Shown: piece by piece, positions 1 to 64,000 of the stretch
Layout of the letters: each line of letters starts with the position of its first letter
Position numbering within the stretch: the stretch's first letter is position 1
From: Sphaerochaeta sp.
GTDB lineage: Bacteria > Spirochaetota > Spirochaetia > Sphaerochaetales > Sphaerochaetaceae
DNA length: 64,000 nucleotides
Assembly (NCBI GenBank): GCA_022482495.1
Contig: JAKVPA010000004.1
Coordinates: forward strand, 1 to 64,000
Direction: 5' to 3'
The notes under the pieces: generated by a model
Seen by the model: only the letters and a program-made list of their open reading frames with translations
What the model was told of the DNA's origin: nothing
The model's database searches: none
Program-made: the position numbers and the translations under genes

Positions 1-59
1 ACCAATGAAGAGAGAGAATGATAGAGACGTAATGGATCATTCCATCACCGGAGTTCCTG

Positions 60-290
60 ATGATTGCATTCCTTTGTGGACAGGGGAGAAGCGATCATCC
101 TCAGGAAGGTCTGGTTATCATTTCTCCGGAGAATTTCGATGTGAAGAACAGCTGGTTGTCTTTGCACATTGCGATATATCGTCATGATTGTGGTCCGTTT
201 ATCTTCAATACGAAACACTTTCCGGAGGGGAAAGGGAAAACGCAACGAATTGTGGGAAGTGGGGATGTGCAACTCTTGACAGATTACTAA
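60..290 (+). CDS. Possible small hypothetical protein
   Basis: A 76-codon frame starts at ATG 60, with a GGAG about 7 bases upstream, and ends just before the perR leader. The translation contains the stretch RHDCGPFIFNTKHFPEG and looks protein-like, but I recognise no family. The frame is open upstream only to about base 33, so it could also be the tail of a gene disrupted to the left. A different frame covers 5-187. Existence and function are uncertain. Confidence 0.3.
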   Translation: MIAFLCGQGRSDHPQEGLVIISPENFDVKNSWLSLHIAIYRHDCGPFIFNTKHFPEGKGKTQRIVGSGDVQLLTDY

Positions 291-342
291 ACCTGTAATA
301 GTCTTCTAATTGAAACTTGATTGCAATAAGGATGATTCAGAC

Positions 343-738
343 GTGAAACGGAATACGGTACAGCGGCAAATCATTTTGGAAACTGTGCAGAAACTTGGGA
401 ACCATCCAACAGTTGACGAAGTGTATATGGAAGTGCATCAGAAACATCCGACGATCAGCAAAGTGACGGTGTATCGCGATCTCAGGCAACTCTCCGATGA
501 TCACGCGATCCAGCAGGTGTTGCTGCCTGGCGATCTTGAACGATACGACACCCGGGTCGACCACCACTACCACTTCAAGTGCAAGGAGTGTGGCGCCCTG
601 TTCGATGTGGACATCGATGACGTGGGTGACATGGACAAGGAGGTGCGGGAGAAATACGGCTTTGAGGTCGACACACATGATGTGGTGTTCCACGGTGTCT
701 GTCCCGCGTGCCAGCAGAAAAAGAAAAAGTCGGGATGA
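343..738 (+). CDS. perR: PerR-type Fur family peroxide-sensing repressor
   Basis: This is a 131-residue metal-dependent transcriptional repressor of the Fur superfamily. An N-terminal winged helix (residues about 1-65) is followed by a dimerisation/metal domain. The structural zinc site is two CxxC pairs (C80/C83 and C120/C123). Likely regulatory metal ligands are H21 in NHPT, D69 in RYDT, the HHYH cluster at 74-77 and an Asp in LFDVD, where Fur proteins commonly have Glu; this favours PerR over Fur. I chose GTG 343 because it has AAGGA upstream and matches short PerR proteins that begin KRNT; a TTG at 310 would add 11 residues. Location directly before katG supports a peroxide role. It probably controls this operon. 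Confidence 0.85.
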   Translation: MKRNTVQRQIILETVQKLGNHPTVDEVYMEVHQKHPTISKVTVYRDLRQLSDDHAIQQVLLPGDLERYDTRVDHHYHFKCKECGALFDVDIDDVGDMDKEVREKYGFEVDTHDVVFHGVCPACQQKKKKSG

Positions 739-753
739 AAGGAGGAAACGGGC

Positions 754-3310
<2,557 letters not shown>

Positions 3311-3330
3311 CCAACGTTTCAGATTGCGTA

Positions 3331-3361
3331 TCCGGGGGAGCGATTCCCCCGGATTTTTTTC
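3331..3361 (+). terminator. Rho-independent terminator after katG
   Basis: A 9-bp GC-rich stem (3331-3339 with 3345-3353) and a 5-base loop are followed directly by seven T residues. It ends the perR-DUF4491-katG unit and faces the end of the convergent ABC operon. Confidence 0.92.
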
Positions 3362-3385
3362 TGGTTTCAGAATGAGTCTTTTTGA

Positions 3386-4129
3386 TTACCCCCGCATCTT
3401 TCTCCGGAACACCACAATGGCGGCAAGGTAACATGTCACGGCGTAGGCGGACACGATGCCCAGGTGGGGGAGCATGGCTGGGATGGAGCCGGAGAGGGCA
3501 TCTTTGGCGGCTTCGGCGGCATGGAAGAACGGCAGGATGTGGGAGATGGTCCGAAACGCGCCGCCGATCAAATCCAATGGGATCCAGACGCCGGAAAGCC
3601 AACCGACCAGGTTGGTCAACAGCGCCCCGCAGATTCCCCCGACACCGGTTTCCTGCAGCACGCTCCCACAGATCAACCCGATACCGACGAACATCAGGGC
3701 GATGGGGATCAAGACCACAAGGGCAAGGAGGGTATGGGAGGTGAAGGGGAGCCCGGAAAAGGAAGCGGCGGTGAAGGTGAGCACCGTCTGAAGCATCCCG
3801 ATGGCCAGCATGGGGAGTGTGTATCCTCCGATGAAGTCCGACGGACGCATCGGGGAGGCGAACAGCCGCATCAGGAACGCGTTGTTCCGGTCTTTGGCAA
3901 GGAGCATCCCGCAAAACAACGACAGGAACACCGTTCCGAACATCGCCACCCCGGGGGTGACGTTCTGGACTTCGAACATCGTGTTCTGGGCGCTTTCCGG
4001 AATGGCTCGGTTGATCAGAAGAAACAGGAACAACAACACGAGCGGGAAGCCCAGGCAGAAGAACAGATTGACCGGATCCCGGAGAATCTCCTGTGCGTTT
4101 CTTCGGGAAAAAAGCAATGTTTTTCTCAT
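3386..4129 (-). CDS. ABC-2 type exporter permease
   Basis: This 247-residue integral membrane protein has about six hydrophobic segments and the ABC-2 topology, with a large loop after the first segment (SRRNAQEILRDPVNLFFCLG at the N-terminus). It starts at ATG 4129, which overlaps the ATPase stop by ATGA, and has GGAGG upstream. It is the membrane partner of the upstream ATPase. The substrate is unknown; drugs, lipids or peptides are typical for the family. Confidence 0.85.
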   Translation of the reverse strand: MRKTLLFSRRNAQEILRDPVNLFFCLGFPLVLLFLFLLINRAIPESAQNTMFEVQNVTPGVAMFGTVFLSLFCGMLLAKDRNNAFLMRLFASPMRPSDFIGGYTLPMLAIGMLQTVLTFTAASFSGLPFTSHTLLALVVLIPIALMFVGIGLICGSVLQETGVGGICGALLTNLVGWLSGVWIPLDLIGGAFRTISHILPFFHAAEAAKDALSGSIPAMLPHLGIVSAYAVTCYLAAIVVFRRKMRG

Positions 4130-4851
4130 TTGGTGCCTCCCGCAATGGCGATGAACGCCTCTTCCAATGTATGGGTATGGGTTTGTGCTTCCAATTCCTT
4201 GCTGGTCCCCTCGGCAAGCATGGCTCCATGCGCCATGATGCCGATCCGATCGGCCAACGCCTCCACCTCCTCCATGGAATGGGAGGTGAGGATGATCGTC
4301 ACGTTGCCTTTCAGAACGCGGATCGCATCCCACAACGCCCGACGGGCCAGGACATCCAACCCTAACGTCGGTTCATCCAGAAACAGGATTCGGGGCTCGG
4401 TGATCAACGCCATGGCCAGGCTGAGTCGTCGTTGGGTGCCTCCGGAGAGGGCCTTTGCTTTCCGTGTACGATTGTCCTCCAGAGAGAAACGGGTGATCAT
4501 CTCCTGGGTGTGCGCGTTTGCTTCGTTGGAGGATTGTCCATACAGTCCTGCCATCAACCGAAGGTTCTCCTCAACGGAGAGATTCGGGGCGACGGCCGTC
4601 TCCTGCGGGGAGAGGTTGATCTCCCGTTTGATGGGCATACGGTCCCCCAGAATGCTGTGCCCCAGAAGCACCGCATCCCCGGATGTCGGTTTGGTGAGGC
4701 AGCAGAGCATCTTGATGGTCGTTGTCTTTCCGGCTCCGTTGACACCCAGCAAGCCGAATATCTCACCCTCTTTGACAGAGAGGTCCAGATGATCCACCGC
4801 GGTGAGGTCCCCGTACCGTTTGGTCAGCTGGTTCGTCTGGATGGCGATCAT
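4126..4851 (-). CDS. ABC exporter ATP-binding protein
   Basis: This 241-residue ATPase powers the permease encoded next. Walker A is GVNGAGKTTT, the Q-loop is at INLSPQE, the signature is ALSGGTQRR, Walker B is ILFLDEPTLGLD and the H-loop is LTSHSMEE. It resembles CcmA-type exporters of the ABC-2 group. It overlaps both neighbours by 4 bases, so all three genes form one operon read from a promoter in 5082-5190. Confidence 0.92.
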   Translation of the reverse strand: MIAIQTNQLTKRYGDLTAVDHLDLSVKEGEIFGLLGVNGAGKTTTIKMLCCLTKPTSGDAVLLGHSILGDRMPIKREINLSPQETAVAPNLSVEENLRLMAGLYGQSSNEANAHTQEMITRFSLEDNRTRKAKALSGGTQRRLSLAMALITEPRILFLDEPTLGLDVLARRALWDAIRVLKGNVTIILTSHSMEEVEALADRIGIMAHGAMLAEGTSKELEAQTHTHTLEEAFIAIAGGTK

Positions 4852-5081
4852 GAAGGGTCTTCTTCTGGCGCACCCGTCCCGAATATCCGGGTCATGAACT
4901 GGGTCAACGTGTTTTTCGGAGGGATGGCCAGCCCCCGGTGGATGTCCCCCAGAAGCACCAACGTGTCCCCCGGCTGGATGTCAAACAGATCCCGGGCTTC
5001 CTTGGGGATGACCAGCTGCCCTTTCTCCCCGACCTTCACCGTCCATGCGTATTTCCCTTCCGGTCCTTTGCGTCCTTTCAT
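4848..5081 (-). CDS. AbrB/MazE/SpoVT-type DNA-binding protein
   Basis: This is a 77-residue swapped-hairpin DNA-binding protein. The core GEKGQLVIPKEARDLFDIQP and GDTLVLLGD is the classical AbrB fold. ATG 5081 has AAGGAG upstream; a longer in-frame reading would remove the intergenic region and is rejected. As first gene of an exporter operon it probably regulates that operon. Similar AbrB plus ABC-2 pairs are common in anaerobes. No toxin partner is present, so a MazE antitoxin role is unlikely. Confidence 0.85.
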   Translation of the reverse strand: MKGRKGPEGKYAWTVKVGEKGQLVIPKEARDLFDIQPGDTLVLLGDIHRGLAIPPKNTLTQFMTRIFGTGAPEEDPS

Positions 5082-5192
5082 CTGTCGTCTCCTTGGAAGA
5101 AAAGTATGAAAAATATGATTAGTATTACTTTTCTTTCTTTGGAGGTCAAGGGGGAGGTCTGGGATTGGGAAGGCAAGTACTGTCGCTTTGCG

Positions 5193-5210
5193 AATGTAAC
5201 CGTTTACATT
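5193..5210. promoter_or_regulatory. LacI-family operator, site 1
   Basis: The 18-base near-palindrome AATGTAACCGTTTACATT has the central CG and arms expected of a LacI-family site. It lies in the 298-base gap between the divergent abrB operon (start 5081) and the lacI gene (start 5380). A second copy lies at 5340-5353. Apart from these sites I see no gene in the gap. Confidence 0.75.
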
Positions 5211-5339
5211 GGAAAAAGATGCGTGGGGAGGAACAGGTATACACAATTTGCATGGTTCTCTCATAGGTTTCTTACATGTTTGGGCTATGTTCTCCTTGAA
5301 GCCGGCAGGGAACACCACCCTGCGGCAGGGGGGATAGGA

Positions 5340-5353
5340 TGTATACGGTTACA
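5340..5353. promoter_or_regulatory. LacI-family operator, site 2
   Basis: TGTATACGGTTACA read on the minus strand is TGTAACCGTATACA, which matches site 1 at 13 of 14 positions. It sits 27 bases before the lacI start codon, a good position for autorepression. The 130-base distance from site 1 could allow looping by a dimer of dimers; this is inference. Confidence 0.72.
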
Positions 5354-5379
5354 GGTTTTACCCAAGGAAGCGCCAGGAA

Positions 5380-6357
5380 ATGACCCATACCATCAGGGAT
5401 ATCGCGCGTCTTTCCGGCTTTTCCACCGCAACGGTTTCCCGGGCGTTCTCCGCGCCACAGAGGGTCAGTGAGACGACCCGCAAGCGGGTGCAGGAAGTGG
5501 CTGAGACCTTGGACTACCAACCCAATGCCATCGCCCGTTCGATGGCTCTCCAGCGGACGGAGAAGATCGCGTTTTTGATCTGCAAGAAACGCTCCTCCAT
5601 TCTGGATGAATTCTACGCGGGTGTCTGCGAAGGCATCATGCAGGAAACGAATCTTTCCGATTATCAACTCCTGGTGTCCACCGCTGAGGATTGGGCCGTG
5701 GCCAAACGCAAGCAGGTCGATGGCGTGATCCTCGGCGGGAACGCCTCCTTGGATTTGATCTCCGAATTCCGGAGCCAGAACGTCAAGATCGTGCTGGCCA
5801 ACCACGAGGTGCCCGGTCTGGAGCTTCCCTGTGTGGTCTCCGACGAGGAGGGCGGGGTTCGCTCCGCCCTGGAGTATTTGATCGCCAAGGGGCATTACAA
5901 GATCGGGATGCTGGCAGGCAGGTTCTCCCCATACATCAGTGAGCGGAGGTATGCCGCCTTCCGCAGCGTGATGGAGGAACATGGCCTTTCCCTGGATCCT
6001 TCGTTCATCCGGATGGTGGAACCGGACATCGAAAGCGCCACCCGCGCCGCCATGGCGCTGCTTTCCCCCCAGGAACGGCCGACGGCGGTCTTCGGCGCCA
6101 ATGACGTCATCGCCGCCGGGGTGATCAAAGCGGCCCATCATCTCCACCTCAGGATTCCCCAGGATGTGGCTGTCATCGGTTGCGACGATTCCCGCTTGTG
6201 CCGGGTGGTGGAGCCGGAACTCGCCTCCATCCACATCTCCTGCGTCCGGATGGGATCGCTCGCCGCGCGGCAACTGCTTTCCTTGCTTGCCGGGGAACCT
6301 GTGCTGCCGCAGCGGACCGTCGTGCCGACCGACCTGTGCATCCGCTCATCGGTATGA
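5380..6357 (+). CDS. LacI family sugar-responsive repressor
   Basis: This 325-residue regulator has an N-terminal helix-turn-helix (TIRDIARLSGFSTATVSRAF, residues 4-23), the hinge helix at about residues 48-56 (PNAIARSMA) and a periplasmic-binding-protein-like effector domain to the end. It is followed at 13 bases by a sugar ABC permease gene, so it very likely controls that importer through the two operators upstream of itself. The inducer is unknown. Confidence 0.9.
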   Translation: MTHTIRDIARLSGFSTATVSRAFSAPQRVSETTRKRVQEVAETLDYQPNAIARSMALQRTEKIAFLICKKRSSILDEFYAGVCEGIMQETNLSDYQLLVSTAEDWAVAKRKQVDGVILGGNASLDLISEFRSQNVKIVLANHEVPGLELPCVVSDEEGGVRSALEYLIAKGHYKIGMLAGRFSPYISERRYAAFRSVMEEHGLSLDPSFIRMVEPDIESATRAAMALLSPQERPTAVFGANDVIAAGVIKAAHHLHLRIPQDVAVIGCDDSRLCRVVEPELASIHISCVRMGSLAARQLLSLLAGEPVLPQRTVVPTDLCIRSSV

Positions 6358-6370
6358 AGGGGAGGGAAAG

Positions 6371-7207
6371 ATGAGAAAACGATACGCGTCCACCATCGGA
6401 AAAGGAATTGTCTCGGCCCTTCTGCTTGTCGTGGCGCTGTTCCCCATCTTCTGGCTGCTCGGGGTATCCCTTCGTCCGACAGCGGAGTTGAAAGGACACA
6501 TCACGTTGCTGCCACGCTCGCTTACGATGGCGCATTTCTCTTCATTGTTCGCCCAGAAAGGGTTTGGCACGGCGATCAAGAACAGCGTCGAGACGACGAT
6601 CAGCGCCACGTTGCTCTCCCTTGCCATCGGGCTTTCCTCCGCCTACGTGCTCTCCCGAAAGCGCTTTCGGTTCGGGCTGAAACGACCTGTCTCGTTCTGG
6701 GTGATGCTGGTGCGCATTCTGCCTCCGGTGGCCTTCACCATCCCGCTGTACACGATGTTCGCCCATAGCGGCATGCTGAACACCAAGGTGCCGGTGGTTC
6801 TTGCCTGCGTGCTGATCAACATCACGTTGATCATCTGGTACATGATGGGCTTCTTCCAGGATATTCCGGAAGAGATCGAGGAATCGGCACGGATCGACGG
6901 GGCGTCGGAATTCGCCACGTTCCTCAGGATCGTCCTGCCGCTGGCAGCCCCCGGGCTGTCCGCCATCGCCATGCTCTCCTTCCTGTACGCATGGAACGAG
7001 TACGCCTACAGCGTGGTGTTCGTCCAGTCCCCGAAGAACTACACCGTGCCGTTGGCGCTGGTCGTGCTGAATACGGAGGACAACGTGACCAATTTCGGTT
7101 TGGTGTCCGCCGCCGGGGTGATCTCCGTGATCCCGATCACCCTGTTCGTCATCTTCGCCCAGAACTACCTGCTGGATGGCTTGTCCCAGGGCGCGGTGAA
7201 GAGTTGA
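6371..7207 (+). CDS. Sugar ABC importer permease, MalG type
   Basis: This 278-residue inner-membrane permease of the carbohydrate-uptake-1 family has six segments. The cytoplasmic EAA loop that contacts the ATPase is EEIEESARIDGASEFATFLR. ATG 6371 follows GGAGGGAAAG. Here the MalG-type subunit comes first, before the binding protein and the MalF-type subunit, an unusual order. No ATPase gene is present, so a shared MsmK/UgpC-like ATPase encoded elsewhere is expected. Confidence 0.92.
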   Translation: MRKRYASTIGKGIVSALLLVVALFPIFWLLGVSLRPTAELKGHITLLPRSLTMAHFSSLFAQKGFGTAIKNSVETTISATLLSLAIGLSSAYVLSRKRFRFGLKRPVSFWVMLVRILPPVAFTIPLYTMFAHSGMLNTKVPVVLACVLINITLIIWYMMGFFQDIPEEIEESARIDGASEFATFLRIVLPLAAPGLSAIAMLSFLYAWNEYAYSVVFVQSPKNYTVPLALVVLNTEDNVTNFGLVSAAGVISVIPITLFVIFAQNYLLDGLSQGAVKS

Positions 7208-7224
7208 GTGGTTGAAGTAAATTG

Positions 7225-7241
7225 CCATGGAGGTTCCATGG
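7225..7241 (+). repeat. Perfect dyad with internal Shine-Dalgarno core and a 7-codon leader frame
   Basis: CCATGGA and TCCATGG flank GGT, and the centre contains GGAGG. An ATG within it at 7238 opens a seven-codon frame (MDMRRNV) whose TGA at 7259-7261 overlaps the ATG of the binding-protein gene. The binding-protein gene has its own GAGGAG at 7246-7251. A translational-coupling leader is possible but untested. Confidence 0.5.
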
Positions 7242-7257
7242 ATATGAGGAGAAATGT

Positions 7258-8499
7258 ATGAAGAGAATCGTGTCGGTACTGCTTTGTGTGCTGCTTGCCG
7301 CATCGGTATTTGCCAACGGCGCCAAAGAACAAACGTCTTCCACGACCCCAGAAGTGGAAGGAAAGCGGAAAATGACCATCATTCTGCGCGGTGGAACGTA
7401 CGGAAAGGTCATTGAGGAGTGCCTGCCGGAGTTCGAGAAGGCCAACAACGTGGAGATCGAGGCGCTGGATCTGAGCTTTGACGACCTGCACAGCAAGATC
7501 GCGCTGAATGCCGTCAACAAGGAAGGCGCCTACGACCTGTGCATGGTGGATGGTTCCTGGATGGCTGAGTTCACCGAAAACAATGTGCTGTTGAACCTTT
7601 CTGAGGCGGGATATTCGTTCGATGACGACATCATCCCGGCTACCGAGTCGATCTGCAAGGTGGGCGACGACATCTACCTGGCTCCGTACTTCGGCAACGT
7701 CACCGTCATGCTGTACAACAAGACTCTGGTCAAGGCCGCCGGGTACAACGGAAGCGACATCAAGACGTGGGACGACGTGGCGAAGATCGCCAAAGCGGCC
7801 AACGCCGCCGGCAAGAACGGCTATCTGATCCGTGGCGGCTCGCCGGACAACATCGTCTCCGACTTCCTGCCTGTCCTGCTTGCCAACGGTGGCTGGGTGG
7901 TCGACGGGAACAACAAACCGACGGTGGACACCCCGGCGTTCCGCGCCGCCCTGGCCCAGTACATCAGCCTGTACGAGCTGGGCGACACGATGGACAAGGA
8001 CGACATCGTCGCGCAGATCGACAATGGCAGCGCCGCCCTGGCCGTCGGCTGGCCTGGCTGGTACGTTCCCAGCGCCCAGAGCAACGGAAACTACACCCCG
8101 ATCCCGTCCCAGCTGACCGCTTCCAGCGCTTCGTACAACACGGCGTTGTACGGTGTGTGGTGCATCGGAGTTCCCAGCAACAGCGCCAACAAGGACCTTG
8201 GCGTCAAACTGCTGACGTATCTGATGGACAAGGATGTGCTGCTCGGAACGGTGAAGAACGGTGGAGTTCCCTGCCGGTATTCCAGTCTGACCAACGCCGA
8301 AGTCCTGAAGACTTATCCTCAGCTCGCCACGGTGTGCGCCGCTCTGGAGAAGGGTGTGTACCGTCCGGTCATCGCCCAGTGGAATGATTTCACCACCATT
8401 TTGGGAACGGAGATGGACAACATCATCAAAGGGACCGAGACGATGGATGTGGGTCTGGCCCGCGCCCAGGCGGAGCTGGAAGATTTGATGGCCCAATGA
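7258..8499 (+). CDS. Sugar ABC importer substrate-binding protein
   Basis: This 413-residue extracytoplasmic solute-binding protein (family 1) delivers a sugar to the permeases encoded on either side. A signal peptide of about 20 residues ends in the spirochaete-typical SVFANGAKE; there is no lipobox Cys. The mature protein has the two-lobe motifs VPSNSANKDLGVKLLTYL and LMVDGSW-like aromatic sites. ATG 7258 has GAGGAG upstream. A stable stem-loop follows the stop codon and probably protects this most abundant message. Confidence 0.9.
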   Translation: MKRIVSVLLCVLLAASVFANGAKEQTSSTTPEVEGKRKMTIILRGGTYGKVIEECLPEFEKANNVEIEALDLSFDDLHSKIALNAVNKEGAYDLCMVDGSWMAEFTENNVLLNLSEAGYSFDDDIIPATESICKVGDDIYLAPYFGNVTVMLYNKTLVKAAGYNGSDIKTWDDVAKIAKAANAAGKNGYLIRGGSPDNIVSDFLPVLLANGGWVVDGNNKPTVDTPAFRAALAQYISLYELGDTMDKDDIVAQIDNGSAALAVGWPGWYVPSAQSNGNYTPIPSQLTASSASYNTALYGVWCIGVPSNSANKDLGVKLLTYLMDKDVLLGTVKNGGVPCRYSSLTNAEVLKTYPQLATVCAALEKGVYRPVIAQWNDFTTILGTEMDNIIKGTETMDVGLARAQAELEDLMAQ

Positions 8500-8507
8500 T
8501 CGTTTGC

Positions 8508-8533
8508 TTCCCTGCGGGGGCTCCCGCAGGGAA
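8508..8533 (+). other. Intercistronic stem-loop
   Basis: A perfect 11-bp stem (8508-8518 with 8523-8533) with a GGCT tetraloop lies between the binding-protein and MalF-type genes. No clean T run follows, so it looks like an mRNA stabiliser or partial terminator that keeps binding protein in excess over permease, as known for malE-malF type operons. Confidence 0.75.
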
Positions 8534-8560
8534 ATTGTCTTTGTAAGGAGAAGGTTTGGT

Positions 8561-9430
8561 ATGCGCTCAATGCGTTCTGGTTGGTTTGCCCGGTTGATGG
8601 TGCTCCCTACGCTGGTCGTCCTGCTTGTCCTGACGACCTATCCGTTCCTTTCCACCATCGGGTACAGTTTCACCAATTACTCCTACCTGAAGCGTGCCGC
8701 AACGGTGTTCATCGGCCTCCAGAACTATGTGAAGCTGCTCCAGACCCGGTATTTCCAGCTTGCCGTCCGGAATACCGTTGTCTTCACCATCCTCGCCGTG
8801 GTTCTTGAGATGGTGCTCGGCATGTTGGTCGCCCTGTTCGTGCGCAGCCTGCGCCGTGGCCAGAAGGTGATGCGGATTCTGCTGTTGTTGCCATACCTTC
8901 TGCCCACCACGACGGTCGCCATGATCTGGAAAATGATGCTCTCCCCGAACTACGGCATCCTCAACCAGGCGCTCTCCGCGCTGCACCTGCCGGTCCACAA
9001 CTGGTTCATGGAGACTGGGACGGCGTTCCCCACCATTCTGGTCATCGATGTATGGCAGAACGTCCCGTTCGTGTTCCTGCTCCTCTACGCCTGCCTGCAG
9101 AACGTTCCCAAACGGCAGTACGAGGCGGCCAGGATCGATGGCGCCGGTGGATGGCAGGTGTTCTGGCACATCACCGTCCCCAATATCCGCGAAGGCATCG
9201 GGGTGTGCGCGTTGCTTCGTACCATCGACACGTTCCGTCTGTTCGACAAGGTGAACATCCTTACCGGGGGAGGCCCGGCCGGCACCACGTCGACCATCAC
9301 CCAGTACATCTATACGTACGGCATCAAGAACCTGAAGTTCGGCTTTGGAAGCGCAGGAGCGGTGGTGATGACCCTCCTGGTGTTGGCGCTTTCCTCCGTC
9401 ACCATCCGCAACACCCTGCGCGCGTCATGA
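8561..9430 (+). CDS. Sugar ABC importer permease, MalF type
   Basis: This 289-residue permease has six membrane segments. The EAA loop is RQYEAARIDGAGGWQVFWHI. ATG 8561 follows AAGGAG. The end overlaps the next start by ATGA, so the metallo-hydrolase gene downstream is translationally coupled to transport. Confidence 0.92.
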   Translation: MRSMRSGWFARLMVLPTLVVLLVLTTYPFLSTIGYSFTNYSYLKRAATVFIGLQNYVKLLQTRYFQLAVRNTVVFTILAVVLEMVLGMLVALFVRSLRRGQKVMRILLLLPYLLPTTTVAMIWKMMLSPNYGILNQALSALHLPVHNWFMETGTAFPTILVIDVWQNVPFVFLLLYACLQNVPKRQYEAARIDGAGGWQVFWHITVPNIREGIGVCALLRTIDTFRLFDKVNILTGGGPAGTTSTITQYIYTYGIKNLKFGFGSAGAVVMTLLVLALSSVTIRNTLRAS

Positions 9431-10362
9431 ACGGTCTGGAACTGGCGTTCGTCAACGTCGGGTACGGGGAGGCCACGGTGGTGCGCACCAAGGACTTCGT
9501 CATGGTGATCGACGGAGGAAGCGGAAGAGAGGAGGAATATGTCGGGGAGACGGGACGGACCCCGCTTGCCCGCTATCTTGCTCTCCACGACATCCATCGC
9601 ATCGACTTGATGGTCTGCACCCACATCCACGAGGACCATCTGTCCGGACTGCTTCCCGTCGTCCGGGATGTCCCGGTATCACGGTTTTGGCAGATTCTTC
9701 CCAAGTCGTTCTTCCGTACCCGCCGCAATTGGGGAACCGGGCTGTTCGCCGGCGCGTTGGATGACGCCTGCACGTTGCAGGCCTTGCTTGAAGTGCAACG
9801 GACTGACGTACAGCAGGTGAATGACACAAAAACGTTCCGTGAGCTTGCGCCTGGTCTTGCCGTCCGTATTCTTGCTCCCTCGTTGGAACGGGAACGGGAT
9901 CTCCAGTCGTTCTTGTCGTTGATAGGAACCGCACCTACGGAGGAACTGAGGACGCTTCTCCGGGATCATGCGGACCGGTTGATGAACAACTTCAGCCTGG
10001 TGCTGCTTCTGGAATACGCAGGCCGGAGGATTCTGCTTCCCGGGGACATGAACAAGGATGGTTTCCTGGATTGTCCGGGTGATATCCATGCCGACCTGTT
10101 CAAGCTGGGCCATCATGGACAGCGGGATTCGGCGGATGCCCGGCTGTTGGAACGGATCCGTCCCTCGGTGGTCGTCTGCTGCGCCTCCAGCGACCAGCGC
10201 TACCACAGCGCCGATCCAACGACCCTTTCCTTGGCCAGAGGGGCGGGGACCCGGTTGTTCTTTTCCGATTGCCCTCCATGTATCCCGCCCATCCCTCCCC
10301 ACCATGCCGTGGTGGCCAACGTTTCTCCTCGAGGGGAGATGTCGGTGCAGTATCAAATGTAG
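9427..10362 (+). CDS. Metallo-beta-lactamase-fold hydrolase, ComEC C-domain-like
   Basis: This is a 311-residue soluble protein. The metal-binding motif is THIHEDHLSG (residues about 65-74), with further ligands in LLPGDMNKDG and FKLGHHGQRDS. The pattern VNVGYGEATVV at the N-terminus and the KLGHHG motif are typical of the ComEC/Rec2-related MBL group, but there are no membrane segments. It overlaps the MalF-type gene by 4 bases, so it is the last gene of the sugar operon. The substrate is unknown. A role with sugars or sugar phosphates is only suggested by context. Confidence 0.75.
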   Translation: MNGLELAFVNVGYGEATVVRTKDFVMVIDGGSGREEEYVGETGRTPLARYLALHDIHRIDLMVCTHIHEDHLSGLLPVVRDVPVSRFWQILPKSFFRTRRNWGTGLFAGALDDACTLQALLEVQRTDVQQVNDTKTFRELAPGLAVRILAPSLERERDLQSFLSLIGTAPTEELRTLLRDHADRLMNNFSLVLLLEYAGRRILLPGDMNKDGFLDCPGDIHADLFKLGHHGQRDSADARLLERIRPSVVVCCASSDQRYHSADPTTLSLARGAGTRLFFSDCPPCIPPIPPHHAVVANVSPRGEMSVQYQM

Positions 10363-10404
10363 GGTTGGTGTATACTGGAGTCGACGTGGTTTCGGGAGGG
10401 TATC

Positions 10405-11313
10405 ATGAGACTCTACGTGGGAGTGACCGATCAATCATGGTATACGTACTTGGCCAAGGAAAAACCGGATGAGGTGAATTTCTGGAAACCGGGTACCGCT
10501 TTGTTTCATGTGTTACGGCAAAACGAGCTCTTTTTGTTCAAACTGCACCATCCCGATGACTGGATCGTGGGCGGAGGTTTCTTCGTCCGGTTTTCGTTGT
10601 TGCCTCCCATCATCGCCTGGCAGGCGTTTGGAACGCACAACGGCACGGCGACCTATGAGGAGCTGTGGGACCATATCGCCAAATATCGGGGAAGAAACGG
10701 GATGGATGGGGAGAACACCCAAATCGGATGTGTGGTTCTTGCCGATCCGTTTTTCCTGCCCCAATCCGAATGGATACCGGTGCCACAAGACTGGAAATCC
10801 AACATCGTGCAGGGGAAAACGTACGATACGGATACGTTTGAGGGGCAGCGGTTGTACCAACAGGTCAGGCAGTGTCTGCAAGGACAACCGTCCGTCGCCC
10901 AGTCGGAAGAACCCCGGTACGGGACAGCCCTGGCGTTGCACCGGCTGGGGCAGGGGGCGTTCCGTGTGGTGGTTACGGAAGCGTATCACAAACGGTGTGC
11001 CATCACCGGGGAGAAGACCTTGCCGGTCCTGGAAGCGGCCCATATCAAACCATATGCCCAGAACGGTCCGCATGACATCCATAACGGCCTGCTCCTGCGT
11101 TCTGACTTCCACACGTTGTTTGATGAAGGGTACATCACCGTTACTCCGGATCTCCATGTCGAGGTGAGCTCCCGTTTGCATCAGGACTATGGCAACGGAA
11201 GGGATTACTACCGGTATCATGGGCAGCTCCTTCAGGATCTTCCATCCTCCGTTCAGGAGTATCCCGCTCCGGAATTCCTCTCCTGGCACAACGAACACTG
11301 CTTCAAAGGGTGA
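10405..11313 (+). CDS. HNH endonuclease, predicted restriction type (COG3440)
   Basis: The 302-residue protein has a C-terminal HNH_2 domain (residues about 190-250): a Cys of the knuckle in KRCAITGEK, the catalytic region in LEAAHIKPYAQ and the His/Asn pair in DIHNGLLLRSDFHTLFD. The N-terminal 150 residues (YVGVTDQSWYTYLA) look like the PUA/EVE-like modified-base reading module often fused to HNH nucleases; this part is inferred. Its own start region has GGAGGG and a TATACT at 10371. It may be a solitary modification-dependent restriction enzyme, since no methyltransferase is adjacent. Confidence 0.72.
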   Translation: MRLYVGVTDQSWYTYLAKEKPDEVNFWKPGTALFHVLRQNELFLFKLHHPDDWIVGGGFFVRFSLLPPIIAWQAFGTHNGTATYEELWDHIAKYRGRNGMDGENTQIGCVVLADPFFLPQSEWIPVPQDWKSNIVQGKTYDTDTFEGQRLYQQVRQCLQGQPSVAQSEEPRYGTALALHRLGQGAFRVVVTEAYHKRCAITGEKTLPVLEAAHIKPYAQNGPHDIHNGLLLRSDFHTLFDEGYITVTPDLHVEVSSRLHQDYGNGRDYYRYHGQLLQDLPSSVQEYPAPEFLSWHNEHCFKG

Positions 11314-11397
11314 GGGGGACTGGAAACGAAGGGGTGATTCGTGGAAAAATGGGACCGGTGCAACTGCGCCGTCAAGGCGCGTGAGGAGTAGGATTGT

Positions 11398-12180
11398 ATG
11401 GATATGAATGTATTCTGGGGCCTGTTCATTCCGTTTGCCGGAACATCGGCGGGCGCCGGTTGCGTGTTTTTCATGAAGAAGGCGATGAATGAGAAGGTGC
11501 AGCGCGGGCTGACCGGCTTCGCCGCCGGGGTGATGACCGCAGCATCCGTCTGGAGTCTGTTGATCCCTGCGTTGCAACAGGCGTCCAGCATGGGCAAGCT
11601 CTCGTTCATCCCCGCTGCGGTGGGGTTCTGGATCGGGGTGCTGTTCCTGTTGATGCTGGACCATGTGATCCCGCACCTTCACCGCTTCAGTGACCAGGCG
11701 GAAGGTCCGAAAAGCCACCTGCAGAAGACCACCATGCTGGTGCTGGCCGTCACGTTGCACAACATCCCCGAAGGGATGGCGGTGGGCGTGGTCTATGCCG
11801 GGTATCTGACCGGTCATGGGTTGATCACTGCTGCGGCGGCGATGGCGCTGTCACTGGGTATCGCCATCCAGAACTTTCCGGAAGGCGCCATCATCTCCAT
11901 GCCGCTTCGCAGCGAAGGGGAGAGCAAGTTCAAGGCGTTTGTCGGGGGGGTGCTCTCCGGCATCGTCGAGCCGATCGGAGCCATCCTGACGATTCTCGCG
12001 GCATCCTTCGTGGTGCCGGTGCTGCCGTACCTGCTGAGCTTTGCCGCGGGTGCCATGCTGTACGTCGTCGTCGAGGAGTTGATCCCCGAGATGTCGGAGG
12101 GATCTCACTCCAACATCGGAACGGTGTTGTTTGCGGTTGGATTCAGCGTCATGATGGTGCTGGATGTTGCGTTGGGTTGA
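11398..12180 (+). CDS. ZIP family divalent metal transporter
   Basis: This 260-residue membrane protein with about eight segments imports Zn2+ or related metals. The two metal-binding helices carry [10 protein letters not shown] and [10 protein letters not shown], and EELIPE follows, as in ZupT/GufA transporters. The histidine loop between segments 3 and 4 is short ([11 protein letters not shown]). It is followed at 19 bases by gpmA. The zinc specificity is a family inference. Confidence 0.88.
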
Positions 12181-12199
12181 ACGAATTACGGAGGTATAT

Positions 12200-12946
12200 A
12201 TGTACAAATTGGTGTTGCTCCGCCATGGCGAGAGCGAATGGAATCTGGAGAACCGGTTCACCGGTTGGACGGATGTGGATCTTTCCGCCAAAGGCGTTGA
12301 GGAAGCGAAAGGCGCCGGGAAGATGCTGAAGGAAGCCGGCTATGATTTTGATGTCTGCTTCACCTCGTATCTGAAGCGCGCCATCCACACGCTGAACTAT
12401 GCATTGGATGGTTTGGATCGGGACTGGCTGCCGGTCATCAAGAGTTGGAAACTCAACGAGCGCCATTACGGCGCCCTGCAGGGGTTGAACAAGTCGGAGA
12501 CGGCGGAGAAGTTCGGCGAGGCGCAGGTGAAGATCTGGCGCAGGTCGTTTGATGTGGCGCCCCCCACGCTCCAGCCGACCGATTCCCGCAATCCTGCCTT
12601 GCAGGATCAGTATCGCGGAATTCCCAAGGACGAGCTCCCGTTGACGGAAAGCCTGAAGGACACCATCGCACGGGTGATGCCGTACTACCATGCGGAGATC
12701 CTGCCGTTGGTCCAGCAGGGCAAGCGGGTGTTGATCGCCGCCCACGGCAACTCGCTTCGTGCCTTGATCATGACGTTCGACCACCTCAGCGACACGGAGA
12801 TCGCCGCCGTCAACGTACCGACCGGCGTTCCCTTGGTCTATGAGTTCGCCGATGACGGCTCAGTGCAGAAGAAGTACTACCTGGGCAATCCTGATGAGAT
12901 CGCCGCCAAGATGAAGGCGGTGGCCAACCAGGGCAAAGCGAAATAA
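12200..12946 (+). CDS. gpmA: 2,3-bisphosphoglycerate-dependent phosphoglycerate mutase
   Basis: This 248-residue glycolytic enzyme interconverts 3- and 2-phosphoglycerate. The phosphohistidine motif is [10 protein letters not shown] at the N-terminus, with [12 protein letters not shown] and the second catalytic His in [10 protein letters not shown]. Length and motifs are normal for the dimeric or tetrameric enzyme. ATG 12200 has GGAGG 5 bases upstream. Confidence 0.96.
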
Positions 12947-12961
12947 CCGTTCTCTGGAACA

Positions 12962-12999
12962 ATGACAACGCCCCCTGGGAAACCAAGGGGCGTCGTCAT
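12962..12999. terminator. Hairpin between convergent genes, probable bidirectional terminator
   Basis: A 13-bp stem with one mismatch (12962-12974 with 12987-12999) lies 15 bases after gpmA and 20 bases before the end of the minus-strand gene. There is no strong T run on either strand, so its efficiency is uncertain. Confidence 0.6.
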
Positions 13000-13019
13000 A
13001 TCTGAGGCAAATCAAAGGA

Positions 13020-14051
13020 TCAGACGTACAGCTGCATTGGGTAGGAGAGATACTCCACGTCCTCCATCTTCTCCACCGTGCAGTATCCCGCCGGCGCGTT
13101 GATCACCTTGGGGATGCGGTTGACGATGGTGGCGCAGGTGTGCTCCACCGTAGCCGGTTTCTTCACGTAGAACGTCGTTTCCGGCTCTCCCTTGATCTTC
13201 CAGTCGCACATATCCCCGTCATCCGGACCGTACACCTTGCCGATGCACTGTGTTTCGATCACCGGGCCCTGGAACGTCTCTGTCGTCACCACGGCGCTCA
13301 TGCCGATGCACTGCCCGGCGGGAATGACTCGGCCCATCGTCTTGGAGAACACGTCCTTGTCGGAGAAATACGGCACGCATTTCTGGCTCTGTGATTTGAT
13401 CGTCCACCCCATTTTGGAGCAGAGCGCTTCGTTGGAGTTCCACACGTAAGAGGGCTCCAGGGTGGCCGGATGGGCGATGGTCTTTTCAAACTCGTCCGGG
13501 GTAAGTCCCACACCATGGGCTTTGGCCAGCGCCAGTCCGTAATCCTCCACGTTGTAGCTCACCGCGCCCTCGATCCGGTCGATGCGGTGCACGCCACCGG
13601 CGACCAGCCCGATCATGTTGACCCAGAAGATGTCCTGCATCCCCGATCCCGCGATGGTGCAGTTGTGCTCCTTGGCGATCTTGTCCAGCTTGTTGGTCAA
13701 CGCCGACGAGGTGGTCCATGGATAGATCGCTTCCTCGCAGGTGGTGATCACATTGATGCCTCTGCTGACCAGCTTCTCCACATGCGGCATGATGTCCTTG
13801 ACGAAGCTGAACAGCGTCACCACGGCGATGTCCGCGTCACATTCGTCCAGCACGGCGTCGGCGTCACTGCGGATCTTCACGCCCAGCTTGGTTCCCAGAC
13901 CCGCCCAGTCTCCGACATCCATGCCCACCACGGCGGGATTGACGTCGATGGCCCCGACGATCTCCGCCCCGCTTTCGTACAAGTACCGCAAGGTATACTT
14001 GGACATTTTGCCACATCCGTACTGCACAACCCGAATCTTATCACCGTACAT
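13020..14051 (-). CDS. 2,4-diaminopentanoate dehydrogenase-like NAD(P)-binding protein (COG3804)
   Basis: The 343-residue protein has a dihydrodipicolinate-reductase-like Rossmann N-terminus ([18 protein letters not shown]) and the C-terminal domain seen in the clostridial ornithine-pathway enzyme 2,4-diaminopentanoate dehydrogenase. Motifs include [12 protein letters not shown] and [14 protein letters not shown] 14051 has AAGGGGG upstream. None of the usual partners (ornithine aminomutase, thiolase-like OrtA/B) is nearby, so the true substrate may be another amino acid. The family call is firmer than the reaction. Confidence 0.72.
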
Positions 14052-14107
14052 GTTGTACCCCCTTTCTGTATGGTGATTTCATCGTAAAGCTTGTTGTAAC
14101 TGCAAGG

Positions 14108-14263
14108 TCAACGGGAATGTTTGGCGAATTCCACTGGGATCTGAAGTCGGAGGAACATGCCCCGCTTGTTTCTCTCCAGCAGGGGGAATTCAGCGATGAC
14201 CTCGCAGAGGTAATCCCCCGCGATGACGTATCCTTGCTGGTCGATGGCGTCCAAAAGCCGGAT
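14108..14263 (-). pseudogene. 3' remnant of a MerR-type regulator effector domain
   Basis: The frame ends in TGA at 14108-14110 and reads GYVIAGDYLCEVIAEFPL, then RGMFLRLQIPVEFAKHSR. The pattern G-Y-x-I-x-G-D-x-Y/L ... LQIPV is that of the GyrI/BltR-like effector domain at the end of MerR-family regulators. In-frame sequence is blocked by TAA at 14264-14266, there is no normal start codon, and the DNA-binding half is absent. The break coincides with the truncated 5' end of the neighbouring barrel fragment. Confidence 0.55.
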
Positions 14264-14517
14264 TTACCGTCGCCCGTACGACCACGGAATTTGAGGACGC
14301 GGGAGCTGTCGTTTCCACCCGGCTCTCGTCATTGGTGCTGGGAGTGAACGCATTGTATTCCCTCTCCAAACAGGTGTACATAGTGGGGAGCTTGGATATC
14401 GGCGTGCCGTTGTCGGCAAGCTACAGTGGAAAAATAGGCAACATCTCCTATTCCGGTTCCTACACATTCTCCGGCGTTACCTTCACGCCGTCCGTCGGAG
14501 TGGTGTACCGCTACTGA
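14257..14517 (+). pseudogene. 3' remnant of an outer-membrane beta-barrel protein
   Basis: About 87 codons read AGFTVARTTTEFEDAGAV then, after VLGVNALYSL, alternating polar/aromatic strands ending VTFTPSVGVVYRY. A C-terminal aromatic residue after an amphipathic strand is the hallmark of a barrel end. There is no start codon with a ribosome site and no signal peptide, and the frame is closed upstream at 14224-14226. It is followed by a good terminator. The rest of the gene appears lost in the same event that cut the MerR remnant. Confidence 0.6.
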
Positions 14518-14538
14518 GCTGATCGTCGCCAAGAGAGA

Positions 14539-14568
14539 GGCCGCCGGGGTATCCTGGCGGCCTTGTTT
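14539..14568 (+). terminator. Terminator after the barrel remnant, shared with GH31
   Basis: GGCCGCC and GGCGGCC pair around a 10-base loop and are followed by TTGTTT. It sits 3 bases from the end of the convergent GH31 gene, so it may serve both strands. Confidence 0.75.
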
Positions 14569-14571
14569 GAT

Positions 14572-16590
14572 TCAGGAGAAGATCTTCTTTTCTTTTCCCG
14601 CCTTGACCCACAGCGGGAGGCTGTGCAGGTCGTATGATTCATGGTACCACCGGCCCACTGAGGTGACGTGGCGGTCATCCAGCAGGTGGATCCATTCTCC
14701 CTGGGGCAGGTAGTAGTCCACCTGTCCGTCCGGTGAGAAGATCGGGGCGACCAGAATGTCCGGGCCGAGCATGTACTGCCGGTCCAGCGTGGCGCATCCC
14801 GGATCCGTGGGGAATTCCAGGAACATGGCCCGCATGATCGGCGTGCCATGCTGGTGGGCTTCCTCGGCGCATCGCAGGAGGTATCCTTTCAGTTTCATCT
14901 TCAGCGTGAGGAACTCCCGGGTGATGTCGCTGGACTCTTCGTCAATGCTCCAGGGAACCCGGTAGGAACTGCTGCCATGCAGCCTGCTGTGGGAACTGAG
15001 CAGGCCGAACTGCAGCCAGCGCTTGAACAGGGTGGGGTCCGGCTTTCCTTCAAAGCCCCCGATGTCGTGGCTCCAGTACCCGAAACCGCAGCACCCCAGG
15101 CACAGGCCGCCCCGGAGTGTTTCCGCCATCGCCTGGAACGTCGACTCGCAGTCGCCCCCCCAGTGGACGGGGAACTGCTGGCATCCGACGGTGGCGCTTC
15201 GGGAGAACAGGCAGGCCTGCCCTTCGCCTTTTTTCTGCACCAGAAGATCAAAGACCGTCTTGTTGTACAGGTAGGTGTAGTAGTTGTGCATCCGCCGGGG
15301 ATCACTGCCGTCATGGTAGACGACGTGCTTGGGGATCCGCTCTCCGAAATCCGTCTTGAACGCGTCCACTCCCAGGTCGATCAACGCGGAAAGTTTCTCC
15401 TGGTACCAGCGGCAGGCATCCGCATTGGTGAAGTCGACCAACGCCATGCCCGGTTGCCACAGGTCGGTTTGCCAGATATCTCCATCCGGTTTGACAACCA
15501 GATATCCCTTCTCCTTGCCCTCGGCAAACAGGACGGAACGCTGGGCGATGTACGGGTTGATCCACACGCACACCTTGGTTCCCTTCTGATGGATACGGGA
15601 GAGCAACCCTTTGGGATCGGGGAACATTTTCGGGTCGAACAGGAAATCGGACCAGTGGAACGCCCGCATCCAGAAGCAGTCGAAGTGGAAGACGGAGACA
15701 TGGATGTGCCGCGCCTCCATGCCATCAAGGAATCCCATCACCGTCTTTTCGTCATAGTCGGTGGTGAACGAAGAGGAGAGCCACAGGCCGTAGGACCAGT
15801 CCGGCATCAGTGGGGGACGACCGCTCAACGCCGTGTACCGGCTGATGATCTCCTTCGGCTCCTTTCCCGCGATGACATAATATTCCAGCCGCTCTCCCGG
15901 CACACTGAACTGCACCCTGCTGGTCTTTTCGCTCCCTACCTCGAAACTTACTTTGTCCGGGCTGTCCACCAACAGGCCGTATCCCGCGCTGCTCAGGTAG
16001 AACGGAATGTTCTTGTACGCCTGTTCGCTGGCCGCTCCTCCATCCTGATTGTCGATGTCGATGCTCTGCCCGTTCTTGACGAACGCGCCGAACCGTTCCC
16101 CCAGACCGTAGATGCATTCCCCGATGCCGAGGGTCAGTTCATCCTTGATGTAAGGCTTGTCCCCATCCAGCATGGAGCCGGTGGACTTGCTCTCCACCGT
16201 GGTCAGCGTCCTGTCTTGGTACGACCAGGTGCCATGCCATGGCTGTCCCAGCGGGATGGTGATGGAAAGATTCCCGCTGGTGAAGGAGGCGCTTTTGTCC
16301 CCAATCTGGATGTTCGGTTTGGCCGATGGGTCAGGGGTGAGGGAAAACGACGGGGTAGGTTGTTTCGCTCCGTCAAAATGGACCACCGACACCTTGATCA
16401 CATCCGGTGCCGGAGCGGTGTAGGTGACCGTCAGCATGGTCAAGTCGTTGCAGTCCCTGCGTGACTGGATCATCTTGGACGAGGCATAGACGGAAAGGGC
16501 GGTGCCGTCTGTTTCCGCCTGTACCGCCTCCACGGCGAATTTTGCCGTCACGCCTTCGCGTAACAGCCAGTATCCGTTGTTGAATTTCAT
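14572..16590 (-). CDS. GH31 alpha-xylosidase (YicI type)
   Basis: This 672-residue glycosidase probably releases alpha-xylose or alpha-glucose from oligosaccharides. It aligns closely by eye with E. coli YicI: VGxGE-like GIGECIYGLGERFGAFVKNG, DGMEARHIHVSVFHFDCFWM, the nucleophile region DAFKTDFGERIP and the acid/base region VHWGGDCEST. It ends shortly after SLPLWVKAGKEKKIFS, about 95 residues before the YicI end, so the C-terminal beta domains are missing. It has no signal peptide and is likely cytoplasmic. ATG 16590 overlaps the permease stop by ATGA; the long frame upstream of this ATG is not used. Confidence 0.9.
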   Translation of the reverse strand: MKFNNGYWLLREGVTAKFAVEAVQAETDGTALSVYASSKMIQSRRDCNDLTMLTVTYTAPAPDVIKVSVVHFDGAKQPTPSFSLTPDPSAKPNIQIGDKSASFTSGNLSITIPLGQPWHGTWSYQDRTLTTVESKSTGSMLDGDKPYIKDELTLGIGECIYGLGERFGAFVKNGQSIDIDNQDGGAASEQAYKNIPFYLSSAGYGLLVDSPDKVSFEVGSEKTSRVQFSVPGERLEYYVIAGKEPKEIISRYTALSGRPPLMPDWSYGLWLSSSFTTDYDEKTVMGFLDGMEARHIHVSVFHFDCFWMRAFHWSDFLFDPKMFPDPKGLLSRIHQKGTKVCVWINPYIAQRSVLFAEGKEKGYLVVKPDGDIWQTDLWQPGMALVDFTNADACRWYQEKLSALIDLGVDAFKTDFGERIPKHVVYHDGSDPRRMHNYYTYLYNKTVFDLLVQKKGEGQACLFSRSATVGCQQFPVHWGGDCESTFQAMAETLRGGLCLGCCGFGYWSHDIGGFEGKPDPTLFKRWLQFGLLSSHSRLHGSSSYRVPWSIDEESSDITREFLTLKMKLKGYLLRCAEEAHQHGTPIMRAMFLEFPTDPGCATLDRQYMLGPDILVAPIFSPDGQVDYYLPQGEWIHLLDDRHVTSVGRWYHESYDLHSLPLWVKAGKEKKIFS

Positions 16591-17429
16591 TTGATGGCTC
16601 CTGCGGTGATGCCCTTGGTCAGGGTGCGTTGGAAAATGGCGAAGAAGATGATGCAGGGCAGCACGCCCAAAAGCGCGCTTGCCGCCGCCGCGGTCATGTC
16701 CATGTTGTGCTGTCCCTGGGTCACCGAGATGGCGATGGGGACGGTCTGCCGTGCGTTGGAGACCAACATGACGAGCGGCAGGAAGAATTCGTTCCACGTC
16801 CAGAGGAAGAAGAAGACGAACAGTACGGAGAGCGTCGGTTTGCTGACCGGCGCCACGACGTTGGTCAAAAGCTCCCCTTTGGTGCACCCGTCGACCGTTG
16901 CCGCTTCCAGCAGCTCACGGGGGAAGGCATGGTAGGCCGAACTGAGCAGATAGGTGCCGAAGGCGCTTTGGATCGCCGTAAAGATGATGATCACGGAGAT
17001 CTTCCGGTCGTAGATGCCAAACAGCTTGGCCATGTAGTACAGCGGGTAGACCAGCACTTCCTGGGGCAGGGTGTTGGCGATGACGAACAGGATCAAAAAG
17101 ACCACCGATCCCTTGATCCTCCCGATGCCCAGCGAGAAGGCGTTGAGCAAGGACAGAATGACGGCGACAACGGCGACCACCAAGCTGATGGAGAAGCTGT
17201 TCCACAGTTTCTGACCGTAGTTTACCCGGTTCCAGAAGGTGACGATGGCTCCCGCCGACCACGGTTTCGGCCAGGCCAATGGTCCATTGGCGGCGAAATC
17301 CTGGGCAGTCTTGAACGAGTTCAACACGATGACGATGAACGGGAAGACCATGATGACAAAGAGAAGAATGAGGAACAGCAGGGCGAAGGTCTTGCCCGCG
17401 ATCCGTTTGCCATGGCTTTGTACATGCAT
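16587..17429 (-). CDS. Sugar ABC importer permease, MalG type
   Basis: This 280-residue six-segment permease has the EAA loop ELLEAATVDGCTKGELLTNV. It overlaps the GH31 start by 4 bases and begins 1 base after the MalF-type stop, so transport and hydrolysis are coupled. As in the other sugar operon, no ATPase gene is present. Confidence 0.92.
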   Translation of the reverse strand: MHVQSHGKRIAGKTFALLFLILLFVIMVFPFIVIVLNSFKTAQDFAANGPLAWPKPWSAGAIVTFWNRVNYGQKLWNSFSISLVVAVVAVILSLLNAFSLGIGRIKGSVVFLILFVIANTLPQEVLVYPLYYMAKLFGIYDRKISVIIIFTAIQSAFGTYLLSSAYHAFPRELLEAATVDGCTKGELLTNVVAPVSKPTLSVLFVFFFLWTWNEFFLPLVMLVSNARQTVPIAISVTQGQHNMDMTAAAASALLGVLPCIIFFAIFQRTLTKGITAGAIK

Positions 17430-17430
17430 C

Positions 17431-18324
17431 TCAGTATTCCCCCTCTTCCGCCATCTTTTCCTGACGGGTGATGAAGATCACTTCCAACGCCACGATGATC
17501 AACGTCATCACCATGGCGATGGCCGAGCCATAGCCTACCTTGGTTTTCTCGAAGAAGTTCTGGTAGGCGAAGTAGGACGGCACGATGGTCGCCGTACCTG
17601 GGCCGCCACGGGTCAGCACGTAGATCTGTGAGAAGAGCTTCAAGGAATAGATCAGGGAGGTGAGGATGACCACCAAGAGTTCCGGCCTGATCATGTACAC
17701 GTAGATCTTGAATTTCTCAAACCATCCGGCGCCATCCACCTCGGCCGCCTCGATGACCTGCGGGTCGGAACGCTGCAGGCCGGAGAGAAAGATGACCAGC
17801 GGGTATCCGATCTGGAACCAGATCATGATCACCATCACCGAGTGGAGCGCCGTGGCGGGATCCCCCAGCCAGTTGTGGGCCAGGGCTCCCAGCCCGATGG
17901 CCTTCAGCAGGGAGTTCAGCGCTCCCTGCGTCGGGTTGAGGATCCAGCCCCAGACGATGCCGGCAATTGCCACCGGCAGCACCTGGGGAAGGTAATAGGC
18001 TGTCTTGAAGATGTTGGTCACAACGTTTCCCAACACTTCGGAGACATAATCGAACAGAAACACGGAAAGCAGTAGACCGATGATCGTCGGCACCACGGTG
18101 ATGGCGAAGATCAACTGCAGGTTGTTGGAGAATGACGCCCAGAAGACGGGGTCATGGAACAGCTTGCGGTAGTTGGACAGGCCCACGAAGGTGGGCTTGC
18201 CCACACCGGTCCACTGGGTGAAACTGATGCACAGACTCATGAGGAACGGCACCCCCAGGACCAGCACGAACAGGATGAATCCAGGGATCAGGAACTTGCC
18301 GTATCCTTTTGATCTGTCCCTCAT
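17431..18324 (-). CDS. Sugar ABC importer permease, MalF type
   Basis: This 297-residue permease has the EAA loop QVIEAAEVDGAGWFEKFKIY and six segments. ATG 18324 has TAAGGAGG upstream. It pairs with the MalG-type subunit encoded 1 base downstream and the binding protein encoded 13 bases upstream. Confidence 0.92.
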   Translation of the reverse strand: MRDRSKGYGKFLIPGFILFVLVLGVPFLMSLCISFTQWTGVGKPTFVGLSNYRKLFHDPVFWASFSNNLQLIFAITVVPTIIGLLLSVFLFDYVSEVLGNVVTNIFKTAYYLPQVLPVAIAGIVWGWILNPTQGALNSLLKAIGLGALAHNWLGDPATALHSVMVIMIWFQIGYPLVIFLSGLQRSDPQVIEAAEVDGAGWFEKFKIYVYMIRPELLVVILTSLIYSLKLFSQIYVLTRGGPGTATIVPSYFAYQNFFEKTKVGYGSAIAMVMTLIIVALEVIFITRQEKMAEEGEY

Positions 18325-18337
18325 GGTCCGCGCCTCC

Positions 18338-19609
18338 TTACTTTCCTTCCTGATACGCCGTATTGAGCGAATCAAGGAACTGCGCCGTCGTCTTGGTGCC
18401 CAGCATCAGATCCTGGATGTTGGAGACCAGCGTGTCGTAGAAGCCGGCGGCCGGCCAGTCAGGATAGAACGCCAGACCATCCTGCTCGTTCAGCGTGTTG
18501 AACAGGTTGATCAGATCCTTGATCTTCGGATCGGTGATCTGCGCCGGATCGGCGGCCACAGGAATGCCACCCTTGTTGCCAAGCAGCGTCTGGATGTCCT
18601 TCTGCAACGTGATGTCGATGAAGTCGTAGGCCAGATCCTTGTTCTTGCTGTTGGCGGGCACCACCCAGATGTTTCCGGAAGAACCCGGGCTCATCTTGTT
18701 GCCGGGGAACAGGCCGATGGACCAGTTGAATCCGGTGATCTCCGAGACGAACCGTCCGTACCACCAGGAACCGGAGACCATGATCGGCGCTTTGCCGTTG
18801 GTGAACTGCAGCCCCATGTCCTCCGCTTTCAAGCTGATGCAATCCTTGTCGATGTATCCTTTCTTCACCCATTCGACCATCTTGTCGGCGGCATAGGTGA
18901 ACGCGGGATTGTGGAAATCAAAGTCACCCTGGTACAGCTGGTAGGCGTTGACCATGGCACGATCCGCCTTGGAGAGCGCCAGTTCGTAGAACAGGTGCTG
19001 GGACGGATACTCCGCGCCGGCCATCGCCAGCGGCGTGACGCCCTTTGCCTTGAACGCCGCCATGGCGGCTTCCAGTTCCTGGAATGTCGTCGGAATGGCG
19101 ATGCCGTACTGTTTGAACATGTCGTCGTTGTAGTACATCATGACGAACTCACCGTAGTTGGTCACGCCGTACCATTTCCCGCTGCCCATGACGCCTTTCT
19201 CATTGTATCTGCAGGTGGTCTGCAGGCTGGGGGACAGCACTTTGTCCCAGCCGCGCTTCTGCGCTTCTTCGGTGAGATCGGCCAACAATCCCTGGGATGA
19301 AAGCATGCCGGCGGTGGCGTTTCCTTTGTTGTATTCCATCACGTCAGGGGCTTCATCACTGTTCAGGACCATCTGGGCCGTCTGCCGGATCTGTTCGAAC
19401 CCTTTGTTCTCATAGACCATCTCGACGTCCGGGTGTTTCTCCTGGAACTGCTTCATCGCCTCATCCCATGCGGCACCCATGGCGCCGTTGGAACTTTCGT
19501 AATGCCAGATCTTGAATGTTCTTTTGCCGCTTGTCTCCTTTTGTCCTTGGGCGAACACCAACGACGCAGCCAGCGACAAAACCAGCACCAATGCAAGATG
19601 CTTTTTCAT
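18338..19609 (-). CDS. Sugar ABC importer substrate-binding protein
   Basis: This 423-residue family-1 solute-binding protein has a signal peptide ending SLVFAQGQKE and no lipobox. Sugar-binding aromatic motifs include MVSGSWWYGRFVSE and WVVPANSKNKDLAYDFIDI. Given the GH31 gene in the same operon, xylosyl or glucosyl oligosaccharides such as isoprimeverose are reasonable ligands; this is inference. Confidence 0.9.
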   Translation of the reverse strand: MKKHLALVLVLSLAASLVFAQGQKETSGKRTFKIWHYESSNGAMGAAWDEAMKQFQEKHPDVEMVYENKGFEQIRQTAQMVLNSDEAPDVMEYNKGNATAGMLSSQGLLADLTEEAQKRGWDKVLSPSLQTTCRYNEKGVMGSGKWYGVTNYGEFVMMYYNDDMFKQYGIAIPTTFQELEAAMAAFKAKGVTPLAMAGAEYPSQHLFYELALSKADRAMVNAYQLYQGDFDFHNPAFTYAADKMVEWVKKGYIDKDCISLKAEDMGLQFTNGKAPIMVSGSWWYGRFVSEITGFNWSIGLFPGNKMSPGSSGNIWVVPANSKNKDLAYDFIDITLQKDIQTLLGNKGGIPVAADPAQITDPKIKDLINLFNTLNEQDGLAFYPDWPAAGFYDTLVSNIQDLMLGTKTTAQFLDSLNTAYQEGK

Positions 19610-19642
19610 GTAATCCTCCTTTTGCGAACAAACCCTTTTTCC

Positions 19643-20659
19643 CTATCGTATCGGTGCGGAAGCGCTGCTTTCCCGTTCGGCAAGCAGACAGGGGACCAGC
19701 GATTCCTTCACCGCACAATAGGTGTTTTCAAGCAGGCAGATGAGATTGGTGATGGCAGCCTCCATCTGCCGTTCACCCTGCAGTTCAAACGTGGTCAGCT
19801 GGGGCAGGTACAGACACGCCGCGCCGGCTGACGAGACAATGGAAACCAGTGAACAGTCGTTCGGGATCCTCCGTCCCGTCGACTCGATCCCTTTGATCAC
19901 CCCGGCCAGGGAGCGGTCGTTCATCACGATGAACGCCGTACAGTCCGGGTGTTCCTCCAAATCCCGGACCACCAGGTCGTACCCCGCGTGGGGGTTGGGG
20001 GAACAGAACAACGCATGGCCCTCGAAGCGGAGCGTCCTGCCAAAATTCTGGAACGCGTCATAGGTGCGGACCACCGGACCGTAACCAGCGTCGTACGCTT
20101 CCTTGCTCTGGTTGATGAACCCGATCTTTGCGTGCCCTTTACCGATCAGATAGGAGAGGGCGTCCAGCATGGTGCGGTCGAAGTCCGTGTCGACGTATAC
20201 CGCACCGGTTGCGGCCGGGTCGCGACCGACCAGCACGAACGGGATGTTCGCCTGCTTCAAGATAGGGATCCGGAAATCATAGGCGTGCACTTCCATCAAG
20301 ATCACGCCATCGACCAGCTCTTGGGAAAGCAACCCTTCCAGTTCCTTGGCCGTTTTGGTCTTCAGTGACCAGAAGACCAGATGGTACCCCTTGGCGGTGG
20401 CAAGCTGCGCTGCGCTGGAGAGCAGGGAGAATTCCGACGCTCCCATGCCACGTTCCACCGGGGGAAACAGCATGGCCAGAATCCGGGAGTGTTTGCTTGC
20501 CAGGCTGCGCGCGATGGCATGGGGCCGGTAGTGCAGCTCCTCCATCGCCTGCCTGACGCGTTGTTTCTTCTCCTCGGAGATCGGCCGGTTACCGTTGACG
20601 ACGTACGATACGGTGCTCAGCGACACTCCCGCCTTTTCCGCCACATCCTTCATCGTCAT
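19643..20659 (-). CDS. LacI family repressor of the GH31 operon
   Basis: This 338-residue regulator has its helix-turn-helix at MKDVAEKAGVSLSTVSYVVN, a hinge at PHAIARSLASKH and an effector domain with LVGRDPAATGAVYVDTDFD. ATG 20659 has AGGGGG upstream; a second ATG two codons later is also possible. It is the first gene of the operon and only 33 bases separate it from the binding-protein gene, so it is co-transcribed with what it regulates. A matching operator lies just upstream. Confidence 0.9.
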   Translation of the reverse strand: MTMKDVAEKAGVSLSTVSYVVNGNRPISEEKKQRVRQAMEELHYRPHAIARSLASKHSRILAMLFPPVERGMGASEFSLLSSAAQLATAKGYHLVFWSLKTKTAKELEGLLSQELVDGVILMEVHAYDFRIPILKQANIPFVLVGRDPAATGAVYVDTDFDRTMLDALSYLIGKGHAKIGFINQSKEAYDAGYGPVVRTYDAFQNFGRTLRFEGHALFCSPNPHAGYDLVVRDLEEHPDCTAFIVMNDRSLAGVIKGIESTGRRIPNDCSLVSIVSSAGAACLYLPQLTTFELQGERQMEAAITNLICLLENTYCAVKESLVPCLLAERESSASAPIR

Positions 20660-20685
20660 CCGACAACCCCCTATCGAAACGAATC

Positions 20686-20700
20686 ATCGAAACGTTTCAT
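20686..20700. promoter_or_regulatory. LacI-family operator before the GH31 operon
   Basis: ATCGAAACGTTTCAT contains the perfect 10-base palindrome GAAACGTTTC with a central CG. It is 27 bases before the lacI start. A half-like copy (ATCGAAACGA) lies at 20673-20682. The rest of the gap 20701-20834 holds nothing I recognise. Confidence 0.75.
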
Positions 20701-20834
20701 TTCCTGTTCATGTCTTACTCTATCCCATCCTGGTGGATTGTCAAGGATTGTTTTCGTCTGGGGAAAACGGGAAGAGTAAAACAGAAAAGAGGGGAGCCGT
20801 ACGGCCCCCCGTCAGGAAAGAAGCGCTCCGGCTC

Positions 20835-21745
20835 TCACCGGGCCACGAATGCCGCCGCGTTGATGGCGGCCACGGCGCCGTCAGAGACGGCTGTGGCGAC
20901 CTGACGCACCTGTTTGGCGCAGATGTCCCCTGCGGCGAACACCCCTGGGATGGTGGTCTGTTGCCTGCCATCCACCGGAATGTATCCGTCATGGAGGGAC
21001 AGTTCGGTGAACAGGCCGGTAGTGGGAAGCGTACCGGCGTAGACGAAAATGCCGCATTCCTCATCGGTGATGGTTTCTTCCTTGCCGTCCGCCTCATGAC
21101 GGATGGTCAGGGAGCGCACCTGGTCCTTGCCTTGCACGGCGGCCAGGCGGCAACCCAACAGAAGCCGCATGTTGGCTGTCTTGGCGATCTTCTCCCGGAA
21201 ACTCAGGCGATGGCTCCCAGCTTCTCCTCGAAGTGGATCATCGTAACCTCTTTGGACGTCTTGGAGAGGAACAACGCCTCTTTGGCCGCGCCGTCCGAAC
21301 CGCCGACGACGTAGACATCCTTGCCGGCATACCGCATGCCGTCCCGCGCCGCGTTCAAGGCGAACCCTTTGCCGGTCAGTTCCTTGGCTCCGGGGATGTC
21401 CAGACGCCGTGGGGTGGAGCCGGTGGCCAGGATCACCGCTTTGGCCTGCCAGGTCGTTTTGTCCGTCACGATCTCCTTCACCGGACCTTCAAGCCTGACG
21501 CTGGTGACGCACTCATGGCGTACCTCGATGCCGGAACGCTGAAGCTGGTCGGACAAGCGGCTGGCGAACTGCGCTCCGCTTTCCTCCGCCCCGATTCCGG
21601 CGAAATGGGTCACCAGCGAGACGTTGGCGATCATGCCGCCGACACGGTTCTGTTCCAACACCACCACATCCAGACCGCGGCTCTTCGCGTACACCGCGGC
21701 GCTCACGCCGGCAGGGCCGGCTCCCAATACGATCACATCATGCAT
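20835..21745 (-). CDS. Thioredoxin-reductase-like FAD protein lacking CxxC, frameshifted
   Basis: The product resembles TrxB: FAD-binding VIVLGAGPAGVSAAVYAKSR at the N-terminus, ATGSTPRRLDIPGAKEL, the NAD(P) site DVYVVGGSDGAAKEAL and the C-terminal FAD motif GVFAAGDICAKQVRQVA. The position of the redox-active CxxC in TrxB (SYCATCDG) reads FALNAARDG here, so both Cys are gone; it cannot reduce thioredoxin in the classical way. A single missing base near 21203-21206 (GCC TGA where GCC CTG restores the frame) splits the gene. The restored protein is about 303 residues. It lies 14 bases after the DJ-1-like gene. Confidence 0.75.
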
Positions 21746-21759
21746 ATCTTGCCTCTTCT

Positions 21760-22332
21760 TCAGTATCGTTGTTCTTCCACCGGATCGTGAAACACGATGG
21801 CCGAGCGTACCTTGGTCACCGCTTCGTCCCCGGCCAGTTGCCTGACCAGCGAGAGGGCGAACGGAATGGTCGAGCCCAGCGCCCTGCCGGTGGTGATGTT
21901 CCGGTCCACCACCACGGGATAATCCACGGAGATCGCCCCACACAGTTTGTCCTTCAACGCGGGGAATACCGTGGCGTGGTATCCGTCCAGCACCCCGTAG
22001 CCGGCCAATGCGGCCGGTCCGCCGCAGACGGCGGCGAGCCGTTTGCCTTGGGCTGCCAGATCGCGGCACAGCTTCTTTGCCATGCCATTCGCCATGAGGA
22101 CATCCACTCCTTTCAGTCCTCCGGGGAGCACGCACAGCTCCACTCCCTTCTCATCCACATCCTTGATGGTCAGATCTGTTTGGATCACCACATCGTGCAG
22201 TGAGACGACCCGATGGGTCTCGTTCACCGATACCGTCTGGGTGGTGATGCCCGCCCTCCGCAGGATGTCCACCACCAAGAGCGCTTCGCTCTCTTCACAT
22301 CCATCCGCACACAGCACCAATGCTTTTCCCAT
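21760..22332 (-). CDS. DJ-1/PfpI family protein
   Basis: This 190-residue protein has the conserved Glu in DGCEESEALLVVD, the nucleophile elbow LAAVCGGPAALAG with the reactive Cys, and LCVLPGGLKGVDVL. Members act as chaperones, deglycases or stress proteins; the reaction cannot be chosen from sequence. It is divergent from the LysR gene and probably co-transcribed with the flavin reductase. Confidence 0.88.
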   Translation of the reverse strand: MGKALVLCADGCEESEALLVVDILRRAGITTQTVSVNETHRVVSLHDVVIQTDLTIKDVDEKGVELCVLPGGLKGVDVLMANGMAKKLCRDLAAQGKRLAAVCGGPAALAGYGVLDGYHATVFPALKDKLCGAISVDYPVVVDRNITTGRALGSTIPFALSLVRQLAGDEAVTKVRSAIVFHDPVEEQRY

Positions 22333-22403
22333 GTCCCTTGCCTCTGGACTTCTACCATAGCATCATCGGTATATAAAGTAAAATAATTGAAATAAATATA
22401 ACA

Positions 22404-22418
22404 ATAAGTTATACTTAT
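22404..22418. promoter_or_regulatory. LysR-type operator dyad
   Basis: ATAAGT and ACTTAT flank TAT in a perfect palindrome immediately before the lysR start codon, inside an AT-rich 89-base divergent promoter region (22333-22421). The form T-N11-A is typical of LysR boxes. The position suggests autorepression of lysR and activation of the DJ-1 operon. Confidence 0.7.
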
Positions 22419-22421
22419 GAT

Positions 22422-23294
22422 ATGGATGCACGAATCACTACGTTCCTCACCATATGCCAGACGATGAACTTCACCAAGGCGGCACGGAAACTTGCTCTCA
22501 GTCAGCCGGCCGTCACCCAGCAGATCCATTCGTTGGAAGCGGAGTTCGGCGTGTCGCTGTTTGATCGCACCTCCCGTGCCATTACGCTGACGGTGGCGGG
22601 ACGGTTGCTCAGGGATGTGTCCGTCACCCAGGCGGATGACGAGGCGCTCCTCAGGTCCCAAATGCGCCGGACGGAGGAACAGCCGCCCCTGACGTTGGGG
22701 GCCACCCGGACCATCGCCGATTTCGCCGTGGCAAAACCGTTGGCCGGTTTTCTTGGCAGGCATCCGGAGAGCAGAATCCGGCTGAAGGTGGACAACACCC
22801 GCTCCCTCCTCTCCGCCATCCGGGATGGGGTGGTGCAGTGCGCGTTGGTCGAAGGTTCATATGATCCCACGCTGTTCGACGCCATGCCGTGGCGCAGCGA
22901 AGCGTATCTGGCCGTCTGCGCCGCGAGCCACCAATTCCCCGCGGAACCCCGGATGCTGGGGGATCTTCTGGGGGAGCGCTTGATCATCCGTGAGCCAGGC
23001 TCGGGGACGCGCCAGATCATGGAGGACGTGTTGCGGTTGGAGAATCACTCCCTTTCCCAGTTTCCCCACGTGACGGAAGTGGGGTCGATGATGACGGTAC
23101 TGGAGTGCGTCGAGCAGGACGCCGGGGTGAGTTTCATGTACCGTCTTGCCGCAGAGCAGGGTATTGCATCCGGCGCGCTCCGTGTCCTTCCGCTTCGCGG
23201 TTTTCCCTTGTACCATGACTTCACCATGGTGTGGAACCGGGGTAGCCGGTTCGCCGACCGATACCGGTCGTTGTGCCGGGAATTGAATGGCTGA
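22422..23294 (+). CDS. LysR family transcriptional regulator
   Basis: This 290-residue regulator has a helix-turn-helix at residues about 3-60 (MNFTKAARKLALSQPAVTQQ), then a periplasmic-binding-like effector domain with LGATRTIADFAVAKPL and REPGSGTRQIMEDVL, which resembles CysL/CbbR-type regulators. It is divergent from the DJ-1/flavin reductase pair, which it probably controls. The effector is unknown. Confidence 0.92.
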   Translation: MDARITTFLTICQTMNFTKAARKLALSQPAVTQQIHSLEAEFGVSLFDRTSRAITLTVAGRLLRDVSVTQADDEALLRSQMRRTEEQPPLTLGATRTIADFAVAKPLAGFLGRHPESRIRLKVDNTRSLLSAIRDGVVQCALVEGSYDPTLFDAMPWRSEAYLAVCAASHQFPAEPRMLGDLLGERLIIREPGSGTRQIMEDVLRLENHSLSQFPHVTEVGSMMTVLECVEQDAGVSFMYRLAAEQGIASGALRVLPLRGFPLYHDFTMVWNRGSRFADRYRSLCRELNG

Positions 23295-23331
23295 AATCCA
23301 TTGCAGAAAACAGAAAGATACAGTACCTTAT

Positions 23332-23349
23332 GGTTAGGAGGTCCTAACC
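23332..23349 (+). repeat. Perfect dyad around AGGAGG before the HMA gene
   Basis: GGTTAGGA and TCCTAACC flank GG, an 18-base perfect dyad whose centre is a full Shine-Dalgarno sequence. An ATG at 23330 reads a five-codon frame (MVRRS) across it. It could be a metal-regulator operator or an RNA hairpin that hides a ribosome site. The HMA gene has its own GGAGG closer to ATG 23377. Confidence 0.5.
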
Positions 23350-23376
23350 GAAAGGGTGGATTATCCGGAGGATGGT

Positions 23377-23634
23377 ATGGAACAGATTACGCTTGGCATC
23401 GAGGGTATGGCGTGCGGGATGTGCGAGGCGCACATCAACGATGTGGTGAGGAACAACTTTCCGGTGAAGAAGGTCACCTCGTCCCGGCAGAAGAAGCAGA
23501 CGGTCATCCTGACAGAGAAACCGATCGATCTCGACCATCTGAAAGAGGTGGTGGACCAGACGGGGTATCAGGTGGTGTCCGTGAAGACCGCTCCGTACGA
23601 GAAGAAGGGATGGTTCTTTCACAAAAACGGATGA
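23377..23634 (+). CDS. Heavy-metal-associated (HMA) domain protein
   Basis: This 85-residue protein has a ferredoxin-like metal-binding fold. The metal site is GMACGMCEAHIND, the CxxC of copper chaperones in the variant C-G-M-C. The C-terminus is basic/aromatic (YEKKGWFFHKNG). ATG 23377 has GGAGG; GTG 23356 would add seven residues. It is the first gene of a five-gene run in which almost all junctions overlap. It probably carries Cu+ or another soft metal; no P-type ATPase lies nearby. Confidence 0.85.
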   Translation: MEQITLGIEGMACGMCEAHINDVVRNNFPVKKVTSSRQKKQTVILTEKPIDLDHLKEVVDQTGYQVVSVKTAPYEKKGWFFHKNG

Positions 23635-24242
23635 ACGTACGCGACGGTTCGTTTTGGGAGAAAACGGCTCCGTGGTATGACCGTTTCATGCGTCGCGACC
23701 GGCATCTGTACGATGCGGTGTGCGATGGCATCCGGCCGTATCTCACCCCCTCGTGGCATGTGGCGGAGGTGGGGTGTGGAAGCGGACAGCTTTCCTTCCC
23801 TCTGGCGCCCCTCGTGGCAGACTGGGAGGCCAGTGACCGGTCCGCCGCGATGATCCGTCAGGCGAGGCTTCACAGGAGGGGGAAAACGTTGCATTTTTCC
23901 GTCCTGGATGCCACGCGTTTGCCGTATGCGACGGAAAGCTTTGATGCGGTGGTGGTGGCCAATGTCCTGCACATGATGCCCCAGCCGCAGAACGCGCTTG
24001 GGGAGGTGCATCGGGTGTTGAAGGATGGCGGGTTGCTGTTCGCTCCGACGTTCATTCGGGGAAAGACGACGGTACGCAAGCGGTTCCTCCAGGCTCTGGG
24101 ATTTGAAGTCCTTCATCCCTGGGATGAACCGGAGTTCCTGAAATTCCTGCAGTCCCATGGGTTTGTCGTCAGGGAGAGCCGGGTGTTGCAGGGAAGCGTC
24201 TCTCCGCTCTGCTTCGTGGTGCTGTCCAAGGAGGGAAAATGA
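23631..24242 (+). CDS. Class I SAM-dependent methyltransferase
   Basis: This 203-residue Rossmann methyltransferase has motif I VAEVGCGSGQLSFPL, an acidic residue in ASDRSAAMIRQA, motif II in FSVLDATRLPYATESFDAVV and RVLKDGGLLFAPTF, in the UbiE/Methyltransf_11 style. The start overlaps the HMA stop by ATGA and the stop overlaps the AraC start by ATGA. The substrate is unknown. Context suggests a small molecule linked to metal or redox balance. Confidence 0.85.
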   Translation: MNVRDGSFWEKTAPWYDRFMRRDRHLYDAVCDGIRPYLTPSWHVAEVGCGSGQLSFPLAPLVADWEASDRSAAMIRQARLHRRGKTLHFSVLDATRLPYATESFDAVVVANVLHMMPQPQNALGEVHRVLKDGGLLFAPTFIRGKTTVRKRFLQALGFEVLHPWDEPEFLKFLQSHGFVVRESRVLQGSVSPLCFVVLSKEGK

Positions 24243-25165
24243 ACGATCGTCTGGAAACACTCAGGGAAGACGAAGAGACGACGGTGACCCGGCTGAGCAA
24301 CGCGACGGGGGAATTCTTCCGCACCCGGCATCACCTGTTTCCTGGCGTCGACCTGGTGTACAACGACGCCCACATCCAGTCCTGCGGGCCGATCCCTTCC
24401 GGTTCTTCCCGTGTGCTGGAGATCGACCACTGCAAGGAGGGAAGGCTGGAGCGGGAGTGGGGGGAGCGGTACGTCTACCTGTCTCCGGGAGACCTGTCCA
24501 TTTCCCGAAGGACGGAGGCGGATGATCGTCTGTGGTTCCCCACCAACCACTACCACGGCATCTCCCTGTTGGTGGATGTGGACGCCTCCCCGCCCTGCAT
24601 GTCCTGTTTCCTGGAAGACGTGGACGTGCGGCCCGCCTCCTTGGAACGAAAGTTTTGTGGGAAGGAACCCTGGTTCGTCGCCCGGGAACGGCCCTGTTTC
24701 CAGCACATCTTCAGCGAGATGTACGCCGTGCCGGAGGCGATCCGCAAGGGATACCTGAAGGTCAAGGTGTTGGAGCTGATGCTGTTTCTCAGCGGGATGG
24801 ACCCGGCCGAAGCGGAACACCCCCGCTTCTCCAAGGCGCAGGTCGATCTCGCCAAACGCGCCAGCCGGTACTTGTGCGCCCATCTGGACGAGAAGGTCAC
24901 CATCCAGGAACTGGCCCGGATGCTGAAGGTTTCTCCGACCCTGCTGAAGACCAGTTTCCGCGGGGTGTACGGCATGCCGCTGTACGCCTACGTCCGGACG
25001 ATGAAGATGCAGGCCGCCGCCCAGATGCTCCGAGGCTATGGCGGTACGATCCTCCAGGTGGCGGAGACGTACGGCTATGAGAATGGCAGCAAGTTCGCCA
25101 AAGCGTTCCGTGATGTGATGGGGGTGGAGCCCAGCGCCTACCGGGATGGTTCGGTCGCTTTTTGA
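24239..25165 (+). CDS. AraC family regulator
   Basis: This 308-residue protein has a poorly conserved sensor half (residues 1-200) and a C-terminal AraC double helix-turn-helix: VTIQELARMLKVSPTLLKTS, then QVAETYGYENGSKFAKAFRD and GVEPSAYRD. The sensor half is Cys- and His-bearing (HYHGISLLVDVDASPPCMSC), as in the siderophore/haem-associated AraC group. It is translationally coupled to the methyltransferase gene and probably controls this operon. Confidence 0.88.
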   Translation: MNDRLETLREDEETTVTRLSNATGEFFRTRHHLFPGVDLVYNDAHIQSCGPIPSGSSRVLEIDHCKEGRLEREWGERYVYLSPGDLSISRRTEADDRLWFPTNHYHGISLLVDVDASPPCMSCFLEDVDVRPASLERKFCGKEPWFVARERPCFQHIFSEMYAVPEAIRKGYLKVKVLELMLFLSGMDPAEAEHPRFSKAQVDLAKRASRYLCAHLDEKVTIQELARMLKVSPTLLKTSFRGVYGMPLYAYVRTMKMQAAAQMLRGYGGTILQVAETYGYENGSKFAKAFRDVMGVEPSAYRDGSVAF

Positions 25166-25256
25166 TGGGTTTGTGTCCGATTGGATTCAATTGCGCATGA
25201 ATGGAGTGGAGCGGAGGGAAAAAACCGGGTATGGTTGGCAAGAAAGCGAGGAACGG

Positions 25257-25829
25257 ATGCTGGACGAACTTCTGGTTAGGTTCGCCTCACCGACACTGGC
25301 GGGGTTGAAGACAGGTAACCTGTTCCCCTGCCCGGACAGGGATGAGGAGGGCCTCAGACACTCCCTCAGGGACGCCAATCGACGCCTTGGTCCGAAAGGG
25401 GTGCGGGTTCTGTACTGTCGGTGCCATGACGGACGGCTTCTGGTGTACGTCTACCGTCCGAAGCGGCTTTCCGACGACTGGAAGGACAGTCAGGCGAAAC
25501 GCCTGTTGCTCCAGGCGGGGTATTGTCCGGATGGGATGGGATCGTGCGTGCGGGAACTGCTTCGTCGCCTTGCTTCGGACGCTCCGTTCCCCCATGAGGT
25601 GGGGTTGTTCCTTGGCTATCCTCCCGAGGATGTGACGGGGTTCATCCAGCACAAGGCGCAGAACTGCAAGTGCGTCGGGTGCTGGAAGGTGTATGGGGAT
25701 GAACAGCGGGCAAAACGGCTGTTTCGTCAGTTTGGAATGTGTACGGAATGCTACCATCGGGCGTTGTCCTGTGGTACGCCACTGGAACGGCTGGTGGTGG
25801 GGTTTCCGGAAGGAAGGAAAAAGATATGA
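25257..25829 (+). CDS. DUF3793 family protein
   Basis: This 190-residue protein begins LLVRFASPTLAGLKTGNLF, the diagnostic start of DUF3793, so I prefer ATG 25257 (GAGGAA upstream) over ATG 25146. Near the C-terminus are Cys groups CKCVGC (about residue 143) and CTEC (about 167), with another Cys in LSCGTP, which could bind a metal or cluster. The family is uncharacterised. Its stop overlaps the flavodoxin start by ATGA, a pairing that I recall from other anaerobes. Confidence 0.75.
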   Translation: MLDELLVRFASPTLAGLKTGNLFPCPDRDEEGLRHSLRDANRRLGPKGVRVLYCRCHDGRLLVYVYRPKRLSDDWKDSQAKRLLLQAGYCPDGMGSCVRELLRRLASDAPFPHEVGLFLGYPPEDVTGFIQHKAQNCKCVGCWKVYGDEQRAKRLFRQFGMCTECYHRALSCGTPLERLVVGFPEGRKKI

Positions 25830-26251
25830 GCAAGATTGCGGTGGTATATTGGAGCGGAACGGGAAACACCCAGGCGATGGCCGAAGCGGTGCGTGATGGC
25901 GCGAAAGGCGCCGGAGCGGATGTTGATTTGATCACCGCTTCGGATTTTGGCGCATCCAAGGTCCCGATGTATGACGCGATCGCGTTCGGATGCCCTGCCA
26001 TGGGGGCGGAGAACCTGGAGGAAGGGGAGTTTGAGCCGATGTTTGACGCTCTGGTCAAATCCCTTGCCGGCAAACGGATCGCTCTGTTTGGTTCGTACGG
26101 ATGGGGGGATGGCGAGTGGATGCGCAACTGGGAAACCCGGTGCGAGGAAGCGGGAGCCACGCTGGTCCATGACAGTGTGATCTGCCAGGAAGCCCCGGAT
26201 GCCGATGCCCTTGCCGCCTGCGGCACGTTGGGAGCATCGCTGACCAAGTGA
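25826..26251 (+). CDS. Short-chain flavodoxin
   Basis: This 141-residue electron carrier binds FMN through the phosphate loop YWSGTGNTQAMAE and the aromatic loops around FGCPAMGAENLEEGEF and GSYGWGDGEWMRNWE. The acidic pattern is that of clostridial flavodoxins. It usually replaces ferredoxin under iron limitation, which fits an AraC-controlled operon. It ends the five-gene run. Confidence 0.93.
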   Translation: MSKIAVVYWSGTGNTQAMAEAVRDGAKGAGADVDLITASDFGASKVPMYDAIAFGCPAMGAENLEEGEFEPMFDALVKSLAGKRIALFGSYGWGDGEWMRNWETRCEEAGATLVHDSVICQEAPDADALAACGTLGASLTK

Positions 26252-26304
26252 TGCGCTGATTTTGGAATCTGGCCCGGAAACGGACATGATGATACTACAC
26301 TCCT

Positions 26305-26333
26305 TGGGGCCTGCCTTGTGGCGGGCCCCATTT
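26305..26333 (+). terminator. Probable terminator after flavodoxin
   Basis: TGGGGCC pairs with GGCCCCA, with an inner GCC/GGC extension, and TTT follows. The T run is short, so termination may be partial. A TATACT at 26372 further on is a likely -10 for the GH13 gene. Confidence 0.55.
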
Positions 26334-26398
26334 CACATCTTTCCACTTCCCCAAATGGGGGAGAAGTGCGGTATACTGACGCCGTCGGGAGGTGCGAC

Positions 26399-27922
26399 AT
26401 GCCAGATTGGCTTCGTTCAGCGGTGTTCTATGAGATTTATCCGCAGTCGTTTCAGGATTCCAATGGGGATGGGATCGGGGATATTCCCGGGATCATCCGT
26501 CGTCTGGATTACATCAAGGGTTTGGGGTGCAACGCCATCTGGCTGAATCCCTGCTTTGATTCTCCGTTCCAGGATGCCGGCTACGATGTGCGGAATTATC
26601 TTCGCGTCGCGCCCCGATACGGAACGAACGATGACTTGGAGCGCTGTTTCCAGGAAGCCCATCAGCGGGGGATGCATGTGATCCTCGACCTGGTGCCTGG
26701 CCATACCTCCATCTCCCATCCGTGGTTCCGCAACAGCCAGAAGGCCAGGCGGAACCGGTACTCCGACCGGTACATCTGGACGGATTCCGTCTGGAACAAG
26801 AGCACCAATCCTCCGTCGGTCAGCGGGGAATCAGAACGGGACGGGGCGTTCTGCCTGAATTTCTTCGCCTGCCAGCCTGCGTTGAACTACGGCTTTTTCC
26901 ATCCGACAGCTTCGTGGCAGAAGCCGATCGATGATCCTGGCGCCCTGGCTACCCGGGACGCGATGAAAGACGTGATGCGCTTCTGGCTGGAAGCCGGATG
27001 TGATGGCTTCCGGGTGGATATGGCGGGTTCCTTGGTGAAGAACGATCCCCAGTGGACGGGCACATCCATCGTTTGGCGTGACATCCTCTCGTCGGTGCGG
27101 AAGGATTTCCCCCAGATGGCGGTCGTCAGCGAATGGTCCGATCCCCCCAAGGCGGTGGGGCAGGCGGGGTTTGATTCCGATTTCTATCTGAGCGAGCATG
27201 GCAACGGCTACGCGTCCCTGATGCGGAGCGCCACGCCGTTCTTCAGTGCGGAAGGAAACGGGGACATCACGCGTTTCATCGACGAATACGTCCCCTGGTA
27301 CGAAGCGACCAAACAGACCGGGTTCATCAGCATGATCACCGGCAACCATGACACCATCAGGATCAGCAGGAGCCTGGACGAGCGGCAACTGCGGCTCGCC
27401 TACGGGTTCCTGTTCACCATGCCGGGGGTTCCGTTCCTGTACTATGGCGACGAGATCGGGATGCGGTACCTCCCTTTGAAAAGCAAGGAAGGCGGCTACC
27501 AGCGCACCGGTTCGCGCACGCCGATGCAGTGGGACCGCGGTGCCAACCTGGGCTTCTCCGACGCTCCCGCAAAGGAGTTGTATCTGCCGGTGGATTCCTC
27601 ATCCGACGCTCCGACGGTGCAGGCGGAGGACGGGGATCCGTATTCGCTGCTCTCCTTCGTCCGTTCTCTGCTGGCGCTTCGGGAGAAGGAAGCGGATTTG
27701 GGCAGCACGCCCAACTTCCACGTAGTGTATGCCGAGAAGGGGAGCTACCCGTTTGTCTACCAGCGGGGAAAATTCCTTGTTGCCGTCAATCCGAAGGATC
27801 AGAAGGTGGATATCCCGCTTTCCCAACGGGGGACGCTTCGCTTCGGCGTGGGGGAGGCCAGGCTGGATGGAACGACACTGTCCATGGGAGGACAGTCGTT
27901 CGCCGTCTTCACGCTTCGGTGA
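26399..27922 (+). CDS. GH13 alpha-glucosidase / alpha-amylase family enzyme
   Basis: This 507-residue enzyme is likely a cytoplasmic exo-alpha-glucosidase (oligo-1,6-glucosidase or related). The start WLRSAVFYEIYPQSFQDSNG is family-typical. Conserved regions are I DLVPGHTS (the usual Asn before His is Gly here), II GFRVDMAGS with the nucleophile Asp, III VVSEWSD with the acid Glu, and IV TGNHDTIR. ATG 26399 follows GGAGGT. There is no signal peptide. It stands alone and overlaps the end of the convergent DUF2156 gene by 14 bases. Confidence 0.88.
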   Translation: MPDWLRSAVFYEIYPQSFQDSNGDGIGDIPGIIRRLDYIKGLGCNAIWLNPCFDSPFQDAGYDVRNYLRVAPRYGTNDDLERCFQEAHQRGMHVILDLVPGHTSISHPWFRNSQKARRNRYSDRYIWTDSVWNKSTNPPSVSGESERDGAFCLNFFACQPALNYGFFHPTASWQKPIDDPGALATRDAMKDVMRFWLEAGCDGFRVDMAGSLVKNDPQWTGTSIVWRDILSSVRKDFPQMAVVSEWSDPPKAVGQAGFDSDFYLSEHGNGYASLMRSATPFFSAEGNGDITRFIDEYVPWYEATKQTGFISMITGNHDTIRISRSLDERQLRLAYGFLFTMPGVPFLYYGDEIGMRYLPLKSKEGGYQRTGSRTPMQWDRGANLGFSDAPAKELYLPVDSSSDAPTVQAEDGDPYSLLSFVRSLLALREKEADLGSTPNFHVVYAEKGSYPFVYQRGKFLVAVNPKDQKVDIPLSQRGTLRFGVGEARLDGTTLSMGGQSFAVFTLR

Positions 27923-28760
27923 CGATGTACTTCTCCACCATCATCACCGGATGGTAGGAGAGTTTTGATTTCCTCAGCCCTTCAAGCCCGACATCTTCCT
28001 GGCGGTTGACATACAGGATGTCCGCCAGGTACATCTCGGCGTACGCCTGGTTGATCACGCTGTACACCCCCATGTAGCTGGTGTCCGCCTTCTCGAAGTG
28101 GGAGATGGCCAGCGTCTTGTCGACAATCTCCCCGATGGTGAACGCCACCAGCTTCCCGTCGATGCGGATGGTCGTTCCGATGAACCCCAGCTCCTCCCAG
28201 TAGGTCAGCGCCCGCCGGATGGCGCTCCGCTCCTGCTCCGTTTCCTTGTCGTCCGTGTTGCTCTGCATCCAGCACCAATCCAGGTTCAGGACGTCAGGGA
28301 TGTCCGCTTTGGTCAGCGGCTGAGCCTCGTAGGTGTAGTCCCGTCTGAACTGGGAGATGTGGTTCCGCTTGCTCTGCAGGTGTTTGCCTGAGAGCGTCAC
28401 CAGTTTCTGTCCGCTGTACAGGTAATCATCCAGATTGCGCGTGTGTTCGATGTGGTATCCTTTTTGCTCCAGCTCCTGGGCCTGTTCCTTGGGAACACAC
28501 TCCAGGGCGAAACGGGTACCGGTTTCCTTGCAGTATGCGTTCAGTTCGGACAACGCCGCGTCAATATCGTCGGTGATGGGATAGAGGAACGCGTCCTGGA
28601 CTTGGTTGTGCACGTAGAGTGCGGTATCGGTTTTTGCGATGGTGATGTGGTCGGTCGGTTCCCAAAGCATGCAATAGGAGAACTGGTATTCGTAGGCAAG
28701 GAGGGAAGAACCGACGGTAAACAGGGACTGGTCAGCCAATGTAGGTTGGTGAAAAATCAT
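27909..28760 (-). CDS. DUF2156 / GNAT-like acyl- or aminoacyl-transferase
   Basis: This 283-residue soluble protein resembles the C-terminal catalytic domain of phosphatidylglycerol lysyltransferases (DUF2156). Motifs are LQSKRNHISQFRRDY, GFIGTTIRIDGKLVAFTIGE, KADTSYMGVYSVINQAYAEM and VNRQEDVGLEGLRKSKLSY. No flippase-like membrane domain is fused. It may aminoacylate a lipid or a peptide. The start at ATG 28760 has no strong ribosome site. It is divergent from the SPASM protein gene. Confidence 0.78.
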   Translation of the reverse strand: MIFHQPTLADQSLFTVGSSLLAYEYQFSYCMLWEPTDHITIAKTDTALYVHNQVQDAFLYPITDDIDAALSELNAYCKETGTRFALECVPKEQAQELEQKGYHIEHTRNLDDYLYSGQKLVTLSGKHLQSKRNHISQFRRDYTYEAQPLTKADIPDVLNLDWCWMQSNTDDKETEQERSAIRRALTYWEELGFIGTTIRIDGKLVAFTIGEIVDKTLAISHFEKADTSYMGVYSVINQAYAEMYLADILYVNRQEDVGLEGLRKSKLSYHPVMMVEKYIVTEA

Positions 28761-28865
28761 GGTACCAACACGAATAGCACGCCACGCAGGCTCCGTCAAG
28801 GGGCTGAAAAAGTTTGTCTCCCCTGTCTCACGGTGGTATGATGGAAACAAAAGGAGGGGGATTCC

Positions 28866-29768
28866 GTGGATTCCGTCATTACGGTCATCGCGCCGGAAGC
28901 GATGACACCGGCATTGCTTTCCAAGACATTTTCTTGTTTGAAATCTGCGGATTTCCACTATCATGCGGTCTTTCGGATGGGGCGGTACGCCACGATGGAG
29001 ACGGTGCTCCGATGCTTGAAAGCCGCCCGTGACCTGCCGGTGACCATCGAGGCGAACGGCTTGTTGGTCTCTTCCTCCCTCTGCTCCGTGCTCCGTGACG
29101 CCCATGCAAAGGTGGTGTTCCTGCAGGATGGCTACCCCAATTCCACCACGCTGTTCGCCAACAGCCTCGTCTTGAAGGAGATGGGGATGGATGCGACGTT
29201 CCGCGCTTCGTTGGATGAGGAGCGCGCCGAGACGTTGGTTCCCTGGATGTGGCTGGATACCCTTTCCAACGCCGGATTCACCAGCTTTGAGTATACCTGC
29301 CAGCCAACGCTCTCCCCGTTCCTGTTCCGCTCATTCCTCTCCGCCCTGTTTTCCTACTGGCATGCCGAAAAGCCGGTGGAGGTGAAGGTGCCGCAACTGG
29401 ACGCGTTTTCCACCATCGTCCAGGGGGGACGTCCACCGCGGTGCGTGTATCGTGGGGTGTGTGACATCCAGTACGCCGTGGATGGGGACGGTTCCGTCTA
29501 TCCCTGCCCCCTGTACGCAGGAAACGCCGCCTATCGGTTGGGAAACGTGGCAGAGGATACCAAACGGAGTCTGGATCGGAAACGCCGGGAGAGCGGGTTC
29601 ATCAACCAGTCGCTGGTCCATGGCCAGGCGTGCCAGGCGTGTCCGTTTGAGAAGTGGTGCCACACCGGCTGTCAGGCCCAGCGCAGTCCGGTGACCGGCC
29701 AGTTGTACCGGTGCGCCTCGTACAAGGGATTATTCGCCCGCTACCGAAAAACATTCCCAGCGCAATGA
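28866..29768 (+). CDS. SPASM-domain protein without radical-SAM cysteine motif
   Basis: The 300-residue protein ends in a SPASM-like Fe-S domain: CVYRGVCDIQYAVDGDGSVY then PCPLYAG, YRLGNVAED, and CQACPFEKWCHTGCQAQR ending YRCASYKGLF. The N-terminal half looks like a radical-SAM barrel (VTIEANGLLVSSSL, VVFLQDGYPNSTTLF), but the place where CxxxCxxC should sit reads VITVIAPEAMTPALLS. GTG 28866 has AGGAGGGGG. The protein may be a catalytically dead or cofactor-binding scaffold. It is divergent from DUF2156. Confidence 0.7.
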   Translation: MDSVITVIAPEAMTPALLSKTFSCLKSADFHYHAVFRMGRYATMETVLRCLKAARDLPVTIEANGLLVSSSLCSVLRDAHAKVVFLQDGYPNSTTLFANSLVLKEMGMDATFRASLDEERAETLVPWMWLDTLSNAGFTSFEYTCQPTLSPFLFRSFLSALFSYWHAEKPVEVKVPQLDAFSTIVQGGRPPRCVYRGVCDIQYAVDGDGSVYPCPLYAGNAAYRLGNVAEDTKRSLDRKRRESGFINQSLVHGQACQACPFEKWCHTGCQAQRSPVTGQLYRCASYKGLFARYRKTFPAQ

Positions 29769-30510
29769 AGAGCGGAGTCATCCACAGGCTTGAGGACAGT
29801 ACCGGGGTGACGGAAAGGATGGGGGAGAGGGGGAACCGTCGGGACGGTATGCAGGCGGCCAGAGCCCCCAGCGGGATGGCGAACAACGGGTGGATGGCGC
29901 ACAGCGGTCCGAAGGGCAGGGAAAGCCATCCCCACCATGGGGAAAGACGGGGGCGGATCAGAATCCCGATCACCATCCCGACGGAAAGGAATGGGGTGTT
30001 CGTGTACCACACCAGGAGCAGCAGGGGAATCAGCGGGAGATTTGGATTCTTGTCCATCGGCCCGAATCGGGAAGGGATTAAAAAGAAGATGGCGAACCCC
30101 CACATGGCTGCCACCAGGATCAACGGGGCTTGGGGGGAGCGCTGGGGAAGAAACAGATAGCCGCACAGTCCGATGGCCCAGAACAACGAGACCAACAGGT
30201 GGAAGAACGGGCGTTGTCCGGCGAAATCGGGGATCTGGACCAGCATCAGGACCAACAGCAGGTTTCCCACCCCAAGCAGGGGCGCGGTGAGCCAGGGGGG
30301 CGTCTTCCACGCCTGAAGAATCAAAAGAAAGGCGAACAGGACGGACAGCAGGACGAAACGGGGCTTTCCTTTGAGAAGGGGGAAGAGCGCCGCCGGAGCC
30401 AACGCGATGATCACCTGCCAGGCGGGGAGTGTGGGCACCAGAGCGTCAACGCACCCGATGGTGAGCGACAGCAGGGAGAAGGCGAAGAAGGTGATCAAAA
30501 GGGATCCCAT
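29602..30510 (-). CDS. Polytopic membrane protein of unknown function
   Basis: The 302-residue translation has 9-10 hydrophobic segments, starting MGSLLITFFAFSLLSLTIGC. I recognise no family. Membrane sequence ends at FIALGMFFGSG; the last 45 residues are Pro/Gly/Thr-rich low-quality sequence that lies antisense to the SPASM gene. A stop codon is present one frame away at 29730-29732, right where the membrane part ends, so a one-base frameshift may have lost the true end. Confidence 0.6.
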   Translation of the reverse strand: MGSLLITFFAFSLLSLTIGCVDALVPTLPAWQVIIALAPAALFPLLKGKPRFVLLSVLFAFLLILQAWKTPPWLTAPLLGVGNLLLVLMLVQIPDFAGQRPFFHLLVSLFWAIGLCGYLFLPQRSPQAPLILVAAMWGFAIFFLIPSRFGPMDKNPNLPLIPLLLLVWYTNTPFLSVGMVIGILIRPRLSPWWGWLSLPFGPLCAIHPLFAIPLGALAACIPSRRFPLSPILSVTPVLSSSLWMTPLFIALGMFFGSGRIIPCTRRTGTTGRSPDCAGPDSRCGTTSQTDTPGTPGHGPATG

Positions 30511-30597
30511 GGCTGGAAAGTATACACCAACCCATCTGGTTGGGGCAGGGGCCGGCCGCTTCTTGCAGGAGGCGCGTCTGTCCGCTACAGTAGAGCC

Positions 30598-31281
30598 ATG
30601 ACGATCACCTATATCCATCACAGCAGTTTTTCCGTCGAAGCGGTGAATTGCACCATCCTGTTCGACTATGTGAAGGGTCCGCTCCCTGAATTCCGGACGG
30701 ACAAGCCGATCTACGTGCTGTGCAGCCATCGGCACAGCGACCACTATTCCGACCGGATCTTCCGGCTGAGCGACCAGTACGATGAGGTGTACTACCTCCT
30801 GTCGTACGACATCGACAACAACAAACGGGTGCCCCCTCGGCTGCGGAAAGTGACGACGTTCATCCATCCGGGACAGGAACTCACCTTGGCCCGGTTCTCG
30901 CTTCGCGCCTTGGAGAGCACCGACGAAGGGGTGGCGTTCATCTGCAAGGTAGGGGGAAAGACGGTCTACCATGCCGGAGATCTCAACGATTGGTACTGGA
31001 TTGGGGAGGATGAAGAGGAGAACAAGGCGATGCAGCGCGCCTACCGCAAGGAGGTGGAGAAGATGGATCCCCATTTCAACATCGCGTTCCTTCCCGTTGA
31101 TCCCCGTCTGGAGACGACGTACAGCCTGGGAGTGAAGGAACTGCTTTCCCATACGACGGTGGATCATCTGTTTCCGATGCATTTCTGGGATGATTATTCG
31201 GTCTGTTCCAAACTGGAACAGGAGCTTGGCCGGCCGGTGGAGCAGATCACCCGCAAAGGCCAGCGGTTCGAGATTGATTGA
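30598..31281 (+). CDS. Metallo-beta-lactamase-fold hydrolase
   Basis: This 227-residue UlaG-like protein has the metal motif CSHRHSDHYSDR, a second ligand region VYHAGDLNDWYWIGE and a final His in DHLFPMHFWDD. It begins at ATG 30598 with AGGAGG somewhat upstream. The stop lies 11 bases before the glyoxalase start, so the two are co-transcribed. The substrate is unknown. Confidence 0.82.
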   Translation: MTITYIHHSSFSVEAVNCTILFDYVKGPLPEFRTDKPIYVLCSHRHSDHYSDRIFRLSDQYDEVYYLLSYDIDNNKRVPPRLRKVTTFIHPGQELTLARFSLRALESTDEGVAFICKVGGKTVYHAGDLNDWYWIGEDEEENKAMQRAYRKEVEKMDPHFNIAFLPVDPRLETTYSLGVKELLSHTTVDHLFPMHFWDDYSVCSKLEQELGRPVEQITRKGQRFEID

Positions 31282-31292
31282 GAGGAGAGCCT

Positions 31293-31667
31293 ATGTATTT
31301 TCATTTCGCCCACAACAACTTCAATGTGATGGATCTGGATCGTTCCTTGAGGTTTTACAAGGAAGCGCTCGGGTTGACCGAGGTGCGGCGCAAGGTGGCG
31401 CCGGATGGGTCGTACATCATCGTTTACCTGGGGGATGGACACTCCGTCCACCAACTGGAACTGACCTGGCTTCGTGACTGGGGCAAGGACCACTACGACT
31501 TGGGGGATGACGAGTTCCACCTGGCCTTCACCACCGATGACATGGAGGCGGCCCACAAGAAGCACAAGGAGATGGGATGCATCTGCTTCGAGAATCCCGC
31601 CATGGGCATCTACTTCATCAGCGATCCGGACGAGTACTGGATCGAGATCGTGCCGGAGAAGAAGTGA
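31293..31667 (+). CDS. Glyoxalase I / VOC family lyase
   Basis: This 124-residue protein matches lactoylglutathione-lyase-type VOC enzymes. Likely metal ligands are a His in HFAHNNFNV, Glu in HQLELTW, His in DEFHLAFT and Glu in YWIEIVPEK. DLDRSLRFYKEALGL is the family signature. It detoxifies methylglyoxal or a related adduct; whether glutathione or another thiol is used is unknown. ATG 31293 follows GAGGAGAG. Confidence 0.85.
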   Translation: MYFHFAHNNFNVMDLDRSLRFYKEALGLTEVRRKVAPDGSYIIVYLGDGHSVHQLELTWLRDWGKDHYDLGDDEFHLAFTTDDMEAAHKKHKEMGCICFENPAMGIYFISDPDEYWIEIVPEKK

Positions 31668-31668
31668 C

Positions 31669-32214
31669 GTGAGACTGGTGACGGAGCGGTTGGAACTCCG
31701 CCATTGGCGGGTGGAAGACGCACAGGATTTGTATCAGGCGGCACGCAACCCCCACATCGGTCCGATGGCGGGGTGGAACCCCCACCAGAGCGTCCAGGAA
31801 AGTGAGGAGATCATCCGTACGGTGCTCTCCAAGCCGGAGACCTGGGCGGTGACGCTGAAGGGCTGTGGGGCGTTGATCGGGTGCGCCAGCATCATGACGC
31901 TTCCGGAAGGGTCTGCGCCGATGGGCCCTGGAGAAGGGGAGATCGGGTACTGGATCTCTGAACCGTACTGGAACGTGGGCTTCGCCACGGAGGTGGCGTG
32001 CGCATTGATCCGTCGGGCGTTCGTCGATCTTGGCTATTCCGGTCTGTGGTGCGTCTGCCTTGCGGAGAACGCTCCGTCCCGCCGGGTCCAGGAGAAATGT
32101 GGCTTCACGTTCCATCATGCGCGAGAAGTTGTCCGGCCGATCATCGGGGATACGAGGGTCGACCGGTTTTCCTTTCTCTCCGCTGAGGATTGGAAACAAC
32201 AATCTGTTTTCTGA
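31669..32214 (+). CDS. RimJ/RimL-type GNAT acetyltransferase
   Basis: This 181-residue N-acetyltransferase begins LVTERLELRHWRVEDAQDLY, has the acetyl-CoA core GEIGYWISEPYWNVGFATEV and ends with ENAPSRRVQEKCGFTFHH. GTG 31669 starts one base after the glyoxalase stop. It probably acetylates an N-terminal or small-molecule amine. Confidence 0.85.
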   Translation: MRLVTERLELRHWRVEDAQDLYQAARNPHIGPMAGWNPHQSVQESEEIIRTVLSKPETWAVTLKGCGALIGCASIMTLPEGSAPMGPGEGEIGYWISEPYWNVGFATEVACALIRRAFVDLGYSGLWCVCLAENAPSRRVQEKCGFTFHHAREVVRPIIGDTRVDRFSFLSAEDWKQQSVF

Positions 32215-32265
32215 CCGGCAATTCGTCGGGAAATGAGCGAATTTACATGGTAGTGTATTCGTTTC

Positions 32266-32282
32266 TCGTGATGTTTTCACGA
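32266..32282. promoter_or_regulatory. Dyad and promoter region before the GGDEF gene
   Basis: TCGTGA and TCACGA pair across five bases in the AT-rich 160-base gap 32215-32374. A perfect TTGACA at 32311-32316 downstream is a good -35 candidate, although the -10 is unclear. Together they suggest a regulated promoter for the GGDEF gene. Confidence 0.5.
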
Positions 32283-32374
32283 AAAACGAGTGATTCATCA
32301 ACCGGAAATCTTGACAGAATCTGGGGGAACATCAACGATGAGGGGGTAGAGCGCAGGGGTAGTGGGAAAAGAAA

Positions 32375-33496
32375 GTGAACGTTCCGTCGTGGTTGGTCAT
32401 CAATGGGTATTCCTTCGTGTTTTTGGTCATGCTCGTCCTGTTTACGGTGAAGAACCGGGAAAACAAAACGCGCCAACAACGGCTGTTCCGTTTCATTCTG
32501 CTGTTTTTGATGGTGTTGCTGGTCAGTGATACCCTCAGCCGCCTGCCCATTACCGGTCCGGTCTCCCGCTTCGTGGTCATTGCCGGCAATTTCCTGATTT
32601 TCCTGCTGGATCCCTTGATGATCTTCGTGTGGACATTGTACGCCGGCACGTGGTGTGGGGTTGACCTGACCCACAAGCGCCATTGGTTCATTCCGTTCTG
32701 GATCTTCTGCACCCTCAATGAAGTGATGACGGTCATGACGCTCTGGACGGGATCTTTGTTCTGGTTTGATGCTGCTGGTGTGTATCATCGTGGCCCGCTG
32801 TTCCTGGCCCGGGCCATCCTGATGCTCCTCGGTTTGATTTACCTTGAGGTGTTCGTCATCGCCAACCGGTTCGCCGTGGAGGGACGGTATTCCCGGTTCT
32901 TCTTCTCCCTTCCCTTGATTCCATTGGTAGGCGGCGTGCTCCAGACGGTGTTCTATGGATTGTCGCTGGGGTATGCGGGTGCGACCGTCGCGCTCCTGGT
33001 CGTTCATGTATTCGCCCAGAACCAGGACATCAACATCGATTACCTTACCGGAGCGGACAACCGCAGACGGTTGGATTTCACCATCAAGGAGAAGGTCAAG
33101 GCGCATACGATGTTCTCCGCCATCATGCTGGACATCGACCATTTCAAGGCGATCAACGACACCTACGGGCACGGCATGGGGGACATCGCGCTGCAGGATA
33201 CCGTCACGTTGCTCCACAGGAGTGTTCCCAGGGATGCGATGATCGCCCGGTACGGCGGGGACGAATTCTGTGTGGTGCTGGATATCCGGGACAAGGAAAA
33301 ACTGGATCTTGTGGTGGAGGAGATCGGCAGGCAATTGGACGCGTACAACGCCAAGCATCCCCATCCGTTCCACCTGGGCTTCAGCATTGGTTGTGATGTG
33401 TTTGATCCGTACGATAAGATGGATGCCGAGGAATTCCAGCGTCACATCGATGTGCTGATGTACCAGCGCAAACTGTTGTCCCATAGCCAGCAGTAA
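32375..33496 (+). CDS. Membrane-anchored GGDEF diguanylate cyclase
   Basis: This 373-residue protein has about seven membrane helices (residues 8-205) and a C-terminal GGDEF domain that makes c-di-GMP. Catalytic features are LDIDHFKAINDTYGHGMGD and ARYGGDEFCVVLD. No RxxD inhibitory site sits at the usual place. GTG 32375 is the start. The HPt gene follows at 64 bases and the REC/EAL gene lies 1.5 kb away, so this is a signalling neighbourhood. Confidence 0.9.
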   Translation: MNVPSWLVINGYSFVFLVMLVLFTVKNRENKTRQQRLFRFILLFLMVLLVSDTLSRLPITGPVSRFVVIAGNFLIFLLDPLMIFVWTLYAGTWCGVDLTHKRHWFIPFWIFCTLNEVMTVMTLWTGSLFWFDAAGVYHRGPLFLARAILMLLGLIYLEVFVIANRFAVEGRYSRFFFSLPLIPLVGGVLQTVFYGLSLGYAGATVALLVVHVFAQNQDINIDYLTGADNRRRLDFTIKEKVKAHTMFSAIMLDIDHFKAINDTYGHGMGDIALQDTVTLLHRSVPRDAMIARYGGDEFCVVLDIRDKEKLDLVVEEIGRQLDAYNAKHPHPFHLGFSIGCDVFDPYDKMDAEEFQRHIDVLMYQRKLLSHSQQ

Positions 33497-33560
33497 CGAC
33501 AGAGGTTCTTGTGCCATGGTTGGCCAGGATGGTACAATCATCGGGAAAGGAAGCCAGGGA

Positions 33561-33920
33561 ATGTCCAAATTGCTTGATGCGCTCCGGGCTTGGGGCGCTG
33601 ATGTGGATGGGGGTATGGAGCGGATCTATGCCGATGAAGAGTTCTATACCAAGTGTCTGAAACTGGTGTGGAACGATACGCATTTCACCGCCCTGGACCA
33701 CGCGATGGCTGCAAAGAATTATCAGGATGCGTTCACCGAAGCCCATACGCTGAAAGGGGTGACGGGAAATCTGTCGTTGACTCCGTTGTATAAGACGCTT
33801 TCCGACCTTACCGAGAAACTCCGGACCAAACTCACCTCTGGGGTGGAGCCGCTGTACGAACGGGTACGGGAGCAGGAGGCGGTGTTCTTTCAGATCATGA
33901 AGGACAATGAGCAGCGGTGA
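33561..33920 (+). CDS. HPt phosphotransfer domain protein
   Basis: This 119-residue single-domain phosphotransfer protein carries the phosphorylated His in EAHTLKGVTGNLSL. It presumably passes phosphoryl groups between a hybrid kinase and a response regulator; the REC-EAL protein encoded nearby is a candidate partner. ATG 33561 is preferred (AGGGA upstream) over an upstream ATG at 33516. Its end overlaps the convergent ADP-ribosylglycohydrolase gene by 26 bases. Confidence 0.85.
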   Translation: MSKLLDALRAWGADVDGGMERIYADEEFYTKCLKLVWNDTHFTALDHAMAAKNYQDAFTEAHTLKGVTGNLSLTPLYKTLSDLTEKLRTKLTSGVEPLYERVREQEAVFFQIMKDNEQR

Positions 33921-34833
33921 ATTTGGCGCAGATGCCATCGATGAGCGGACGGCTGGCAAGCCGCTCGATCCATGACTTCGGCATGCCTGAGCGGTGGTAG
34001 GCAATGCCTGCCAGCCCGCCAGCCACCGACGCGGTGGTGTCGGTGTCGTCCCCAAGGTTGACCGCCGTAAGGATGCATTCCTGATAGGACCGGGTGTTGT
34101 ACAGACACCACAACGACGCTTCCAGCGTGTCGATCACATAGCCGCTGCTGTGGATTTCCTTCACCAGGGTGGTGGGGAACGAAGGGGAGAACAAGCGTTG
34201 GAAATGGGGGAATTCCGGTTTTCCTTCCACAAGCGTCCGTGCTTTTTCCAATCCGGAATCCAATGCCGTGTTCAGATCCTTGCCGTCCAGCAGCTGGAGC
34301 GCGATGGTGATGTAGATGCAACAGGCGAGCTTGCTGCGCGGGTGGGCGTGGGTCAATGACGAGATGTCTCCGGTGATCTCCATCGCCTGCCCGTAGGTGA
34401 TGTGCTTGGTCTGGATGAAGAACGCGATGGGCAGGATGCGCATCAACGAACCGTTGCCGTTGTTGTACTCATCCGTTCCCCCGCACTGCAGCACGGGGAT
34501 GTCCCGGATATACCGGTCGATCGCCTCGTCGGTGGTCATGCCGATGTCAAACAGCTTCCCATACGGGGTGTACATGCCCAGTTCTTCCCAGCTGCGGAAC
34601 TTGTCCATGATGTCCAGATAGTTCAGGCCGGAGGCCAGACTGTCCAGGAGGCAAAGCGAAAGCGAGGTGTCGTCCGACCAGGTTCCGGGCTTCTGGTAGT
34701 GGGTCCCATACCCGGTCATGTCAGTGACGGGGTTTTTGGAAAGCTCTTCTCTGGTATTGAATTCCGCCGGCACTCCGATGGCGTCGCCGATAGCCAGCCC
34801 GTACATGCCGTCATACACCGTATCACTTTGCAT
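33895..34833 (-). CDS. ADP-ribosylglycohydrolase family protein
   Basis: This 312-residue DraG/ARH-like hydrolase removes ADP-ribose from proteins or small molecules. Mg2+-binding motifs are YGLAIGDAIGVPAEF, GTWSDDTSLSLCLLDS and LGDDTDTTASVAGGLAGIAY. The length matches the family. No ADP-ribosyltransferase partner lies in the window. It is divergent from the REC-EAL gene. Confidence 0.92.
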   Translation of the reverse strand: MQSDTVYDGMYGLAIGDAIGVPAEFNTREELSKNPVTDMTGYGTHYQKPGTWSDDTSLSLCLLDSLASGLNYLDIMDKFRSWEELGMYTPYGKLFDIGMTTDEAIDRYIRDIPVLQCGGTDEYNNGNGSLMRILPIAFFIQTKHITYGQAMEITGDISSLTHAHPRSKLACCIYITIALQLLDGKDLNTALDSGLEKARTLVEGKPEFPHFQRLFSPSFPTTLVKEIHSSGYVIDTLEASLWCLYNTRSYQECILTAVNLGDDTDTTASVAGGLAGIAYHRSGMPKSWIERLASRPLIDGICAKFTAAHCPS

Positions 34834-34939
34834 GCAGACATCATACCAAGATAGAACGGAAAGAAAAAGGGTCTTGTTGAAAAACATTTTCCACACGACT
34901 TCAAAAAGATTGATGTACAATGTTTGATCTAACATCCGC

Positions 34940-34967
34940 TTGCATGTGGTATGGTATTATGTATAAT
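34940..34967 (+). promoter_or_regulatory. Sigma-70 type promoter for the REC-GGDEF-EAL gene
   Basis: TTGCAT and TATAAT are separated by 16 bases, 44 bases before ATG 35011. The surrounding AT-rich sequence (34834-34975) also serves the divergent hydrolase gene. Confidence 0.7.
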
Positions 34968-35010
34968 AACAGCAACGGATGGGAACGCGTTTCAAGAAAG
35001 GACTTGGGAG

Positions 35011-37560
35011 ATGGCCAGGGAGAGACAGACCGTACTGATCGTCGATGACGAAGAGGTGAACAGAGAGATTCTGCGGCATGTTTTATCGGAGAGTTTTGAC
35101 GTCTTGGATGCCGAAAACGGCAAGGTCGCTCTGGAAGTTCTGAAAGCTCATGCCGAGGATATTTCGATGATCATTCTGGACCTGGTCATGCCGGTGATGG
35201 ACGGACTGGGGTTCCTCGAGGTGTACCACAAGATGCCCGAATGGGAGAACATCCCCGTGCTGGTGGCCACCGCGCAGAACGACAGCGATGTTGGCCGGAG
35301 ATGTTTTGACCTGGGTGCCTGGGACTTCATCAGCAAGCCGTATGATCTTCCTATCCTGAAACTGCGCATCAGTTCGGCCTACGCCCGCAGCCAGCTTGGC
35401 TTGATGAAATCGCTTGAGGAAGCCAACAAACGGTTGGAGTACACCAACCAGCATGACTTGCTCACCGGGCTTCCCAACCGCCAGAAATTCATGGCGGATT
35501 GCCGCAAGATGTTCGCCGAGCATCCGGATGACCGCTTTGTGATGATCCGCTTTGATGTGGAGAACTTCCGGTTGATCAACTTGATGTTCAGCATGGAGAG
35601 CGGCAATACGTTCCTGAAGTACGTTGCCAACCAGCTGGTGGAGTTCGGCAAGAGCAGGGAGTTGTTCTGCTGCGCCCACTTTCATGCGGACATCTTCGTC
35701 GCCTGCGGAAAGTGCGCGCGGGAAGGGTTGGTCATCGCGGCGATCGAGCTGTTCAAACGGAAACTGAAAAGCTATTCCATTGATTTCAACATCCGTCCGA
35801 TCTTCGGCATCTACATGATCAACGATGCGAGGATCGCCGATCCGGATGACATCTACGACAAAGTCAGCCTTGCGTCTCGGCAGTGCAAACGCAACCACCT
35901 GTACGATAAGAACTATGAGTTCTACGTGGAACCGCTACGCGAAAAACTGAAGAAAATCCAGGAGTATGTCAACATCTTTCCCCGTGCATTGGAAGAGGGG
36001 CAGTTCAAAGTCTACCTCCAGCCGAAATACGAACTGGTCTCCAATACCATCTCGGGCAGCGAAGCGTTGGTCCGGTGGATCAATGACCAGGGGGAGATGA
36101 TCAGTCCGGGTGAGTTCATCCCCGCATTCGAGCAGAACGGGTTCATCCTGAAGCTGGATTATTTCATGTGGGAGCAGGTCTGCAAGCTGCTCAGCCATTG
36201 GCTGAAGGAGGGCAAGCGCCCCAAGCCGATCTCCGTCAACATCTCCCGGATGGATGTGTACAACCCGGAGCTGGTCAGCCAGATCATCGAGCTGGTGGAC
36301 CGGTACCAGGTTCCGCCTGAGTTGTTCCAGCTGGAACTGACGGAAAGCGCCTACGCGGAGAACCAGGAGTTGATCATCCGGACGATGGGACGCCTGCAGG
36401 AGCATGGGTTCACCATCCTGATGGACGATTTCGGCAGCGGGTATTCTTCGTTGAACGTGCTGAAGGACCTGCCCATCGACATTCTGAAGATCGACCTGAA
36501 GTTCTTGGAGAAAAGCAGCGATCCGGGAAAAGCCCGGTTCATTTTGGATTCCATCATCCGCATGAGCAGGGGCATGTCCGTTCCGGTCATCGCCGAAGGG
36601 GTTGAGGATGAACGCCAGGCGCGGTTTCTCCGAAGCATCGGGTGCGAATACGCCCAAGGCTATTTCTTTGCTCGTCCGATGCCGGTCGCGGAGTTTGAGA
36701 AGTTGGCGTTCCCCTCCCAAGAGCAGGAGAATTCCACAAGGCAACGGATGGTTTCCTCTCTGGGGGAGGATTCCACCTGGCGGGTGCTCTCCTCCAAGTT
36801 CCAGCGGTATTTCGCCTCCTGCAACAGTGCCATGGCGCTGTATACCTATGACGGCGAGCAGCTCTGCTTCCTGCAGTCCAACCGTGTGCTTGATGAATTG
36901 TTCGGCGTAAAGGGTGGGCAGATGGCGTTCACGGAAGACCCCATGAGCATCATCTCTTCCATTTCCCAGGCGGATGTGGAGGACGTGCTCTCCAAACTCT
37001 CACCGACCAATCCGTTGGCCCAGTGCGAGATTCTGTGTAATCTTCCGGAGGGCAAGGACATCTGGCTGACCCTGCAGCTGATGTTCATCAGCCAGATCGG
37101 CAACCAGAAGGTGCTCCTCGGCATGGCGGATGACATCACCAACCGCAAGATCGTTTTGGAGCAGATGGGTGAGTTCCGGACGGAAACGAACGTCACCATC
37201 CGCAAGAACGGTGTCATTTTGCTCATCGAGCCGGATCGCAGTGTCGTGGGACGTGTCCGGAATGCCCTTTCGGCGAATTACGTGGTCTTTGATGTGGCAA
37301 GCGGTGGCAGCGGCCTGCGGTTCCTCAGTGAATCGTTCGAGCCGGTGGACGCCATTCTTCTGGATTGTGGAGCGCCGGGCATCAGTTGCTCCGCCTTCGT
37401 CCTGCATATCCGTTCTTCGTCCGTCTCGCGTATCCCGGTGATCGTCATCAATGGAGCAGGTGTCCCCGGAGCGGATGGATACCTTGACTCGTCCTTCAGT
37501 CCGGAAGCGTTGCTTACCCTTTTGAAAAAGGTGATCCCGCAGAACCGCGTCAGCGATTGA
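35011..37560 (+). CDS. REC-GGDEF(degenerate)-EAL-PAS-like-REC(degenerate) signalling protein
   Basis: The 849-residue protein starts with a receiver domain (1-125; VLIVDDEEVNRE, phospho-Asp in MIILDLVMPVMDG, Lys in ISKPYD). A GGDEF domain (about 140-300) has HADIF where GGDEF should be, so it cannot make c-di-GMP. The EAL domain (about 325-565) is intact: SGSEALVRW, MDDFGSGYSSL, IAEGVED, so phosphodiesterase activity is likely. A PAS-like stretch (about 595-720) and a second receiver (about 735-845) follow; the latter keeps LLIEPD and ILLDCG but lacks the conserved Thr and Lys. ATG 35011 has GGGAG. Confidence 0.88.
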   Translation: MARERQTVLIVDDEEVNREILRHVLSESFDVLDAENGKVALEVLKAHAEDISMIILDLVMPVMDGLGFLEVYHKMPEWENIPVLVATAQNDSDVGRRCFDLGAWDFISKPYDLPILKLRISSAYARSQLGLMKSLEEANKRLEYTNQHDLLTGLPNRQKFMADCRKMFAEHPDDRFVMIRFDVENFRLINLMFSMESGNTFLKYVANQLVEFGKSRELFCCAHFHADIFVACGKCAREGLVIAAIELFKRKLKSYSIDFNIRPIFGIYMINDARIADPDDIYDKVSLASRQCKRNHLYDKNYEFYVEPLREKLKKIQEYVNIFPRALEEGQFKVYLQPKYELVSNTISGSEALVRWINDQGEMISPGEFIPAFEQNGFILKLDYFMWEQVCKLLSHWLKEGKRPKPISVNISRMDVYNPELVSQIIELVDRYQVPPELFQLELTESAYAENQELIIRTMGRLQEHGFTILMDDFGSGYSSLNVLKDLPIDILKIDLKFLEKSSDPGKARFILDSIIRMSRGMSVPVIAEGVEDERQARFLRSIGCEYAQGYFFARPMPVAEFEKLAFPSQEQENSTRQRMVSSLGEDSTWRVLSSKFQRYFASCNSAMALYTYDGEQLCFLQSNRVLDELFGVKGGQMAFTEDPMSIISSISQADVEDVLSKLSPTNPLAQCEILCNLPEGKDIWLTLQLMFISQIGNQKVLLGMADDITNRKIVLEQMGEFRTETNVTIRKNGVILLIEPDRSVVGRVRNALSANYVVFDVASGGSGLRFLSESFEPVDAILLDCGAPGISCSAFVLHIRSSSVSRIPVIVINGAGVPGADGYLDSSFSPEALLTLLKKVIPQNRVSD

Positions 37561-37939
37561 TCGGTTTCCCGATGCTTTGGTAGGTGAGGATCTCCTGTTC
37601 CATTCGTTCAGGCCATTCGGAGATGGGGATGGTATCCTCCACCTCCGTCTCTTCGCTGTCCAGATTGACCACTCGAATATCCACTTTGGTGGGGTCATCC
37701 GTATTGAAATAAACACTCATGGCATAGTTCGGCGTGAGATAAAAGGAACATCCGTCGGCATCTTCCATGATGACGAAGTGCTTGACGGACAGCGAATCGG
37801 ACACCGGAACCGGGTCGTCGCTCTTTTCTAGGACGGGCAGATATCCGATGAAGTCCTTCCCGCTGAAGATACGGAAATCAAGGGTGGTTGGCATATGGGG
37901 GAACAGCGTGGTGAGAAACTGCCGAACAATCCTTACCAT
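37550..37939 (-). CDS. Hypothetical protein
   Basis: This 129-residue acidic soluble protein reads LDFRIFSGKDFIGYLPVLEK and EDADGCSFYLTPNYAMSVYF, with an alternating beta pattern. I recognise no family. ATG 37939 has AAGGAGG 10 bases upstream, which supports a real gene. It overlaps the end of the REC-EAL gene by 11 bases. Confidence 0.65.
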   Translation of the reverse strand: MVRIVRQFLTTLFPHMPTTLDFRIFSGKDFIGYLPVLEKSDDPVPVSDSLSVKHFVIMEDADGCSFYLTPNYAMSVYFNTDDPTKVDIRVVNLDSEETEVEDTIPISEWPERMEQEILTYQSIGKPINR

Positions 37940-38005
37940 GATACACAAACCTCCTTGGTCAATGCTTCTGGTTATACTGTATACAGGCTTTCGGCAGGAT
38001 GCAAT

Positions 38006-38031
38006 AAAAAAAAGCCTCCATTGCTGGAGGC
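38006..38031 (-). terminator. Rho-independent terminator after the lipoprotein gene
   Basis: On the minus strand GCCTCCA and TGGAGGC form a perfect stem around four bases, followed by eight T residues. It ends transcription of the 38056-38808 gene. Confidence 0.92.
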
Positions 38032-38055
38032 CCTTCACAAGAACAGGAAATTGGT

Positions 38056-38808
38056 TTATTTGGTCGGGTTCTTCACCGGGTATTTGGTCAGCATTGCCGC
38101 CAATTCCTTGACGTACCGCCCTTTCGGGTAGGCGCGAAGGTAGGTGTAGATGCTGTTCTTGTAGTACGAGTTGATGGCGGCGATACGCTCATCAGCCTGG
38201 GCGACCAACGCGCTGGTGTCCACGGCGGAACCATACATTCCCTGCACGGAAGCCAGGAGCCCTTTGTAGTACTGCAACGTATCCACACTGTAGGTGCTGT
38301 CGATCAACGTCTGTGCCGTCTTGGTGGCGTATGCGAACAGGTTCGCCTTCACCGTGGCATCTCCACTGGAGATGATCTTGGTGGCGACTTCCTGGGCTTT
38401 TGCCAAGGCCTGCTGGGTCAGTTTCCCATCGGGATCATTGGCCGGAACTTCAAGAGCGGCGATGATCTGGTTGATCTCATCCACAGAAGTCTGCTCGGAG
38501 ACGGAAGCGATCCGTTCGGCCAACGTGGGGGCTTTTGCCGGAGCTTTCGCTTCCGGCATGGTGCCGCTGACGGTGATCACCGTTTTGGACGAGGTTTCCG
38601 CTTTGGGCGTGGCGGCAGGTTGTTTTGTCTCAACAACCGCTACGGGCGCCGTGGATTTGTCCGGAGTGGCTTGTGGTTTTGTTTCTGGTTGCGCAGTGGT
38701 TGCCTGAGGTGTCGGAATCTGGCTGACCTGCTCCGGTTTGGTAGCGCATGAAGCGAACAATGTGATGGCGCACAGCGCGATCATCAATGGTACACGAATC
38801 TTTTTCAT
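38056..38808 (-). CDS. Putative lipoprotein with Pro/Thr-rich linker
   Basis: This 250-residue protein has a type II signal peptide with lipobox LFASC at residues 17-21, then a low-complexity Pro/Ala/Thr/Lys linker (about 22-95) and a helical C-terminal domain (about 96-250) ending LRAYPKGRYVKELAAMLTKY. It is likely surface- or periplasm-anchored. I recognise no family; a tetratricopeptide-like helical repeat is possible but not clear. Confidence 0.75.
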   Translation of the reverse strand: MKKIRVPLMIALCAITLFASCATKPEQVSQIPTPQATTAQPETKPQATPDKSTAPVAVVETKQPAATPKAETSSKTVITVSGTMPEAKAPAKAPTLAERIASVSEQTSVDEINQIIAALEVPANDPDGKLTQQALAKAQEVATKIISSGDATVKANLFAYATKTAQTLIDSTYSVDTLQYYKGLLASVQGMYGSAVDTSALVAQADERIAAINSYYKNSIYTYLRAYPKGRYVKELAAMLTKYPVKNPTK

Positions 38809-38963
38809 GAATAATATCTCCCTCTAATGGACGATGCACTCCTATGGTACCAAGAGAAGGACGGATGGGCAAGTGAGAGGATGCGGATTGTCTCCATTGC
38901 AATCTCACCATGGTTCTGGTACGCTTTTTCCAGAGGCTGGGGTTGCAGTCTTGGAACCAAAGA

Positions 38964-38989
38964 AGGAGGAGCCGTCGGTCGGCGACGGC
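38964..38989 (+). promoter_or_regulatory. Shine-Dalgarno plus hairpin before lpoB-like gene
   Basis: AAGGAGGA at 38964-38971 is too far (28 bases) from ATG 39000 for normal initiation. The intervening GCCGTCG/CGACGGC hairpin (38971-38989) would fold away 19 bases and bring the two close. No other start codon in frame lies between. This suggests structure-assisted or regulated initiation. Confidence 0.5.
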
Positions 38990-38999
38990 GTACAAAGCC

Positions 39000-39599
39000 A
39001 TGAAGAACAGAAACGCGTTTGTGGTGCTCTGCGTAATTGCCTTGATTCTGGCCGGATGCACGACGACGAAGGTCAAACGGCTCAGTGAAAACACCAAGAT
39101 GGATCTTTCCGGCAGATGGAATGACACGGACATCCAGTTGATCAGCAATTCAATGATCCAGGATTGTCTGAAAGGGAGCTGGATCAAGGCGAAGACGAAG
39201 AGCGGCGGCAAGCCGGTGGTGATCATCGGGGTGGTGGAGAACCGTTCCAGCGAACATATTGACACGACGATCATCAGCAAAAAGCTGGAGGCGGCGTTGG
39301 TGAACAGTGGAAAGGTTTTGACGGTCAACGATTTCGAAAACCGTGACCTGCTAGTCTCTGAACGGGAATACCAGGAGGAAAACGCCACCAAGAAGACGGC
39401 CAAGGTTTCCGGCAAGGAGACCGGTGCCGACTACATGCTCCTCGGATCGGTGAAAACCAACCTGGACCAGGAAGGGAAGAAATCGGTCAGAACCTACTAT
39501 GTCAGCCTGGAACTGGTCAACATTGAAACGGGCGTCAAGGTGTGGATGAACGAGGATTCGATCAAGAAATACATCGAGCGGGATGCCTATCGGTTCTGA
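39000..39599 (+). CDS. LpoB family lipoprotein, penicillin-binding-protein activator
   Basis: This 199-residue lipoprotein has lipobox LILAGC at about 16-21. The body matches LpoB: SENTKMDLSGRWNDTDIQLI, VIIGVVENRSSEHIDTTIIS, SEREYQEENATKKTAKVSGK and GADYMLLGSV. LpoB proteins are outer-membrane activators of class A PBPs or paralogues of unknown role. The stop codon overlaps the next ATG by one base, so the COG3014 protein is its likely partner. Confidence 0.8.
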   Translation: MKNRNAFVVLCVIALILAGCTTTKVKRLSENTKMDLSGRWNDTDIQLISNSMIQDCLKGSWIKAKTKSGGKPVVIIGVVENRSSEHIDTTIISKKLEAALVNSGKVLTVNDFENRDLLVSEREYQEENATKKTAKVSGKETGADYMLLGSVKTNLDQEGKKSVRTYYVSLELVNIETGVKVWMNEDSIKKYIERDAYRF

Positions 39600-40930
39600 T
39601 GAGCATACCACGGACCCTGCTCATCGCGCTCTGTGCGCTTCTTCTTTTCGGGTGCGCCTCAACCGTCTCGTTGGGGAGTGTGGAGCATCCGCTTTCCGAA
39701 GGCCGGTATGATGAGGCCGTCACGGCATTGGAGGCGAACAGCAAACAGCTGGAAAGCGCCCAGGGTCCGATCGTGCTGGCGTTGGACCAGGGAATGGTCT
39801 TCCATTATGCCCGGCAGTTTGACCTCTCCAACCGCAGTCTGGACAACGCGGAGGGTTTGATCACCGATGCCTTCACCAAAAGCATCACCGAAGGTGTCGC
39901 CACCTATCTGGTCAATGACAACGCCAGGACCTATCCGGGAGAGGATTTCGAGGATATCTACAGTAATGTATTCAAATCGTTGAACTATCAGATGCTGGGA
40001 AAGACGGAAGACGCCATGGTGGAAATCCGTCGGGCGACGGAAAAACAACAGGTGCTCCGGGACAAGTATGAGAAGCTGTCCGCCAAGACGGCACAGGCGG
40101 CAAAAAACAACCAGGTGGATGGCCTGTCCGGAGATCTGGTCAGCATTGAGTTCAGTCACAGCGCGTTGGCCGATTACCTGGGGATGCTGTACTCCCGCAG
40201 GCTCGGCGCCACCGCCGACCTTTCCTATTTCCACGGACAAGTCACGTCGGCATTCTCCAGTCAGCCGCATCTATATCCTTTTTCCGTCCCCTCCCGATTG
40301 GACGAGGAACTGTCTGTTCCTTCCGGCAAGGCCCGGGTCAACGTCATTGCATTCTCCGGTCTGGAACCATACAAACAGGAAGTGTCCCAATACCTGCCGG
40401 TTTCCCGGTCCGGGTGGATGAAGATCGCCCTGCCGGAAATGGAAGGTCGGCAGAGCATGATCTCCCGGGTGGACGTCTCCATCGGGGATGAGCGGTTTAC
40501 GCTGGATCTTCTGGAAGACCTGTCAGCCGTGGCGAAGCAGACGTTCGCCCTTCGTCTCCAGGACATCACCAACCGGACGTTGATCCGCGCAACGATGAAG
40601 GCGGTCGGTACGTCGGTCATTGATGTCGTAGGGCATGGGATCGCGCAATCGGCATCGGAGAACGATCGCCAGGGGTGGGGGCTTCTCGCCGATCTTGCCA
40701 CGTTGTTCTCCTCGGTGTTTTCCGTCGCCAGCGAACAGGCCGATCTCCGGATGTCCCATTTCTTTCCCGCCATGGCGCGGGTCGGCGGCATCAACGTCGA
40801 ACCCGGGGTGTATGACGTGACGGTGGAGTTCAAGGATGCCTCCGGCTTCGTGGTCGGCCGGGTGATTTACAAGGACTGCCATGTCAAGGAAGGAGGGCTC
40901 AACCTGGTGGAGGCCGTCTGCCTTCGGTAG
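39599..40930 (+). CDS. COG3014-type lipoprotein
   Basis: This 443-residue lipoprotein has lipobox LLFGC at residues 15-19. Helical TPR-like sequence (about 30-180: EGRYDEAVTALEAN, SLNYQMLGKTEDAMVEIRRA) precedes a beta-rich C-terminal half (PSGKARVNVIAFSGLEPYKQ). The pattern and the LpoB neighbour fit COG3014, often encoded beside LpoB-like proteins in Gram-negative bacteria. Its role in the envelope is unknown. Confidence 0.72.
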   Translation: MSIPRTLLIALCALLLFGCASTVSLGSVEHPLSEGRYDEAVTALEANSKQLESAQGPIVLALDQGMVFHYARQFDLSNRSLDNAEGLITDAFTKSITEGVATYLVNDNARTYPGEDFEDIYSNVFKSLNYQMLGKTEDAMVEIRRATEKQQVLRDKYEKLSAKTAQAAKNNQVDGLSGDLVSIEFSHSALADYLGMLYSRRLGATADLSYFHGQVTSAFSSQPHLYPFSVPSRLDEELSVPSGKARVNVIAFSGLEPYKQEVSQYLPVSRSGWMKIALPEMEGRQSMISRVDVSIGDERFTLDLLEDLSAVAKQTFALRLQDITNRTLIRATMKAVGTSVIDVVGHGIAQSASENDRQGWGLLADLATLFSSVFSVASEQADLRMSHFFPAMARVGGINVEPGVYDVTVEFKDASGFVVGRVIYKDCHVKEGGLNLVEAVCLR

Positions 40931-40975
40931 GTGGTTTCACTTGATTCTCCTCCTCTGATGCTATACGGTGAACAA

Positions 40976-40983
40976 GGGGGGGG
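40976..40983 (+). repeat. G8 homopolymer in the leader of a GNAT gene
   Basis: Eight G then six A lie between a likely -10 (TATACG, 40962-40967; -35 TTGATT at 40941) and ATG 40995. Slippage could change spacing and expression. It also supplies the only purine-rich ribosome site. Confidence 0.6.
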
Positions 40984-40994
40984 AAAAAAGAGAA

Positions 40995-41501
40995 ATGCAT
41001 CAGATTGTGATCCGAAAAGCGAAAGGTGAGGATGCTCCGGCAATGCTGGAATTCCTTACCGTGATCGGTTCGGAGACGGATAATCTGACCTTTGGAAAGG
41101 AAGGTCCGAGAACCACCTTGGAACAAGAACGTACCTGGTTGTTCCGCAGCAACAGCTTGCGGGGTTGCTTTTTCCTTGCCATGGAAGACCAAACGATCAT
41201 GGGAACCATCCAGCTTACTGCGGGAACCAGAGATCGGACCCGTCATGTTGCGGAGATGGCGATCGCCGTACGGAAGGAATGCTGGGGTCATGGGGTGGCG
41301 ACGGCCCTGTTCCAGCGAGCCATGGAATGGGCGGATCGACGGGGCGTGACCAAGGTGAATCTCCTGGTGCGGGCTGACAACGAACGGGCAAAAGGATTCT
41401 ATGCAAAGTGCGGCTTCGTCAAGGAAGGAGTCAACCAGCGGATGTTCCGGATGAATGGTGCATACATAGACGGGGAGTACTGGGGATTGCTCCGCAATTG
41501 A
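40995..41501 (+). CDS. GNAT family N-acetyltransferase
   Basis: This 168-residue acetyltransferase has the core EMAIAVRKECWGHGVATALF and the C-terminal NLLVRADNERAKGFYAKCGF. It matches the SpeG/RimI-like group that acts on amines. The substrate is unknown. Expression may depend on the G8 tract before it. Confidence 0.85.
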   Translation: MHQIVIRKAKGEDAPAMLEFLTVIGSETDNLTFGKEGPRTTLEQERTWLFRSNSLRGCFFLAMEDQTIMGTIQLTAGTRDRTRHVAEMAIAVRKECWGHGVATALFQRAMEWADRRGVTKVNLLVRADNERAKGFYAKCGFVKEGVNQRMFRMNGAYIDGEYWGLLRN

Positions 41502-41524
41502 AAAGGGACAGCTTCCGCTGTCCC
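41501..41524 (-). terminator. Terminator after tRNA-Ala
   Basis: GGGACAGC and GCTGTCCC pair around TTCC; read on the minus strand the stem is followed by TTTT. It lies 7 bases after the tRNA 3' end and overlaps the end of the convergent GNAT gene. Confidence 0.8.
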
Positions 41525-41531
41525 CTGTGGT

Positions 41532-41605
41532 TGGAGGCTATCAGAATCGAACTGACGACCTTCTGCATGCCATGCAGACGCTCTAGCCAACTGAGCTAAG
41601 CCCCC
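41532..41605 (-). tRNA. tRNA-Ala (anticodon GGC)
   Basis: The 74-base minus-strand sequence folds as a cloverleaf: acceptor GGGGGCT with AGCCTCC (one G-U pair), D arm GCTCAGTTGGCTAGAGC, anticodon stem TCTGC/GCAGA with loop ATGGCAT (anticodon GGC, reading GCC), and T arm with GTTCGATTC. The 3' CCA is not encoded. A likely promoter (TTGAAA, then TAGAGT) lies upstream at about 41625-41655. Confidence 0.95.
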
Positions 41606-41741
41606 ATGCAACAGTAGGTACTCTATCAGATAACGCCAAAAACTTTCAAGAGGTTTGTACCGCGGAAATTGGGGAAGCTTCAATTGAGTCTTGCTGGGGT
41701 CTCTGCTATGATGGATGCATCGTTACGGCAGGGAGGTTGCT

Positions 41742-43178
41742 ATGGAGTTGGTGAAGAAACTGAAGGATGTGCTTTCTTCAGTGTTGCCAATTGTCGTGGT
41801 TGTCGTGATCTGCCATCTGTTCGTCACCCCGCTTCCTCCGGGATACTTCGGAAACTTTCTGCTGGGATCGTTGTATGTGATCCTCGGCCTGACGTTGTTT
41901 TTGCTCGGTGTGGACATCAGCATCGTGCCGGTCGGACAGGTGATCGGCTCCAAAGTGATGGAAAAACGCAGCGCGTTGCTTCTGGTTGTGGTGGGGTTTG
42001 TCGTCGGGTTCGTCATCACCTATGCGGAACCGAACGCGCTGGTCCTCGCTTCCCAGGTTTCGCTGGTAAACCAAGCGATCCAGGCCAGAAAACTGCTTTT
42101 GATGCTCTCCTTGGGTGTCGGCGTGTACATCGCGTTGGCCTTCGCCCGCCTGGTGCTCCATATCCCCTTGAAATACGTCCTTTTGGTCAGTTATGTGGTG
42201 GTCTTCGTCCTGGCGTTCCTCAATCCGGAGACGATGGTCTCCATTGGGTTTGACAGCGGAGGGTCCGCCACCGGGCCGATGGCCGTCCCGTTCATCATGG
42301 CGCTGGGCATCGGCGCCGCGCGGGTGCAGTCGGGGAGCACGGAGATGGATAATTTCGGATTCGTCGGCATGCAGTCCATCGGCGCCATCATTGCGGTGTT
42401 GGTCATGGGATTGCTGGTTCCCCAAGGCTCATCCGCCACGGTGGTTCCTTCGTATCCCTCAGGACACTTCCTTTCCATGGCAGGCGCCCAGTTCCAGTCC
42501 GTCGCCTCCTCAATGCTTCCGTTGGTGGCGGTGGTGCTGTTCTTCCAGTTCACCCTGCTTCGCATGCCTCGCATCCAGATGACCCGGGTGTTCGTCGGTA
42601 TGGTGTACTGCTTTGTCGGCATGTCGGTGTTTTTGTTGGGGGCGAACAGCGGCTTCATGCCGGTCGCCTTCGTGTTGGGGAAAGCGATGGGTTCCCTCTC
42701 CCCGGCGGCGTTGATCGTCCTGGGATTGGTGCTTGGCGCGCTGGTGGTGCTGGCCGAGCCTTCCGTCTACGTCCTGGTCACCCAGGTGGAGGAGATCAGC
42801 AACAACCACATCACCAAACGGATGATGCTGACGTTCCTCGCCGCGGGCGTTTCCCTGTCGGTGGGGCTTGGACTGGTGAAGATGGTCTTTGGCTTCTCCA
42901 TCCTGTGGGTTCTTGTCCCGGTGTATCTCATCTCGTTCATTCTGTTGTTCACCGGACCAGGATTGTTCGGTGCCATTGCGTTTGACAGCGGCGGAGTGGC
43001 CGCAGGCCCCATGGCCGCCACGTTCATCCTGCCGTTCTTCATCGGATCTTCCATGGTGTTCAAGGGAGATTCGTTCGGCATCATCGGCTGTGTATCCATG
43101 GCGCCGCTCATCACCATTCAGATGCTTGGCGTCCTGTACCAGCGGAAACTGAAAAAGCAAGGAGGAGGCAAGATATGA
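41742..43178 (+). CDS. Duplicated DUF1538 membrane protein
   Basis: This 478-residue polytopic protein has two tandem DUF1538 units of about 235 residues. Each carries the same signatures: LFLLGVDISIVPVGQVIG and FLLGANSGFMPVAFVLG, EPNALVLASQV and EPSVYVLVTQV, and the re-entrant-like GFDSGGSATGPMAVPFI and AFDSGGVAAGPMAATFI. This is an inverted- or tandem-repeat transporter architecture. ATG 41742 has GGGAGG. The stop overlaps the PII gene start by ATGA, as expected for a transporter gated by PII proteins. The substrate is unknown. Confidence 0.85.
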   Translation: MELVKKLKDVLSSVLPIVVVVVICHLFVTPLPPGYFGNFLLGSLYVILGLTLFLLGVDISIVPVGQVIGSKVMEKRSALLLVVVGFVVGFVITYAEPNALVLASQVSLVNQAIQARKLLLMLSLGVGVYIALAFARLVLHIPLKYVLLVSYVVVFVLAFLNPETMVSIGFDSGGSATGPMAVPFIMALGIGAARVQSGSTEMDNFGFVGMQSIGAIIAVLVMGLLVPQGSSATVVPSYPSGHFLSMAGAQFQSVASSMLPLVAVVLFFQFTLLRMPRIQMTRVFVGMVYCFVGMSVFLLGANSGFMPVAFVLGKAMGSLSPAALIVLGLVLGALVVLAEPSVYVLVTQVEEISNNHITKRMMLTFLAAGVSLSVGLGLVKMVFGFSILWVLVPVYLISFILLFTGPGLFGAIAFDSGGVAAGPMAATFILPFFIGSSMVFKGDSFGIIGCVSMAPLITIQMLGVLYQRKLKKQGGGKI

Positions 43179-43815
43179 GCGATGTGGTGATCTTCACCAT
43201 CGTCCAGAAAGGAAAGGCGGAGAAAGTGTTCGCCGCCGCCAGGAACGCCGGTTCCACCGGCGGAACGATCTTCTATGCCCATGGCACCGCCCCTTCCCGT
43301 CTTCTGTCCATGCTGGGGTTGGGTGACAGCCACAAGGAGATGATCGTCATCCTGACGGAGGAAGAAAAGGAGAACGCCATCATCACGGCGATGTGTGGTG
43401 TGGAGAAGTGTCAGGGAGCCGTTTGGGTGGCTCCCTGCGGAAAAGCGGTTTCAGCAGCGGCTCGTGCAGAACGAGCAAGGAGAAGACACAATGGATACAG
43501 CATGGGAAATGATCAATGTGATCTGCAACCAAGGGTACTCGGAGGAAGTGATGGCTGCGGCACGTGGTGCCGGGGCTGGTGGCGGTACGGTGGTCAACGG
43601 ACGGGGTACCGGGAACCCCTGCGGATGTCAAGTTCTTCGGCATCCAGCTGGTCCCGGAGAAAGAGATGTTGATGATTCTGGTGGAGAAGGAAAAAGAAGA
43701 GGAAGTATTCAATGCAATTGTCGCCCTTCCTTGTCTTCAGGAACCGGGTAGTGGCATCGTCTACACCATGCCGGTGACACGGTTCCAACTGCTGGGAGGA
43801 AAGAGTTCCTTATAA
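43175..43815 (+). CDS. Tandem PII-like regulators, two +1 frameshifts
   Basis: Domain 1 (from ATG 43175) reads SDVVIFTIVQKGKAEKVFAA to GAVWVAP; domain 2 (ATG 43491 with AAGGAG) reads MDTAWEMINVICNQGYSEEV to TRGTG-like NGRGTGNP, then, after a shift, ADVKFFGIQLVPEKEMLMIL. Both breaks are at CCC TGC GGA (codons 43433 and 43617), and skipping one C at each restores conserved, codon-typical sequence. With both shifts corrected, there is no stop between the domains, giving one 212-residue tandem PII. Alternatively, domain 2 is translated separately from ATG 43491. It probably gates the DUF1538 transporter. Confidence 0.7.
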
Positions 43816-43817
43816 AA

Positions 43818-43835
43818 GTGTTATTATACTAACAC
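43818..43835. promoter_or_regulatory. Inverted repeat in the asd promoter region
   Basis: GTGTTA and TAACAC flank TTATAC in the AT-rich gap 43816-43952. It could be an operator or a weak terminator for the PII gene (no T run). A second AT-rich block TATGTTATAAATT follows. Confidence 0.5.
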
Positions 43836-43952
43836 TATGTTATAAATTAAGGAAATTTGTTCAAGAAGTCTTGCAACTTTGTCCCTTTTGTTGTATGGTG
43901 GCTTTCGCAAGTTTCAAGGGCATGGCCTTGAAGCGAAGGAAATGGAAAGAAA

Positions 43953-44972
43953 ATGGAAAAGAAAATCAAAGTCGCCGTCATCGGGGCTACGGGTGCCGTC
44001 GGGCAAGTCTTCATGTGGATGCTCTCGGACCATCCTTGGTTCGAATTGGCCTATCTCACTGCGAGTTCCGCACGTGTCGGGCTGAAGTACGGGGCTACGA
44101 CCCATTGGATCATTCCCGTTGAGATGCCGTTGAATGTCCGGAACATGGAAATCAAGGAATTCAACTTCGAGGCCATGAAGAAGGCCGGGGTGCAGATTGT
44201 CTTCTCCGCCCTTCCTGCTGAAGTGGCCCGGGAAGCGGAGCCTCAGCTTCGCGCCAATGGCTTCTACGTTTTCTCCAATGCCGCCGCGATGCGGTACGAC
44301 GATGATGTGCCCATCTTGGTCCCGGAAGCCAACCTGGAGCAGCTTTCGTTGATCGAGAAACAGGGATATCCGAATGGTGGGTTCGTCGTCACCAACGCCA
44401 ACTGCGTGACGACAGGGCTTACGATGACCTTGGCGCCGCTGCGCAAGTTCGGCATCAAGGACATCACCGTCAACACCTACCAGAGTGTCAGTGGAGCAGG
44501 GTATCCCGGACTGTCGTCGTTCGATATCACGGACAACTGTATCCCGTTCATCAAAGGGGAAGAGGACAAGATCGAGAAGGAAGCGAAGAAGATTCTGTCC
44601 ATCAACCCGGAGATCTACACCTACACGGTTCGTGTCCCGGTGATGGTCGGACATCTGGAAGCCGTCTGGCTTGATTTTGAGAAGAACGTCGAAGTGGAGG
44701 ATGTGATCAACGCATGGGCTGGTTTCCAGCGGATTCCTGGCCTTCCGTCCAGCCCGGAGCAACCGGTCACCTATGGTTCCGAGCCCACATTCCCCCAGCC
44801 GAAGTATGCGTTCTGGGGTTCTCCGAAGGGGATGGTCGTCTATACCGGACGGGTACGCAAGAAGAACAATCGGATCGGCTACATCCTGCTGGTCAACAAC
44901 ATCGTCAAAGGCGCTGCGGGCGGTTCCGTCCTGAACGCTGAGGCGTTTGTCACGAAATACGGCTTGCGCTGA
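43953..44972 (+). CDS. asd: Aspartate-semialdehyde dehydrogenase, archaeal/fungal type
   Basis: This 339-residue enzyme reduces aspartyl phosphate to the semialdehyde for lysine, threonine and methionine synthesis. The NADP site is [18 protein letters not shown], the catalytic Cys is in [12 protein letters not shown] and the catalytic His in [16 protein letters not shown]. The sequence type is closer to the archaeal/fungal class than to E. coli Asd. The related malonyl-CoA reductase cannot be wholly excluded. It stands alone after an AT-rich promoter region. Confidence 0.9.
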
Positions 44973-45014
44973 TCACTTGGCGTTGCCGAACGAAGAGAGG
45001 CTGAGTATCTTCAA

Positions 45015-45030
45015 TGCGGAAGGTTCCGCA
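45015..45030 (+). promoter_or_regulatory. Dyad containing the only ribosome site of the exported protein gene
   Basis: TGCGGAA and TTCCGCA flank GG in a perfect dyad that ends directly before ATG 45031. Its centre GGAAGG is the only Shine-Dalgarno-like sequence, so folding would block initiation. ATG 45014 opens a six-codon frame (MRKVPQ) whose TGA overlaps ATG 45031. Confidence 0.5.
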
Positions 45031-45571
45031 ATGAAGAAAAAACTGCCTCTCTTTTTTTTGTGCCTCTGCATGATGACCAGTGTATTCGCTTCGTTTCATG
45101 CTTCGTCTTCCCAAACCGTTGTGGTTTCTGGAAAGGATGCCAACGGCAGGACGGTGGTGACCAGTCCTGCGATCCCCTCGAAAGAGCGACACGCTTTCCA
45201 TTCCCGGATGGCTGTCCGGCACCTGGCAAAATGACCAGGGGACGTTCACCTTCGCCGATGGAACGATCCGCTACCACGGGGATTTTTCCGCGGTGGGGCT
45301 GGACCGGTTCTTCACCGGTTCGGAGTTTGACCTCGCCTCATTGGTCTCCCAAGGAGACGCGGCCATCAAGGTAAAGAAGTTCTGGCATCGCCTGCAAGTG
45401 ACGATCTACACCACCCAAGGTGACATCTCGTTCCTGTTCGTCAAGAATGGAGACGCCATCCAGGTGAGCAACCGGTTGTGGCAGTACCGGAAGGAAACGC
45501 AGGATGACGGCGGGTACGCCATGTACCGCAGCGCGGAGAAAGGCACCGTCGGCACGTTCCAAAAACCGTGA
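45031..45571 (+). CDS. Small exported protein, frameshifted
   Basis: The gene begins with a signal peptide (KKKLPLFFLCLCMMTSVFAS) and VVVSGKDANGRTVVTSPAIP. One extra C in the C4 run at 45174-45177 then breaks the frame; without it the protein continues SDTLSIPGWLSGTWQNDQGT, FTFADGTIRYHGDFSAVGLD to a stop at 45571, about 179 residues. The C-terminal part looks like a lipocalin- or META-like small beta domain, but I recognise no family. It is exported, not lipidated. Confidence 0.6.
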
Positions 45572-47814
45572 TCACGCTTGGGTGATCACCGTCATGCAAT
45601 CCTTGACCATCACATGGAGCTTGCGGTCCTGCTGGGAGATATACCAGGACCCCTGACGAGGGCAGTGCTCACAGGATAGCAGCAACGAGTCGTGACGGAA
45701 ACAGCTTCTGCTGATGAACAGCGGGATGTTGAACGACGGGTTGACCACCGATGGAGTGAACGGCCATTCCGCTTGGTGGAACGACTGGGTCTCCAGCCAG
45801 AGGTACCCTCCGGTCAGGTTTTCCGGGAGCAACGAAGAGAGCAGTGACGCCGCGGCGGCGTTGGACAGGTACATGTAGATGTCTGCGAACACCATGCAGG
45901 AAGGATGCGCCTGTGCCCATCGGATCTGGGAGACGTTGTTCAGCCCGAAACGCACCGATGAAAGTGCGCCATCATCCTGGAGCTTTTTCACCACGGTTTC
46001 CAGATCCTGCCACAGCGCCTCCTCGGTGAACGTCACCGGAGGAAGCGGGCAGTAGAACCTGCCCATCACCTTGTACATCCTCTCCTCCGGCTTTTCCAGA
46101 TCGGCAAGCTCATGGATGTCCAGCCAGGGAATCGCCCTGCTGGTGGACAGCAGGTTCCGCTCCGGCAGGATTTCCGCCTGATGCGGTTTTGGCGCCGGCC
46201 GGTCGTACGGAGCATCCAGCCAGGAAGTGAGGAGCTGGTCCATCGTGGCGTACCAGTCCCGCCGCACCGCCTTGATCTTCGACAAGGGGAGGAAAATCCC
46301 GTCATCGGGAAGACCGGTCCGGTTGGAGACGGAAAAACGGCCCAACGAGAAGAAACTCTGGTCGCTTTCCTGGAAGATTTCGTGGAGCGTCTCTTCCAAT
46401 GATCGTGGTTTTTGCGCCCTTTCCATCACCAGCGGATAAATTTTTCTCACCCGTTTTCCACGGTAATCCAACCGGGTTTCGATGGTGATCTTTCCTTCTT
46501 CCAGCGTAATCTCTGTATCCAGGTTGACTTTCTCCGGTTTGAGATCCTTGCCCATGATGGGGAGCGTCTGGTCATGGCGGGAAATGACGAATAGTTCCTG
46601 TCCGACGACCGGGGGTGTGGCGCCCTCAGGAATGGCGATGGCTACCGTCATGCCGTTCTGGGCTTCCGGAGCGAAATGGTTGTAGGCGTCGAACATCTGC
46701 CCCAGTCCATACTGCACCACCCCGATGGGTTCTTCTTCCGAGGCGACGAAGTATTGGATGCCATCCCGCAGGGCCAGTGGTTCCTGGAGCGTCAGCACCG
46801 GCATGCCATTCCGTATCTCCCGCACCGTGCCGATCTTCAGGCCGCGGTGGCGGGGAAAACTGGTTGAACCGAGAGTGGGTGCCTTCCGTTCGGTGAAGTC
46901 CTGGCCGTCCCGACCGTAGTCGGCAAGCCATCCTCCCGTCTGCCTGCGGGCGAAGACAGTCTGCAACTCTTTGCGGAGTTCCTCGGTGTGTGCGGCCTCC
47001 TCCCCATCCAGCAGGGCCCGGTAGTACCGCGCCGCCGCCAAAGTGTAGGCGGGGCCTTTCATCCGCCCTTCCACCTTCAGGGAGTCAATGCCCATCTCCA
47101 CCAGTTCCTTCACCGCCTTGGTGCCGTCCAGATCGCTCATGGAGAGCCACCAGCCGCTCCGGTTGATGGGTTGCGGCGTCAGTTCGGCCGGTTTCAGCTC
47201 ATCTTTGGAGATTTGGAACCACGAACGGCAGATCTGTGCGCAGGCGCCGCCGTTTGCCGAGCGTCCGCAGAATTTCTCACTTGCCATGCAGAGGCCGGAG
47301 AAGCCATAGCACATCGCCCCATGGATGAACACTTCCAGCTTGATGGACGGGCACTCGTTCCGGATGGTCCGTATCTCCTCCAAAGTGAGTTCCCGGGAGA
47401 GCACTACCTGCTCGAATCCCAATTGTTCCATCATCTTGACGCCCTGGACGGTATGGACGGCCATTTGGGTGGATGCGTGGAGTTTCAGGGTGGGGAATTG
47501 GTCGTGGATGATGGACGCCACGCCCAGATCCTGGACGATGACGCCATCGCAGCCAAGGAACGCCGCCCTGCGGATCAAGGGCAACACCTGGTCCAGGTCG
47601 TCGTCACCGACCAGTGTGTTGATGGCGACAATGAATCTTTTTCTTATGGTCTCGCGCGTACTGAGGTGAGTTTGGCGAACTCCTCAAACGAGAAGTTCTT
47701 CGCCTCTTTGCGCGCGGAGAAGCGGGAGAATCCCAGATAGACGGCGTCTGCGCCGCCTTCGAACGCAGCGAGCCCCGCCTGAAGCCCGCCTGCGGGAAGC
47801 AATAATTCAGTCAT
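45572..47814 (-). CDS. U32 family peptidase / RlhA-like protein, frameshifted
   Basis: The restored protein of about 747 residues starts at ATG 47814 (TELLLPAGGLQAGLAAFEGG), contains GCDGVIVQDLGVASIIHDQF, the Cys-rich core CGRSANGGACAQICRSW and a long C-terminal extension typical of RlhA/YdcP-type U32 proteins. Such proteins are involved in 23S rRNA or tRNA hydroxylation rather than proteolysis. One base is missing near 47651-47661 (GTA CGC GCG where GTA GCG CGC continues the family sequence). The gene ends one base from the convergent exported-protein stop. Confidence 0.8.
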
Positions 47815-47853
47815 GGCCCTACAGTAGTGGAAACGCAGGGGAAAAGCAACGTA

Positions 47854-49197
47854 TCAACGACGCTTGCCAAGCTCGTCGACGATCCGCTGGTGCTCCTTCT
47901 CGTCCAGCGGATAGCGGATGATCGGGAGAATGCCGATCAGCGAGCAGGCGAAGGGGATCAGGGAGATCAAAGCGTGGATTCCCTGTTTGACCGGTTCGGT
48001 CTGGATGGTGTTGGGGACGAAGTGGAGCGAGGCCAGCGACCAGGCGATCACCACGCTGGTGATGGCTTGGGTGAGCTTGGCCAGGAATGTCTGGGTGGAG
48101 AAGATGATCCCTTCGTTGCGCTTTCCGGTGGTGTACTCACCCCACTCGATGGTGTCTGCGATCATGGCGGTCTGCACCACCTGAGGGCTTGCCATGCCAA
48201 GAGACGCGACGCAGTTCCAGAAGAGCAGGGCGGGGATGTTCCGCCATCCGGTCAGGTAGAAGCCCAGCGAACCGAGGGCGTAGACCAGATAGAAGCCGAT
48301 GCAGGTGCGTTTCTTGCCAAACTTCCGGGTGAGGAACGGCACCAGCGAGATGCCGATCAGGATGAACGGGATGTTGATGCCGGCGAACAGCGTGTACAGG
48401 GAGCCGTCCATCAGATTGTAGGTGGTGTAGTAGATCAGCATGGACAGCTTCGCCGTCTGTCCGATGCCGGTGAACAGTCCGGAGAGGATTACCAAGAGCA
48501 GCGGTTTGTTGCCGAAGATCGTGGTGAAAATGTCGCGGAACGTCGGCCGGCTTTCCGTATGGGGGCGCGTCACCCGTTCCTTCACGCCGAAGAAGGTGAC
48601 CAAAAAGCAACCGACGGTCAGCAGGCTGTACAGCAGGGCGACGATCTGGTAGCCCCGGGCCGTCTGCTGTTTTCCGAAGGCGTCCAGGAGCGGCTTGGTG
48701 ATCACCGTTGCCAACGCCACGGCGATGGTGGCCGAAAGACGGGGTGCGGAGACGATCCGCGCCCGGTCAGCGCCGTTTTCCGTAATGGTGGATGCCATCG
48801 CCCAGAACGGCACGTCGCTTGCCGTATAGATCATGCCGAAGCAGATGTAGGTGAACGCCGCCCACGCGATCTTTCCTGCAGGCGGGTAGGATGGGGTGGA
48901 GAAGGTCATAACGGCGAACGGGACGAACAGGATCGGCGTGAAGGCGAGATACGGCCGGAACTTTCCCCAGCGGGTACGGGTCCTGTCTGCCAGCATTCCC
49001 ATCATCGGGTCGTTGATGGCGTCCCACAGGCGAGCCACAAGGAGGATCACTCCCGCCGCTGCGGCGCCGATGCCGAACACGTCGGTATAGAAGAACAACA
49101 GGAACGACGACATGAAGTTGTAGATCATGTTCTGTCCGAAATTCCCGATGCCGTAGGCGAAGACCTCTTTTTTCCCAAGACGCGACGGATTATCCAT
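47854..49197 (-). CDS. GPH family sugar:cation symporter (MelB-like)
   Basis: This 447-residue MFS-type transporter has about 12 membrane segments. The signatures are EVFAYGIGNFGQNMIYNF at the N-terminus, RLWDAINDPMMGMLADRTRT with the conserved Asp, TRWGKFRPYL, and IEWGEYTTGKRNEGIIFS. It probably imports a glycoside, pentoside or hexuronide with Na+ or H+. ATG 49197 has no strong ribosome site. It stands alone and is divergent from the cNMP-binding gene. Confidence 0.9.
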   Translation of the reverse strand: MDNPSRLGKKEVFAYGIGNFGQNMIYNFMSSFLLFFYTDVFGIGAAAAGVILLVARLWDAINDPMMGMLADRTRTRWGKFRPYLAFTPILFVPFAVMTFSTPSYPPAGKIAWAAFTYICFGMIYTASDVPFWAMASTITENGADRARIVSAPRLSATIAVALATVITKPLLDAFGKQQTARGYQIVALLYSLLTVGCFLVTFFGVKERVTRPHTESRPTFRDIFTTIFGNKPLLLVILSGLFTGIGQTAKLSMLIYYTTYNLMDGSLYTLFAGINIPFILIGISLVPFLTRKFGKKRTCIGFYLVYALGSLGFYLTGWRNIPALLFWNCVASLGMASPQVVQTAMIADTIEWGEYTTGKRNEGIIFSTQTFLAKLTQAITSVVIAWSLASLHFVPNTIQTEPVKQGIHALISLIPFACSLIGILPIIRYPLDEKEHQRIVDELGKRR

Positions 49198-49264
49198 ATG
49201 ACGATTGTAGCATGAATTGTATAATCCGGATCGATTTGATACCATGGATACAGGAGGGTTCAAG

Positions 49265-49813
49265 ATGGAAGCCAACGGAACCGGCGGGAATCCGATCCTC
49301 CACGTGGAGAAGGATACCGTCATTTACAAGCAAGGGCAGGAGTGCTCCACCATGTTCCTTCTTCGCCAGGGAACCGTGGGGCTGTATCTGAACTATGGTA
49401 CGCCGGAGCAGTTCCAGCTGTGTGAGCTGTCCCAACCGGATTCAAGCCTCGGAGAGATGGGGTTGCTGGACGGGGAACCACGCAACGCCACCGCGGTGGC
49501 GCTGACCGATGCCGTGCTGGTGGAGATTTCCGAAGACAAGTTCGGAGCGTTCATCGCGCAGAATCCCATGGAGGCCCGGCAGATCATCGTCGATCTTGCC
49601 ATCCGGTTCAAGAATGTCACCCAGGAGCTGAAGAATGAGCAGGAAGTGATCCGGGAATGCCTGTCCACCCTTCAGGAGCAGGACGAAAAGAAAAAGAACA
49701 GTTTTATGGGAAAGCTGAAAAAATACACCGAGTACTTTTTTAACATCCCAAAGGACGTTCCACCGGACTTGTACGCCGGCTATTACAACCGTTTTCATGG
49801 CACGATGTTATAA
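49265..49813 (+). CDS. Cyclic-nucleotide-binding domain protein without HTH
   Basis: The 182-residue protein has a CRP-like beta-roll (residues about 15-125) with phosphate-binding cassette LGEMGLLDGEPRNATAVAL, including the Arg that contacts the cyclic phosphate. A helical tail follows (about 125-160, charged), then YFFNIPKDVPPDLYAGYYNR. No DNA-binding domain is present, so it is a sensor or scaffold. ATG 49265 has AGGAGG. A TATAAT at 49220 lies upstream. Confidence 0.85.
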   Translation: MEANGTGGNPILHVEKDTVIYKQGQECSTMFLLRQGTVGLYLNYGTPEQFQLCELSQPDSSLGEMGLLDGEPRNATAVALTDAVLVEISEDKFGAFIAQNPMEARQIIVDLAIRFKNVTQELKNEQEVIRECLSTLQEQDEKKKNSFMGKLKKYTEYFFNIPKDVPPDLYAGYYNRFHGTML

Positions 49814-49849
49814 TACTTGAATGTCTCATCAAAAAACGCTACCTTGAAC

Positions 49850-49893
49850 AATGGTTGACGGGGTATCAGCAACCGTTTTGTAATGGTTGATAC
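49850..49893 (+). promoter_or_regulatory. Leader repeats with two alternative stems before pckG
   Basis: AATGGTTGA occurs at 49850-49858 and 49882-49890. CAACC at 49870-49874 can pair with GGTTG of either copy, and GTATC/GATAC extends the downstream stem. These mutually exclusive hairpins lie in a leader of up to 100 bases (a TATAAT is at 49809-49814). They could form a switch for pckG. Confidence 0.45.
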
Positions 49894-49919
49894 TTATATA
49901 TTTCAACGAGGAGATGCCT

Positions 49920-51806
49920 ATGAAAATCAATGAACTCAAGCATGCTCGGCTGAAGAAGTGGGTGGAGGATTTCGCCACCCTGACTCAGCCGGACGACGTC
50001 GTTGTCTGTGATGGCAGCGCGAAGCAGTATGATGAACTGGCCGACCTTATGGTCGCCGATGGACTTGCGACCAGACTCAGTGAAACCAAGAAGCCCCATA
50101 GCCTTTTGTTCCGCTCTGATCCTTCTGATGTCGCCCGTGTCGAGAAACGGACGTTTATCGCTTCAAAGAAGCAGGAAGATGCTGGTCCGACCAACAACTG
50201 GATTGACCCCGTCGAACTGAAGAAAGAAATGACCGATCTGTATCGTGGAAGCATGAAGGGCCGGACGATGTACGTCATCCCGTTCTCCATGGGACCGCTG
50301 GGCAGCCCGATCTCCAAGATTGGTGTTGAGCTCACCGACAGCGTGTACGTCGTGCTGAACATGATGATCATGACCCGTGTCGGCACCAAGGTGCTGGACG
50401 AGCTTGGCAAAGATGGCTATTTCGTGCCGTGCTACCATTCCGTCGGCAAGCCGCTGGCCAAGGGTGAGAAGGACAATGGCGTTTGGCCCTGCGCTCCGAT
50501 CGAGCACAAGTTCATCTCCCAGTTCCCCGAAACCCGTGAGATTTGGAGCTATGGTTCCGGCTACGGCGGGAACGCTCTGCTTGGCAAGAAGTGCCTTGCG
50601 CTGCGCATCGCCACCGTTCTGGCCCGTGATGAAGGCTGGCTGGCCGAGCACATGCTGATCCTGAAAGTCACCAGTCCGGAAGGCAAGAGCCGCTATGTGA
50701 CCGGCGCCTTCCCCTCCGCCTGTGGAAAGACCAACCTGGCCATGTTGAAGTCGACACTGCCCGGCTGGGAGATCCACACCGTTGGTGATGACATCGCGTG
50801 GATGAAGTTTGGCAAGGATGGATACCTCCATGCCATCAACCCGGAGGCTGGATTCTTCGGAGTCGCTCCTGGAACGTCCATGCAGTCCAACCCGAACGCC
50901 CTTATCGCCGCCAGCAAGAACACCATCTTCACCAACGTTGGTCTGACCAAGGATGGGGATGTATGGTGGGAAGGCATCGGCTACGATGCTCCGGGCGAGT
51001 TGATCGACTGGAACGGCAATCCGTGGAAGCAGAACAAAGAGGACAAGACGCAGAAGCCCTGCGCTCATCCGAATTCCCGCTTCACCGCGCCTGCCAAACA
51101 GTGCCCGTGCATCGCGCCTGAGTGGGAAGCGCCGGAAGGCGTTCCTGTAAGCGCCATCCTGTTCGGTGGTCGCCGGCCCAGCACCATTCCTTTGGTACAC
51201 ATGAGCCGTGATTGGAACCATGGTGTATTCCTTGGCTCCATCGTGGGAAGCGAAGTCACCGCCGCCGCGCTCGACCTGAAGGCCGGCACGATTCGCCGTG
51301 ACCCGTTCGCCATGCTGCCGTTCTGCGGCTACAACATGGGTGACTACTTCCAGCACTGGATCAACATCGGCAAGAACGCCCCTGATCCGGAGAAACTGCC
51401 GAAGATCTTCTACGTCAACTGGTTCCGCAAGGATGCCGAGGGTCACTTCATGTGGCCGGGCTACGGCGAGAACAGCCGTGTGTTGAAGTGGGTCTTCGAG
51501 AGCTGCGAAGGAACCGCGCATTCGGTGGATACCCCGATCGGCATCATGCCGGATCCGAAGTACTTCGATCGCCCGGATTCCGTCACTCCGGAGACGATGG
51601 AGAAACTGCTCTCCGTCGATGTCGATGGCTGGCTGAAGGAAGTCGCTGACATCCGCACCAACCATTATCCGAAGTTCGGCAGCCATCTTCCGAAAGAGCT
51701 CGCTGTCTTCCTTGACACCCTTGAGAAGAACCTCAACGAGGCCAAGGCCGGCAAGTGGGACTACAAGAAGATTGGGGGAAGCTGCGGCTGTGGTTGCGGT
51801 TGCTGA
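49920..51806 (+). CDS. pckG: GTP-type phosphoenolpyruvate carboxykinase
   Basis: This 628-residue enzyme interconverts oxaloacetate and PEP with GTP/GDP and CO2. The kinase loop [12 protein letters not shown], metal site [10 protein letters not shown] and the start GPTNNW are family-specific. In fermenting anaerobes it often runs in the CO2-fixing direction, which fits the Na+ decarboxylase gene in this window. The last ten residues, [10 protein letters not shown], are a Cys-rich tail that I do not associate with PEPCK. ATG 49920 has GAGGAG. Confidence 0.96.
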
Positions 51807-51827
51807 TTCCTGATTTCGTGTATTTCG

Positions 51828-51857
51828 CCCGTCCTCTTCGGAGGACGGGTTTTTTTT
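51828..51857 (+). terminator. Rho-independent terminator after pckG
   Basis: CCCGTCCTC and GAGGACGGG form a 9-bp stem closed by a TTCG tetraloop and followed by eight T residues. Confidence 0.95.
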
Positions 51858-51939
51858 CTGTTGCAACTTGTTTTGCATTTCTGACAGTTTTTCTGTTTTC
51901 CTCCTTTCCCCGTCTTCCCATGCACGCGCGTTCCACCAT

Positions 51940-51979
51940 AAAATTGAGAGACTTCCAAGAAAGTCACATCCTCAATTTT
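51940..51979 (+). promoter_or_regulatory. Structured 5' leader of the NCS2 permease gene
   Basis: An outer stem AAAATTGAG/CTCAATTTT (51940-51948 with 51971-51979) encloses an inner hairpin GACTT/AAGTC (51950-51954 with 51961-51965). The AAGGAG ribosome site starts 2 bases after the outer stem. The shape suggests a small regulatory RNA element; it does not match a purine riboswitch consensus. Confidence 0.5.
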
Positions 51980-51993
51980 CCAAGGAGTAATCC

Positions 51994-53268
51994 ATGGTAA
52001 CGAAAGCGTTGTATGGCCCCTCTGACAAGCCACCTTTGCGCAGATGGATCCCACTGAGCATCCAGCATGTGTTCGCCATGTTCGGAGCGACGATTTTGGT
52101 GCCGATCCTCACCGGATTGGATGTGAACACCGCGTTGTTCACCGCAGGTACCGGCACGTTGATCTATATCCTGCTCACCCAGGCGAAAGTCCCGGTATTC
52201 CTGGGATCTTCCTTCGCGTTCATCCCGGCATTGGTGACCATTTCCGGTACGTACGGATTGCCCTACGCGATGGGCGGCGCGTTCTTCTCCGGCGTCACCT
52301 ATCTGATCGTCGCGGGGATCATCAAGAAGACCGGGCTGGACTGGATCCACAAGGCGTTCCCGCCGGTGGTGATCGGTTCGGTCATCGTGGTCATCGGCAT
52401 GTCCCTGGCACCGACGGCGATGAACATGGCGATGTATCCCAATTCCGACGCGTCCCAGGGCTATTCCCTGGTGTTGTTCTCCATCGCCATCGTCACGCTG
52501 GCCGTCACGGTGATCATGAACATCTACGGCAAAGGATTCTTCGCCATCATTCCGATTTTGTTCGGACTTGCCGCCGGATACCTGTTCACCCTGATCATGG
52601 GCGCGTTCGTTCCCGCCTACAAGTTGATCAACTTCCAGGGCGTGAAGGATGCCGCATGGTTTGGCTTGCCCCATTTTTCCTTCCCCAAGTTCAACCTGGT
52701 GGGTATCCTGACGTTCGTCATCGTCAGCTTCGCCACCATCTGTGAGCACTTGGGCGACACGATGACCGTCTCCAAAGTGGTCGGCATCAACTTCTATGAG
52801 GATCCCGGTCTGCACCGCACACTCAGTGGTGACGGTCTTGCCACGTTGTGGGCGTCCCTGTGGGGTGGACCTCCCAACACGACGTACGGCGAGAACATCG
52901 GCGTGCTTGCCCTCACCGGCGTGTACAGCGTCTGGGTGACCGGTGGCGCAGCGGTCTTCGCCGTGTTGCTCTCGTTCTTCCCCAAGTTCGGCGCGTTGAT
53001 CCACACCATCCCCAATCCCGTTCTCGGTGGCATCTCCATGCTGCTGTTCGGCATCATCGCCTCCAGCGGCCTGAGGACCTTGGTGGAAAGCGGCGTCAAC
53101 TACCAGGACAAACGGAACCTGACCATCTCCAGTGTGATCCTCACCATCGGTATCGGTGGTGGTCTGCTTTCCTTCCCGATGGGAAACATGCAGTTCTCGT
53201 TGGGCGCGGTTGCGCTCTCCACGCTGGTCGGCATTCTGCTCAACCTGGTGCTTCCTGAAACAAAGTAA
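51994..53268 (+). CDS. NCS2 family uracil/xanthine permease
   Basis: This 424-residue nucleobase symporter has 12-14 membrane segments. The start LRRWIPLSIQHVFAMFGATI is typical of UraA. The substrate helices contain FLGSSFAFIPA, TICEHLGDTM and GGPPNTTYGENIG. The TYGENIG pattern fits uracil or xanthine. The window also encodes a xanthine-dehydrogenase-type enzyme, which makes a purine substrate attractive. Confidence 0.9.
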   Translation: MVTKALYGPSDKPPLRRWIPLSIQHVFAMFGATILVPILTGLDVNTALFTAGTGTLIYILLTQAKVPVFLGSSFAFIPALVTISGTYGLPYAMGGAFFSGVTYLIVAGIIKKTGLDWIHKAFPPVVIGSVIVVIGMSLAPTAMNMAMYPNSDASQGYSLVLFSIAIVTLAVTVIMNIYGKGFFAIIPILFGLAAGYLFTLIMGAFVPAYKLINFQGVKDAAWFGLPHFSFPKFNLVGILTFVIVSFATICEHLGDTMTVSKVVGINFYEDPGLHRTLSGDGLATLWASLWGGPPNTTYGENIGVLALTGVYSVWVTGGAAVFAVLLSFFPKFGALIHTIPNPVLGGISMLLFGIIASSGLRTLVESGVNYQDKRNLTISSVILTIGIGGGLLSFPMGNMQFSLGAVALSTLVGILLNLVLPETK

Positions 53269-53291
53269 CCGAATCATTTTTCATACGATGG

Positions 53292-53318
53292 GCACCGGTA
53301 CGCCGGTGCTCTTTTTTT
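53292..53318 (+). terminator. Rho-independent terminator after the NCS2 permease
   Basis: GCACCGG and CCGGTGC pair around TACG and are followed by TCTTTTTTT. A TATACT at 53323-53328 follows directly, so the next gene's promoter abuts the terminator. Confidence 0.92.
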
Positions 53319-53334
53319 GCGGTATACTGATGGC

Positions 53335-54213
53335 ATGTTCGAGATGTTTTGTGAAGAAACGGGATTGCGTGGGGATGTGCGCCTCGCCATGGAGCGATCC
53401 TATCGGGAACATCAGGACCTGCCGCTTCGCAGGAGCGCCATCCAGGCTTGTTTCCGGCAGGATCAGGAAGCGCTCTCCACGGTGCTTTCCCAAGGGTTGG
53501 ACTGGTATGGCCCGGTGTATCCGCTGGTGTTGCTGGGACTGTGCCATGAGATCATCCGGCAGTTCTATCCGGACGAGACGATACGAAGGGAGACGCTTTC
53601 GGACATTGCCGTCTGGGAGAGCTGGTATGAACGGCGTCACGGAACCATTGGACTGGACCGGGTGGGCTGGGTGGTCCGCCATGCGTGCGGACATATCTGG
53701 CGGTTGGGAAGATTACAGTTCGAATGGGGGCGCTATCCGTTCTCCCAGGTGATCAACCGGGATAGGGATGGTCGGTATCATGTGACGGACACCCCGCTTC
53801 CCGACCTGACCGTCGTCGGAAAACCAGGAATGGACGCGGTGCGCATCCATATTCCCCAAGGTGGTCCGCTACTCCCCTCAGAGGTGGACGCGTCTCTCCA
53901 TCGAGCCGCCTCGTTTTTCCCGTGGGCGACGATTGCCGTCTGTGATTCCTGGTTGCTCGACCCCGCCTTGGCTCAAGTCTGCCAGGACAGCCCCAACATC
54001 CGTTCATTCCAGAGCCGGTTCACCACATTCCCCATCCCCCAGCAAGGGGAACCGCAGATTTTTGAGCGTGTCTTCTTCTTTGGTGCCCGCAGGGAAGATG
54101 TGCTTTCGTATCAATGCACGACTTCCTTGCAACGGAGAATCCAGGACGCGGTGCGCCGTGGGGTGACGTTCCGCACCACCGGCGGATTCGTGGAGCTAGT
54201 CAGTCCAGCGTGA
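53335..54213 (+). CDS. Acyltransferase-domain-like protein (DUF5596 type)
   Basis: The 292-residue protein has a helical N-terminal half (QACFRQDQEALSTVLSQGLD) and a C-terminal GNAT-like half with VRIHIPQGGPLLPSEVDASL, AVCDSWLLDPALAQVCQDSP and SNIRSFQSRF-like segments. This layout resembles the uncharacterised acyltransferase-domain family DUF5596. ATG 53335 lies only about 6 bases after a TATACT and has no ribosome site, so the mRNA may be leaderless. It overlaps the convergent MBL gene by 14 bases. Confidence 0.6.
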   Translation: MFEMFCEETGLRGDVRLAMERSYREHQDLPLRRSAIQACFRQDQEALSTVLSQGLDWYGPVYPLVLLGLCHEIIRQFYPDETIRRETLSDIAVWESWYERRHGTIGLDRVGWVVRHACGHIWRLGRLQFEWGRYPFSQVINRDRDGRYHVTDTPLPDLTVVGKPGMDAVRIHIPQGGPLLPSEVDASLHRAASFFPWATIAVCDSWLLDPALAQVCQDSPNIRSFQSRFTTFPIPQQGEPQIFERVFFFGARREDVLSYQCTTSLQRRIQDAVRRGVTFRTTGGFVELVSPA

Positions 54214-54793
54214 TCTCCTCGCCAGGGTGGAGGATCACCCGGCCAGGAGGGGTGAATGCGGCGGCCATCTGGGGGTCGAACAGCGCGCCCGGCTTCATAT
54301 GCACCGGGATGGTGTGTCTGGCTCCGATCATTTGTGCGCACGCCGTCGCTTCCTTCGGCCCCATGTTGTAGATGCCATCGATGGGGAGGATCGCCCAGTC
54401 CAGATGGAGATCCTTCATGTCCTGCATCTCCTTGGTCGTCGAGGTGTCTCCGGCGGCGTACAGCGTGATGTCGTCCATCCCCAACAGGTAACCAACGCAT
54501 TCGTTTTTGTCGTGGTGGGCATTGTACGCCGGCACCGCCGTGAGGGATATTCCTTTCACCGTGGTATGACGGTAGACGCCATGCTGCAGCAAGTCCCGCT
54601 CCCTGATGATCATTCCCTCTTTCTTCAGGGTGACCAGGCTGGTGTTGGTGTGGTCGTAATGCTCGTGGGTGATGAGCACCAGGTCGGCGGGGAGGTCATA
54701 CCCCGTGCCGGCATACGGGTCGATGTAGACGACCACCCCGTCCGCAGTGGTGATCCGGTAACTTCCGTGTCCTTGATACCGTAAAACCGCCAT
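54200..54793 (-). CDS. UlaG-like metallo-hydrolase
   Basis: This 197-residue MBL-fold protein has THEHYDHTNTSLV (metal site), AVPAYNAHHDKN, YAAGDTSTTKEM and the last His in TIPVHMKPGALFD. The sequence matches the UlaG/YtkL-like group. ATG 54793 has GGAGG. The substrate is unknown. Confidence 0.85.
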   Translation of the reverse strand: MAVLRYQGHGSYRITTADGVVVYIDPYAGTGYDLPADLVLITHEHYDHTNTSLVTLKKEGMIIRERDLLQHGVYRHTTVKGISLTAVPAYNAHHDKNECVGYLLGMDDITLYAAGDTSTTKEMQDMKDLHLDWAILPIDGIYNMGPKEATACAQMIGARHTIPVHMKPGALFDPQMAAAFTPPGRVILHPGEEITLD

Positions 54794-54849
54794 ACGAGCC
54801 TCCCTGCCCAGTATAGCACAGACATCCGTTTTGCGGTACGATTGCCCAT

Positions 54850-55723
54850 ATGTACCACTACACGTTGCTGGACAGCCCGGCCAAATTCCTTGGCCAGGTG
54901 AAGACATGGAAAGAGAAGGGCGTGACCTCCGTCGCGATGGATTTTGAAGGGGAGTTCAACCTCCACATCTATGGGGAGCACCTCTGTCTGGTGCAACTGT
55001 ATGATGGTACGGATTTCTTCCTGGCCGATCCATTCCGCATCCCTGCGGAAGCCCTTCGGCAGTTCTTCGAGGACAAGGAAATCGAGAAGGTGATGTTCGA
55101 TTGCGCAAGTGACGCTTCCTTGGTCCGCAAGCAGTACGGCATCCAGCTGGAGAACGTCTATGACATCCGCATCCCCGCCATGGCGCTGGGCTATATGGGA
55201 AACCTCAGTGGCTTGATGGAGATGTACCAGCTTCCCCATGTGGAAGGAAACAAGAAGCAGAACCAGACGACCAACTGGCTCACCCGGCCGCTCTCGGAGA
55301 CACAGATCCAGTACGCGTTGGGGGATGTCGCCGACTTGTTCGCCCTCCAAGACATCCTGAAGGAACAGATCAAGGCGAAAGCATCTGGAACATGAGGTGG
55401 ATGGCAAGATGCGCGTCTGCGCCAAACAGAAGAATCCGGAACGTCCCGGATGGGAGAAGCTGCCCTCCTACCGGTTCTTCAACCGGCAGGAGCAGGTGTA
55501 CGCCAAACACTTCTTCCTTGCCCGTGACGGCATCGCCCGGGAACACAACGTCCCCGCAGCCAGGATTCTGGACAAACACTCCCTCGTCGCGTTGGTCAGG
55601 GACGTGCCCTCCGACGAGAAAGCGTTCCGCGCGAGAATCCGGTGTTCCGATGAACTGCTGGAGGCGCTCCTGAAGGCAAAAACGGCAGCCTGGCAGGAAC
55701 TGTCAGGCACCAAACAGAACTAA
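54850..55723 (+). CDS. Ribonuclease D family exonuclease with HRDC domain, frameshifted
   Basis: The first 175 residues are a DEDDy 3'-5' exonuclease domain: AMDFEGEFNLHIYGEHLCLV with the D-x-E pair, VMFDCASDASLV and IQYALGDVADLF. One extra A at 55378-55380 then creates a premature TGA. Without it the protein runs on as HLEHEVDGKMRVCAKQKNPE and FLARDGIAREHNVPAARILD, an HRDC-like domain, to 55723 (about 290 residues). It trims structured RNA, probably tRNA precursors. The end overlaps panE by 4 bases. Confidence 0.82.
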
Positions 55724-56652
55724 CGCTGGATGTGCTCGGCGATCGCCCGGGCACGGCTTGCCTCACAGCTTTTGACCAACAGGGAAAGCACCTGGCAGGT
55801 CGGGGTGGGGATGTGATGTTTCTCGCCCAGCTTGACCACCGTGCCGCAGAACCAATCGTTCTCCGTCTTCCTGCCGGCCACCATGTCCTGGAACATGCTG
55901 GTCATGCCATCCTTGTTCAGACGCACGATGGTGGCGATGTTGTCTTCCACCATTGCGCTTGTCAACGGGATGCCTTCAGCATTGGCCACGGCGATCACCT
56001 CGTTGCTGGTCATGCGGACCAACTGCTGGATCTCCGGATGGACAAAGTCGCCATACCCGCTCCAGGTGATGGCCGAGAGCGTGTTGAACGCCGTGTTCAG
56101 CATGAACTTCTTCCACAGTTCCAGATGAATGTTCTTCGGCACTTCCCAGCCGATGTGCGCCTTGTCAAACAGCCGCTGGATCGCCTTGACCCGTTCGGTG
56201 ACGCTGTTGTCCTTCTCTCCAAAGACGATCTTCCCCTCGCTGTCCGCGTGGATATGGTTGCCTTGGTGCATGGAGGAAAGTCCTACGGCGAAGCTGTACA
56301 GCACCTTCTCTTCCCCGTACGCCTGGGCGACGACCCCTTCCGACTCCGTCCCGTTCAGCAGGCTGAGAATGGAGGTCTTCGGACCAACGGCAGGCTTGAT
56401 GGCCTGGACGGCCTGGGCAAGCTGCAGGTTCTTTGTCGCGATGATCACCAGATCGGCCACGGCGGGTGAATCGGTGAAATCAAAGTCGACCCGTTTCTCG
56501 TTGAAATACAGTCCTTCGGACCGGTAACGCTGCAGACGCTCCCCGCTGGCGATGGCCTGGACATGCTGGTGCCCAAGGCATCCGACGAGTTTCGATCCGT
56601 ACAGACATCCGACCGCTCCGGTACCAATGATGGCGACAGTGTTGATTTCCAT
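55720..56652 (-). CDS. panE: 2-dehydropantoate 2-reductase
   Basis: This 310-residue NADPH-dependent reductase makes pantoate for CoA synthesis. The cofactor site is VAIIGTGAVGCLYGSKL, the catalytic Lys is in LELWKKFMLNTAFNTLSAIT, and the conserved Glu/Ser region is GRKTENDWFCGTVVKLGEKH. Family paralogues act on other 2-ketoacids, so the exact role in pantothenate synthesis is likely but not certain. Confidence 0.85.
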   Translation of the reverse strand: MEINTVAIIGTGAVGCLYGSKLVGCLGHQHVQAIASGERLQRYRSEGLYFNEKRVDFDFTDSPAVADLVIIATKNLQLAQAVQAIKPAVGPKTSILSLLNGTESEGVVAQAYGEEKVLYSFAVGLSSMHQGNHIHADSEGKIVFGEKDNSVTERVKAIQRLFDKAHIGWEVPKNIHLELWKKFMLNTAFNTLSAITWSGYGDFVHPEIQQLVRMTSNEVIAVANAEGIPLTSAMVEDNIATIVRLNKDGMTSMFQDMVAGRKTENDWFCGTVVKLGEKHHIPTPTCQVLSLLVKSCEASRARAIAEHIQR

Positions 56653-56716
56653 GGCACCAGCATAGCACAAACCACTTTTTCTGTCCTGATGTCCCCAAGT
56701 GGTGTATGCTGGGAGC

Positions 56717-57707
56717 ATGAACAATGATACCCGATATGATGGAATGGAATATCGTAACGCAGGGGAAAGCGGACTGAAACTGCCTGTCCTCTCCCTTGGC
56801 TTGTGGCGGAACTTCGGAGATGACGCCGATGATCGTACCTGCCGGGATGTCGTCATCACGGCGTTTGACCATGGGATCACCCATTTTGATCTTGCGGATA
56901 ACTACGGTCCTCCTCCGGGGGCCGCGGAACGGCGCTTTGGCAAAATTCTCCACTCGGACCTGACCGGCCACCGGGATGAACTGGTCATCTCTTCCAAAGC
57001 AGGTTACCTGATGTGGCCCGGACCGTACGGAGACTGGGGATCGCGCAAGCACCTCATCGCCGGTTGCGACCAGAGCCTGAAACGGTTGGGGCTGGACTAT
57101 GTGGATATCTTCTATCATCATCGCCCCGATCCCAACACTCCGTTGGAAGAGACGATGGGGGCCCTCGCTTCGCTGGTGAAAGCAGGCAAGGCGCTGTACG
57201 TGGGCATCAGCAACTACCATGCGAAGGAAGCGATCCAGGCCATCACCATCCTGAAACGGTTGGGATGTCCTTGCATCGTGGACCAGGTGCGATACTCAAT
57301 GCTGGACCGTTGGACGGAAGCCGATCATCTGGCGGAAGCATTGGACGGGAAAACAGGGAATGGTCTGTTTCTCCCCATTGGCCCAAGGGTTGCTTACGGA
57401 TACCTATCTGTCCGGCACGATTCCTCCGGAGAGCAGGGCCGGTTCAGGAGGTCCGCTGTCCAAGGCGACGATCACGCCGGATCTGGTGGCGAACCTCAAG
57501 GCACTGAACACCATTGCCCAATCCAGGGGACAGAAACTCTCCCAGATGGCCGTCTCCTGGTTGCTCCAGCGTCCTGGGGTAACCACCGTGCTGGTGGGGG
57601 CCCATCGGGTCGAGCAGTTGTTGGAAACGTTGGGGGCCGTCACGGGACAACGAACGTTCTCCGAAGAAGAACTCCGGAGCATCGATGCACTGACCCTGCC
57701 TCAATAA
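56717..57707 (+). CDS. Aldo/keto reductase, YghZ (L-glyceraldehyde 3-phosphate reductase) type, frameshifted
   Basis: The protein follows E. coli YghZ closely: EYRNAGESGLKLPVLSLGLW at the start, HFDLADNYGPPPGAAERRFG with catalytic Asp/Tyr, STKAG-like SSKAGYLMWPGPYGDWGSRK, LDYVDIFYHHRP. One extra A in GGGAATGG (57356-57361) shifts the frame; without it MVCFSPLAQGLLTDTYLSGT and LSQMAVSWLLQRPGVTTVLV complete a 329-residue enzyme. It would reduce aldehydes such as methylglyoxal or glyceraldehyde 3-phosphate with NADPH. Confidence 0.85.
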
Positions 57708-60268
57708 GCGGTGTCTTCCAGGGGAAGGGAAGTGCGGAACTTCTGGTCCCGCCGCCAATAGGCGCATTGGCATGCCGGAGCCGCCGGAATGGTGCACAGT
57801 TCCCCGACGCCTTTCGCTCCGTAGGCCAGAGGAAGGGTTCCTTCCCCATGGACGGTGATGATCTCCATCGGCGGCACCTGGGTGGCCCGGAGCAGCCCCA
57901 GCGTTCCGTACTTGACCTGCGGCACGCCGTCCTTGACGGGGAAATGTTCCGTCAGGGCGTATCCCAAGCCCATGACGATGCCCCCTTCGATCTGTCCGGT
58001 GACGGCCTGTTGGTTGATCACCGTACCGACGTCACACGCCGCCGTGACCTTCGCGACTTTTCCCTGTTCATCCAGTTCCACCACTTGGGCGCTGTAGCTG
58101 TAGCCGATGTGGCTGACCGGGTGAGGTTTGTCGCTGGTGATGGGATCGGTTTGTCCAAGGTATTCCCCGAGGAATTCCTGTCCTTCCAGATCCTTCAGCG
58201 TCTTTCCTTCCAGTGCGTCACGAAGCTGGACGGCGGCCCGTCGGGTCGCCTCTCCGCAGAATAACGTCTGCCGGCTGGCCGTGCTGGTTCCGGAATCCGG
58301 TGTCCGTCGGGTATCCGGAGCTTCGACGACAAAGTCGTCTTCCGTCAGCCCCGGGATGGTCTGGCCTGCGATCTGGACGGTCACCGTGCCCACCCCCTGG
58401 CCCATGCAGGCCGCCGAGGTGCGTACGTGGATCTTCCCCCCTTCGACGGAGAGGATGCACCGTCCCCAGTCCGGGACGCCGACGCCCAGTCCGCTGTTCT
58501 TCATGGCGCAGGCGATCCCGGTGCGTCCATTCTTGTAATAGGCATCCTTCACCGCCAGAAGACACTCCCGGATCCCCACGTCTTCCCCGGTGATCTGGCC
58601 GTTGGGCAACACATCTCCCGGTTTGATGGCGTTGAGCATCCGGAACTCCCAGTAGTCCATCCCCACCTGGTCGGCCAGCAGGTTGATGGCCGTCTCAATG
58701 GCGAAGCAACTCTGGGTGACGCCAAATCCCCGGAACGCTCCAGCCGGGACGTTGTTGGTGTAGACCGCCCGGCCCAGAATGTCGATGTTGTGGTAGTTGT
58801 ACGGTCCGGCGGCGTGGGTGCATGCCCGCTGCAACACCGGGCCTCCCAGCGACGCGTACGCACCGGTGTTGGAGATGATCGTCTCCTTCATCGCCACCAG
58901 ATGTCCCTCTGCGTCACAACCCACGGTGAGATCAATATCCATCGGGTGCCGTTTGGGGTGGACGTTGATGCTCTCCTGCCGGGTCAACCGCATCTTTACC
59001 GGAAGTCCGGTCAGGTACGCGCACAGCGCCGCGTGATGCTGCACGCTCATGTCTTCCTTGCCCCCGAACCCTCCACCGACCAGCATGCTGTGGCAGTGGA
59101 CCTTCTCCGCAGGCAGTTTCAGCATCCGGGATATCTCCCGCTGCTCGTCATAGACGCTCTGGCCTGAGGTGTACACCAGTACTCCATCGCCTTCCGGTTG
59201 GGCGACGGCGCACTCCGGTTCCATGAAGGCGTGTTCCGTGTACGGAGTGTGGAAGACGTTGTGGACTACGTGTGCGCAGGTGGCCAACGCCTCATCGGCG
59301 TTCCCGCGAGCGATGTGTTCCGTGTCCAGGACGTTGCCGGTCGGATGTACCAGCGGCGCATCCGGTTTGAGGGCTTCTTCCGGGGTGAGGACAGGAGTGA
59401 GAACCTCGTACTCCACCTTCACCAACGGAAGGATTTCGGCAAGCGCCGCTTCCGTCTTGGAGACGATGAGCGCGATGGCGTCCCCGATGTATGCGGTGAT
59501 GCCGCCGACGGGGATCATCACCGGCCAGTCATGGACCAGGTGCCCCAGCATGTTTTCCGGCACATCAGAAGCGGTGAAGACGGCGACGCAATCCGGGTGA
59601 CGTTTGGCTTCCGTGGTGTCAATGGAAAGGATCTTCGCCCGGGGGTGGGCGCTGCGCACCGCTTTGGCGTACACCATCCCCGGCAACATGAGGTCATTGG
59701 TGAAGATGCCGATACCCAGTGCCTTGGAAACGGCATCCACCCTGCGGAACCGCTCGTCCACGGCGGGGATCTCCACCTGGGTTGTCACCGGGATGTCCTC
59801 CCTGAGGTAGCGTGCGCTCATCAACGCCGCTTCAATGATTTTCTGGTAGCCGGTACACCGGCAGATATTGCCGAAGACCGCCTTGCGGACTTCCGCTTCG
59901 GTGGGGGATGGATTGGCGTCCAGCAACGCTTTGATGGACATGATCATTCCCGGGGTGCAATACCCGCACTGAACGGCGCCGCATTCGGCGAAACAGAAGC
60001 CGTACACCGCTTTTTCCCGATCGGTCAGCCCTTCGATGGTGATGATCTCTTTCCCTTCCAGACGTGAAAGGGACATCACGCAGGATTTGGTGGCTTTTCC
60101 CTGGACGATGACGGTGCAGGCCCCACAGGCGCCTTCACTGCAACCGTCCTTCGCGCCGGTCAGACGAAGATGATCCCGCAGATAGGGGAGCAGCTTCATG
60201 TCCGGGCCGTCATAGGAGATGTCGTTGCCGTTCACCTTGAAACGCATCACAGTGGTATTGTGGGCCAT
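57701..60268 (-). CDS. Selenium-dependent xanthine dehydrogenase type molybdenum hydroxylase
   Basis: The protein of about 855 residues fuses two [2Fe-2S] domains (CSEGACGACTV and CGYCTPGMI ... NICRCTGYQ) to the molybdopterin subunit (from about residue 170; GGGFGGKEDMSVQHHA, GAFRGFGVTQSCFAIE, and the Glu of AYGAKGVGELCTIPAAP). No FAD domain lies between, the layout of the selenium-dependent XDH family. It probably hydroxylates xanthine or another purine. The start may be ATG 60268 or ATG 60247, since neither has a clear ribosome site. Confidence 0.85.
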   Translation of the reverse strand: MAHNTTVMRFKVNGNDISYDGPDMKLLPYLRDHLRLTGAKDGCSEGACGACTVIVQGKATKSCVMSLSRLEGKEIITIEGLTDREKAVYGFCFAECGAVQCGYCTPGMIMSIKALLDANPSPTEAEVRKAVFGNICRCTGYQKIIEAALMSARYLREDIPVTTQVEIPAVDERFRRVDAVSKALGIGIFTNDLMLPGMVYAKAVRSAHPRAKILSIDTTEAKRHPDCVAVFTASDVPENMLGHLVHDWPVMIPVGGITAYIGDAIALIVSKTEAALAEILPLVKVEYEVLTPVLTPEEALKPDAPLVHPTGNVLDTEHIARGNADEALATCAHVVHNVFHTPYTEHAFMEPECAVAQPEGDGVLVYTSGQSVYDEQREISRMLKLPAEKVHCHSMLVGGGFGGKEDMSVQHHAALCAYLTGLPVKMRLTRQESINVHPKRHPMDIDLTVGCDAEGHLVAMKETIISNTGAYASLGGPVLQRACTHAAGPYNYHNIDILGRAVYTNNVPAGAFRGFGVTQSCFAIETAINLLADQVGMDYWEFRMLNAIKPGDVLPNGQITGEDVGIRECLLAVKDAYYKNGRTGIACAMKNSGLGVGVPDWGRCILSVEGGKIHVRTSAACMGQGVGTVTVQIAGQTIPGLTEDDFVVEAPDTRRTPDSGTSTASRQTLFCGEATRRAAVQLRDALEGKTLKDLEGQEFLGEYLGQTDPITSDKPHPVSHIGYSYSAQVVELDEQGKVAKVTAACDVGTVINQQAVTGQIEGGIVMGLGYALTEHFPVKDGVPQVKYGTLGLLRATQVPPMEIITVHGEGTLPLAYGAKGVGELCTIPAAPACQCAYWRRDQKFRTSLPLEDTAY

Positions 60269-60313
60269 CATCTTCCATCTGTCAAGCAAGCCCTGTTGCA
60301 GATTGTTGCAACC

Positions 60314-61210
60314 TTACTGGATCGATCCCGGACGGATCGTCTCGGCGTTGGCGCGGGCCGTCTCTGTTGCCGCTTGAAGCGCTTCCTCGAACGTTGCTCC
60401 GTTTGCAAGGTGGGCGGTGAATGACGCCGCCAGTGCGTCTCCGCACCCGATGGTGTTGACCGTCTTTGCCTTGGGTACGGAAAGCGTCTTGAACCCCATG
60501 TCCCAGTACCAGATATCCTTGCTTCCCCGTGAGAGGATGGTGGACGTGTGATACAGCCGGTACAGCCGGCGCATCCCATCCTCCGCCTCACGCTTCAACG
60601 GTTCGTCATCGCCCCCTTCCGGAATGCTTTTGTTCCAGAATGTCCGGGCGAATTCGGACAGGTTTGGTTTGATGACATCAGGCTTCTCTTCCAGACAAAG
60701 AAGGAGGTCGTCACCCTTCAGGTCAAGCACCACCAGCTTCCCCTGTGCCTTCGCTTCCCGGACCATGTCGGCGTACAACCGCCGGCTGTATCCCGGAGTC
60801 CGGGTGCCGGTGATGATGAGGGCATCGGCAGAGGGGAGGGCGTGGAAGAACGCCTCCCGGACTCTCCCATCCGCTTCCTTCGCCACCGGGGATGGCTCCT
60901 CCACCAGTTCGGTGGTTGCCTCCGGGGTGAGGATGGTGGTGCAGGTCCTCATCTCACTTCCCCCATCCACCGAGATGACGGACAGTCCGTCTTCGGCGTA
61001 CAGCCGCTTCATCTCCTCAACCCGGGAACCTCCCAGGTGGGTGAGCAGGGTGGCGGGAACGCCCATCTGCGTCAGGACCCGGGTGACGTTGGCCCCTTTG
61101 CCGGAGGCGTCCAGCCGCGCTTCCTTGGCCCGGTTGACTTCCCCATAGTGGAAATCCCAGAACAACAACGTACGTTGGAACGTCGGATTGAGGCAGACGA
61201 CGAGAATCAT
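60314..61210 (-). CDS. PfkB family sugar kinase, 1-phosphofructokinase-like
   Basis: This 298-residue kinase starts [19 protein letters not shown], as in FruK/LacC-type kinases. The first PfkB signature is [14 protein letters not shown] and the second, with the catalytic Asp, is [18 protein letters not shown]. It phosphorylates fructose 1-phosphate, tagatose 6-phosphate or a related sugar phosphate. ATG 61210 overlaps the dCMP deaminase stop by ATGA. Confidence 0.87.
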
Positions 61211-61695
61211 GCCAGGTCCAGCGTGACCTGTTTGTGCGGGCAGTCCAGATGCCGGTAGGTCACCCCGGCTTCATCGAACATCCGTTTGGACGCGATGGTG
61301 TTATCGCTGTCCTTGTACTTGTCTGAGAGGTAGATCACCGTCTTGATGCCTGCCTGGATGATCGCCTTGGCGCATTCGTTGCAGGGAAACAGGGCGACGT
61401 AGATGGTGCATCCCTTCAGGTTGCCGCCGTTGGAGTTCAGAATGGCGTTCAGCTCGGCGTGGCAGACGTACGGGTACTTGGTCTCCAGCCAGGTTCCTTC
61501 CCGGTCCCAGGGAAGCATGTCGTCGTCACAACCGATGGGGAACCCATTGTATCCGACTCCGACGATCTTCTTGTCCTGGTTGACGATGCAGGCTCCGACC
61601 TGGGTGTTGGGGTCCTTGCTCCGCAGGGAGGAGAGCACGGCCACTCCCATGAAGTATTCGTCCCAGCTGAGATAATCCGTCCGTTTCTTCATCAT
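61207..61695 (-). CDS. dCMP deaminase
   Basis: This 162-residue zinc enzyme converts dCMP to dUMP for thymidylate synthesis. The zinc site is [13 protein letters not shown] with [13 protein letters not shown]. The N-terminus [20 protein letters not shown] is typical of ComEB-like deaminases. It overlaps both neighbours by 4 bases within a minus-strand run. Confidence 0.93.
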
Positions 61696-62616
61696 TGTGA
61701 AATCTCCTTGAGAAACGCGGCGATTTGATCCGCCACGTAGTGTTGTATGGAATGGTACATGGGGAGGCAGTGATACGTATGGTGGTGCTTCTCCATATCC
61801 GTTTGGATCCGTTTGAAATGATTGCTGCCGTTCTCCCGGGAAATGATGTCCAGGTTCTTCGGAGGCACCGTCTTGTCCTTCTTGTCCTGGATGGCCAGAA
61901 GCGGCACGGTGATCTTCTTCAGGTCCCGCCTGATCGGCTTGAGGTGGTAGATCAACGTGATGCCTTGCCGGGCGAACATCCCATGGTATCCCGTCCAGTC
62001 CTCGTTGCCGTCTTCCCCATTTGGTTTCCCGCTGACGTTCCGTGGAATGCCGATGACCGGGAAAAACACGGAGACGATCCGTCCGACAAAGACGAACGGG
62101 CTTGCCACCACCCGGTCATGCAGGCTGTTGTAGCAGACCGGAGCGGAGATGGAGACCAGACCGTCCGGAGCCTTGTCCGTTCCGCTGTATGTCTCGCCGA
62201 TCCTCAGGGTGATGGTCCCTCCCATGGAAAGGCCCAGGACGAACACCTGCTTGTAGCGGGCGCGGAGACTCTCGTACACCCGGGCGATGTAGTCGTACCA
62301 CTGGGCGAACGAGGTGTGTTCCAGATCCTTGGGGCTCGGTGCCGAAGCCGGGGATCAACGGGGCGCGGACGTCGTAGCCCGCCTTGGAGAAGTAATCGGC
62401 GAAGTACTCGAACACCTGGGGGCAGGAAGGGAAGCCGTGGACCATCAAAATCACCCGGTCGCCTCCGCCTTCCTTGATGATGGATCGGCACCGCGGGCTG
62501 AAACACTTGGATTCGTCCGGTGCGGGAAGCGGTTTGGTGTATGGTTCATGATAGAACCAGAAGTTCCAGTTCCACAGGAGCAGGAAGATGATGATGCCTG
62601 TGATGATGATGGCCAT
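61692..62616 (-). CDS. Membrane-anchored alpha/beta hydrolase, copy 1, frameshifted
   Basis: One N-terminal membrane anchor ([20 protein letters not shown]) is followed by an alpha/beta hydrolase: [20 protein letters not shown], the nucleophile elbow [10 protein letters not shown], the Asp in [14 protein letters not shown] and a final His in the HHHTYHCLP region. One extra C in the C4 run opposite 62331-62334 breaks the frame; its paralogue next door shows the expected DLERTSFNQWY sequence at that place. The restored length is about 307 residues. It is probably a carboxylesterase/lipase on the periplasmic side. Confidence 0.8.
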
Positions 62617-62655
62617 ACATCCCAATGTGGCACAATGCGTCGGCAAAGACAAGCA

Positions 62656-63555
62656 TTACAGGTCACGGAGGAACAAAGAAATGGAGGAGGCGAGCTCTTT
62701 TTGGACGGAGCGGTACATCGGCAGGTTGTGGCGGGTGTGGGAACGCTTGCCCATGTCCATTTCCCAGACCTGGAAACGCTCGCTCTGCTGCAGTTTCTCG
62801 ATGGTTTTCAGGCTGGAGAACGGCACCGTCTTGTCCCCTTTGTCCTGTACGGCGTAGAACGGGACGGTGAGGGAAGGAATACCTTTCCGGATCTGGGGAA
62901 GATTGGCGATCAAGGAAAGACCGGCGCGCGGGAATATCCCTCCGTATCCCGTCCATTCTTCCTGGCCGTCGTCCCGATCCTGGTGGCTTTGGGTGAACGT
63001 CCCATAGGATGGCTTGATGGCGGCCAACGTGCGGACGAACAGCCTGCTGAGCTTCCGGTAGGAGACCACGGCGGAGATGGACACCAAGGCATCAGGACGT
63101 TGGTCCGTTTCTTGGAATTCCTCTGCCAGCTTGATGGCCAACGCCCCGCCCATGGAGTGGCCCATGATGATCACCGTACCATATTGCTTGCGCAGTTTCA
63201 GATAGTACGAACGGATGTATCCGTACCATTGGTTGAACGAGGTGCGTTCCAGATCTTTGGGATCGGTGCCGAAGCCGGGAAGAAGCGGGGCGTACACATC
63301 GTATCCTTCCTGGAAAAAGTGGTCGGCGAAGAAGGTGTAGAGATATGGGGTGGAAGGAAAGCCGTGGATCATCAAAATCGCCTTGTCGTTGCCCCCTGTT
63401 TTGATGATGGACCGGCACTTCGGGCTGAAACAACGTGACTCATCCGGCGCGGCGAGGACGGAGGTGTATGGCTCCCGGTAGCCGGGGAGAAAGAGGTTCC
63501 AGCAGACCAGCAGGACAAGGAAGAGAAGAATGATGGGGCGGATGATTCGTTTCAT
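62656..63555 (-). CDS. Membrane-anchored alpha/beta hydrolase, copy 2
   Basis: This intact 299-residue paralogue of the previous gene has an anchor (IILLFLVLLVCWNLFLPGY), the shared CFSPKCRSIIKTGGNDKAIL, oxyanion HGFPSTPYL, nucleophile Ser in IIMGHSMGGALAIKLAEEF, Asp in FYAVQDKGDKTVP and His in KRSHTRHNLPMY. The pair results from tandem duplication. It resembles monoglyceride lipase/carboxylesterase proteins. The substrate is unknown. Confidence 0.87.
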   Translation of the reverse strand: MKRIIRPIILLFLVLLVCWNLFLPGYREPYTSVLAAPDESRCFSPKCRSIIKTGGNDKAILMIHGFPSTPYLYTFFADHFFQEGYDVYAPLLPGFGTDPKDLERTSFNQWYGYIRSYYLKLRKQYGTVIIMGHSMGGALAIKLAEEFQETDQRPDALVSISAVVSYRKLSRLFVRTLAAIKPSYGTFTQSHQDRDDGQEEWTGYGGIFPRAGLSLIANLPQIRKGIPSLTVPFYAVQDKGDKTVPFSSLKTIEKLQQSERFQVWEMDMGKRSHTRHNLPMYRSVQKELASSISLFLRDL

Positions 63556-63562
63556 AGGGACG

Positions 63563-63589
63563 AAAACGACCCGGCTTGCACCGGGTCGT
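63563..63589 (-). terminator. Rho-independent terminator after the Na+ pump beta subunit gene
   Basis: ACGACCCGG and CCGGGTCGT pair around six bases and, on the minus strand, run into TTTT. It separates the decarboxylase operon from the hydrolase pair. Confidence 0.85.
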
Positions 63590-63616
63590 CATTCAAGCAA
63601 ATCGATGCATCAAGGC

Positions 63617-64000
63617 TTACAGCTGTTCCATGAAGGGCACGATGGCCAACATGACACCGGCTGCAACGGCGGAACCAATGACACCTGCCACGTTCGGTCC
63701 CATGGCGTGCATCAGCAGGAAGTTCTGCGGATCGGCTTCCTGGCCTACCTTGCTGGAGACACGGGCCGCCATCGGAACGGCGGAGACTCCCGCCGAACCG
63801 ATCAACGGGTTGGTCGGGTGCTTCGGGTCGAGCTTGTTCATCAGCTTGCCCAGCAGTACACCACCGGCCGTGCCCAGAGAGAAGGCGATCATGCCGAGGA
63901 GCAGAATGCCCAGCGTGTTCAGCGTCAGGAAGTGGCTGGCCTCCATCTTCGATCCAACGGAGAGTCCGAGGAAGATGGTCACCGTGTTCATCAACGCGTT
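63617..64000 (-). CDS. Sodium-translocating decarboxylase beta subunit (partial)
   Basis: Only the last 127 codons are inside the window; the 5' part lies beyond base 64000. The sequence [40 protein letters not shown] with the conserved membrane Asp region, [20 protein letters not shown] and [18 protein letters not shown] is the C-terminal half of OadB/GcdB/MmdB. It pumps Na+ while decarboxylating oxaloacetate, glutaconyl-CoA or methylmalonyl-CoA. Which one cannot be told without the alpha subunit. Confidence 0.93.

Follow-up and report, generated by a model that had tools for sequence, protein, structure and literature searches.

The DUF1538 family is known from a single tested pair, UmpA and UmpB of Halomonas zhaodongensis. 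Both belong to DUF1538, they form a heterodimer, and the two together confer Na+(Li+,K+)/H+ antiport on everted vesicles (PMC5484666). The Halomonas fragment that was active in E. coli carried no PII gene, so PII is dispensable for activity there, and no PII partner of UmpAB is reported. PII control of transport has been described for other carriers. A review of the field lists carriers for ammonium, nitrate, urea and bicarbonate only (PMC10710835). In the SbtA-SbtB system a membrane carrier for bicarbonate is served by a dedicated PII-like protein, SbtB, which is a single-domain trimer. In AmtB-GlnK and in the Amt-PII fusions the carrier and the PII protein are coupled as genes or joined in one chain. 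PstA, a further member of the PII-like fold family with a signaling role, is a receptor for c-di-AMP (PMC4316997).

The locus described here lies in a 64,000-nucleotide stretch of Sphaerochaeta sp. DNA (contig JAKVPA010000004.1), referred to below as the window. A gene for a DUF1538 double-repeat membrane protein, a putative cation/H+ antiporter, occupies 41742..43178 on the + strand, and an alternative upstream ATG for its ORF is found at 41715. The protein matches the DUF1538 family (PF07556) with 386.8 bits (cut-off 22.6, E 2.5e-116) in two stretches. The N-terminal, UmpA-like repeat 1 (41790..42416, +; 213.8 bits) carries AEP and GFDSGG motifs, and the C-terminal, UmpB-like repeat 2 (42525..43136, +; 185.6 bits) carries AEP and AFDSGG motifs. 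These matches bear out the initial annotation, which had recognized two internal repeats with one FDSGG signature each. It had also noted that the stop of the membrane protein overlaps the PII start, and this too is seen in the sequence: the TGA of the antiporter gene and the ATG of the PII gene share an ATGA at 43175..43178 (+), a geometry typical of translational coupling. The tandem PII-PII gene then extends to 43815 on the same strand (43175..43815). A tRNA-Ala gene of opposite orientation (anticodon GGC; 41528-41606, −) immediately precedes the antiporter gene, and a weak sigma-70-like promoter match lies upstream of the antiporter at 41684..41712 (+), with two such matches found against 1.2 expected by chance. 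No riboswitch was detected by Rfam in the window or near the antiporter start in 27 related loci. The downstream ORF, from 43953, resembles aspartate-semialdehyde dehydrogenase by eye.

The transporter had been taken for an uncharacterized one. This description does not fit the family, which includes the known Na+(Li+,K+)/H+ antiporter UmpAB (PMC5484666), and the window protein also matches the NCBIfam models of both subunits. The scores, 134.6 bits for UmpA (NF041627) and 123.9 bits for UmpB (NF041628), are well under the equivalog cut-offs of 490 and 500. The closest relative, L062, has a DUF1538 protein that is 53% identical to that of the window. When the Methylocystis proteins were compared with another close relative, L032, UmpA was 37% identical to repeat 1 and 33% to repeat 2, and UmpB was 39% identical to repeat 2 and 33% to repeat 1. 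Each subunit is thus closer to one repeat of the double protein, and on these identities the window protein is best regarded as a single chain that unites UmpA and UmpB. It shares with UmpAB the Pfam family, the two homologous copies, the UmpA-like and UmpB-like halves and a conserved pattern of Glu, Asp, Arg and Gly. Unlike UmpAB, however, it has both halves in one polypeptide and is coupled to a tandem PII gene.

An AlphaFold model of L032 (13 sequences; pLDDT 84.9, pTM 0.83) shows an identical order of helices in the two repeats. The helix interruptions in each repeat fall at the AEP and FDSGG–TTGP motifs. Glu114, Asp189, Glu370 and Asp446 (L032 numbering) are kept in every one of 114 sequences, and Arg154 and Arg411 (L032 numbering) are nearly invariant in the same set. 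With seven crossing helices per repeat and the second repeat inverted, the net loop charges separate without overlap, from +0.4 to +2.4 inside and from −2.3 to +0.2 outside (p 0.00016), a 7+7 topology that was picked with the loop-charge data in view. Seven segments per half had been predicted earlier for UmpAB (PMC5484666). A model with re-entrant hairpins (five TM segments plus two hairpins per repeat) fits the loop charges more poorly (p 0.06) and was set aside. The suggestion that the FDSGG motifs form re-entrant loops is therefore upheld in one respect only: the helices are broken there in the model, but the loop charges favor broken helices that cross the membrane. Broken helices and conserved carboxylates are common in ion/proton exchangers such as NhaA. 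By analogy, the broken helices with conserved acidic residues seen here fit antiport, and the invariant Glu of AEP and Asp of FDSGG are likely the ion- or proton-binding carboxylates. We assign no known transporter fold to the membrane part, since Foldseek at E ≤ 0.001 returned nothing from the PDB and VIA-align gave only scattered matches to helical proteins with Z of 3–7, a result that is not proof of a new fold.

A profile built from the intact tandem PII proteins of relatives (the A2 profile) finds the PII gene of the window in three pieces and three frames, all on the + strand. A fragment of PII-like domain 1 is in the first frame (43178..43414; E 1.3e-18), the first part of domain 2 is in the second frame (43443..43619; E 2.8e-20) and the last part of domain 2 is in the third frame (43612..43797; E 5.1e-23). 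At the equivalent position L062 has a single intact PII–PII ORF of 215 aa. Hence the "PII proteins" that the initial annotation placed after the membrane protein belong to a single PII–PII gene whose frame is broken twice; PII-type sequence is present as it said, but up to 43815 there are fragments of that gene and no intact proteins. The Pfam P-II model (PF00543) scores the first fragment at 19.2 bits, under its cut-off of 25, and the intact relatives at 32.2 to 66.3 bits, over the cut-off. The frame breaks, at window positions 43412-43437 and 43603-43619, coincide with the short inverted repeats CAGGGAGCC/GGCTCCCTG and GGGGT/ACCCC.

Both domains of 102 tandem PII proteins were surveyed in canonical PII numbering. 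The T-loop residue Tyr51, the site of uridylylation, is at 0% in both domains, and Ser49, the site of phosphorylation, is at 0% and 3%. At the 2-oxoglutarate/Mg-ATP site Gln39 is found in 0% and 2% of domains 1 and 2, and Lys58 is retained in 81% and 95%. The B-loop has lost Asp88 (0%) and nearly all Lys90 (1% and 0%). Two glycines are kept as well, Gly37 at 92% and 63% and Gly89 at 95% and 68%. The T-loop region reads G-GTA-S--L--LGLG in domain 1 and ARGTG-----FFG----PEKE in domain 2. With canonical residues such as Tyr51 lost, the DUF1538-linked protein is, by its sequence, PII-like and without uridylylation. Binding of ATP/ADP, which had been assumed from the behavior of PII proteins in general, loses its residue support with the disappearance of Q39, Y51, D88 and K90. 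The putative ligand is probably an adenine nucleotide or a cyclic (di)nucleotide, which would set the protein apart from canonical ATP plus 2-oxoglutarate sensing. The nearest solved PII sequence, 9p1x, was considered as a PII–transporter complex and dropped because its motif resembles that of NifI.

The pairing of DUF1538 with PII extends far beyond this contig. Among 84,980 species genomes scanned there were at least 582 relatives, and the best 80 loci of these were used. This sample favors good matches to the double-repeat query, and the gammaproteobacterial umpAB loci fall outside it. The 80 loci come from Spirochaetota, Clostridia, Desulfovibrio-type bacteria and one Planctomycetota MAG and contain 81 DUF1538 genes, 80 of them testable; a PII gene is immediately adjacent to all 80. 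It is one tandem ORF downstream in 71 cases, two separate PII genes downstream in eight (Clostridia) and a tandem PII upstream in one. In a set of spirochaete relatives PII is adjacent or fused at 35 of 37 DUF1538 genes, a count that partly overlaps the first because several loci of the two sets, for example L080 and L041, are the same contig. The two exceptions are in one genome, G023, whose tandem PII is at least 0.46 Mb away. Among 61 relatives, the 33 DUF1538-positive genomes all have a tandem-PII match (32 at E below 1e-8, and G042 at 1.2e-5); a match of like strength is found in one of the 28 negative genomes, and three more negatives have weak matches only (Fisher p 1.8e-16 for 33/33 against 1/28, kinship ignored). 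Thus DUF1538 genes mostly without PII neighbors, the finding that would have spoken against the association proposed in the initial annotation, are not what these loci contain, and the DUF1538–PII pairing is real. No description of the link was found in the literature searched, including the accessible parts of PMC5484666, PMC13255231 and PMC12093952.

The pair is found on plasmids as well. Those of Methylocystis and Chelativorans carry umpA–umpB–PII operons in which there is just one PII, and DUF1538–PII occurs on plasmids of three Clostridia. At these loci public annotation already lists the antiporter and PII genes side by side, so their adjacency can be seen in databases. No relatives were found in viral contigs, and the matches in the phage collection are short unannotated contigs. 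In G018 (L041, L080) two consecutive DUF1538 genes have a tandem PII in between. PII genes of the DUF1538-linked subtype also occur alone, with no DUF1538 neighbor, in G023, G036, G004 and G024. Two such genes, L234:7395-8105 and L235:4116-4475, lie by a sugar-kinase-like gene or between cytochrome-biogenesis-like and arsenate-reductase-like genes, as judged by eye.

Natural fusions join the two components in one chain. In three genomes (G005, G016 and G024; loci L042, L044 and L049) the DUF1538 protein itself ends in a further PII-like domain, fused to its C-terminus in ORFs of 619–632 aa, and the tandem PII gene sits just upstream. The fused domain is unrecognized by Pfam, and its assignment to PII rests on the A2 profile, which was not trained on it and detects it with E 5.5e-21, 8.6e-19 and 2.6e-17, and on a structure model. 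The model has the ferredoxin-like beta-alpha-beta-beta-alpha-beta order, with pLDDT mostly 57–80, and its best matches are PII-like: 3dfe with Z 8.1 (rmsd 2.5, 76 residues) and SbtB, 6mmo, with Z 8.0 (rmsd 2.1, 73 residues), a Z of about 8 being modest. CPII ranks lower. The fold modeled is that of this fused domain. A cytosolic domain at the C-terminus of DUF1538 places that end inside the cell. Such joining of carrier and PII, as neighboring genes throughout the two samples above or as one chain in these three genomes, is the arrangement of PII-gated transporters. The genome of the window (G000) also has, at G000:C6:96754-98403 (L240, L244), a 633-aa frame in which an Amt ammonium transporter and a canonical-looking PII domain are joined. 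The Amt-fused PII keeps TG-IGDGKI and KVRTGE and with them the canonical residues, whereas the DUF1538-linked PII does not.

Taken with the known systems, the locus resembles SbtA-SbtB in that the membrane carrier has a PII-like protein of its own, and SbtB ranks among the nearest folds of the fused PII domain, but the transporter families are unrelated and two joined PII-like domains stand in place of the single-domain SbtB trimer. The coupling of carrier and PII genes, or their fusion, is shared with AmtB-GlnK and Amt-PII. PstA has in common with the tandem protein the PII-like fold family, but no sequence match was found between them and the PII described here is linked to an antiporter. 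The reading we favor, and hold to be probably correct, is that the locus codes for a monovalent cation/proton antiporter under PII-like gating, where the gating, the docking and the ion moved in this species are inferred. The membrane chain would have two homologous repeats that lie in the membrane with opposite topology. Each would comprise seven helices, two of them interrupted, and the chain would exchange Na+ or K+ for protons. Its translationally coupled partner, cytosolic and built of two PII-like domains, would dock on the antiporter from the cytoplasmic side, and a small ligand would determine whether it blocks exchange or allows it. PII proteins are normally trimers. The gating is modeled on GlnK acting on AmtB and SbtB acting on SbtA, and known PII targets can work as trimers (PMC10710835). 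The PII role may be inhibitory rather than essential, which fits the activity that the cloned Halomonas genes show in E. coli when no PII gene is present. It is attractive to match the two PII-like domains to the two inverted antiporter halves. That there is a widespread class of ion exchangers under tandem PII, with two domains diverged to match two inverted halves, is a more tentative idea, to which we give somewhat less than an even chance.

Several other explanations were weighed. The PII gene of the window could be a true pseudogene that leaves the antiporter unregulated, as there are two frame breaks inside 641 bases and the genome is without any other tandem PII. The breaks are, however, probably indel errors of the assembly, because other genes in it are split as well. 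A comparison of ORFs from a genome of the same genus with 464 kb of the window's assembly showed 9 of 77 sampled orthologues broken into more than one frame. In a second relative the figure was 0 of 19, and with so small a control the difference is not significant by itself (p 0.20). A pseudogene is considered improbable. The split genes include one for a ClpB-like protein (by eye), and examples are found at L177:13997-16571, L184:16176-18349 and L186:9401-10664; with about one in eight sampled genes frame-split relative to the same-genus genome, the gene breaks of this assembly should be read cautiously. A PII neighbor that never contacts the transporter, being co-transcribed for a shared condition and regulating other targets, would account for the solitary PII genes of the same subtype. 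Immediate adjacency is nevertheless near-universal, both in the best 80 of at least 582 loci and in the 37 genes of the relatives, and is accompanied by stop/start overlaps and C-terminal fusions, which makes an absence of contact very improbable.

The same complex may instead answer to a second messenger, with the PII pair sensing c-di-AMP or cAMP in the manner of PstA or SbtB, so that cation/proton exchange is tied to osmotic or pH signaling and not to nitrogen or energy state. The nearest PII-like folds to the fused domain point that way, as they are CPII and SbtB, the latter solved with AMP, cAMP and c-di-AMP. So do the absence of the canonical ATP/2-oxoglutarate residues, the precedent of PstA as a PII-like c-di-AMP receptor and the exchange of Na+, Li+ and K+ by the one tested DUF1538 member (PMC5484666). 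No sequence match to PstA-type proteins was seen, however, and this version is rated as possible but rather doubtful. We also think it unlikely that DUF1538 of anaerobes moves another substrate (an organic acid, bicarbonate or an ammonium-related ion, for instance), with UmpAB as a specialized halophile branch and PII gating a nutrient carrier. No alternative substrate is documented, the acidic residues are invariant in the 114 sequences, and a growth-pH model has DUF1538 among its predictive cation-transport genes; on the other side are the scores far under the UmpA and UmpB equivalog cut-offs (134.6/490 and 123.9/500) and the fact that the PII targets named in the review are nutrient carriers.

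A PII-like-gated cation/proton antiporter thus stays the preferred reading, and the evidence suggests a PII-regulated transporter that combines a new transporter family with a two-domain PII, the gating being the part supplied by analogy. The more tentative idea of two domains matched to two halves, if true, would add both a new architecture to the PII proteins and a new transporter to their targets, and a PII-type signal, metabolic or nucleotide, would then bear on the homeostasis of pH and sodium. The pairing with PII would supply the missing regulator of the DUF1538 family, the one tested member of which was assayed without PII. Being near-constant, it would extend PII signaling to the pH and sodium balance of gut and anaerobic bacteria.
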